The notes under the pieces: model-generated | Databases searched by the model: none | What the model saw: only the letters and a program-made list of their open reading frames with translations | What the model was told of the DNA's origin: nothing | Position numbers and translations under genes: made by a program | Assembly: GCA_947491475.1 (NCBI GenBank) | Contig: CANLKN010000026.1 | Coordinates: 1 to 39,921 of the forward strand | From: Akkermansiaceae bacterium | GTDB lineage: Bacteria > Verrucomicrobiota > Verrucomicrobiia > Verrucomicrobiales > Akkermansiaceae | DNA length: 39,921 nt | Direction: 5' to 3' | In this document: piece by piece, positions 1 through 39,921 of the stretch | Layout of the letters: every line of letters starts with the position of its first letter | Numbering within the stretch: the first letter of the stretch is position 1

Positions 1-214
1 GATGCCATCTGTCGCGATATGTCGCCAAAAAAACCGCTTCAAGCCATACGCCGCAGGCAAATCCACGCGTTTTCACACCGGACCAAGCTATCAAATCGTC
101 TTCCAGCCCGCGTCGCGGCCGATTCTAACAGCGGCACTGCAAACACAAAGCGCATCAGCCGTCGCTGAAGATATGGCCGTCAAGTAAGGGCGCGTCATTC
201 GTCGCTCCGGGCTT
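1..214. other. Window edge, no gene supported
   Basis: No convincing gene is seen here. A 61-codon open frame starts at base 2 on the + strand, but its composition (many R, S, Q, A) and lack of any recognisable motif give no support. The stretch lies downstream of the minus-strand gene ending at 269. Confidence 0.4.
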
Positions 215-270
215 GTTCAACCAAAGGGCGCAGACGAAGGCTTCGTTCCTCAGCCTTCGCGGCACCCTTT
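215..270. repeat. Nested hairpin at the 3' end of the first cassette-like gene
   Basis: AAAGGG (223-228) pairs with CCCTTT (265-270), and inside it CGAAGGC (235-241) pairs with GCCTTCG (253-259). A heptamer GTTCAAC (215-221) flanks it; its complement GTTGAAC fits the GTTRRRY core of integron attC sites. The hairpin overlaps the stop codon of the minus-strand gene. No U-tract follows, so it is a poor intrinsic terminator. It could be a decayed recombination site. The partner core on the other side is imperfect, so that reading is inference. Confidence 0.4.
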
Positions 271-877
271 ATTGTTCGGTGGTTGTTTTTATGAAGTCGA
301 TATGGTCTACCTCCAACGGCTTGATCGCGCGATTCACGGCCTGTCGAAAATCGGTAAAAGTTCTGCGCTTGGACTCGATGGTCGACAAGCTGTCCCATGT
401 TCCCCAAGGAGGTAAATCATCGGAACTTACGCCTACGACAAGTCTTCTGCCCTTCGCGCCGGTAAAGCCAAGCGGTCTTGAATGCGATGAAAATCCACCG
501 GCGAGGAAAGACCACTGATTGACGAGTCGTTGCATGGCTTGTGACAGTGCTTCATTCTCGGGTCTGGCCTTGGATGAATAATCCCATGAGCGATACATTG
601 GACCTCCCAAAGGCCCAACTTCGTAGGTTGTTAGCTCTTCAGTGCAGTAATAATCCTCAACAGAGACGGATTGGACAATCTCATCACAAAAGGCATTCTT
701 TGCCCAAAGCACGGTGTCCTCCCATCGCCGCATCTTCTCTGCGTCATTGCTATAAACCCATCCATTGAGAATCAGAGGAACTGGAGGCTTTGGCAGATCA
801 GGGCGAGATTGGGATACCGCGGACAGACGCTGATAAACGTCGTTCCAGGGAAGTGGGTTTGGACAAACGCGTTTCAT
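269..877 (-). CDS. Hypothetical protein in cassette-like context
   Basis: About 202 residues, no family recognised. The protein is soluble-looking, with many Trp, Tyr and Pro, no signal peptide and no membrane segment. The ATG at 877 is chosen over an upstream TTG at 895 because GGTGA lies four bases before it, which is unusual in this window. GC content looks clearly lower than in the chromosomal genes to the right. It is one of two minus-strand genes lying to the left of an integron-type integrase remnant, with a hairpin at its stop codon and an inverted repeat upstream of its start, so it may be a captured gene cassette. No function can be given. Confidence 0.55.
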   Translation of the reverse strand: MKRVCPNPLPWNDVYQRLSAVSQSRPDLPKPPVPLILNGWVYSNDAEKMRRWEDTVLWAKNAFCDEIVQSVSVEDYYCTEELTTYEVGPLGGPMYRSWDYSSKARPENEALSQAMQRLVNQWSFLAGGFSSHSRPLGFTGAKGRRLVVGVSSDDLPPWGTWDSLSTIESKRRTFTDFRQAVNRAIKPLEVDHIDFIKTTTEQ

Positions 878-903
878 TTCTTCACCGAACGTCAAAGAGC
901 ACG

Positions 904-993
904 CGACCCCACTAGCGGGGGCGGGTGTTGAGACGGGGGTTGAGGTTCATGTTACGGGTGATGTGGCCGACAAGGCGGCTAGTGGGGGTCGCT
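904..993. repeat. Inverted repeat bracketing a 61-bp spacer
   Basis: GCGACCCCACTAGC (904-917) is matched by GCTAGTGGGGGTCGC (979-993), a near-perfect inverted repeat with one extra G. The spacer is GC-rich and contains GTTGAG twice. It sits between the two cassette-like genes. It could be a boundary of a recombined unit or a structured element. No attC core heptamers lie at its ends. Confidence 0.5.
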
Positions 994-1068
994 GTGTCTC
1001 GTCTTGTTCGCATTTCTTTTTCGGCGTGGTGCTTGAGCGTCTCCAAATATGACGATGGCATCTGTAGT

Positions 1069-1611
1069 TCAGTATAGGTTATTCGCAAAATATTGAACAA
1101 TTGCAACGATCAACATGATGATTAGATAAACGATAAAAATGCCAAGTGCGATCACCGCTAGAACAATCGCAATGCACAAAACGATCGCCGCAAGTGGAAG
1201 CAAGAGGCAAATCCCGAGAAATCCCGAAATCACGGAAAGAAACCACACCAGAGAGAATGTTGCAGCCCCAGTGACACCCAACCAACCCAACCAGAAAAGA
1301 AGTGCTCCAGCCGCAGAAACTAGCAATAAAGTAACGACAATTTTTCCGAAGCTATCCGGTTCACCACTGCCTGACCCACTGCTGTAAGAGTTGTAGGAAT
1401 CATCATAGTCTGAACTCGTGCGCGTGAGTGAATCTCTGACTTCATTCTTCGCCTTCTGCTTCAGTTCGTTCTTTGCTTCATAATAGCCTTCATTCCTTGC
1501 CTTCTTCTCGCTGGGAGAAAGATTCTCAAGAAAGCCCTCTGGTTTGGACTTTTGAGCCTCCGCCCTCAAGCGCCCCGCTCGGTATTGTTCCTTGAACTTC
1601 TCTTCGTTCAT
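1069..1611 (-). CDS. Hypothetical protein with charged N-terminus and long hydrophobic C-terminus
   Basis: 180 residues, family not recognised. Residues 1-65 are strongly charged (E, K, R) and probably helical. Residues 70-85 form a Ser/Gly/Tyr linker. Residues 90-175 are almost wholly hydrophobic with three or four likely membrane segments. The ATG at 1611 is preceded by a purine-rich stretch (AAGAAAAG), unlike most starts in the window. The gene is AT-richer than its chromosomal neighbours and lies between an inverted repeat and a small hairpin, next to the integrase remnant. The layout resembles small membrane proteins carried on mobile cassettes. Function unknown. Confidence 0.6.
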   Translation of the reverse strand: MNEEKFKEQYRAGRLRAEAQKSKPEGFLENLSPSEKKARNEGYYEAKNELKQKAKNEVRDSLTRTSSDYDDSYNSYSSGSGSGEPDSFGKIVVTLLLVSAAGALLFWLGWLGVTGAATFSLVWFLSVISGFLGICLLLPLAAIVLCIAIVLAVIALGIFIVYLIIMLIVAIVQYFANNLY

Positions 1612-1659
1612 CTTTTCTTAGATTTCTCTTGCGAACAGTTTTGTTGAACGAACACGTTT

Positions 1660-1698
1660 GTTTAACCCTTGTTATACGAACCGGTTGTTGAACAAGGG
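1660..1698. repeat. Hairpin with integron-core-like heptamers
   Basis: CCCTTGTT (1666-1673) pairs with AACAAGGG (1691-1698), and the palindrome AACCGGTT (1679-1686) lies inside. On the minus strand the heptamers GTTCAAC (1693-1687) and GTTAAAC (1666-1660) fit RYYYAAC and GTTRRRY, and a second GTTCAAC copy lies at 1649-1643. The spacing of about 34 bases is too short for a normal attC, so this is at most a decayed site. It may instead be part of the promoter of the gene starting at 1611. Confidence 0.35.
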
Positions 1699-1826
1699 GC
1701 AAGTACAACCCGGAAGTGCGTTTTTCTGCGCTGTCCGTTCATAAACGGAGCTTTTAGACCACTTTGAACCGCCTGCCAAGCCTAAGATTCAGAATAGGAG
1801 CCTTTTGGTCTGACGGAAAATCTGGT

Positions 1827-2045
1827 TCAGGCCAGGTCGAGCGGACTGGGAGCACCAGCGCCAGGTCTTTGAAGAACGTGGAGGTAGATCATGGTGGTTT
1901 CGACGCTGGAATGTCCGAGAAGGTCCTGGACGGTGCGGATGTCGATTCCGCTTTGGAGAAGATGGGTGGCGAAGGAATGGCGCATGCAGTGCGATGTGGC
2001 CGGCTTCGGGATGGCTGCCTTTCTCACAGCATTCTTGAACTTAAA
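1827..2045 (-). pseudogene. Integron-type tyrosine recombinase, C-terminal fragment
   Basis: Only the last 73 codons remain. They hold the C-terminal catalytic half of a tyrosine recombinase: HCMRHS (box II His/Arg), LLGHSS (box III His) and the nucleophile Tyr in TTMIYLHVL. The tail GAGAPSPLD after the Tyr is typical of integron integrases (IntI) and close relatives rather than XerC/XerD. In-frame TAA at 2046-2048 closes the frame upstream, exactly where a 33-bp repeat shared with 33890-33922 begins. The N-terminal domain and the first catalytic Arg are gone, so the fragment cannot be active. The two cassette-like genes lie at its 3' side in the same orientation. The integron origin is inferred from the tail motif. 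Confidence 0.8.
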
Positions 2046-2075
2046 TTAAAAGAGCCAGTAATAATAGAGAAGTGC
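2043..2075 (+). repeat. 33-bp repeat, copy 1
   Basis: AT-rich 33-mer starting AAATTAAAAGAGCCAG and ending AAGTGC. It matches 33890-33922 at 28 of 33 positions in the same orientation. A shorter similar string (AAAAGAGCAGAAAT, 2391-2404) lies just beyond the acs remnant, so similar sequence flanks that remnant on both sides. This copy marks the junction where the integrase fragment is cut off. Confidence 0.65.
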
Positions 2076-2109
2076 TTGCGTGGCTGCCAGATTCATGAGG
2101 TTTCACTCC

Positions 2110-2378
2110 GCGTTTTGTTGAAATGCGACACCATTTTGATGGCCATTCCGGATGCCACCTCCTGAAACCGCCCGTTCCCGCATCGCATTCCAAGATCATT
2201 CTTGTGACTTGCCGCGAGTGGGAACGCCGCCTAGGTTGGCTGCCATGCTGCGGGCAAACCCGCATGTGACGACTCAATTTTCCCATCCCATGAGTTCGAA
2301 GAAGACCACCCCCAGCTACGATCACGACAAGGTGCACAAGGCGTCCAAGGAATTTTCCGCCTAGGCGCGGATGCCGTC
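2110..2378 (+). pseudogene. Remnant of a second acs gene: promoter region plus 24 codons
   Basis: This block matches the reverse complement of about 32488-32755, the upstream region and start of the intact acs gene. A reading frame from ATG 2290 gives 24 residues (MSSKKTTPSYDHDKVHKASK then EFSA) and stops at TAG 2362-2364. The intact gene starts [20 protein letters not shown] and continues. Several codons differ synonymously, so this is a diverged paralog or a transferred copy rather than a fresh duplication. The string ATTCCAAGATCATTCTTGTG is identical in both copies. The rest of the gene is missing. The open promoter now points at the gene starting at 2459. Confidence 0.85.
2209..2237 (+). 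promoter_or_regulatory. Putative promoter retained in the acs remnant
   Basis: TTGCCG (2209-2214) and TAGGTT (2232-2237) are separated by 17 bases. The same pair (TTGCCG, 17 bases, TAGATT) is kept in front of the intact acs gene. Conservation between the diverged copies supports function. It would transcribe the 24-codon leader and then the gene at 2459. Confidence 0.4.
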
Positions 2379-2458
2379 AGATGCTGTCAAAAAAGAGCAG
2401 AAATGGCCCAAGTTCCGTGGGCTTGTGGCAGGGCTGCCCGAAGGTTAAAATCATCAGC

Positions 2459-3235
2459 ATGCGGAAATGGTGTTTGCTGCTCATCCTGCCTGCGGCCCTT
2501 GCCGGCGGCTTTGCGTGGTGGTTTCGCGCACCGTTATTGGCATGGTATCGCAGCGCCGGCGGAACGGTGGAAATGGGCGTTCGCAAATCCCCGCAGCCGG
2601 ATCCACAGACCTATGCGGTGCTGGTTTCCGAGCTTAAACGCTGGCGGGATGAACTTGCCGCCCGCCACCAACGCGCACGCAGCGACAGCGAACGCGCCGC
2701 CGTCGAGCGCGACGCCCGCGTGATCCTCGAACTGGCGTTGCCGGAAATGATGCGCTGCTGGCTGGGCACTCCCTATGATTTCAACGGAACCGCCACCAAG
2801 CCTGGCGATGGCCGGATCGCCTGCGGTTATTATGTGGCCACCGTGCTGATGGATGCGGGCTTCCGCGTGGACCGCTATCAACTCGCCAAGCAGCCATCCG
2901 AAAACATTCTGCGCTCGTTTCTTGAAAAGGACGCCTGCCGCCTGACGGTCGGCAAACCTTATGATGCCTTCGCCGCCGATCTCAGCCAGTCGGAGCCCGG
3001 CATCTATCTGATCGGGTTGGATACCCATGTGGCCTTTGCCATACCGGAAGGCGGCGGGGCTTTCCGCTTCATCCACGCCTCCGGCTCGCGGCCTTGGAGC
3101 GTGGTGGACGAGGACCGTAACGAGGCGCTCGTCCTGCAACGCTCAAACTGGCGGATGCTCGGCAATCTAACAGCAGATCCCAAGGTGATCCGACGCTGGC
3201 TCAAAGCGGAGAAGATCCTTGTGCGGGGTGCGTGA
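2459..3235 (+). CDS. Exported or membrane-anchored NlpC/P60-like protein
   Basis: About 258 residues from the ATG at 2459, chosen because it places a hydrophobic signal/anchor (WCLLLILPAALAGGFAWWF) at the N-terminus. A longer frame opens at 2381 but only adds unlikely residues. A charged helical stretch follows. Then comes a papain-fold-like segment: LGTPYDFNG, GDGRIACGYYVATVLMDAGF with a likely nucleophile Cys, and a later HVAF with a candidate His. NlpC/P60-type enzymes cleave peptidoglycan peptides or related amides. The family match is by motif pattern only. It lies downstream of the captured acs promoter and 21 bases before the chrA fusion gene, probably unrelated to it. Confidence 0.7.
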   Translation: MRKWCLLLILPAALAGGFAWWFRAPLLAWYRSAGGTVEMGVRKSPQPDPQTYAVLVSELKRWRDELAARHQRARSDSERAAVERDARVILELALPEMMRCWLGTPYDFNGTATKPGDGRIACGYYVATVLMDAGFRVDRYQLAKQPSENILRSFLEKDACRLTVGKPYDAFAADLSQSEPGIYLIGLDTHVAFAIPEGGGAFRFIHASGSRPWSVVDEDRNEALVLQRSNWRMLGNLTADPKVIRRWLKAEKILVRGA

Positions 3236-3256
3236 CCTCCATCACTTTCCACCTTG

Positions 3257-5188
3257 ATGAATCCTCCGCCCGAATCCCCGACCTTCCGCCAGGCCTTGCT
3301 GGTGTGGATCAAGATCGGGTTGTTGAGTTTCGGCGGGCCGGCCGGGCAGATTGCGCTGATGCACCGCGAGTTGGTGGAGAAACGCCGTTGGCTGAGCGAG
3401 CACCGGTTTATGCACGCGCTCAACTACTGCATGCTGCTGCCCGGACCGGAGGCGCAGCAACTCGCGGTTTACACCGGATGGCTGTTGCACAAGACACGCG
3501 GAGGCATCGTGGCCGGCGCTCTTTTTGTGCTCCCCGGCGCGCTGCTGATGTGGGTGATCAGCTATGTTTATGTGTTTCACGGCAAACTGCCGTGGATCGA
3601 GGCGGTGTTCTACGGATTGAAGGCGGCGGTTCTGGCGATCGTGGTCTCCGCGTTGGCACGGATTGGGAAAAAGGTGCTCAAGGAGCCAGCGATGTGGGCG
3701 GTCGCGGCGGCTTCTCTAACAGGCATTCTGGTTTTCAAGCTGCCGTTTCCGTTGGTCATGCTCAGCGCGCTGGTGATCGGATTGTTGATGAAGCGGCGGC
3801 AGGCTGCAAACATCGGGGAGCAGGTGATTGCGGACGGCGGCGCGGCGGAGAATGCCACACCCACACTGGCGGGCACACTTTTGAAAACCGGGATGTGGCT
3901 GGTGGTCTGGCTGTTGCCGCTGGCAATCTGCATGGCATGGCTGGGGCCGCGGCATGTGCTGACTTCCGAGTCGCTGTTTTTCAGCAAGGCCGCGCTGCTC
4001 ACCTTCGGCGGGGCTTATGCCGTGCTGCCATACGTCGCGCAGCAGGCAGTGGAGACGCACGCTTGGCTCACGCCGGGCCAGATGATGGATGGCCTGGCCC
4101 TCGCGGAAACCACACCGGGGCCACTCATTCTGGTGCTGCAATTCGTCGGCTTCCTCGGTGCCTGGAATTCTCCGGGCGATCTTCCGCCGCTGGCCGCCGC
4201 CACGCTAGGCGCGCTGCTCACCGTATGGGCGACATTCATTCCGGGTTATCTGTTCATTTTCGCCGGGGCTCCTTTCATCGAGAGGACGCGCCATAACCCG
4301 CGTTTGGAACGTGTCTTGTCCACGGTGACGGCGGCAGTGGTCGGCGTGATCGCCAACCTCGCGTTGTGGTTTGGCTGGAACGTGACAAGAACCGTATCCG
4401 GTGGATTTGACCCCGTGCCGCTAGTCTTCGCCGTGGTTTTCCTCTATCTATTACAGAAGAAAAAATGCGGCGTGATCACCATTGTCGGACTCGGCGCATT
4501 GGCCGGTCTGGTCTGCGCGCCTGGACAAGGGATGACACAAGTATTCTACGCATTGGATGCCAAGGTCGATCTTCACCAACCGCCGCCGGGTTGTTGGCAC
4601 CGGCGCACGGGAATGGGATCCTTGGCAGGCGCCTCGCACCGGTCGCTTGGCATGGCCCTGCCGCTGCTCGGTGTGGCCTTGTTTTGGAATGGCATCGTTT
4701 CCGTATTCGTTCTGCTTGCGGTTTCCTCGACGCTTCACTTGCTCAATGTTCCCATGCCCGAATGGTTTCCGGCACCCCGCATGAACGACGAGGCGATGGG
4801 CACGGGAATGACGATCTTCCTCTGGATCTTCCTCACACCGTTCATCGTCATTGGTCTCGGAATGATCGGAGGGTTTCTGTCCTGTCTGGCAGGCAAGACG
4901 GAAGTGAGCGTGGATCGTGGTGTGGTCCGCATCGCCACGGGCATTGGTCCGGTCCGCTGGAACCGGAGGTTTCAAGCCTGGGACTTGATGGAGATCCGGA
5001 TGGAGGAAACCAGGCGCAACGGCAATAATGGGGCGCAGAAGAAGGAAATCATCGCGGAGTTGAAAAGCGGGCGACTGGTCAGGTTTGGATCGATGCTCCG
5101 GGATGAGAGGCGTCGTTTTCTCGCGGCGGCGGCGGATGAAATCATTCGCGGCCAGGACAGCGTCGCTCCTCTCTATCAGCCGGCGTAG
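3257..5188 (+). CDS. chrA: ChrA-type chromate transporter fused to an unrelated C-terminal membrane domain
   Basis: 643 residues from ATG 3257; a TTG lies directly before it. Residues 1 to about 430 form a complete CHR-family ion transporter with both halves. The first half has SFGGPAGQIALMHRE and LLPGPEAQQLAVYTG; the second has LTFGGAYAVLPY and AETTPGPLILVLQFVG. ChrA proteins normally end near 400 residues and export chromate. Here the frame runs on for about 210 more residues. After a hydrophilic junction (about 440-475) come two membrane segments (LPLLGVALFWNGIVSVF and IFLWIFLTPFIVIGLGMIGG) and a soluble tail with short beta strands that resembles a bacterial PH-like module (not a firm call). 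The fusion could be real, or a deletion that joined two genes. Confidence 0.85.
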   Translation: MNPPPESPTFRQALLVWIKIGLLSFGGPAGQIALMHRELVEKRRWLSEHRFMHALNYCMLLPGPEAQQLAVYTGWLLHKTRGGIVAGALFVLPGALLMWVISYVYVFHGKLPWIEAVFYGLKAAVLAIVVSALARIGKKVLKEPAMWAVAAASLTGILVFKLPFPLVMLSALVIGLLMKRRQAANIGEQVIADGGAAENATPTLAGTLLKTGMWLVVWLLPLAICMAWLGPRHVLTSESLFFSKAALLTFGGAYAVLPYVAQQAVETHAWLTPGQMMDGLALAETTPGPLILVLQFVGFLGAWNSPGDLPPLAAATLGALLTVWATFIPGYLFIFAGAPFIERTRHNPRLERVLSTVTAAVVGVIANLALWFGWNVTRTVSGGFDPVPLVFAVVFLYLLQKKKCGVITIVGLGALAGLVCAPGQGMTQVFYALDAKVDLHQPPPGCWHRRTGMGSLAGASHRSLGMALPLLGVALFWNGIVSVFVLLAVSSTLHLLNVPMPEWFPAPRMNDEAMGTGMTIFLWIFLTPFIVIGLGMIGGFLSCLAGKTEVSVDRGVVRIATGIGPVRWNRRFQAWDLMEIRMEETRRNGNNGAQKKEIIAELKSGRLVRFGSMLRDERRRFLAAAADEIIRGQDSVAPLYQPA

Positions 5189-5211
5189 AAGGTCCTTCTG
5201 AATCCATCCGG

Positions 5212-5799
5212 TCATGGGTTCGCACCGGAAATCATGGCGGCCACGCGTTTGACCGCATCCGGATAGAGTTGGTGTTCCGCGACCTGGATGCGGGCATGCA
5301 GCGATTCCGCGGTGTCGCCGGGCAGGACGGGCACTCGCTGCTGGAGGATGACCGGGCCGGTATCCATGCCTTCATCGACAAAATGCACGGTGGCGCCGGT
5401 TTCCGAAACACCGGCGTCGAGCGCTTGTTTCCATGACTCAAGTCCTGGAAACGCCGGCAGTAGCGCGGGGTGGATGTTGAGAATGCGATTCGGGAACACA
5501 TCGAGCAGCGGGCGTTTCACCAGGCGCAGAAACCCGGCGAGGCAGACGAGTTCTACGCCTGCTGCCCTGAGTCGGTCTGCGGTTTCCTGCTGGGCCTCCT
5601 CGGGAAACTTCGTCTTGAAACCTCGGCAGTCGATGATGCCGGTCGCGATGCCGTGTCGGCGCGCGCGCTCGAGGATGAAGGCGTCCGGATTGTCGGAGAG
5701 CACGATGGAAATCCGGGCGTCGAGCGTGCCGGCTTCGATGGCATCGAGAATCGCCTGCATGTTGGATCCTGAACCTGAACCGAGAACGCCGAGCACCAT
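5212..5799 (-). CDS. purN: Phosphoribosylglycinamide formyltransferase
   Basis: PurN transfers a formyl group from 10-formyltetrahydrofolate to GAR, the third step of purine synthesis, in the cytoplasm. The N-terminal loop [18 protein letters not shown], the core [15 protein letters not shown] (Asn and His of the active site) and [20 protein letters not shown] (catalytic Asp) are all present. The ATG at 5799 gives 195 residues, which fits the family. A start at 5856 would add 19 residues before the first beta strand and leave almost no space to the divergent aminopeptidase gene. It is convergent with the chrA fusion gene, 23 bases apart. No other purine gene is in the window. Confidence 0.92.
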
Positions 5800-5894
5800 G
5801 CGCTTGGTGTAAATCGGCGAGAAGCGGGCGGGAAGCGGAAAGTGTTTCAAATTCACGCTTGGAACTGCGGGCCGCGCAGCCTATCAGAACGCCC

Positions 5895-6995
5895 ATGCAC
5901 GACGCCCGCATCGACGCCCTTGCCCGCCAACTGGTCCGTTATTCGACTGCACTCAAGAAGGGCGACAAGGTTCTCATCGATCTGCATGATGTGCCGGATT
6001 CGATCGGTCTGGCGCTGATCCGTGAGGCGCGGGCCAAGGGTGCGCTGCCGTTTTTGCGGATTCACCAGTCACGCCTGACCCGCGAAATGCTCAAAGGCGC
6101 AGATGATGCGCAATACTCGGTGATTTCCAAGCACCTGCTGGCGGAGATGAAGGACATGGATGCCTACATCGCCATCCGCGGCGGCTACAACATCGCCGAG
6201 AGCTCGGATGTCCCCGCCGAAAGAATGAAGCTCGCGATGAAGCACATGCGTCCGGTGCTCGACCACCGCGTGCGCAAGACCAAGTGGTGCGTGCTGCGCT
6301 GGCCGTCGCCATCGATGGCCCAGCAGGCGACGATGAGCACCGAGGCATTCGAGGATTTTTATTTCAAGGTCTGCCTGCTCGATTACAAGGCGCGGCTGCC
6401 CGCAATGAACGCGCTCAAGAAACTCATGGACGCCACGGACCGCGTGGAAATCACCGGCCCCGGCACCAACCTGAAGTTTTCAATCAAGGGCATCCAGTCC
6501 ATCGCCTGCGGCGGACAATATAACATTCCCGACGGTGAGGTTTTCACCGCGCCGGTGAGGGACTCGGTGGAAGGTTTCATCACTTACAACGCACCGACGA
6601 TCTATCAGGGAATTCCCTTCGACGGCATCCGCCTGGAGTTTTCCAAGGGAAAAATCGTCAAGGCCGAGGCTGGCACGAAAACCAAACAGCTCAACCGCAT
6701 CCTAGACAGCGACGCGGGCGCGCGCTACGTCGGTGAGTTCGCGCTGGGCTTCCATCCGGTGATCCGTGAGCCGATGCGCGACATTCTTTTCGACGAGAAA
6801 ATCGCCGGCTCGTTCCACTTCACTCCCGGACAAGCCTATGAGGATGCCGACAATGGCAACCGCTCGCAAGTCCACTGGGACATGGTAAGCATCCAGCGCA
6901 AGGACTACGGCGGCGGCGAGATCCGCTTCGATGGCAAGCTCATCCGCAAGGACGGTGTCTTCCTGCCCAAGTCGCTCGCCAAGCTCAACGGCTGA
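5895..6995 (+). CDS. Aminopeptidase, M29 family
   Basis: 366 residues from ATG 5895; an upstream TTG at 5859 would overlap the purN leader. The sequence follows the M29 (AmpS / thermophilic aminopeptidase) pattern. The N-terminal half carries [10 protein letters not shown] and [13 protein letters not shown]. The C-terminal metal-binding half carries [25 protein letters not shown] (metal-ligand Glu) and EFALGFHP (Glu and His ligands). The usual late His-Asp pair may be SQVHWDMV near the end. These enzymes use two divalent metals to remove N-terminal residues from peptides in the cytoplasm. It is divergent from purN and followed at 88 bases by a small unknown gene. Confidence 0.88.
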
Positions 6996-7082
6996 GGATG
7001 CCGGCGGGCAGTGCCCGCATTTCCGGTTGAGCTGCGATCGTGCGTGTGGAAACTTGGGCGAGTCTTATCTATCAACTTCCCC

Positions 7083-7484
7083 ATGGATCATCACTCCACG
7101 CTGGCGACACTCGACTGGGTGAAACGCGTGAACTGTTCATGGCTTGTCCGTGGAGGGCTCAGAGAGAATGCCGATGCCTGGCTGGAACTTCTGTCGCTTC
7201 TTGATGACGGCCGCATGCTCCCGTCGTGCCACGCCGCACGTGCCATGTGCTACCTGCGTGAGCCGCTCCAAGATCCCAAGCCATGGTTTTACGCCGGACT
7301 TTTCAGCCTCGCCACCGCCGAAGAGGCGCGGCGTTTCCTCAGCGTCCACCGAGTCACCAAGGCGATCGTGCCAACGATGGTGGATGATGCTGAAGTCGTG
7401 CTTTGGCTTGATCGTGTGGGTTCCGAAACCCGCGAGCTGGTGCAAAAGCTCCGCGAGGGCCTCGCAAGGCTGCCGCGATCATGA
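7083..7484 (+). CDS. Small hypothetical protein
   Basis: 133 residues from ATG 7083, which is preceded by a C-rich leader (CTTCCCC) like many starts here. A longer frame from 7011 adds unlikely residues. The protein is soluble and mostly helical, with hydrophobic and charged residues alternating; no motif is recognised. It is in the same direction as the aminopeptidase and ends at the gap terminator hairpin, whose stem begins right at its stop codon. Confidence 0.6.
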   Translation: MDHHSTLATLDWVKRVNCSWLVRGGLRENADAWLELLSLLDDGRMLPSCHAARAMCYLREPLQDPKPWFYAGLFSLATAEEARRFLSVHRVTKAIVPTMVDDAEVVLWLDRVGSETRELVQKLREGLARLPRS

Positions 7485-7518
7485 AAAACGGCGGTCCCTT
7501 CTCAAGGACCGCCGTTTT
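7485..7518. terminator. Bidirectional intrinsic terminator between the 7083 gene and gap
   Basis: Perfect 13-bp stem: AAAACGGCGGTCC (7485-7497) pairs with GGACCGCCGTTTT (7506-7518), loop of eight bases. On the minus strand the stem ends in a T-run (GTTTTT), placed 33 bases after the gap stop codon, so it mainly serves gap. On the plus strand the T-run is GTTTT. Confidence 0.9.
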
Positions 7519-7550
7519 GAAATGAATTCGGCTGAATCCGCGTTCGGGTG

Positions 7551-8901
<1,351 letters not shown>

Positions 8902-11205
8902 ATGCCCAAAAGCACCCCGCCGGAAAACGACCGCCGCCGCAAGACCGCCTCTCCATCGCGCTGGCCCGGGGCGGTTTCGCTGCTGTTTTTCTGGCCGTTT
9001 CATCTGTTCAATCTGCTGACGCGTTCGTTCGGCTTTTTTACGAGGTTTTTCATTCGAGTGCTGGCTTATCCGGTGGTCGCCGGGCTCTATGCGTTGCTGT
9101 TTCTCTGGCTGGTCTATGGTTTGCGGGCCAAGCGCCATGATCTCACGCGCATTCATGAGATGCCGGAGCGTTCGATCATCCGTGATCGCCTGGGCGAGGA
9201 AATCGGCCGCATCCATGGTGAGAAGCGCTCGGTGGTGCCGTTGCGCCAGGTTTCGGAAAATTTCCGCAAGGCCATCCTCGCCCGCGAGGACGAGCGCTTC
9301 TATGCACACGGTGCCGTTGACCCCATCGGCATCGTGCGCGCCTTCACCAAAAACCTCCAAGGCAAGCGCGAGGGAGCGTCCACCATCACCCAGCAACTCG
9401 CATCCGACATCTTCCAGCTCAAGCGCGGCGAGAAACGCGGCGACCTTCCACGCCAACTCGACCGCAAGTTTCTCGAAATTGCCATCGCCATGCGGCTTGA
9501 GAGCACCTTGGAAAAAGACGAGATTCTCGAAGCCTACATCAACCAGATCAACTGGGGCCGCCAGATCAAAGGCATCGGCGAAGCATCGCGCATCTACTTC
9601 GAGAAGCACCCGTCCGAGCTCACTCTCTCGCAATCCGCCCTCCTCGCTGGAATCGTCCGCGGGCCGGATTCCTTCAATCCCTTCAAATCGATGGATGCCG
9701 CCACCCGCGAGCGCAACACCACGCTGGAGCGCATGGTCAATGCCGGGGCCATCACCCGGGCCGAGGCGGATGCCGCCAAGCTCGAGCCCATCGAGGTGCG
9801 CCCGCGCATCCGGCGTGCTGCCCGCGAGTCCTTCGCCATGGACCTGATCCGCCGCGATTTGGAAATCATCCTTGAAAAACAGGACATCGAGCTCGGCGGC
9901 CTGGAAATCATCACCACCATCGACCTGCGCATCCAACAAAAGGGCGAAGAGGCGCTCGATAAGAAACTCAGCCAGGTCGAGCGGCTATCCGGCTACTCTC
10001 ACCCCACCCGCGCCGCGTGGCAGAGGCTGCCGGAAGAAGCCCGCAAAGAGCCCCGCTACATCCAGGGCGGTGCGGTCGTTATCGAAAACCGCACCGGTGC
10101 CGTGCTCGCCGTCATCGGTGGCCGCGATGCCAACGAATCGCGCTTCAACCGCGCCAAAGACGCCAAGCGGCAGCTCGGCTCGATCTTCAAACCCTTTGTT
10201 TATCTATCCGCTTTCGACAGGGGCCTGCGCCCGGACACCCTGATCAGCGATGGCCCGATCCAGCCCGGCGAGATCAAGGGCGGCAGCCACTGGCGGCCGC
10301 GAAACTCGGATGGCAGATACGGCGGCTACATGCCCGCCTCATACGGACTGATCCGCTCACGCAACACCATGTCGGTGAGAGTGGGCGATCATGCGGGTAT
10401 CCCACGCGTGGCGGAAGTCGCCAAAGCCGCCGGATTCACCACCCCCATGCCGCAAAACCCCTCGTCCTTCCTCGGCTCATGGGAGGCCTCACCTTGGGAA
10501 GTGGCCACGGCCTACACCATTTTCCCCAACGACGGCGTCCGCTACCGGCCCTATCTGATATCGGAAATCCGGGACCGCGATGGCAATGTGCTCTACTCCA
10601 CCCTGCCGCTCTCCTATCAGGCGGCATCCGGCGGCTCCGCGTGGTCGGTCTCGCGCATTCTCAACGAGGTGGCCACGCGCGGCACCGCTGCTTCGGTGAG
10701 AAGACTCGGTTTCGAAAAACCCTGCGGCGCCAAGACCGGCACCACCAATGATTTCAAGGATGCATGGTTTGCCGGATACACCTCCAGCCTTACCTGCGCG
10801 GTGTGGATCGGCTTTGATAAACCCAAAAAAACCATCCACGGCGGCTTTGGCTCGGTGCTCTCGCTGCCGGTGTGGGTGGACATCATGAAAACCGCCGACC
10901 GCCTTGGCTACAAGGCCGGCAAGCTTCACACCAGGGTCAATCTCGTCAGCATGGACCTCTGCCGCCTTTCGGGAAAACGCGCCACCTCCGGCTGTGCGGA
11001 AGCCGGCACCGCCCATACCGCTCAGGTCCCGTCCGATATCGCGCTGCCTGAAAACGATTTCTGCCCGATCCATCCGGCCCGCGCCCGGGCGGTGGTCGAG
11101 GAGTCCGCCGCCTCACCACCGCGCGCCCAACCCGTAATGCCACCTGCGCCACCGCGCGCCCTGCCAGTGGAAGAACGCCCGCCTCGGGCCCTGCCGGTGG
11201 ATTGA
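8902..11205 (+). CDS. Bifunctional class A penicillin-binding protein, all motifs intact
   Basis: 767 residues from ATG 8902. An upstream in-frame start at 8788 is rejected because it adds an unlikely leader before the charged N-terminus. A basic start is followed by a hydrophobic anchor region (about residues 25-80). The glycosyltransferase domain has REDERF (catalytic Glu129) and GASTITQQLA. The transpeptidase domain has the nucleophile in GSIFKPF (Ser427, Lys430), SRN (Ser486, Asn488) and KTGTTNDFKDAWFAGYT (Lys611). The tail is proline-rich with three PPRA(Q/L)PV repeats. It polymerises glycan strands from lipid II and crosslinks the peptides at the outer face of the inner membrane. A second PBP gene follows 46 bases later, probably in one transcript. 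Confidence 0.95.
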   Translation: MPKSTPPENDRRRKTASPSRWPGAVSLLFFWPFHLFNLLTRSFGFFTRFFIRVLAYPVVAGLYALLFLWLVYGLRAKRHDLTRIHEMPERSIIRDRLGEEIGRIHGEKRSVVPLRQVSENFRKAILAREDERFYAHGAVDPIGIVRAFTKNLQGKREGASTITQQLASDIFQLKRGEKRGDLPRQLDRKFLEIAIAMRLESTLEKDEILEAYINQINWGRQIKGIGEASRIYFEKHPSELTLSQSALLAGIVRGPDSFNPFKSMDAATRERNTTLERMVNAGAITRAEADAAKLEPIEVRPRIRRAARESFAMDLIRRDLEIILEKQDIELGGLEIITTIDLRIQQKGEEALDKKLSQVERLSGYSHPTRAAWQRLPEEARKEPRYIQGGAVVIENRTGAVLAVIGGRDANESRFNRAKDAKRQLGSIFKPFVYLSAFDRGLRPDTLISDGPIQPGEIKGGSHWRPRNSDGRYGGYMPASYGLIRSRNTMSVRVGDHAGIPRVAEVAKAAGFTTPMPQNPSSFLGSWEASPWEVATAYTIFPNDGVRYRPYLISEIRDRDGNVLYSTLPLSYQAASGGSAWSVSRILNEVATRGTAASVRRLGFEKPCGAKTGTTNDFKDAWFAGYTSSLTCAVWIGFDKPKKTIHGGFGSVLSLPVWVDIMKTADRLGYKAGKLHTRVNLVSMDLCRLSGKRATSGCAEAGTAHTAQVPSDIALPENDFCPIHPARARAVVEESAASPPRAQPVMPPAPPRALPVEERPPRALPVD

Positions 11206-11251
11206 TATGGCATATCCCGAATTTCAAATTTCAAATCTCCCATCCCCACCC

Positions 11252-12961
11252 ATGTCCACCTGGCGTCCCATCAGTCCTCCGCCGCTCTGGAAGCGTTGTC
11301 TTCCCGAGTTTCTGCATGGACCGGTGCGTCTTGGTTTCCAGCTTGGGTTACTGGGCTTGGTCGTTCTAACAGGAATCGGCTTCTTTTATTTCATGCTGGC
11401 GATGCGCTTCGATCTCGACGAGGTCGCCAAGCTGCCGTCGGGCACCGTTTTTTACGACCGCAAGGGCGAGGAAATCGTCGTGCCCGGCGGTTCCGGACGC
11501 CGTCTGGTAGAGCGCGCGGACATCCCGGACTTTCTGGTGAAATCGTTGCTGGCACGCGAGGACGCGCGCTTTTTCGAGCATCACGGCGTGGATTTCCGCG
11601 GTCTCGCCCGTGCCACTGTGAGAAACCTCAAGGATTGGGATTTCACCCAGGGCGCGTCCACGCTGAGCATGCAGCTCGCTCGCAACAGCTTTGAAATCCG
11701 CCAGAAATCGCTGCACCGCAAAGCTCTCGAAATCGCTCTCACCCTGCGTGTCGAAAACCGCTACTCGAAGGATGAAATCCTCACCCATTACCTCAACCGC
11801 ATTTACTTCGGCGCGGGCGCTTATGGCATCGAGCAGGCGGCGCGCACCTACTTCGGCAGGCCGTCCCGAGATCTCACCGACGCCGAGAGCGCGTTGCTCG
11901 CCGGCATCATCCGCGGGCCGCACCTTTTCTCGCCGCTGCGCAAGCCGGAGGCGGCGCTCGAACAACGCCGCCAGACACTCGACCGCATGGCGGCCATGGG
12001 TTTCATCAACAAGGAGCAACGCGATGCCATCAATGCGCAGCCACTCAAGCTCGTGACCGACGAGCCTACGGGCAACCAAACCACTTACGCCCTCAAAGCC
12101 GTGGAGCGCGAACTCGACCGCATTCTCGACGAGAACAAGCTTCCGCCCGGAGGCTTGCAAATCCAGACCACCCTCGATCTTGCCTGGCAGCAGCGGCTTG
12201 AAACCGAGCTCAACCACGCGGTAGAGGCGCTGGAGAAGGAGAAAAACTGGCCGCATCCGGTGGCGGCGGATCATGTGCCCGGCGCAGAGACGGCTTACGT
12301 GCAATACGGGGCCATCACCACCGAGACCCGCAGCGGTGCGATCCTGGCGCTGATCGGTGGCCGGAATTACAACCACTCCAGCCTGGACCGCACGTTTTCC
12401 ACGCGGGATCTTGGATCCGCTTTCGAGCCTTTTGTGGCCGCCGCGGCAGCCGAGCGCGGCAAAATCGTGTTGCCCGGCAGGCCGGTGCAAACCGGCCGCC
12501 AGATCGGGCCGGCGGAAGTCGAGCGCCTTGCCAAGCGCTGCGGCATCCAAGGGCCGTTTGTGCAAAGCGAAGACTTGTTCCGCGGTGCGGTGGCGGCCAC
12601 GCCGCGCCAGATGTCCATCGGTCTCGCCACCTTGGGAAACAAGGGCAAGCGCCCGAAACCCTACCTCATCCAGGAAATCAGGGATGCCTCTGGAGCCGTG
12701 ATTTACACCGCCAAAACCCAGCTCACCCAGGCGCTCAGCCCGCCTGCCGCGCTTGACGCCACCAGCGTGTTGAGCCGCAAGAACAACACCCGCACCTTCA
12801 CCGGGGCCACCGGTTCCGAACGCGATGCATGGACGCTGCGCCTCGGCCCCAGCGGTGCCACCGCCATCTGGATCGGCTTCGACAAGCCCACCGCCATCGC
12901 TCCCGAGCCGCGGCTCAAATCGCTGCTGGACGAGTTTGTCAACCGCCTCGGCAACGGGTGA
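11252..12961 (+). CDS. Class A PBP-like glycosyltransferase with a degenerate transpeptidase domain
   Basis: 569 residues from ATG 11252 (a start at 11207 is possible but adds 15 residues of unlikely leader). After an anchor (GLLGLVVLTGIGFFYFMLAM) the glycosyltransferase domain is complete: REDARFFEHHGVD (catalytic Glu103) and GASTLSMQLARN. The transpeptidase domain is broken. The SxxK motif reads GSAFEPF, so Ser389 stays but Lys becomes Glu392. The segment that should carry SxN is missing (about 50 residues shorter here than in the upstream PBP). KTG has become ATG (Ala519). The fold end IWIGFD is kept. It is predicted to make glycan strands but not crosslinks. It follows the intact PBP and is convergent with the LysM protein, seven bases apart. 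Confidence 0.9.
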   Translation: MSTWRPISPPPLWKRCLPEFLHGPVRLGFQLGLLGLVVLTGIGFFYFMLAMRFDLDEVAKLPSGTVFYDRKGEEIVVPGGSGRRLVERADIPDFLVKSLLAREDARFFEHHGVDFRGLARATVRNLKDWDFTQGASTLSMQLARNSFEIRQKSLHRKALEIALTLRVENRYSKDEILTHYLNRIYFGAGAYGIEQAARTYFGRPSRDLTDAESALLAGIIRGPHLFSPLRKPEAALEQRRQTLDRMAAMGFINKEQRDAINAQPLKLVTDEPTGNQTTYALKAVERELDRILDENKLPPGGLQIQTTLDLAWQQRLETELNHAVEALEKEKNWPHPVAADHVPGAETAYVQYGAITTETRSGAILALIGGRNYNHSSLDRTFSTRDLGSAFEPFVAAAAAERGKIVLPGRPVQTGRQIGPAEVERLAKRCGIQGPFVQSEDLFRGAVAATPRQMSIGLATLGNKGKRPKPYLIQEIRDASGAVIYTAKTQLTQALSPPAALDATSVLSRKNNTRTFTGATGSERDAWTLRLGPSGATAIWIGFDKPTAIAPEPRLKSLLDEFVNRLGNG

Positions 12962-12968
12962 TGGCTTT

Positions 12969-13823
12969 CTATGGCGTCGGAATCACGAGCTTGCTGCCGA
13001 GATAGACGACTTCGTTTTTCATGCCGTTGGCCGCTACGATGGCGCGTGGATCAACGCGGTATTTGCGGGCGATGCCCACCAAGGTATCGCCGCGCACCAC
13101 GGTGTGGGAACGGGGTGATGCCCCGGCTTGAGTGGCTGACGAGGGCAGCGGTTTTTCGACAGGTGCTGGGCCGGAATCGGCGGGCACGGCTTCCACCAAT
13201 TCCTCATCCTCGATGACAGGCGCGGGCGATGGTGAAACTGCAATTGTGGAATCTGCGGCAGCGGGCTCTTGCGGCGGGGTTTCCAGGGTTTCCAGCTGTG
13301 GCTCGGGCAATGTGGGCGGTGGCTCCGGCGTTGCTTCGGAGACGGGCATTTCATTCACCGCGACCGGTGGCGGCGGCGGAGCAGTCGCGGGCGTGGCTGC
13401 TGCTGGAGTGATGATTTTCGGCGGATCGGGCGGCAAAACTTCCGGCGCAAGCCCGGATGAGCCGGTTCTTTTCCATGGTTTGAAAACTAACAAAGCGGCG
13501 ATGATCGCCAGCGGAACCAGAATGGCTGGTGCGAATTTCGGCCGTCCGTTGACGGAGGATTCCGCAGGTTGCCGGGCGGCTTGCGTTGGCACCACCGCAG
13601 GCTGCATGTCGCGCGGCGGCTGGCTTGGCATGGCGTCCGGCGCGGGAGTCGCATGTTGACGCTCATCCGGAGTTTTGGGCAGGCGCAAAGTTTCATGGCA
13701 GGAAGGGCAGATCACATCGACATCACTGGAGTCCGCCGCCACACGAAACACCGACCGACAGCCTGGGCAGGTGAATCCGTTCCACACCTTGGTTTTTGGT
13801 TTTTCTTCTTCCACTGGCGTCAA
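12969..13823 (-). CDS. Zinc-ribbon, single-pass membrane, LysM protein
   Basis: About 284 residues. The start is TTG at 13823 or GTG at 13814; no ATG fits. Residues 19-42 form a zinc ribbon (CPGC and CPSC pairs). A membrane segment lies at about 98-114. A long Pro/Ala/Glu-rich linker follows, then a LysM domain at about 238-282 (HTVVRGDTLVGIARKYRVDP and a final GSKLVIP). LysM binds N-acetylglucosamine chains such as peptidoglycan. The ribbon would be cytoplasmic and the LysM periplasmic, which would link a cytoplasmic partner to the cell wall. Its neighbours, two PBP genes, fit a cell-wall role. Confidence 0.8.
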   Translation of the reverse strand: MTPVEEEKPKTKVWNGFTCPGCRSVFRVAADSSDVDVICPSCHETLRLPKTPDERQHATPAPDAMPSQPPRDMQPAVVPTQAARQPAESSVNGRPKFAPAILVPLAIIAALLVFKPWKRTGSSGLAPEVLPPDPPKIITPAAATPATAPPPPPVAVNEMPVSEATPEPPPTLPEPQLETLETPPQEPAAADSTIAVSPSPAPVIEDEELVEAVPADSGPAPVEKPLPSSATQAGASPRSHTVVRGDTLVGIARKYRVDPRAIVAANGMKNEVVYLGSKLVIPTP

Positions 13824-13892
13824 GCTGCGGGAGGGAAGGTATGACGGGCAAGTCTGAAGCTGCCGCGCGCCTTACGGGCGGGCAGCTTTCTG

Positions 13893-15149
13893 CTATGGAT
13901 TGAGCCGCCGCTGGAGATGCTGCTGCACGGGTTCGGGCAGCGGATTGGATTGGATCCACTGGGTGGCGGCGGCGGGGTCGCGCTCGATCCAGCGGTCGAG
14001 TGTGCGGCGATACATCTGCTCCTGCTGGCCGGTGTTTTCGATGCGGGCGATCTGGCTGACGGCGAGGCCGGGATCGTTGCCGAAGGAATGCCAGATGAAA
14101 TTTCGCACCACATCGTTGGTCACATCGGCCGGGTAGCGGTCCATGAGTGAAATCGCGCGGGGCGGATCGGCGCTGGCCACGCTGGAGACGATGCCGCGCA
14201 GGGCATCGCTGCGGATTTCGCCGGCGGGCAATCTGGCGAGCGAGTTCATGGCGGCCTGCTCGTCATTGCGAGCCCAGGTGCTGTAAACATCGTCCATTCG
14301 GCGCTGGGTGGCTTCACCGGGTTTTTCCAGCAACCAGCTTACGGTGCCTGCCGGATCGCTAGCGGCGAGGCGGTCCGCCGAGCGCATCATCGCACCATTG
14401 CGCAGCGAATCATCCGTGATGGCCTCGATCCAGGCGCGGGCCGCTTCGTTTCCCTGCGCGAGCAAATATGGCAGCATGGCATCGAGCGCCTCGCCGCGCT
14501 CCACGCTGCGCGGCATGGCGGCGAGCAGGGCGGTGGCGCGCTGCGGATCGCTGGCTACCAGACCACGGATCACTCCGGCCATATGAGGATTTGCTCCGTC
14601 GCCAGTGTGGTTGGCCTCGGCCCAGAGCAGAGCCGCATCGGGATCGAGCGAGGCCCAGGTGGTGAGGATGGTGTCGGTGGAGTAACGGTTGTTCGTGTTC
14701 TCCTTGGCGTAGGCAAGCGCGGTGATCGGATCGGCCTTGGCCCATGCGGAAAGGAGCATGGTGTATTCTCCGAGGCGCGCCTCGGTGAGGCCGAGGCTGC
14801 GGAAATGGGCGACCGCTGCCTCGAAATCGCCGGGCGCTAGTTGGTCGATGAAGGCGAGCAGCGCGCGGCTGCGGTCGAGCGGATTTTCGCTGCGGACGAT
14901 GGATTCCAGACGGCTGAGGCGATCCGTTTCTGAGATGGGGGAACGAGCCGAACTTCTCTCCTTGAGCGCCGTGGCGGCATCCCGCGCGGAGGACGATGAT
15001 GAGGCGGCGGCGCGCATGGAACGGGTGACCTGCGGACCGTCTTCCGCCGCATCCGCTTGGGCATCCGAGGAGGAAATGCGGCCTGCGAAAAAACCTACGG
15101 CTCCGATCAGAACCAACGCGGATACAAGAGTGAGCGGTGTGAGTTTCAT
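13893..15149 (-). CDS. Exported or anchored alpha-helical repeat protein
   Basis: 418 residues. An N-terminal hydrophobic helix (LTLVSALVLIGAVGFFAGRI) acts as signal or anchor. A Ser/Ala/Asp-rich linker follows. Then about nine helical repeats of roughly 35 residues carry the pattern W(A/L)...DP..A..., for example TTWASLDPDAALLWAEA and LDRWIERDPAAATQWIQ. Such TPR/HEAT-like solenoids with recurring DPxAA motifs are abundant in Verrucomicrobiota and are presumed to bind proteins; no activity is known. The upstream neighbour is arsC, 123 bases away, probably unrelated. The ATG at 15149 has no Shine-Dalgarno match. Confidence 0.75.
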   Translation of the reverse strand: MKLTPLTLVSALVLIGAVGFFAGRISSSDAQADAAEDGPQVTRSMRAAASSSSSARDAATALKERSSARSPISETDRLSRLESIVRSENPLDRSRALLAFIDQLAPGDFEAAVAHFRSLGLTEARLGEYTMLLSAWAKADPITALAYAKENTNNRYSTDTILTTWASLDPDAALLWAEANHTGDGANPHMAGVIRGLVASDPQRATALLAAMPRSVERGEALDAMLPYLLAQGNEAARAWIEAITDDSLRNGAMMRSADRLAASDPAGTVSWLLEKPGEATQRRMDDVYSTWARNDEQAAMNSLARLPAGEIRSDALRGIVSSVASADPPRAISLMDRYPADVTNDVVRNFIWHSFGNDPGLAVSQIARIENTGQQEQMYRRTLDRWIERDPAAATQWIQSNPLPEPVQQHLQRRLNP

Positions 15150-15272
15150 GATTCGGGCAAAACGATACCACCATTCTGGCCGCAGTCTTGCGGAAAAAAT
15201 TTCAGAAACCGGCTCACAAACAGGATGTTTTTTGAGCCGATTAGCCTGCTCAATCGGCTCACTGCGGGAAAA

Positions 15273-15710
15273 TCACCCGCGCGTTGCATCAAGCCGTCCG
15301 GCAGCGTAGGCACCGAAGATTTTGGTAATTTCATCGCGCACGCGGCGGAAGACCGCCATTTGCTCATCTTCGGAGCCGCTGGCATGCGCCGGATCGTCGA
15401 AGGGCCAGTGGTGGCGGTTCATCTGGCCGGGAAACATCGGGCAGGCCTGGTCGGCATTGCCGCAGACGGTGATGACGGTCTCCACCTCGTCCGTTAGAAA
15501 CTCATCGAGGTGCTTCGAGCGGTGGCCTCTGATGTCGATGCCGATCTCGGCCATCGCCTTGATGCCGAGCGGATGCACGTAGCCGGCGGGCTTCGAGCCG
15601 GCACTTTCCACGCGGAAGCCCTCGCCGAGCGCGCGGCGCAGGATGCCTTCGGCAAGGTGCGAGCGGCAACTGTTGCCGGTGCAGAGGATGAGGATACAGG
15701 GTGGTTTCAT
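15273..15710 (-). CDS. arsC: Arsenate reductase, thioredoxin-type (LMW phosphatase fold)
   Basis: 145 residues. The phosphatase P-loop CTGNSCRS holds Cys10, and the redox pair Cys83 and Cys90 lies in [15 protein letters not shown]. The spacing matches the thioredoxin-coupled ArsC of Staphylococcus and Bacillus. It reduces arsenate to arsenite for export. Its ATG overlaps the stop codon of the acr3 gene (ATGA), so the two are translationally coupled. It is the last gene of the arsenic operon. Confidence 0.95.
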
Positions 15711-16762
15711 GGTGTCAGTGGGAAGAATTTTCGTTTTAGGAAAAAGGAAACATGCACCAGCCCGATCAAGGCCGGCACTTCGATGAGCGGGCCGACCACC
15801 GCCGCGAAGGCCACGCCGGATTCCAGGCCGAACACCGCGATGGCCACGGCGATGGCGAGCTCGAAGTTGTTGCCCGCCGAGGTGAAGGCGACGCTCGCCG
15901 TGCGCGGATAGTCGGAGCCGAGTTTCGCCGCCATGACAAAGCTCACCAGGAACATCACCGCGAAATAGATCACCAGCGGAATGGCGATGCGCAGCACATC
16001 CATCGGCAGCCGCACTATGGCATCGCCCTTGTAGGTGAACATGACGACGATGGTGAAGAGCAACGCGATCAACGTGAGCGGCGAGATCTTTGGAATGAAA
16101 ACAGTATCATACCAATCCTCGCCCTTGAGTTTCACCAAGACCACGCGGCTGAGCGCGCCTGCCGCGAAGGGAATGCCCAGATAGATCAACACGCTGTGGA
16201 AGATTTCACCCATCGTCACCGGCACGATCACGCCCTTGAGGCCGATGTAAGGCGGCAAGACAGTGATGAAGAACCACGCATAGGCGCTGTAAAACAGGAT
16301 CTGTGCGATGCTGTTGAGAGCTACCAGCCCGGCGGCATACTCGGTGCTGCCCTTGGCGAGCTGGTTCCACACCAGCACCATCGCGATGCAGCGGGCGAGG
16401 CCGACGAGGATCAGGCCCACCATGTAATCCGGCTGGTCGCGCAGGAAAACCACCGCCAGCACCCACATCAATACCGGCCCGATGATCCAGTTCTGAAGCA
16501 GCGAAAGACTCAGGATTTTCGTGTTGGCGAAGACCTTCGGCATCTCCGCATAACGCACCTTGGCCAGCGGCGGATACATCATCACGATCAATCCGATCGC
16601 CAGCGGCATGTTGGTGGTGCCCACGGTCATCGGCGCGAAGAACGCCGCGGGATCGGTGATGACCAGGTTTCCCAACAACACGCCGAGACCCATCGCGGCG
16701 AAGATCCAGACCGTCAGGTAACGGTCGAGAAACGACATCTTTTTGGCAACGGCTTCGGACAT
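15707..16762 (-). CDS. acr3: ACR3-type arsenite efflux permease
   Basis: 351 residues with about ten membrane segments, the usual ACR3 length and topology. The start is [20 protein letters not shown], and [18 protein letters not shown] carries the conserved membrane-embedded Cys used for arsenite recognition. [19 protein letters not shown] near the end is another family signature. It extrudes arsenite through the inner membrane. The gene lies 21 bases after the DUF6428 gene and overlaps arsC by four bases. Confidence 0.95.
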
Positions 16763-16783
16763 GATGGATGTGATATGTTTTTT

Positions 16784-17266
16784 CTAACAACAACCGGACG
16801 GGCCGCAGCAAGGTGACTTGCCGCCCACAGCCGGCAGGCGCGGATCCGGCATTTGCAAACCACACAACTCCGGAGCCAGGCACTCGGTGTGCTTGTGGGC
16901 CAGGCGCAGGATCACGGCGTCATCCGTCAGTTCGTGGCCTTCGATGGTGTATTGCGAGATCACGCGGTCCTCATACTCGATCTCCACCGGCACGGATTCA
17001 TCGGACAGCAGGGATTTACCCTTTTCGAGAATGCCGGCCATTTTTCCGGTTTCGATGCGGTGGTCGTAGTCCTCACCCACCCAGACCTGAAGTTGACAGA
17101 TGGTGGTCTCGCGCAAGGTGCCGCCGCAATCGAGGAAGTTCTTGTGGACGCGGCCGACTTCGGTGACGTGGAAGGAAACGGGCACTGCGGAGTCGTCCGG
17201 CAGGCTCAGGCGGAAATGGCGCCCGGGGTGGCAGGCGAGCAGGGATTTGAGTTCGGAGAGATTCAT
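16784..17266 (-). CDS. DUF6428-type arsenic operon protein with a Cys-rich tail
   Basis: 160 residues from ATG 17266, which overlaps the arsR stop codon (ATGA). The upstream frame to 17560 is only the shadow of arsR. The protein has a compact alpha/beta core (SELKSLLACHPGRHFRLSLP, VSFHVTEVGRVHKNFLDCGG, CQLQVWVGEDYDHRI) and ends in CCGPSGCC. Similar small proteins (DUF6428) recur beside ArsR in arsenic loci. Function is unknown; the vicinal Cys pairs at the tail suggest binding of arsenite or another soft metal. The family name is from memory of the neighbourhood and core pattern. Confidence 0.8.
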   Translation of the reverse strand: MNLSELKSLLACHPGRHFRLSLPDDSAVPVSFHVTEVGRVHKNFLDCGGTLRETTICQLQVWVGEDYDHRIETGKMAGILEKGKSLLSDESVPVEIEYEDRVISQYTIEGHELTDDAVILRLAHKHTECLAPELCGLQMPDPRLPAVGGKSPCCGPSGCC

Positions 17267-17646
17267 GAGGTGAGCGTGGATTTGCGGTTTTTGGCGAGTT
17301 TCACCGGCCCCGGGCAGCAGGAGGATTCGCGCCGCGCCATGCGGGCCTCGGCTTTTTGCGCGTCGGCGGCAAATGGCCCGGCTTCGGGAAAATGCCGGAT
17401 GATCGCCTTGAGCGGCGCAAGCTGGCCGCGCGCGATGCGGAAATACGTCCACTTGCCGCAGGTCTCGCTCTCTAACAGACCTGCCTTGCGGATGATCTGC
17501 ACATGGCTGGAGACCGACGACTGCGGCATGCCGAGGATGTCCGCCAGCTCGCAGACACACAGCGCGCGCTCCATCACCAGCCGCACGATCCGCCAGCGTG
17601 TCTCGTCGGCCATGGCCCGGAAGAATTGAACGGGGTTGCTCGTCAC
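17263..17646 (-). CDS. arsR: ArsR-family arsenic-responsive repressor
   Basis: 127 residues if started at GTG 17646, or 116 from ATG 17613. The GTG keeps the first helix (NPVQFFRAMADETRWRIVRL) and is preferred. The frame open further upstream is not coding. The winged-helix core contains ALCVCELADIL, the ELCVCDL-type site whose Cys pair binds arsenite, and QSSVSSHVQIIRKAGLLES as recognition helix. Two more Cys sit at the tail (SSCCPG). It represses its own operon until arsenite binds. An inverted repeat lies 10 bases upstream of the GTG. Confidence 0.92.
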   Translation of the reverse strand: MTSNPVQFFRAMADETRWRIVRLVMERALCVCELADILGMPQSSVSSHVQIIRKAGLLESETCGKWTYFRIARGQLAPLKAIIRHFPEAGPFAADAQKAEARMARRESSCCPGPVKLAKNRKSTLTS

Positions 17647-17652
17647 GGGATT

Positions 17653-17681
17653 TTTCGTAACGTGAAATTTCGTTACGTCAA
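17653..17681 (-). promoter_or_regulatory. Probable ars promoter with overlapping ArsR operator
   Basis: CGTAACG (17656-17662) and CGTTACG (17671-17677) form a perfect inverted repeat with an 8-base spacer. On the minus strand TTGACG (17681-17676) is a good -35, with a weak -10 (ACGAAA) 17 bases on. The repeat lies between the two hexamers, where a bound ArsR would block polymerase. If this promoter is right, transcription starts close to the GTG at 17646, implying a nearly leaderless arsR message or use of ATG 17613. Confidence 0.6.
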
Positions 17682-17740
17682 GGGCGGACTTTGTCCATGA
17701 TATCGCGGCGCAGCCGGATAGCCTTCTGCGAAAAAACGCC

Positions 17741-20700
17741 ATGAGACGCCTGTTCATCCCCTTGATTGCCGCCTGTTTGTGTGCCGCACCCGCAGCTGCC
17801 GCCGAAAGCCGGCCCGCGCCGGCGGCGGAGGATCTGGCACGCGAGGCGAAGGTGAGCGTCTCCACCGGCAAGGGCGCGCGGTTGCTGGACGCGGAGCCGG
17901 GCACCGTGGCCGTCCTGGGCAAAGGCGGATCATGGGCTGAGATGGAATTTCCCGCACCGCGCGAGCCGCGCAGCGTGGTGGTCACTTATGCGACGACTGC
18001 CGAAAAAGGCGGTGGCGCACCGGTGGTTTGCAACGTGATGGTGCCCGATGAAAACGGCGGCTGGCACACGGTCCTCCAGCGGCCGCATCAGCGAACGCCA
18101 CCGCTACGGCATCGTCATCTCGATGACCTTCGCGTTTGATCCGATCCCGACGTCGAAACTGCGGCTTGCCTTCCAATCGGCCGCGCCCGTCGCGGTGGAG
18201 AATATCTCGGTTTTCGAAACCGAGCGGGTCGATCTGTGGGAAAACAAGGCGGGCAAGGCCAAGTTTCCGCCGCGCGAGGATCCGCTCGACGCGCTGGCCG
18301 CCGCCACCGTCCCGCCCAAGGCGATCGCCAAGGACCAGGTGATCAATCTCACGAAAATGATGCGCCCCGACGGCACGCTCGAATGGGACGCGCCTCCCGG
18401 CGAGTGGAACATCCTGCGCATCGGCTACACCACCACCGGCGCCACCAACAAGCCGTCCAGCGAGGCCGGTCAGGGCCTCGAGACCGACAAGATGAGCCGC
18501 TCAGCGGTGAACCACCACATCGATTCCTTCGGTCGCAAGTTGATCGACCGCCTGCAAGCCGCCGCTCCCGGTTCGGTCCATTCGATCCACACCGATAGCT
18601 GGAAAATCGGTCCGCAGACGTGGACCGCGTGTTTTGCCGAAAGTTTCCGCCGCCTGCGCGGCTACGATCCCACGCCCTACCTGCCGGTGCTCGCCGGTGG
18701 CGCGGCGGTCGGCAGCCGCATGGAGTCCAACCGCTTCCTCTGGGATGTGCGCCACACTTGGGCGGACCTCATCAAGACGGACTTCTTCGAGGAGCTGCGC
18801 GACATCAGCCACGGCATGGGCATTCTCTATCAGTCCGAATCCACCGGCACGCAGATGACCCATTGCGACCCGATCAACTACAACAGCGTGGTGGACATCC
18901 CCATCGGCGAGTTCTGGCAGGACGGCACGTTCATCCACCCGGACTGCAAGATTGCCGCAACCGTCGCCAACACCTATCAGAAACCCATCGCCGGGGCCGA
19001 GGCCTACACCGCGATGGTTGGCAAATGGAAGGAGTATCCCGCCACGCTCAAGGCCCTCGGTGATCGCGCGTTCTGCGTCGGCATCAACCGCTACATCGTC
19101 CACCGCTACGCGCACCAGCCGTGGCTCAACTATGAGCCGGGCATGAATTTCGGCCCCTACGGCTTGAACTACGAACGCACCGTCACCTGGTGGAAACCGG
19201 CCGCCGGTGCTTGGAACCAATACATCGCGCGTTGCCAGGCGCTGCTCCAGCAGGGCCATACAGTGGCCGATGTGGCGGTGCTGCTGGCCGATGACATCCC
19301 CACCAAGCTGGGATTCCGAAATGATATCTGGGATCCCATCCCCGCCGGTGTGGATTATGATGGTTTCAATCTCGAATTGTTAGGCCGCCTCACGGTGGAC
19401 GCGGATGGCATGCTCGCGCTGCCACACGGCCCGCGCTACCGGGTGCTGCTGCTGCCGGACAGCCGGCTGATGCGTCCCGAGACGCTGCGCGAAATCTCAC
19501 GCCTGGTGGAGGCCGGAGCCACTGTGATCGGCCCGCCGCCGCTGCGCTCGCCCAGCCTGATGGGATACCCGGACTGTGATCGAGAAGTGCAAGAACTCGC
19601 CGCCCGCTTGTGGGGAAATGCCGACGGCCAGTCCGTGACCGAGCAGCGTTTCGGCAAAGGCCGCGTCATCCATGGCCGCCCGCTGGCCAAGGTGCTCGCC
19701 GAAACCGGGCCGCCGGACTTCGATTTCAGCTCCACAAACAAGGATGCCGAAATCAACTACATTCATCGTAGAACGGCGGATGCGGACATCTACTTCGTCG
19801 CAAGCTCCAGCCGCGTGCGCGAAAAGCTGCTGTGCCGATTCCGCGTGAGCGGCAGGGCTCCGGAGTTGTTCGATCCCGCCAGCGGCCAGATCACGCGTCC
19901 GGCGCTTTACCGCGTGCAGGATGGGGTCACCGAGATCCCGCTGGACTTCGCACCCTCCGGTTCCGTGTTCGTGGTGTTCCGCGATGCCACCTCCAGCCCG
20001 CCGCTGGTGGACCTGCAGCGCGATGGCAAGCCGCTGTGGGGCGCGCCCTTCGCTCCGATGCCCGAGACCGAAGGCGGCCGCACCTTGGTCCGGCTGTGGG
20101 ACCGCGGCATTTACCAGTTCACCAAGGCCGATGGTTCCGGGATCAAGGTTTCCACCAACAGCCTTCCAGATCCGCTGCCCATCGAGGGGCCATGGTCACT
20201 GCATTTCCCGCCCGGCCGCGGCGCTCCGGAAAAAGTCGAAATCGATGTCCCCGGCTGTTGGACCAAGCATCCCGATGAGGGCGTGCGCCATTTTTCCGGC
20301 ACCGCCACCTACCGCAAAACCATCGAACTCCCCGAGGGCAGCCTCGCCCCTGACCGCGAGTGGCATCTGGACTTGGTGCTGGTCAATCACGTCGCCGAGG
20401 TCAGCGTCAACGGCCAGGCTTTTCCCGTGCTGTGGAAACCGCCTTACATGCTCGATGTCACCACCGCGCTAAGACCCGGCCGCAACGAGATCGCCATCGC
20501 CGTGACCAACCTCTGGCTCAACCGCCTGATCGGCGACGACACGTTCCATCCGCTCGACATCGAGTTCCGCGGCAACAACGGACCCGCCGAAATGCCCGAA
20601 TGGGTGAAAAAAGGCGAGCCCCCGCCCGGCGGCCGGACCACCTTTGCCACCTGGCGTTTGGTCAAACCCGGCGATCCCTTGTCCCCCTCCGGCCTGCGCG

Positions 20701-20750
20701 GTGGTATCACCCTGCGCCCCGCCGAGCGCGTGGTCATCGCCAATCCCTAA
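17741..20750 (+). pseudogene. GH106-like (alpha-L-rhamnosidase-type) secreted hydrolase, frameshifted and N-terminally shortened
   Basis: The gene starts at ATG 17741 with a signal peptide (MRRLFIPLIAACLCAAPAAA). The reading then shifts by one base near 18070-18090 from GGWHTVLQ into SGRISERHRYGIVIS, and the second frame runs to 20750. The long second part matches the GH106 layout: WDAPPGEWNILRIGYTTTG, SIHTDSWKIGPQTWTACF, RRLRGYDPTPYLPVLAG, a middle region, and a C-terminal beta-sandwich (YRKTIELP, HLDLVLVNHVAEVSVNG). The family normally has a further 200-300 residues between the signal and this part, which are absent here. It was probably an exported rhamnosidase-like enzyme, now dead, unless the shift is a sequencing error. 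It is divergent from arsR. Confidence 0.8.
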
Positions 20751-20820
20751 GCTTAGGAATTATCTATCTGTCATTTTGACAAGATCTTAAGGAACACCAC
20801 AAAACCTGTCTGCGCCCGCG

Positions 20821-22581
20821 TCAAATGCAGTCCACCCGCTTCCTGCTCACCAGCAGGGCAATCACGGCGAGCCCGCCAAACATCGCGGCTCCCGGCTCCG
20901 GGATAGTGGACGCGTACCAGGCCAGCGCATACGTTTCGCTTTGTATGCTGCTGGTCGTGTCATAGATCATTTGAGGAAATAAAACCCGCATGGCATATTG
21001 TCCGGGATCCAGCGCTTCAAGCCGCAGAAATTCGGTGTTGTTATATAACGTGCGCGATTCGCCGACCATGCTCAGAAATTCCCCGTTGCCACCCAACTGC
21101 CACACTTGGAGATCAAGATTTGCGAATGCGATATCTTGTCCCATATCGACTGAATCAAAATCGCGCACGGCGAACCAGTTGAGTGCGACGGCGAGTGTCG
21201 TTGATTCTGAAAACGGCGTGTCGATCACATAATCGATCATCGTTTGCGACAAATCGATCGTGGTCATATCCCAACCGGTATCGGCAACCAATCCCCCATC
21301 TCCTGCGGCCAGGCCGCGGGTCGCGCCCAGATAGACATCAGCGGCACCAACCAGATCGAGCATTCCGGCACCGGTCGCGGGATCCAGCGCTTGGGTCGTG
21401 ACGTTGAATTCATCCACTCCATTATTCCAACCATTGGTCCGGGTGGAACCTGCCATCAGAACGGATTTGATAACACGTGTATCGAACGATTCCGGGTTGG
21501 AATCCGGGGTTTCCCCCAAGCCAGTGCGCGCCAGATCCTTCAACAAGGCGATCCCGCCGGAGACGATGGGTGCGGAGAAACTCGTGCCACTCATCTCGAT
21601 GAAATATAAATCCGTGGGCGAAGGTTCTTGCACGATGGAAGGCATTCCCGCTCCGATGCTGCCGCTGTTGCCCAGATAGGCGGCGAGATAAAGATATTCA
21701 CCCGGTGCGGCGATGTCCACAACCGCGCGCACTCCGGTGTGCAGGGTGCCGCCGTTTTCCATGGGGTTGTAAAAATCAGCAAGACCACTGGAGGAAAAGG
21801 TGGAGGGTGCAACAAATCCAGGCCCACCCGTGGAGCCTGCCGAGATGTTGTTGAAACCGTTCGCAGGGGATCCGGGCTGCGCTCCATAGCCACTGTTCCC
21901 AGCGGAAACCACATGGGCGACCCGTGCGTTTTGGCTGGCCAGTCCATCCAGTGAAAGCGATTTGAGAGACAGGGCGGAGGCATCGCCACCGCCACCCCAA
22001 CTGCTGTTGATGACATCCAGTTGGGTGATTCCGACACCGAGGCTGTTGCCTTGGAAAAAATCACGGTAGGCCGCGATGGCGGACTCGGTGGTGATGGAAA
22101 ACGAGCCAAACTCGGTGGCGGAAAACCCCGTGGCGACCCCCCCGGAGACCACGCGTGCTTCGGGAGCCATGCCTGACCCGACGTAGGTGTAGCTTACTCC
22201 GTTATCGGGAGGGTAGCCGCTGCCCGCCAGCACGTGAGCCACTGTGGTGGCATGGTAGTCGAGTTGATTCACCGCACCGCTTGCCGGGTTCTGCCAGGTG
22301 GTGAATGCCTCCGGCGCTCCGGGTTCACGGACAAAAACCTCATGCCCGAACCAAGCGGTGCCTCCCTCCAAGTTTCCAATCACCGAAGAACCACCGCGGA
22401 ATCCGCTATCGAAAAAGGCATCCCACCCGACAACTGGATTGACGAACTGCACATTGACGGGATTTCCGTCCACAAATTTCGCCGAATAGATATCGAGGCG
22501 CGGCGTTGTGGCCAGCGTCTCCATATTGGCGGCCATGCCAACAACCAGGAATGGGCACCAACGAAGCGGACTTAAAGTCAT
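20821..22581 (-). CDS. Subtilisin-like (S8) protease with PEP-CTERM tail
   Basis: 586 residues. The N-terminus has a short hydrophobic leader. The catalytic Ser334 lies in SGTSFSAPIVSGG, the oxyanion Asn229 in VVSAGNSG and the probable His110 in DYHATTVAHVLAG. The usual DTG/DSG motif is replaced by NLEGG with Glu72 where Asp is expected. The C-terminal quarter is beta-rich (pre-peptidase-like), and the protein ends with IPEPGAAMFGGLAVIALLVS and a basic tail, a PEP-CTERM signal for exosortase processing. It would act at or outside the cell surface. It is convergent with the GH106-like gene and 232 bases downstream of the entericidin-type gene. Confidence 0.88.
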   Translation of the reverse strand: MTLSPLRWCPFLVVGMAANMETLATTPRLDIYSAKFVDGNPVNVQFVNPVVGWDAFFDSGFRGGSSVIGNLEGGTAWFGHEVFVREPGAPEAFTTWQNPASGAVNQLDYHATTVAHVLAGSGYPPDNGVSYTYVGSGMAPEARVVSGGVATGFSATEFGSFSITTESAIAAYRDFFQGNSLGVGITQLDVINSSWGGGGDASALSLKSLSLDGLASQNARVAHVVSAGNSGYGAQPGSPANGFNNISAGSTGGPGFVAPSTFSSSGLADFYNPMENGGTLHTGVRAVVDIAAPGEYLYLAAYLGNSGSIGAGMPSIVQEPSPTDLYFIEMSGTSFSAPIVSGGIALLKDLARTGLGETPDSNPESFDTRVIKSVLMAGSTRTNGWNNGVDEFNVTTQALDPATGAGMLDLVGAADVYLGATRGLAAGDGGLVADTGWDMTTIDLSQTMIDYVIDTPFSESTTLAVALNWFAVRDFDSVDMGQDIAFANLDLQVWQLGGNGEFLSMVGESRTLYNNTEFLRLEALDPGQYAMRVLFPQMIYDTTSSIQSETYALAWYASTIPEPGAAMFGGLAVIALLVSRKRVDCI

Positions 22582-22813
22582 TGCTTACGGCTATACACCC
22601 ACATCCCTGCCTGCAATCCTAAAGCGCCGACTGATTTTGGTGTCGGTCCCGCTACTGCCCAGCGGGTGCTGGCTTGCTCCGTAACTCAGGCCGCGTCTCG
22701 ATCACGAAATCTCCAGACAACCGAGCCTGACGGCCTAGCAAATAGGCACGACATGACACAAGGTGCTCAAAACACACCGTTTATCGACTGTCTGGATTTG
22801 CCGGGGGCCGAAT
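22582..22813. other. Intergenic region without a supported gene
   Basis: Only a small stem (CCCGCT pairing with AGCGGG near 22650) is visible. It should contain the promoter of the protease gene. Confidence 0.3.
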
Positions 22814-22966
22814 TCAATTCACCGCACCGGTCGCTTCCGCGCGGCTTTCGACTCTTTCGCCGACTTTTTGGAGGTCCTGCCCGAAACCACGGGTCGTGGC
22901 GCAGGAGCTAAGGAGGGTGAGACCGGGAATCAATGCGACCAACAGAATGAGGCTGATTTTTTTCAT
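22814..22966 (-). CDS. Entericidin-type small lipoprotein
   Basis: 50 residues. MKKISLILLVALIPGLTLLS then SC forms a lipoprotein signal with lipobox LSSC (Cys22). The short mature part reads ATTRGFGQDLQKVGERVESR followed by AEATGAVN. The pattern G.G.D....G..V......A matches the entericidin A/B family of tiny lipoproteins; EcnB in Escherichia coli is linked to stationary-phase lysis and EcnA is its antidote. The protein would sit in a membrane facing the periplasm. No partner entericidin gene is seen beside it. The start ATG lacks a Shine-Dalgarno match. Confidence 0.85.
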   Translation of the reverse strand: MKKISLILLVALIPGLTLLSSCATTRGFGQDLQKVGERVESRAEATGAVN

Positions 22967-23119
22967 GCCCGGCAAATCACCACGCTGCGCCGATCACTGG
23001 CAAGCCCGGAATGATGGCAGTTTGGCTTCAAGTTGAAAAATAAATTTAGATAACTCATTGGTCATTCCTGAATCCGTGCAACCCGGCGCGTGAATTTCGG
23101 ATCACCGGAACCGGTGCCC

Positions 23120-25366
23120 TTACCTGCGCATGGGGACCGGACGGCGGCGGCGCATCAATCCCGCCGCCAGCAAGCCCCCGACCATCAGGGTGCTTGGCTC
23201 GGGAATTGCCGACCAGATCAGGTTGCCGCCGCTGATCGAGAATGTTCCATACGACGCGAGTTCCGTGGAAGTCCATGTCTTGCCATCATCCTTGAACTGG
23301 AAATTGGCCGGGTTGAATCCGCTGATGTCCTTGCCACCGAAGATGTCGCTCCATGTCCTGCTCTGTTCCCAGAAGCTGGTGCCGAATCCACTGCTGCTGA
23401 CAATGCTGAAAATCGCGCCGTTGTTCACCGTCAGGTTGCCGCCCACTGCGACGCGGTCGTATGTTTCCGCCGCAGTGTTGATGTCCCATTCGAAGATGGA
23501 TTTATCTCCGTAGGTAAGCGCTGATCCGAACCGATGCAGGCCGGTGCTGCCAGCCGTGCCGTTGCCTACCGAATGGCGGCCATTGATGGTTGTGTTACCC
23601 GAAATGTTGCCGGTCCCGCCCTCATGGCTGCCTATCAGATTGGAATCAACCCTTACGATACTCGTTCCCGTTCCGGAGCCTGTGGTGTTGCTGACGTTGA
23701 GCACGCCTTGGCGCACCATGGTGGTGCCGGAGTAGTTATTCGCATTAGTCAAGGTGAGCGTGGTGTTGATGCCTGATATCGGATTGGACTTGTCGAGACC
23801 GCCGCTGCCGGTCAGCACCACATTGTCAAAAACGCCGTCATAATAATAGTAGCGGTCGCCTATCGTGATGGTGCCATCCATCACCTTGCCACCGTGTTGA
23901 TAGATGGCGCGTCTTGATTGGCTGGTTTCGTTCAAATCCAGCGTTCCGCCGTATATTTCCAGATGTCCGGTAGGCGAAGTCGCCCCAAGGGCGTTGTTAG
24001 TCTCCGTGCGGATGGTGCCATCCATCAGGGAGACGGTGCCCAAGAAGGTGTTTGTGGTGCGAAGCGCGAGCGTGCCATTTCCGGTTTTCCTGATTCCACC
24101 AGCGCCGCCAATCGTCTGGTCGATCGTTAACAGGCCGGTGCCGTTGTGCGCGATGAGCATGTTCGAGTTAAACGTCACCGAGCCTCCTGCCCCACCGCCA
24201 ATCGTGATGTTGTTGGCGCTTGCCTCGCGCACAAATATGGATGAGCCGTCGCCAACCGCCTCAAACCGGAGATTCGTCCCAACGGTTCCATCGGCCGTCG
24301 TCGTTGTGCGCAGCGTGATGTCGCCCGCAGTGGCACCACTGAATTCGAGTGATCGAATGGTCCGGTTATCACCTAGAAAGTTCACCAGCCTGTCGGCAGC
24401 TGGGGCGGTGAAAACCAGATCCGCCTGTCCCCCGAAAACCGGCAGGCCGTTCACCCAATTGTCCGCTTGGCCCCAGTTGCTGCTGCCGGCGTCGCCGCCA
24501 TCCCAAGTGTAGCTGCTCGCGTCGGATTGGGTCACCACCAGATTGCGGATCTCCTGGTTGGAGGAAGCGGCTCCTGTTCCTGCGGTGAAGCCGAACATCA
24601 CTTCATCGGGGTATGGCAGGTCAAAATCATCCAGAACCAGCTTCTCCCATTTTCCGCCGGCATCGGTCCATGCGACCGAAAGCGTCTTATCGGGGGCAAT
24701 TTCGATGCGCGCACTGTGGATCGTCACATTAGCGCGCGTCTGTTGATCACGTGTGAAAAAGGCATCGAGCGAGCCGGTGCCCTGAATGAATTCATAGCCG
24801 GATTGACGGTCCGCGCCCATCGGTCCGCGGACAGCGATTGAGTTTCGGCGGCGCCCGGGCCCTTCTTCACGTCCTTCTGTCGCGGCGGAAAAGTTGCCGA
24901 ACGAGTCAAATCCGATGCCAACAATCGCATTGCTAAGCCCGTTGATGTTGGTCCTCTGGGCATAGCCGAGCGACCCGCCATAGCCACCCGGGCCAGGTGT
25001 TGCGGTCGGTTCGAAAATAGCCAGTGTGAAGCCGTCTCCGGCATCGCGCCTTGCCGTTGTCCAAACCGCGAAATCAAAGTTGAATGCCAACCCGCCCGTC
25101 GATGCAATTGGCGTGTTGTAATAGACAAAGGAGTTCTGATTTGTCGTGTCATTCGTCAGCCGCAGCCAGCCTTGATTCGTGGGGTCCACACCGCCACTGG
25201 TCAAACTGGGACCGGCTCCCTGCGTGGAAGTCAAAGTCCACCCTGCGGCAGTGTCTCCCGTGAAGGTCTCATTGACCAATGAGGTTGCTTTCAATGTTCC
25301 CGGGCTGACCAACAGGCAGAACAGTCCTACCCTCGGTAGTGCCAGAGCGCGTAAGCGACCCATCAT
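23120..25366 (-). CDS. Lectin-like / autotransporter-repeat protein with PEP-CTERM tail
   Basis: 748 residues from ATG 25366, chosen because it starts a signal peptide (MMGRLRALALPRVGLFCLLV). A frame to 25555 adds 63 residues without sense. Residues about 30-290 look like an L-type (legume-like) lectin beta-sandwich: GLAFNFDFAVWTT, DGFTLAIFEP, LGYAQRTNINGLSNAIVGIG, VMFGFTAGTGAASSNQEIR. Then come beta-strand repeats of the autotransporter-associated type (GGAGGIRKTGNGTLAL, GSGGLDKSN, NNYSGTTMVRQGVLNVSNT). The end IPEPSTLMVGGLLAAGLMRR is a PEP-CTERM signal. It is likely a surface or matrix carbohydrate-binding protein. No autotransporter barrel is present. Confidence 0.85.
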   Translation of the reverse strand: MMGRLRALALPRVGLFCLLVSPGTLKATSLVNETFTGDTAAGWTLTSTQGAGPSLTSGGVDPTNQGWLRLTNDTTNQNSFVYYNTPIASTGGLAFNFDFAVWTTARRDAGDGFTLAIFEPTATPGPGGYGGSLGYAQRTNINGLSNAIVGIGFDSFGNFSAATEGREEGPGRRRNSIAVRGPMGADRQSGYEFIQGTGSLDAFFTRDQQTRANVTIHSARIEIAPDKTLSVAWTDAGGKWEKLVLDDFDLPYPDEVMFGFTAGTGAASSNQEIRNLVVTQSDASSYTWDGGDAGSSNWGQADNWVNGLPVFGGQADLVFTAPAADRLVNFLGDNRTIRSLEFSGATAGDITLRTTTTADGTVGTNLRFEAVGDGSSIFVREASANNITIGGGAGGSVTFNSNMLIAHNGTGLLTIDQTIGGAGGIRKTGNGTLALRTTNTFLGTVSLMDGTIRTETNNALGATSPTGHLEIYGGTLDLNETSQSRRAIYQHGGKVMDGTITIGDRYYYYDGVFDNVVLTGSGGLDKSNPISGINTTLTLTNANNYSGTTMVRQGVLNVSNTTGSGTGTSIVRVDSNLIGSHEGGTGNISGNTTINGRHSVGNGTAGSTGLHRFGSALTYGDKSIFEWDINTAAETYDRVAVGGNLTVNNGAIFSIVSSSGFGTSFWEQSRTWSDIFGGKDISGFNPANFQFKDDGKTWTSTELASYGTFSISGGNLIWSAIPEPSTLMVGGLLAAGLMRRRRPVPMRR

Positions 25367-25671
25367 CGGGCGCTTTGCCAACAGAGATGGCAAGCGATCG
25401 CGATCTGTGGCTATCCCCGACTGGCCCGGAATGATTGCCAGAAATTTGCCTTGGGGCGGAGGCCGTTTAAACAACCGGTGGCCAGACCGGAGGCAAAAGC
25501 CCCAAGTGCTGGCGCATTCAGGCGCAACGGGTGAGATACTCTGATTTTTTGACATGCAATCGCTGTCAATAAAAAATTACTCCCGAATGCGCCTTTGCAA
25601 TCCCCCCAATTGGGGTGAATTTGTAATTTAGAATTACTTACGGTGCTTCAAAACTTGGATCGGCGGCCGGA
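25367..25671. other. Intergenic region upstream of the lectin-like gene
   Basis: No gene is supported. On the minus strand TTGACA (25569-25564) is a consensus -35, but the -10 candidate 17 bases on (AATCAG) is weak. The AT-rich patch 25565-25640 contrasts with the flanks and probably holds the promoter. The methyltransferase stop codon lies at its right end. Confidence 0.35.
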
Positions 25672-26835
25672 TTAAGGGGTGGAATTGCGGCGATGTATTT
25701 CCAGGACTTGAAAAGCGGCGCCTAGATGGGCGGGGTGGGTGAGGGTTTGGAATTGGCGCAAAACGGCGGGTTGTGGATCGCCTTCCATTTGCATGAGCCA
25801 ATCGCGGGAGTTTTGCGTGAGCCATGAGCCTTGGCTGCGAAGCGCCACAGGCTCCCATCCGAGGCTTTGCGCGGCCTCTGCCACGGCGGTGAAATCGACG
25901 TGCGCTGTGAGGTCCACCTCTCCCGGACGAGCAAGTGGATCGTCCCCGGCGCGGTGCTGCGAAAATGTCCGCAAGGTTCCCTTGTGGCGGCCGGGATGGT
26001 AGTAGTCTTGTCGCTCGAAACCGTAGTCCAGCCAGATCATCAGTCCCGAACCCAACGCCGCTGCGAGTGGGCCGAGGAACTCCCGGTAGCCGGTGCGGAT
26101 TTCACTGCGGTAGCCATCTGCAAACCCGCCGCCCAGTCTGGCCAAGGCTGTTTTTAAATCCGGGTTTCGGATTTCAACCAAATTGAATACCAAACGGTCG
26201 GAACCGCCTAATGAAACCTGTCTTTCAAACCAACGGTCGTCGTGCCATTCGATGAGATGGCAGGGCAAGGCATCGAGGACTTCATTGCCGAAGGCGATGC
26301 CGGGGAGGGGGTCGTCGATGAGTTCTGTGGGGTGATTGGGAAAATGGACTTTTCCGGCGAAGCGGCGGAGGGTTTCGCGTTGGGTGGATTGGAGGCGCGG
26401 GAGAGGTTCGGAGATGGTGTATTCGAGGGTGGAGAAGGCGCGGGCGTCGAGTTTTTCGATGGCGGTGAGCACATCGTTGGCGAGGGTGCCATCGTGAGCG
26501 CCGCATTCGAGGATGCGCCAGCGCGCGGGTTGGCCGGATTCATGCCACTCGCGCAGGAAGCGCCGGGCGAGCAACGTGCCGAAGACTGGTCCCACGCTCA
26601 CGCTGGTGAAGAAATCGCCGCTGCGGCCGACTTGGCGGGTGCTGCGGGAGTAATACCCGTCATCCGGATCATAAAGTGCGGCGGCCATGAATTCTGGAAA
26701 TGGCAGCGGGCCATCACGCACGATTTTCGCCTGGATCCGCGCCGTCAACGAAGGGGTTGCGGTGGCTGGCGGGATGGGATAGTCATATGGGCACGCAACT
26801 TCCCACGAAGATGGTGTAGATTCAGAATCCGGCAT
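25672..26835 (-). CDS. MidA/NDUFAF7-type SAM-dependent methyltransferase
   Basis: 387 residues from ATG 26835. Conserved parts are GPLPFPEFMAAALYDPDDGY (the family hallmark of this fold), GDFFTSVSVGPVFGTLLAR, the SAM loop ILECGAHDGTLANDVL, GNEVLDALPCHLIEW, and LMIWLDYGFERQDYYHP. In mitochondria the relative NDUFAF7 methylates an arginine of complex I; the bacterial role is unsettled. The start codon sits in the tetranucleotide CATG (26833-26836), which also holds the start of the divergent PBP gene. An earlier ATG at 26856 is possible but would lie inside that gene. Confidence 0.88.
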   Translation of the reverse strand: MPDSESTPSSWEVACPYDYPIPPATATPSLTARIQAKIVRDGPLPFPEFMAAALYDPDDGYYSRSTRQVGRSGDFFTSVSVGPVFGTLLARRFLREWHESGQPARWRILECGAHDGTLANDVLTAIEKLDARAFSTLEYTISEPLPRLQSTQRETLRRFAGKVHFPNHPTELIDDPLPGIAFGNEVLDALPCHLIEWHDDRWFERQVSLGGSDRLVFNLVEIRNPDLKTALARLGGGFADGYRSEIRTGYREFLGPLAAALGSGLMIWLDYGFERQDYYHPGRHKGTLRTFSQHRAGDDPLARPGEVDLTAHVDFTAVAEAAQSLGWEPVALRSQGSWLTQNSRDWLMQMEGDPQPAVLRQFQTLTHPAHLGAAFQVLEIHRRNSTP

Positions 26836-29266
26836 GGCAGACGAGAAGCAAAGCAACCGCAGGAAGGGCCGTGAGCGGCGTTTCTACAAGCGCAAAGGCT
26901 TGTGGCTCACGCTCCTCGTATTTGCCGTGGTGGCTGGCGGGGCAGGCTGGATCGTGGTGGAAAAGAAAACCCGCGAATACCGCGGCAGGGCGGCTGCTTA
27001 TGATCTGGATCACATCAATGAACTGGAAATTCCCAGCCTGATCGTGGACCGCAACGGCAAGGAGATCGGCCGGATTTTCGTGCAGAACCGCAGTGTGATT
27101 TCCATCGGCGAGGTTCCTGAAATTTTCATAGATGCCTTGCGCGCGGGAGAGGACCAGCGGTTTCTGACCCACGATGGGGTGGATTACATCGGCATTGTGC
27201 GGGCGGCTTATCTGAACTGGAAGGCGAACGAGAGGACCCAGGGTGCGAGCACGATCACGCAGCAACTCGCGCGCAATGCGTATGATCTGGAGGGTGAGCG
27301 CCGGAAAAACAACGAGACCGGCATTCAGCGCAAGCTGGTAGAGGCTTTTCTCGCGCAGCGCATCGAGAAGCGGTATTCGAAAAGGGAGATCCTCGAGTTT
27401 TACCTCAACCGGATTTATTTCGGCAGCGGCTACTATGGCATTCGTTCCGCGTCGCTCGGCTACTTCGGCAAGGAGCCGCGCGATCTGAATGCGCTGGAAA
27501 GCGCGTCGATTGTCGGTGCGATCAAGAACCCGACGAAATTTTCGCCCATCAACAATCCGGCGGCGAACCGCGCGTCGCGCAACCTGGTGCTGGGCCGGAT
27601 GGTGGATCTGGGTGTGATCAGCCGGCGGGAGAGCCGTGAGTTGATGGATGCGCCGTTGAAACTCAATCCCAACCCCCTGCGCCGCGGGACCACGCACCTT
27701 TACGAGCGGATTGCGGATGCGGTGAACGATACGCTGGGCGAGGACGCACTGGCAGCCGGTGGTTTCACCATTCACACCACGATCCTGGCGGAAGCGCAGG
27801 AAGCTGCGGAAAAATCCTTGTTGGACAGCCTGGAACGTGCCGAAGCCCACCCTGGATACCGTCGGCAGAAGCAGCGTGATTACCGCAGGGACAGCGAGAA
27901 ACCCGCCGATTACCTGCAAGGAGCGGTGTTGATGGTGGACCACGAGACGGGCGAGGTGCTGGCGCATGTGGGCGGGCGTGATTACGCGCAGGTGCCTTAT
28001 GATTTCATCGAGCTGGGCAAGCGCCCGCTGGGAACCGCGTTTTTCCCATTCATTTTCGCGGCGGGCCTGGAGCACGGTTTTACGCCCGCTTCCATGGTGG
28101 AGGACGAGCCTATGGACAACCGCTCGGTGATGGTGGGCGGCCGCGAGGGGATTCTGGGCGAATGGGGCATGGAGGTGGAATCACCGGTGTATCAGGGCAA
28201 TATCATGGTGCGCACCGCGCTGGAACATTCCAAGATCGCGGCTACCGTGCGCTTCACTGATCAAATAGGACTGCAAAAGGTGATCGACAAGGCGGTGGAC
28301 TTTGGATTCCCGCTGCAAAATGCCGAGATACTGAGGCGCGTGGCGGTGGGCTTCGAGGAAGTATCCATGAAGCAGGCGGTGCGGGCGATCAGCGCGTTTT
28401 CCTCCGGCGGCCGGCTCGGTCCGCTGAAATTGGCATATCTCGACCGGGTGGAAAGCCCGGGCGGACGAATCGTTTACCGGCGCCAGCGGGAGATTCCGGC
28501 GCGGCCGCAGGTGGTTGATGAAGCCACCGCCTGGCAGGTCCACAGCATGCTGGCCGGCTCGCTTTACCGCGGAAGCTCAAAGGGTGTGCTGGATGGTCTG
28601 TTGGAAAAACCATTCCATGGCGCAGGCAAAGGCGGCTCCACCCATGACTTCGGCGATTGCTGGTTCCTAGGCTACAACAAGCGCATCTCCTGCGGCGTGT
28701 GGACTGGTTTTCTATCATCTAACAACGAAGCGATCTATCCCGGCGCCTTCAGTCGGGATCTGGCGATGCCAGTGTGGCAGGCGGCGATGAATGCGGCGGC
28801 ACCGGCATTCGGCGGCAGTGGAATTTCGCCGCCGGAGAATGTGGTGCAGGTGCCGGTCTGCACGCATTCCGGCCAGCGCTCCACCCAGTTCTGCCAGGGA
28901 TATGTGGAGGATGCGGGCACCGGAGTGGTGCATACCCGCTCGACGGCGGTGAATGAATATTTCCGCCGTGGCACCGAGCAGTTGGCTTACTGCAATATGC
29001 ATTCGGGAGCCAGCCCGGATGTGTCCAATCCGGAGATGTCAATTCTCAACCTGCCGGCGCTCGACGCAGTGCCGGTCCGGCCGACGTCTCCGGTGTTGCT
29101 GGGTGACGATCCCTACCACACCGAGCTGCCGAGCTACGTCGCCACCGCCAGTCAGAGCGGATTGGTGCGGCGCCGCACCAACGTGCTCGACAGCCTGGAT
29201 CTCGGGAATATTGAGGAATCCATTCCGCTGAGGCGGCCGCAGCGGCTTGAAATTTCCGACGAGTGA
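26834..29266 (+). CDS. Class A PBP-like glycosyltransferase with an inactive transpeptidase domain
   Basis: 810 residues. A basic N-terminus is followed by one membrane anchor (LWLTLLVFAVVAGGAGWIVV). The glycosyltransferase is intact: GEDQRFLTHDGVD (Glu106) and GASTITQQLARN. The transpeptidase fold is full length, but the SxxK motif reads GTAFFPF (Thr401 and Phe404 replace Ser and Lys), SxN reads SKI (Ser466, Ile468) and KTG reads KGG (Lys599). The nucleophile is absent, so crosslinking and normal penicillin binding are not expected. The tail has a Cys-containing region (CTHSGQRSTQFC). It shares a CATG start with the methyltransferase gene. Confidence 0.92.
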   Translation: MADEKQSNRRKGRERRFYKRKGLWLTLLVFAVVAGGAGWIVVEKKTREYRGRAAAYDLDHINELEIPSLIVDRNGKEIGRIFVQNRSVISIGEVPEIFIDALRAGEDQRFLTHDGVDYIGIVRAAYLNWKANERTQGASTITQQLARNAYDLEGERRKNNETGIQRKLVEAFLAQRIEKRYSKREILEFYLNRIYFGSGYYGIRSASLGYFGKEPRDLNALESASIVGAIKNPTKFSPINNPAANRASRNLVLGRMVDLGVISRRESRELMDAPLKLNPNPLRRGTTHLYERIADAVNDTLGEDALAAGGFTIHTTILAEAQEAAEKSLLDSLERAEAHPGYRRQKQRDYRRDSEKPADYLQGAVLMVDHETGEVLAHVGGRDYAQVPYDFIELGKRPLGTAFFPFIFAAGLEHGFTPASMVEDEPMDNRSVMVGGREGILGEWGMEVESPVYQGNIMVRTALEHSKIAATVRFTDQIGLQKVIDKAVDFGFPLQNAEILRRVAVGFEEVSMKQAVRAISAFSSGGRLGPLKLAYLDRVESPGGRIVYRRQREIPARPQVVDEATAWQVHSMLAGSLYRGSSKGVLDGLLEKPFHGAGKGGSTHDFGDCWFLGYNKRISCGVWTGFLSSNNEAIYPGAFSRDLAMPVWQAAMNAAAPAFGGSGISPPENVVQVPVCTHSGQRSTQFCQGYVEDAGTGVVHTRSTAVNEYFRRGTEQLAYCNMHSGASPDVSNPEMSILNLPALDAVPVRPTSPVLLGDDPYHTELPSYVATASQSGLVRRRTNVLDSLDLGNIEESIPLRRPQRLEISDE

Positions 29267-29276
29267 GCGCGGCGCA

Positions 29277-29714
29277 TCAGCGTTTGAGCATCTTGACGTG
29301 TGGAATGGTCACCTCGGTGAATTCACCGCCCTCGGTGGTGTAGCCGAGGCGGTGGTAGAACCCCTCCGCAGAGCGGCGGGCGTGCAGTTCGAACTCGTGG
29401 AACCCCCGGGCGCGCAGTTCCTTTTCGAGCGCTTCCATCAAGCGCCGCCCAAGCCCTTGGCTCTGCAGCGCCGGGCTCACGGCCATCTGCCGGATTTTTG
29501 CTTTCGAGAGAGTGGCCGGCACAGCCACCACGCAAGCGGTGAGAGAACCATCGGCATCGAACAATCCGAAGTGAAGCTGCTCGGCGTCGTTGGAAACATC
29601 CCCGTCCGTGAGCACCAGCCCGAGCGGCCGGCGCAGGACTTCATCGCGCAGCGCAAGTTCCTGAAGGTATTCGGGCGTGCCATGCGCGATCTCTAGGAAA
29701 ACAAGCGGTGTCAT
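29277..29714 (-). CDS. GNAT-family acetyltransferase
   Basis: 145 residues, one GNAT domain. KIRQMAVSPALQSQGLGRRL carries the acetyl-CoA loop (QxxGxG), and GFHEFELHARRSAEGFYHRLGY is the typical C-terminal half. The substrate is unknown; small amines or an N-terminus are usual. It lies 12 bases after the coiled-coil gene in the same direction and probably ends the acs operon. It could then be a protein acetyltransferase acting near acetyl-CoA synthetase, but that is inference. Confidence 0.85.
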   Translation of the reverse strand: MTPLVFLEIAHGTPEYLQELALRDEVLRRPLGLVLTDGDVSNDAEQLHFGLFDADGSLTACVVAVPATLSKAKIRQMAVSPALQSQGLGRRLMEALEKELRARGFHEFELHARRSAEGFYHRLGYTTEGGEFTEVTIPHVKMLKR

Positions 29715-29726
29715 GGCATCGGAAGG

Positions 29727-30608
29727 TCAGGCATTTCCCGCCAGACGGTAGTTGAGTGCCACCGAGCGTCGCAGCGCGCGCATCACCTCGACCAGTCCGT
29801 GGTGTGAAGCGGCCGCCGCCGCGCATGCCGGATTCTGCCGGGTATTGCGGCTGACGTAGCGGCCGATTTCTGCGAAAAGCTGGCGCATCTGGGTATCGAG
29901 CACCCCGCTTTCGGCGCGCAGGATGGAAATTTCCTTGTTGCCCTCGCCAATGGCTTGAAAAGCCAGGGATGCCTGCTCGCGCCTTTGTTGTTTCTCCTCC
30001 CTGAGCTGGGAGTCCACCTCATCCACCTTCTGATCGCCTTCTTCGATCAAGAGACCGATGCGAATGCGCTCTTCTTTGAGGACGGTGAATTTTTCGCGCA
30101 GTTCGGTGAGTTTGTCTTTAATTTGATCGGCCATTTCCTGATTCACCGGCTGATCGCCCGTTTCGGAGGTGAGGACCTCCAGTTTGGTTTTGTAGCCGAC
30201 ATAAGACCTGCGGACTTCGCGGGCGTCGGCCACCACTTGGTCGCGCTGGTAGGCGAGTTTTTCGAGTTCGATCAGCAAAGCCATTCGCTTATCGAACAGT
30301 TCCTGGTTGTTTTCAGGGGCTTTATTGAGGATTTCAGCGCGTTCCTCGTGGGCTTTGTTGAGTTTATTCTGGCACTCTGTGAGCCTGAGGCGCACTTCGT
30401 CGTTTTGCTTCACCAGCTTGCGCAGGTTCCAATATTCCACCGATAGGGCTTCGATATTTTCCACCTTTTCCCAGATGGCGGCACCGAGCTGGGCTTCGGC
30501 TTCGCGCAGCAAGTGCATTTCGCTAGCGGCCTCCCCCATGCGCTGGGCCTTGCGGACATATCCGAAGGCCATCGCGATGCGTGCGAAAAGATAGTGGGAT
30601 GATGTCAT
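29727..30608 (-). CDS. Coiled-coil protein of unknown function
   Basis: 293 residues, almost entirely helical, with heptad-like charged stretches from about 55 to 240 (for example KLNKAHEERAEILNKA and EKFTVLKEERIRIGLLIEEG). No signal peptide, membrane segment or known domain is seen. The last 50 residues are Ala/Arg-rich. It starts eight bases after the acs stop codon and is followed by a GNAT gene, so it is co-transcribed with acs. The leader before the ATG is CTCCCCC, with no Shine-Dalgarno. Confidence 0.75.
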   Translation of the reverse strand: MTSSHYLFARIAMAFGYVRKAQRMGEAASEMHLLREAEAQLGAAIWEKVENIEALSVEYWNLRKLVKQNDEVRLRLTECQNKLNKAHEERAEILNKAPENNQELFDKRMALLIELEKLAYQRDQVVADAREVRRSYVGYKTKLEVLTSETGDQPVNQEMADQIKDKLTELREKFTVLKEERIRIGLLIEEGDQKVDEVDSQLREEKQQRREQASLAFQAIGEGNKEISILRAESGVLDTQMRQLFAEIGRYVSRNTRQNPACAAAAASHHGLVEVMRALRRSVALNYRLAGNA

Positions 30609-30616
30609 GGGGGAGA

Positions 30617-32575
<1,959 letters not shown>

Positions 32576-32933
32576 GGAATGGGGAAATTTCGTGGCGTCA
32601 TGCGGTCATGCCCGCAGCGTGGGCGGGAATCTAGGGGGCGTTCCGGCTTGCGGCAAGTCACAAGAATGATCTTGGAATGGCGAAGCGGGGACTGGCAGTT
32701 TCAGGATCTGGCATCCGGAATGGCCATCATAATGGTGCCGCATTTCAACAAAACGAGCTTGATGACGCTCCCGCTCTCGCCCTTTGATGATTCATCCCAA
32801 GATTGTTGCGTTACCAATATCCCGTAGCGGTTTATTATCTGATAGCCCGCGGGGATGGTGGCAAGGCGGTTTTCGAAACTGACAAAAACCTGAATTTCCT
32901 CCGCTCCACATCGTCTGATAAAGAGTGCCACCC
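32576..32933. other. Divergent intergenic region between acs and a secreted protein gene
   Basis: Bases up to about 32755 are shared with the 2110-2378 remnant and belong to acs control. The rest (32756-32933) has no recognised element. A near-palindrome TGGCATCCGGAATGGCCA (32708-32725) lies in the conserved part and is a candidate operator. Confidence 0.4.
32628..32656 (-). promoter_or_regulatory. Putative acs promoter
   Basis: On the minus strand TTGCCG (32656-32651) and TAGATT (32633-32628) are 17 bases apart. The same elements survive at 2209-2237 in the acs remnant. A further conserved block upstream (CATTCCAAGATCATTC and a TTTTGTTGAAATGCG element near 32738-32752) may bind a regulator. 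Confidence 0.5.
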
Positions 32934-33800
32934 ATGAAGCCACATCTCCGCTCAGTCGCCGCGTCCGCCGTCCTATGGATTGCTTTTGTTCCCGCAAACG
33001 CTCAACTGGCGGGCACCTACGAGCCCTTCACCCATCAGGCCAATGCCGAATCATGGCTCGTTTACGATTACGCGGATGGAGAATTCTACACACCTTTATG
33101 GGACTCCGCAGGAGACGGGCGGAATCCCGATATCCACTTCACCTTCGCCGGCACCAACGCACTCGTTTTTTATGCGGACGAGTTTTCATCCGGAGGCGCA
33201 TTCGTGGGCGATCTCGCGGCCGCTGGTGTCGATGCGATCAGCTGCGATATCTTTGTCGAGAACATCGATTCGTTCGATGTCGGGGAATTCTTCCTGTTTT
33301 CCGCCACCAACAACCGGTATTATGTCAGTGAATTCATCATACCTCAAGCCAGCGGGTGGGACACGGCTTACGCTTCGCTGACCGAGGATACCTGGTATGT
33401 CCTTGATAATGGTGCTTATGTTCCGGTCCAACTCACCGGGGAGATCCTGAGCGAGATCACCGCGATTGGCATTACGTTTTATCCATTGGATGTGCCCGAG
33501 GCGGATGGCAAATCCGTAGGCATCGACAACTTCACCTTTTATGGCGCGCTCGTTCTCCCCGAAATCACCCCCACCGCGGCAGGCGGCTTGTTTCAGCTCA
33601 GCTTCGACCGCCGCCCCGGCATTGGCTACTCGATTCAATCCTCGCCAGATTTGGCCACATGGACATTGGTGCCGGGCGAGGAATTCATCACCGGCAATGC
33701 ACCTTACACAATGACCAAGCCGGTCGGGGCTGCTTCGCAATTCTTCAAGGTGGGAATTGAGGATTTCTTCACGCCCGTGCCGGAAGTCAGCGCTCCTTGA
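32934..33800 (+). CDS. Secreted beta-rich protein of unknown function
   Basis: 288 residues from ATG 32934. A signal peptide (HLRSVAASAVLWIAFVPANA) is followed by a beta-sandwich-like domain of about 170 residues rich in aromatic and acidic residues, ending DGKSVGIDNFTFYG, like carbohydrate-binding or concanavalin-type modules. The C-terminal 70 residues (FQLSFDRRPGIGYSIQSSPD, LATWTLVPG) match a small module that often ends secreted Verrucomicrobiota proteins. No catalytic motif is seen. It is divergent from acs. Confidence 0.7.
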   Translation: MKPHLRSVAASAVLWIAFVPANAQLAGTYEPFTHQANAESWLVYDYADGEFYTPLWDSAGDGRNPDIHFTFAGTNALVFYADEFSSGGAFVGDLAAAGVDAISCDIFVENIDSFDVGEFFLFSATNNRYYVSEFIIPQASGWDTAYASLTEDTWYVLDNGAYVPVQLTGEILSEITAIGITFYPLDVPEADGKSVGIDNFTFYGALVLPEITPTAAGGLFQLSFDRRPGIGYSIQSSPDLATWTLVPGEEFITGNAPYTMTKPVGAASQFFKVGIEDFFTPVPEVSAP

Positions 33801-33889
33801 TCTGCCCGCACAGCTGAGTAACAAACAGAAATGGAGTACCGCATGCACGATCTCTCGGAGTTTATGAAAACGCTGCTGCAACGCTTAAC

Positions 33890-33922
33890 AAATTAAAAGA
33901 GCCAGAAATAAAAAGAAAGTGC
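33890..33922 (+). repeat. 33-bp repeat, copy 2
   Basis: Same AT-rich 33-mer as at 2043-2075 (28 of 33 identical, same orientation). It lies 90 bases after a gene end, at the left border of a stretch that holds only fragments and repeats, and so may mark the end of a mobile or decayed element. Confidence 0.6.
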
Positions 33923-34433
33923 GTCATCCCTTCTCGTTCCAGAAAATCACCTGGAACGCCAATCTCAAATCTCCAATTGCAAATATCCAATCCACTGTCC
34001 TCCTCGTCCCCGCCCCACCGAAACAATCCGCCCGCTCCATGCGTCCCCTCTGGCGCGACCTCATTCTCAAAGTCTAGTCTGCCCTCCGTAGCTTTGGGCG
34101 AAGGATGGGGGAGCCGACCCGCTCCAATGCCCGTGCTGCAAAGCTCCCATGAAACTCGTCGGCACCGTCAAACGCCCCGAGCAGATCGAATACTCGTTGC
34201 TCACCTCAGTGAGCATTTCATAAATTCCGAAGGCTGATTGGTATGGAGTGCGCGTTAGCGTGCTCAATTTTTCCTCCGCCTACGCGGTTTGTGGGAAGGT
34301 ATCATCCAGCTCCCTCGCCCACCGCCGCCTCCTTTCGACATCGAAAAACGCCGAAGGCTTGTAGGTGTTTTGGGCGGAGGCGAAGCCGTAGCCCGAAGGG
34401 TGAGCCCGCCGGGCGGGGCGGGCGAATCAAACC
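33923..34433. other. Repeat-rich stretch without a supported gene
   Basis: Short dispersed-repeat-like motifs are seen: CCTCCGTAGCTTTGGGCGAA at 34084-34103 and, inverted and diverged, GGAGGCGAAGCCGTAGCCCG at 34376-34395. They share CCTTCG and GCTACGG on one strand. A 24-codon frame starts at ATG 34148 (MKLVGTVKRPEQIEYS) but stops soon and may be the head of a lost gene. A GC-rich hairpin (CCCGCC/GGCGGG) lies near 34405-34422. Confidence 0.45.
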
Positions 34434-34625
34434 ATGGAGCCTATCGAGCCACCCTGGCAGGCGATCAAGGAATGGATCCCCGATGACGAACCGAATCTCG
34501 ACTGGTTCAACCGTCCCCGGAATCCATCCGATCCCCAACCAGACTGGTTCGACCAGACGCCAACATGGAAAGCACCTGAAATCCATTTGGACGACGGCCG
34601 CATCTTGGTTCTCGAATCCACCTGA
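34434..34625 (+). CDS. Possible small acidic protein
   Basis: 63 residues with a sensible composition: Trp- and Asp-rich, with DWFNRPRNPSDP and DWFDQTPTW as an internal repeat, ending APEIHLDDGRILVLEST. No family is recognised. Real coding is suggested by composition only; there is no Shine-Dalgarno, and the region around is full of fragments. Confidence 0.4.
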   Translation: MEPIEPPWQAIKEWIPDDEPNLDWFNRPRNPSDPQPDWFDQTPTWKAPEIHLDDGRILVLEST

Positions 34626-34855
34626 CATGCAGGAAGCCCATCGGCAAAAAACCCGCCGCCAAATGAAATCTTGGCAAAGCGGCCCGGAGAGCTACGCTCA
34701 CACCGAATGATTTTACCTCCGAAATCTTCAAACTTGGCCAAATTCCGGCGATCTACGGAGCATTCTTTCTTTCAGTGTTTCAGTTTTGCCCAAACTCCCC
34801 CTTTTCCCCCGCAACCCCCATTTCCTCGCTATCCGGTCCGGCCGCCGGCTCTTTC

Positions 34856-35072
34856 AACGGCCTTCATCGAAAAGCAATTCCTTGGCAACTTGATCGAGGC
34901 GACCAAGGCCACGCTCGACTGGATGCAGAAAATTGCCGAGAACCTCGTGGATGTGGATCCGCTCTTTGTCGAAGAGGTCGCCGGCGACCTGCACCTGCGG
35001 CTCGAGACTCCAGCGCGGGCAATCTTAGGCTGGAAGGAAATCCCGTTCGCACGCATCGGTATCAGCGAATAA
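34856..35072 (+). pseudogene. C-terminal fragment of a beta-helix protein paralog
   Basis: The last 72 codons of a frame that ends ENLVDVDPLFVEEVAGDLHL and GWKEIPFARIGISE. The intact relative at 35079-37990 ends ENLPDADPLFIDEAAGDLRL and GWEEIPFARIGVRE. The body of the protein is missing. It lies just six bases before the start of the relative, so a tandem pair probably lost most of its first member. The open frame upstream to 34671 has no likeness to the family. Confidence 0.8.
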
Positions 35073-35078
35073 CTCATT

Positions 35079-37990
35079 ATGGAATCCTTGCGCTTGGCGC
35101 TCATCCTCGGCCTGGTCGCTGCTGTCGGCGCGCCGCCATCGGCGGCGATGATCGATCGCGACAGCGACGGCCTGTCCGATGTGTGGGCGGCTCTGTATCA
35201 TTTGCAGGCCGGTGCGCTGGCGAAGGCGGACGAGGATGGGGACGGGCTGTCCAACGCGGAGGAGGCACAGGCAGGCACCGATCCGCTCAGCGCGGCGAGC
35301 CGGTTCGCGGCGGCAACGCAGCTTGATGCCGCCGGCAACGTGTTGCTGCGGTGGCGGGGTGGGGGGGCAAGCGCTACACCGTAGAGAGCAGCGTGGATCT
35401 GAAGACGTGGACGGCGCTGCCCGAGGCGCACATCGGCCGAGGCCGGGAGATCGGCGTCGTGGTGCAGCCGGCCGTTCCCGCGCCGGAAGCGCGGGGCTAC
35501 TGGCGAGTCGTCGCGGCCGATGTCGACACCGACGGCGATGGCATGACCAACGCCGAGGAGATAGAGCTCGGCAGCGATCCCACGACCGCCGACGCCAGTC
35601 AAGGCACCCCGCGCATCTACGGTGCCGAGTTCTTCGTGAGTCCGAGCGGCAAGGACACAAATGCCGGCACCAAGGCCGCGCCGTTCCTCTCGCTCGAGAA
35701 GGCGAAGGCGGCGGTGCAGGCGCGGATCAAGGCCGGCATACCCACCGGCGGTATCGCGGTATGGCTGCGCGGCGGCCTCTACGAGCGCACGGTCGGGCTG
35801 ACCTTGGGTTCCCTGGATTCCGGTACGAGCGTGGCGAACTCCGTCGATTGGCGGGGATACCCGGGCGAGGAGGTGCGCCTCGTTGGTGGCCGGCGGTTGC
35901 CCACGAGCGCGTTCACCATGGTGACCAGCGCGTCGCCAGTCTGGCAGCGCCTCGACGAGTCGGTGCGCGGCTTGGTGCTTGAGTGCGACCTGCCCGCGCT
36001 GGGCATCGCCGATTACGGCACATTGCGCGCGCGTGGTTTTGGCCTGGATACGCTCGCCGCACTCGAGTTGTTCATCGGTGCCGAGCCGATGCGGTTGGCG
36101 CGCTGGCCGGATGTCGGAGTAACGCAGATGAGCATCCCGGACCTCGCCGGCGAGATCTTCACGATCTACGGCAGTGCGACACCCGGGGTGGCCGGAACCT
36201 ACACGCGCTACGCGACGCTGGACGGGGTCTCCGCATACCGCCGCGATGCGCTTGTGGACGGGCGGCAGTATTATCTGCGCCGCTATTCCTATGACAGCAC
36301 AACCGGGCGCAATGTGGTGTGGTTTATCACCACTGTGGCAGAGGACCGCTGGCCCTACGGCGCGACCGATCCGATGTGGCAGTGCTGGAGTGCGGAGCCC
36401 GGGGTGTTTACGCCGATGGCGGGTAACACTGGGACGGGCACGCTCTTCGCCCTCGACCCGGCGCGACTGAACAACGGATACGCGCACACGACCACGCCGA
36501 TCACCACCACGAGTTTCGGATACTCCGGCGACCGGCCGTCGCGTTGGCTCCAGGCGCCGGATGCGTGGGTCGACGGGTTCTGGTGCTGGACGTGGGCGGA
36601 GTTCCATCTGCCCGTCACGGGTATCGATACCGCCAACCGCACGCTCTCGGTGCAACACGCGCCGGCGAAATACGGGATCAAACCCGCCACTCCGTGGTAT
36701 GCTTACAACCTGCTTGAGGAGATCACCGAGCCGGGCGAATGGTATCTCGATCGCGCCACCGGACGGCTCTACCTGCGGCCGCCAGCGGGCTTCGGTCCGG
36801 ACTCCGACGTCGTGGTCTCGATGCTCGAGACGTCCTTGCTCAGTCTCGACCATGCGCGGCATGTCGGGTTGCGCGACCTGATCGTCGAGGGCGGGCGTCG
36901 AACGCAAGTGTCGCTGTGGGAATGTAATGACGTGTTGCTCCACAGGCTGGTGTTGCGCAACGCCGGCGGCAGCGCGGTCTCGATGAACGGCTACGCGGAG
37001 ACTGCAGCGACCCGCAATCGAGACAACATACTGCGGCGCTCCAGCATCGCGGGCACCGGGCACACCGCGGTCTGGATCACCGGCGGCGAGCGCAGCTCGA
37101 TCACCCCGGGCGGCAACCGGGTGGAGGACTGCGAGTTGCACGATTACGCGCGTTTTCAGCTCAGCGGGGTATCGGGCGTGAGCCTGCGGGGGTGCGGCCA
37201 AGTTGTGCAACACAACCGCTTCCACCACGCGCCGCGCGAGGCCGTGGCCTTCCGCGGCAATGAGCAACGGATCGAGGCCAACGAGATCCGCGAGGTCTGC
37301 CTGGAGAGCGCGGACAGCGGGGCGATCTATGGCGACGACGATTGGGGCGCGCGTGGCACGATGGTGCGGCACAATCTCATTCGTGATATCCACAACCGCT
37401 TCGGCAGCGACGATGTGCACGGGATCTATCTCGATGAGACGATCGCCGGCGTGAGCGTTGTGGGCAATCTGCTCTATTCGGTCGCCGGATATGGCATCAA
37501 GGTCAACGGCGGGCGCGACCACTCGCTGCGCTGCAATCTGGTCGCCTGCAGCGGCGGGGCGCTCATCGCGGCGGACTGGGGGCTGTATGAGTTGCGCACG
37601 CAGGAGTGGCTGCTGCAGACCCGGCACACCGCGCTGCTCACGGTGGGCTACCGCGCCGAGCCGTGGCTCTCGCGTTACCCGGCCTGTGCGGCGATCCCCG
37701 ACACCTGGGCGGCGGTGAAAGCGGAGGCCGAGACGTGGCTCACGCCCCGGGGGTGCGAATTCGCCGGGAATCTCGTCTGGCAATCGCGCAAGCCGTGGAT
37801 CGACGGCGAGTCCATCGTCCAACGCTACTTCGAACGTGGTGCGGTCGTCGCCACGGAGAACCTGCCCGATGCCGATCCGCTCTTTATCGACGAAGCTGCC
37901 GGCGATCTGCGGCTGCGGCCGGAATCGCCCGCGTTCGCGCTCCCCGGGTGGGAGGAAATCCCCTTCGCCCGCATCGGCGTGCGGGAGTGA
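35079..37990 (+). pseudogene. Secreted Ca-binding / right-handed beta-helix protein, frameshifted at a G7 run
   Basis: Two frames make one gene of about 970 codons. The first (from ATG 35079) has a signal peptide and DRDSDGLSD and DEDGDGLSNAEE calcium-binding repeats. It breaks at seven Gs (35361-35367). The second resumes at GKRYTVESSVDLKTWTALPE, then DVDTDGDGMTNAEEIELGSD, then FFVSPSGKDTNAGTKAAPFL, the usual entry to a parallel beta-helix. Further on come GEWYLDRATGRLYLRPPAG and many N..H.N.I-type coils. The fold is used by polysaccharide lyases, epimerases and GH141-like hydrolases; which one cannot be told. The shift may be a sequencing error, a slippery switch or a true mutation. GC appears high relative to the neighbours. 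Confidence 0.8.
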
Positions 37991-38231
37991 AATGACGACG
38001 GCGGGCGCTCCTTCAGAACGACCCACGCGCACGTGGGTTCGGCGGCGCGTTGCCGAACATTCAATATTCAACATCCAATCTCGAAGGAGAGAAGCGGTGA
38101 TGGGAATTGTGAGACTGCGGGGACTGGTACCGAATGATATCCGTGGCAGGGGGACGAGGGCATCCGCTATCAGGTCATCCGCGCAACTGGGGTTGCGCCG
38201 CCGGGAGAATTCATGCACTTGTGAACGCGTC

Positions 38232-39446
38232 ATGAGTAATTCTTTGGATTCACGCCGCAATTTCATCGGTGGATTGGCGGCCGCCACCATGCTGCGCCCG
38301 CTCTCTTCCCGAGGTCAGGAATCCACCACACCGCCGGTATTGCGCAAGATCAGGATCGGTTTGGTCGGCTGCGGAGGCCGTGGAGCGTGGATCGCCGGGC
38401 TTTTCCAACAACACACCGGATATGAATTCCATGCCGTGGCCGATTATTTCCAGGAAGTCGCGGACCGCGGTGGAGACTCGCTCGGGGTGGACAAGAGTCG
38501 CAGGTTTTCGGGACTTTCCGGATACCGGAAACTCATCGAAAGCGGCGTGGAGGCGGTGATTTTCGAAACGCCGCCCTATTTCCTTCCCGAACAGGCTGCC
38601 GCCGCAGTGGCGGCCGGGCTTCACGTTTTCATGGCAAAACCGGTCGCGGTGGACGTCCCTGGCTGCCTCGCCATCGAAGCCGCGGGAAAACTGGCCACTG
38701 GAAAACAACGCGTGTTTCTGGTCGATTACCAGATGCCCACGGAGCCCTCGAACATCGAGGTTGTCAAACGCATCCGCGAGGGAGCTATCGGCGAATTGGC
38801 ACAAATCCAGACCTTCGGCGTGGGCTCCGGAAGCGCGGACTTGCCCAAAACATCGACCATCGAGAGCCGCCTGCAAAACCTCATATGGATCAACGACATC
38901 TCTCTCGGCTGTGATTACATCGGAAACTATGACATCCATGCCATCGACACCGCCCTCTGGGTCACGGGCGAGCGCCCGCTCTCCGCATCCGGATCCTCTC
39001 GCATCATGCGGGCGGATCCCCATGGCGACTCGCGCGACGTGTGCTCGGTGATCTATCAGTATCCCGGCGGCCTCGTTCACAATCATTTCGGACAGTCGCT
39101 CAACAACATCGCCACGGCGAGCCTCATGGCCGTGGTCCATGGCCGGATCGCCCACGCGCAGGTGAATTACTGGGGCAAGTCCTTTGTGCGTGGAGGACCG
39201 GCACAATACAACGGCGGCGATATTCCCAATCTCTATCAGACCGGGGCGGAGCGGAATATCGCCACCTTCCATAGCCAGATCAGCACCGGCGATTTCACCA
39301 ACGCCACCGTGCGGCGCTCGGTGGACGGCTGCCTTGCCTGCATTCTCGGCCGCGAAGCCGCCGCCCGCCATGGCACGCTCACCATGGATGAGTTGTTGAA
39401 GGAGAACCGCCGCCTCGAAGTCAATCTGGAGGGCCTCAAGGCATAA
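38232..39446 (+). CDS. Tat-exported Gfo/Idh/MocA-family oxidoreductase
   Basis: 404 residues from ATG 38232. A twin-Arg signal (DSRRNFIGGLAAATML) predicts Tat export. The NAD(P)-binding fold starts at KIRIGLVGCGGRGAWIAGLF. MAKPVAVDVPG matches the conserved KP loop and DYQMPTEPSN follows. The C-terminal half has NDISLGCDYIGNYDIHAIDT, the substrate domain with the usual Asp/His. Such exported members act on sugars or inositol-like compounds; the substrate is unknown. An open frame upstream to 37836 is only a shadow of the beta-helix gene. A truncated sugar-isomerase-like gene follows directly. Confidence 0.88.
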   Translation: MSNSLDSRRNFIGGLAAATMLRPLSSRGQESTTPPVLRKIRIGLVGCGGRGAWIAGLFQQHTGYEFHAVADYFQEVADRGGDSLGVDKSRRFSGLSGYRKLIESGVEAVIFETPPYFLPEQAAAAVAAGLHVFMAKPVAVDVPGCLAIEAAGKLATGKQRVFLVDYQMPTEPSNIEVVKRIREGAIGELAQIQTFGVGSGSADLPKTSTIESRLQNLIWINDISLGCDYIGNYDIHAIDTALWVTGERPLSASGSSRIMRADPHGDSRDVCSVIYQYPGGLVHNHFGQSLNNIATASLMAVVHGRIAHAQVNYWGKSFVRGGPAQYNGGDIPNLYQTGAERNIATFHSQISTGDFTNATVRRSVDGCLACILGREAAARHGTLTMDELLKENRRLEVNLEGLKA

Positions 39447-39448
39447 CT

Positions 39449-39655
39449 CCTCTCCACCGGCTCATCCCCATTGCATGGCTTTGCGGTGTGTCGTTCGCCG
39501 CTGCGGCGGAACAGCCCCTGTTCGCCATGGATACCGGCACCCGCGATGCCACGCACCAGACGGCCGAAGCTCAGGTGGCATTGGCCAAGGAAATCGGATT
39601 CGCCGGCATCGCCCCCACCTACAGCACGCCCGAAAATTATAACGGACAGAAATAA
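39449..39655 (+). pseudogene. N-terminal fragment of an exported sugar isomerase/epimerase-like protein
   Basis: The frame reads LHRLIPIAWLCGVSFAAAAE (signal-like) then MDTGTRDATHQTAEAQVALA and KEIGFAGIAPTYSTPENYN before stop codons at 39653. LAKEIGFAGIAPTY is typical of the first strand of xylose-isomerase-like TIM barrels. No good start codon lies in frame, and the remaining 200 or so residues are missing. The break comes just before AT-rich sequence and a transposase gene, so an insertion or deletion cut it. It probably formed a pair with the oxidoreductase. Confidence 0.65.
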
Positions 39656-39703
39656 TAAAATATTGTGCTTGCCTTGGTGCTCTGGGATTGATTTTGTCGC
39701 GAC

Positions 39704-39921
39704 ATGGCGCGAGTGCGATGGATTGTTCCTTGGGCGGATTCGGAGGAGAAACCTGCAATTTATCACTGCATTGCGCGGGTGGTGGACAAGCGCTTTGCTT
39801 TCGCGGCGGAGGATAAGGAGCAGTTCCGCACTTACATGCGCATGATGGAGAATTTTTCCGGCTGCCGGGTGCTGGCTTATTGCGTGATGTGCAACCATTT
39901 CCACTTGCTGCTGGAGGTGAC
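39704..39921 (+). mobile_element. IS200-like / RAYT (Y1) transposase, 5' part, cut by the window end
   Basis: The first 72 codons are seen from ATG 39704. IVPWADSEEKPAIYHCIARV is the usual start of REP-associated tyrosine transposases, and YCVMCNHFHLLLEV holds the HUH metal-binding motif (HFH). The catalytic Tyr lies beyond the window. These proteins cut single-stranded hairpins and can spread short repeats. The element follows the truncated isomerase-like gene, which it may have interrupted. Confidence 0.88.

Follow-up and report, generated by a model that had tools for sequence, protein, structure and literature searches.

A class A penicillin-binding protein homologue with an intact glycosyltransferase and a conserved pseudo-transpeptidase domain in Akkermansiaceae

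Our analysis shows that PBP-Q, an 810-residue class A penicillin-binding protein (PBP) homologue encoded from an ATG start at 26834-29266 on the + strand of the window (the whole 39,921-nucleotide stretch of DNA analysed here), joins an intact glycosyltransferase (GT) domain to a transpeptidase-homologous (TP) domain from whose active site Ser401, Lys404, Asn468 and Thr600 have been lost. PBP-Q represents a natural and family-wide class A PBP in which the penicillin-target site is gone and the domain that held it is fully constrained, and its crosslinking half is probably kept for something besides crosslinks. The reading we prefer, and to which we would give slightly better than even chances, sees PBP-Q as a glycan polymerase with its pseudo-TP serving as a docking or allosteric module and with other enzymes doing the crosslinking.

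The GT domain (residues 75-256; 27056-27601, +) matches Pfam Transgly (PF00912) with 191.2 bits, and the TP domain (residues 363-615; 27920-28678, +) matches Pfam Transpeptidase (PF00905) with 36 bits at a cut-off of 22.1; Foldseek relates the C-terminal domain to PBP1b, PBP1a and Listeria PBP4. Near the N-terminus, the predicted structure (mean pLDDT 73, built on 21 sequences) has a helix (residues 21-55) with a hydrophobic stretch. For comparison we used solved PBP1a chains together with PBP-A, a class A PBP of the window with intact SIFK, SRN and KTG motifs (8788-11205, +) for which the listed GTG may lie upstream of the actual start codon. In alignments with both references, GTAFFPF of PBP-Q faces a GSSFKPF-type sequence, so the former SxxK reads T401-A-F-F404 (28034-28045, +); SRN faces S466-K467-I468 (28229-28237, +), in which the Asn has become Ile; and KTG faces K599-G600-G601 (28628-28636, +). 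What survives of the site is the Ser of SxN and the Lys of KTG. PBP-Q therefore has two hallmarks of class A enzymes, a GT51 domain with catalytic Glu and a C-terminal TP domain of the PF00905 fold, and none of the SxxK, SxN and KTG motifs. These alignments agree with an earlier note on this DNA, which had described the replacement of Ser, Lys and Asn (T401, F404, I468) and the change from KTG to KGG. They also uphold its claim that no acyl-enzyme can form, in so far as canonical acyl-enzyme chemistry would not be expected from a sequence in which both Ser and Lys are absent.

How widely these losses are shared was counted after merging rows with identical last 400 residues. All 72 PBP-Q sequences examined from the protein's own family have Thr for Ser401, a hydrophobic residue for Lys404 and Ile, Val or Leu for Asn468; residue 600 is Gly in 33, Thr in 30 and Ser in 8, with one gap. 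The earlier note had named normal Ser/Lys in close relatives as the sign of a recent mutation, and not one of the 72 has either residue; with losses common to all of them, we reject a recent mutation or sequencing error. No orthologue-level PBP-Q was found in 6 of the 145 family genomes. The GT half, whose Glu106 had been called intact, is just that: Glu occupies this position in 130 of 131 PBP-Q orthologues (the other, a partial sequence, has a gap), and GT motif residues are invariant in 25 sequences. In the same alignment as PBP-Q, PBP-A type paralogues are fully canonical at their TP motifs (29/29).

PBP-Q forms one clade with SH-aLRT support of 100 in a quick tree (76+18+5 rows after redundancy and gap filtering, from 130+29+5) and extends to other orders of the class; the total of 131 includes one sequence (L140) that its BLAST score had put outside the group and that was reassigned to it because of its place in the tree. 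Across the whole lineage, Thr401 is present in 129/131 sequences, and position 404 is far more variable, with nine residue types. Outside the family, decay of the TP motifs is graded: Lys404 is kept in 12/59 sequences, and 9/59 are changed only at Ser (TxxK/SxN/KTG), a state seen in two sampled genera (g32 and g42). Since PBP-Q of one genus (g28) is fully canonical in 4/4 genomes, catalysis has not been lost throughout the lineage. On the tree, catalytic losses appear stepwise, with at least six changes at Lys and nine at Asn.

As a peptidoglycan glycosyltransferase that carries a pseudo-transpeptidase and is probably anchored in the membrane, PBP-Q would polymerise lipid II without crosslinking it, and the pseudo-TP may serve the GT domain and other wall proteins as a platform for docking or allosteric control. 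The resulting strands would be crosslinked in trans by intact enzymes, and polymerisation by PBP-Q could continue while beta-lactams block D,D-transpeptidases. Its own genome does encode intact transpeptidases; candidate crosslinkers are PBP-A, a PBP1C-like protein, three class B type PBPs and some of the YkuD-domain proteins (10 YkuD matches in the genome, next to 2 SEDS matches). Going by the accessible parts of two studies, E. coli PBP1b remains able to support wall synthesis together with YcbB when it carries S510A (PMC5089857), and in S. pneumoniae class B PBPs work alongside a TP-inactivated class A PBP (PMC4632607).

Two elements set the PBP-Q lineage apart. A loop, GILGEWGME in PBP-Q itself (residues 439-447; 28148-28174, +), recurs as GILGEWGxE in 124/131 PBP-Q sequences, TxxK and canonical members included, vs 0/29 PBP-A type paralogues, and its E447 is conserved and specific to PBP-Q. 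The C-terminal tail (pLDDT below 50) carries a GDDPY motif (residues 757-761; 29102-29116, +), and DPY occurs within the last 150 residues in 115/131 PBP-Q sequences vs 0/29 of the PBP-A type. Judged by sequence, loop and DPY tail are retained both in members that have the catalytic residues and in members that have lost them.

One may ask whether the old cleft still binds something. A sensor that takes up D-Ala-D-Ala stem peptides or beta-lactams noncovalently and thereby gates the GT domain is, to our minds, unlikely though the most serious of the alternatives, as conservation of E447 and family-wide retention of polar residues at the old site (T401, K467 and K599 in 72/72, S466 in 71/72) speak for it; such steady retention would fit a working ligand site too. 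In PBPs, however, the Thr of KTG helps to hold the substrate carboxylate, and it is this residue that is Gly in 33/72 family sequences. Rather doubtful, in our estimate, is a scenario of an ancient lineage where the exchange of Ser for Thr preceded the losses of Lys and Asn, and where Thr401 and the E447 loop make up a new site, be it that of a Thr-dependent, beta-lactam-insensitive enzyme or of a ligand switch controlling the GT domain; if true, TxxK members would be living intermediates. The related option of a non-canonical enzyme, with Thr401 as nucleophile and with Lys404 as base in TxxK members and another residue (e.g. E447) elsewhere, draws on near-constant Thr401 next to a variable position 404, on the existence of Ser-only changed members and on the conserved, Q-specific E447. 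We nonetheless consider it improbable: T401 opens helix H400-413 in the model, where a Thr can be structural, the family is without Asn as well and often has KGG for KTG, and the model is of low quality in just the stretch that holds the loop (residues 434-450), which leaves loop placement too weak to fix the position of E447 relative to T401.

The genomic setting bears on another proposal, that PBP-Q exists for a complex with the window's active PBP. Immediately downstream of PBP-A lies PBP-B (11207-12961, +), another class A PBP homologue, whose TP domain is shortened and devoid of motifs; this separate dead-TP PBP adjoining active PBP-A was absent from the earlier finding. PBP-Q lies about 14 kb from the PBP-A/PBP-B pair in the window, 2 kb from it in G098 and 29 kb in G031 and G040, which could be taken to favour such a partnership, but at least 83 kb away in seven genomes (G019, G036, G039, G053, G141, G014, G076), and the tandem mate of PBP-A is PBP-B (window; G006, G039, G125). 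The earlier suggestion of a partnership is hence not supported and seems quite unlikely to us; with distances that vary from 2 kb to at least 83 kb, we also reject shared location as evidence for it. The steady neighbour of PBP-Q is a divergent MidA-like methyltransferase gene (PF02636; 25672-26835, -), found at 21/23 loci, whose ATG overlaps that of PBP-Q in a CATG at 26833-26836. Counting of this shared CATG was confined to 16 sequences inspected at their annotated start; a cruder scan of 48 further frames, which depended on more than 450 bases of upstream sequence (a length that many of the misses did not have), detected it in 27, 7 of them at an internal methyltransferase Met.

Relative to GT, the TP domain of PBP-Q is as constrained as that of the active paralogue, with TP/GT identity ratios of 0.885 for PBP-Q vs 0.878 for the PBP-A type (24 shared genomes, 276 pairs). 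Its dN/dS among the closest 40 pairs ranges from 0.022 to 0.196 where computable, some synonymous distances being saturated and hence without value. The domain is full length in family members with complete sequence. The impression of a long, conserved domain that is being retained was therefore correct, with purifying selection added to it, and with an open frame, low dN/dS and paralogue-like constraint we reject PBP-Q as a pseudogene. That the TP domain is a jobless relic on its way out, as stepwise losses at Lys and Asn and the even further shortened TP of PBP-B might suggest, is very improbable in the face of this constraint, the low dN/dS, the full length and the conserved lineage-specific elements.

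The titles, abstract starts and passages of open-licence PMC literature that were searched name neither this lineage nor any verrucomicrobial class A PBP with a dead TP. Among the essential genes of V. spinosum, an essential-genome paper lists, in the part available, three of COG0768 (class B); the words 'penicillin', 'class a' and 'mrca' had no match in its main text as accessible (PMC12283558). Passages of PMC5303756 discuss how other Verrucomicrobia tolerate beta-lactams. Annotation-based PBP counts overstate the likely beta-lactam targets in these bacteria. With relatives graded from canonical through Ser-only changed to changed throughout, a role of the TP domain in glycan polymerisation beyond crosslinking is therefore directly testable.

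Among known systems, the best matches of PBP-Q by sequence and Foldseek are PBP1a-type class A PBPs (TIGR02074; E. coli, Acinetobacter and Haemophilus structures), which resemble it in GT and TP order and fold but differ in that SxxK, SxN and KTG are all altered in PBP-Q. Against NCBIfam TIGR02074 (PBP_1a_fam) PBP-Q reaches 399.7 bits, below the curated cut-off of 508.75, and PBP-A with 493.5 bits is likewise short of it. Altered SxxK motifs are also found in Streptomyces class A PBPs, a likeness drawn at class level alone: the available part of PMC6273383 gives them as exceptions in 13/100 sequences, with SxN and KTG mostly conserved, and its author holds PBP function possible. Class A PBPs whose TP was inactivated in the laboratory (E. 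coli PBP1b S510A, an S. pneumoniae PBP2A mutant) have a working GT despite a dead TP, according to the accessible passages (PMC5089857, PMC4632607), and in a C. difficile PBP1 TPase mutant septum synthesis continues, with TP activity still required for growth (PMC12539705, as far as accessible). Those states were made by mutation, whereas that of PBP-Q occurs naturally and throughout the family. Monofunctional glycosyltransferases (TIGR02070, against which PBP-Q scores 101.3 bits at a cut-off of 182.65) produce uncrosslinked glycan strands, and the predicted output of PBP-Q would be alike; they, however, have no TP domain, whereas PBP-Q keeps a full-length one.

Judged by its sequence, PBP-Q, the class A penicillin-binding protein (PBP) homologue encoded by an 810-residue ORF (26834-29266, +), is a real, natural and conserved pseudo-transpeptidase lineage. 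In profile searches, its glycosyltransferase (GT) domain scores strongly (PF00912, 191.2 bits) and its transpeptidase (TP) domain weakly yet above the cut-off (PF00905, 36 bits as opposed to 92.9 for PBP-A, the active class A PBP at 8788-11205, +). Alignment to solved class A PBPs and relatives places T401 at the catalytic Ser and F404 at the Lys of SxxK, S466-K467-I468 at SxN and K599-G600-G601 at KTG; together with the ORF call, this confirms the residues and coordinates from which the earlier note had argued for a full-length but catalytically dead TP domain. Foldseek searches with a structure model (mean pLDDT 73, pTM 0.62) return class A PBPs on top (5hlb, E 2.7e-29; 3udi, E 7.0e-29) and Listeria PBP4 with a TM of 0.75 by target length.

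The earlier note had also taken this domain to be kept rather than recently broken, and aligning the motif positions in relatives bears this out: Thr with loss of both Lys and Asn occurs in all 72 non-identical PBP-Q sequences examined from the family Akkermansiaceae; Luteolibacter and Akkermansiaceae bacterium are among the names of such relatives. Every one of 145 family genomes searched gave a match, and in 139 the best match is at orthologue level (E 4e-133 or better); the other six (G015, G029, G062, G091, G106, G130) gave a paralogue-level match only (E 1e-71 to 1e-91). Among the 72 sequences, T401, K467 and K599 are invariant and S466 is found in 71; position 404 is F (51), L (17), Y (2) or I (2) and position 468 is I (62), V (9) or L (1). 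Position 600 varies (G 33, T 30, S 8, gap 1), KGG therefore being restricted to part of the family.

Orthologue-level matches extend to further families of the order and, within the class, to orders beyond it: a class-wide draw of 113 genomes yielded 34, of which 18 belong to the family itself. A draw of 64 genomes outside the class gave 153.6 bits as its best match, below that level. As a separate observation, 53 of the 113 class genomes gave no class A PBP profile match at all, several of families f8, f12, f13 and f17 among them, and whole families of the class may be without class A PBPs. In a tree built by a quick method, without bootstrap and with the motif columns left out, a branch with SH-aLRT 100 separates 77 Q rows from 22 rows of other class A PBPs. 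Thr401 is found in 129 of 131 Q rows. Fifty-nine of the Q rows come from beyond the family. Their Lys position is occupied by T (24), L (13), K (12), I (4), M (2), F (2), Q (1) or A (1); 45 of these rows retain the Asn of SxN and nine read TxxK/SxN/KTG, with Ser alone altered. Further sampling found Thr and Lys retained in 4/4 sequences of genus g42 and 9/9 of genus g32 (one of which ends before KTG). Q is fully canonical (SAFK/SKN/KTG) in 4/4 genomes of genus g28, and locus L176 has Ser without Lys, its congener L247 having Thr. The tree requires at least three Ser/Thr, six Lys/not and nine Asn/not changes; the simplest reading, in which the direction of change is tentative, would be a single Ser-to-Thr change at the base of the lineage followed by two returns. 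We also note L146 (G147 C1:363000-365900), a further, fast-evolving paralogue within the Q lineage whose motif positions read TAFL, GKT and WGG; its genome carries ordinary Q and A genes as well.

Across 24 genomes with both genes (276 pairs), mean identities are 0.549 (GT) and 0.484 (TP) for Q versus 0.579 and 0.505 for the PBP-A type, giving mean TP/GT ratios of 0.885 and 0.878; these are lineage-wide figures, because most of the 24 genomes lie outside the family, and they cover TxxK members as well as a single canonical one. For 65 family sequences (2080 pairs), mean identity is 0.630 for GT, 0.547 for TP and 0.375 for the tail from residue 726 on. Among the 40 most closely related Q pairs, dN/dS where computable is 0.022-0.196 for TP and 0.011-0.171 for GT. 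Comparing 131 Q with 29 PBP-A type rows, 15 conserved TP positions are common to both and one is switched, Thr401 in place of Ser. Q has a conserved set of its own around a loop (G439, a gap in the PBP-A type, G442, E443, W444, G445, E447): the GILGEW-like segment, badly modelled in the structure prediction, occurs in 124/131 Q versus 0/29 PBP-A type rows and is likewise present in the TxxK and canonical Q members; a DPY within the last 150 residues occurs in 115/131 versus 0/29, that of PBP-Q lying in a tail with pLDDT below 50. Since loop and DPY are not tied to TP chemistry, the TP domain may be read as a docking or control module; any mechanism past a GT plus a TP module incapable of canonical function is one we infer.

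Of 23 named loci, 21 have a divergent MidA-like methyltransferase gene beside PBP-Q; in L023 and L029, the two exceptions, the match to Q starts at contig base 203 and base 2, leaving little or no upstream sequence. The two start codons overlap in one CATG (26833-26836 in the window) in 16/16 sequences examined at the annotated start (the window and 15 loci), the reverse-strand frame running for at least 357 codons in 15 and stopping after 21 in L013. The promoter of each gene would need to sit within the coding region of the other. The distance from PBP-Q to the PBP-A/B pair ranges from 2 kb to more than 1 Mb, so the three genes form no conserved operon. Elsewhere in the window, the protein encoded at 23120-25555 (-) combines a legume-lectin-like domain with an autotransporter-type repeat and a PEP-CTERM motif.

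The second member of that pair, PBP-B (11207-12961, +), is a class A PBP in tandem with PBP-A, one base apart, and is kept in the family. Its shortened TP domain scored 24.2 bits for PF00905 in the window profile search and did not appear in a first look at the own-genome search, which gave six matches; in 30 loci from family genomes, the window's own included, E or S stands in place of the Lys, no SxN block is present and KTG reads ATG or ATS. Dead TP domains are therefore found in two distinct class A PBPs of this genome, alongside a single live PBP of PBP1A type. PBP-A has intact TP motifs, the motifs of a PBP1C-like protein are SALK/SLN/KTG, each of three class B type proteins combines an SxxK identified by eye with KTG and either SSN or SCN, and there are 10 YkuD and 2 SEDS matches; from this inventory, predicted crosslinking capacity apart from PBP-Q is ample. 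With ten YkuD (L,D-transpeptidase) matches to two SEDS, the genome is rich in possible beta-lactam-insensitive crosslinkers.

No report of the PBP-Q lineage was found in the literature searched, and an excerpt of one paper (PMC8406291) has Akkermansia on record as keeping a class A PBP. Known systems offer parallels, each as far as the excerpts go: class A PBPs without SxxK are published for Streptomyces (PMC6273383), and in TP-dead class A PBPs polymerisation continues while other crosslinkers are served (PMC5089857, PMC4632607). In C. difficile (PMC12539705), TP activity of PBP1 is needed for growth and dispensable for septum formation, and a class B PBP has a non-catalytic role.
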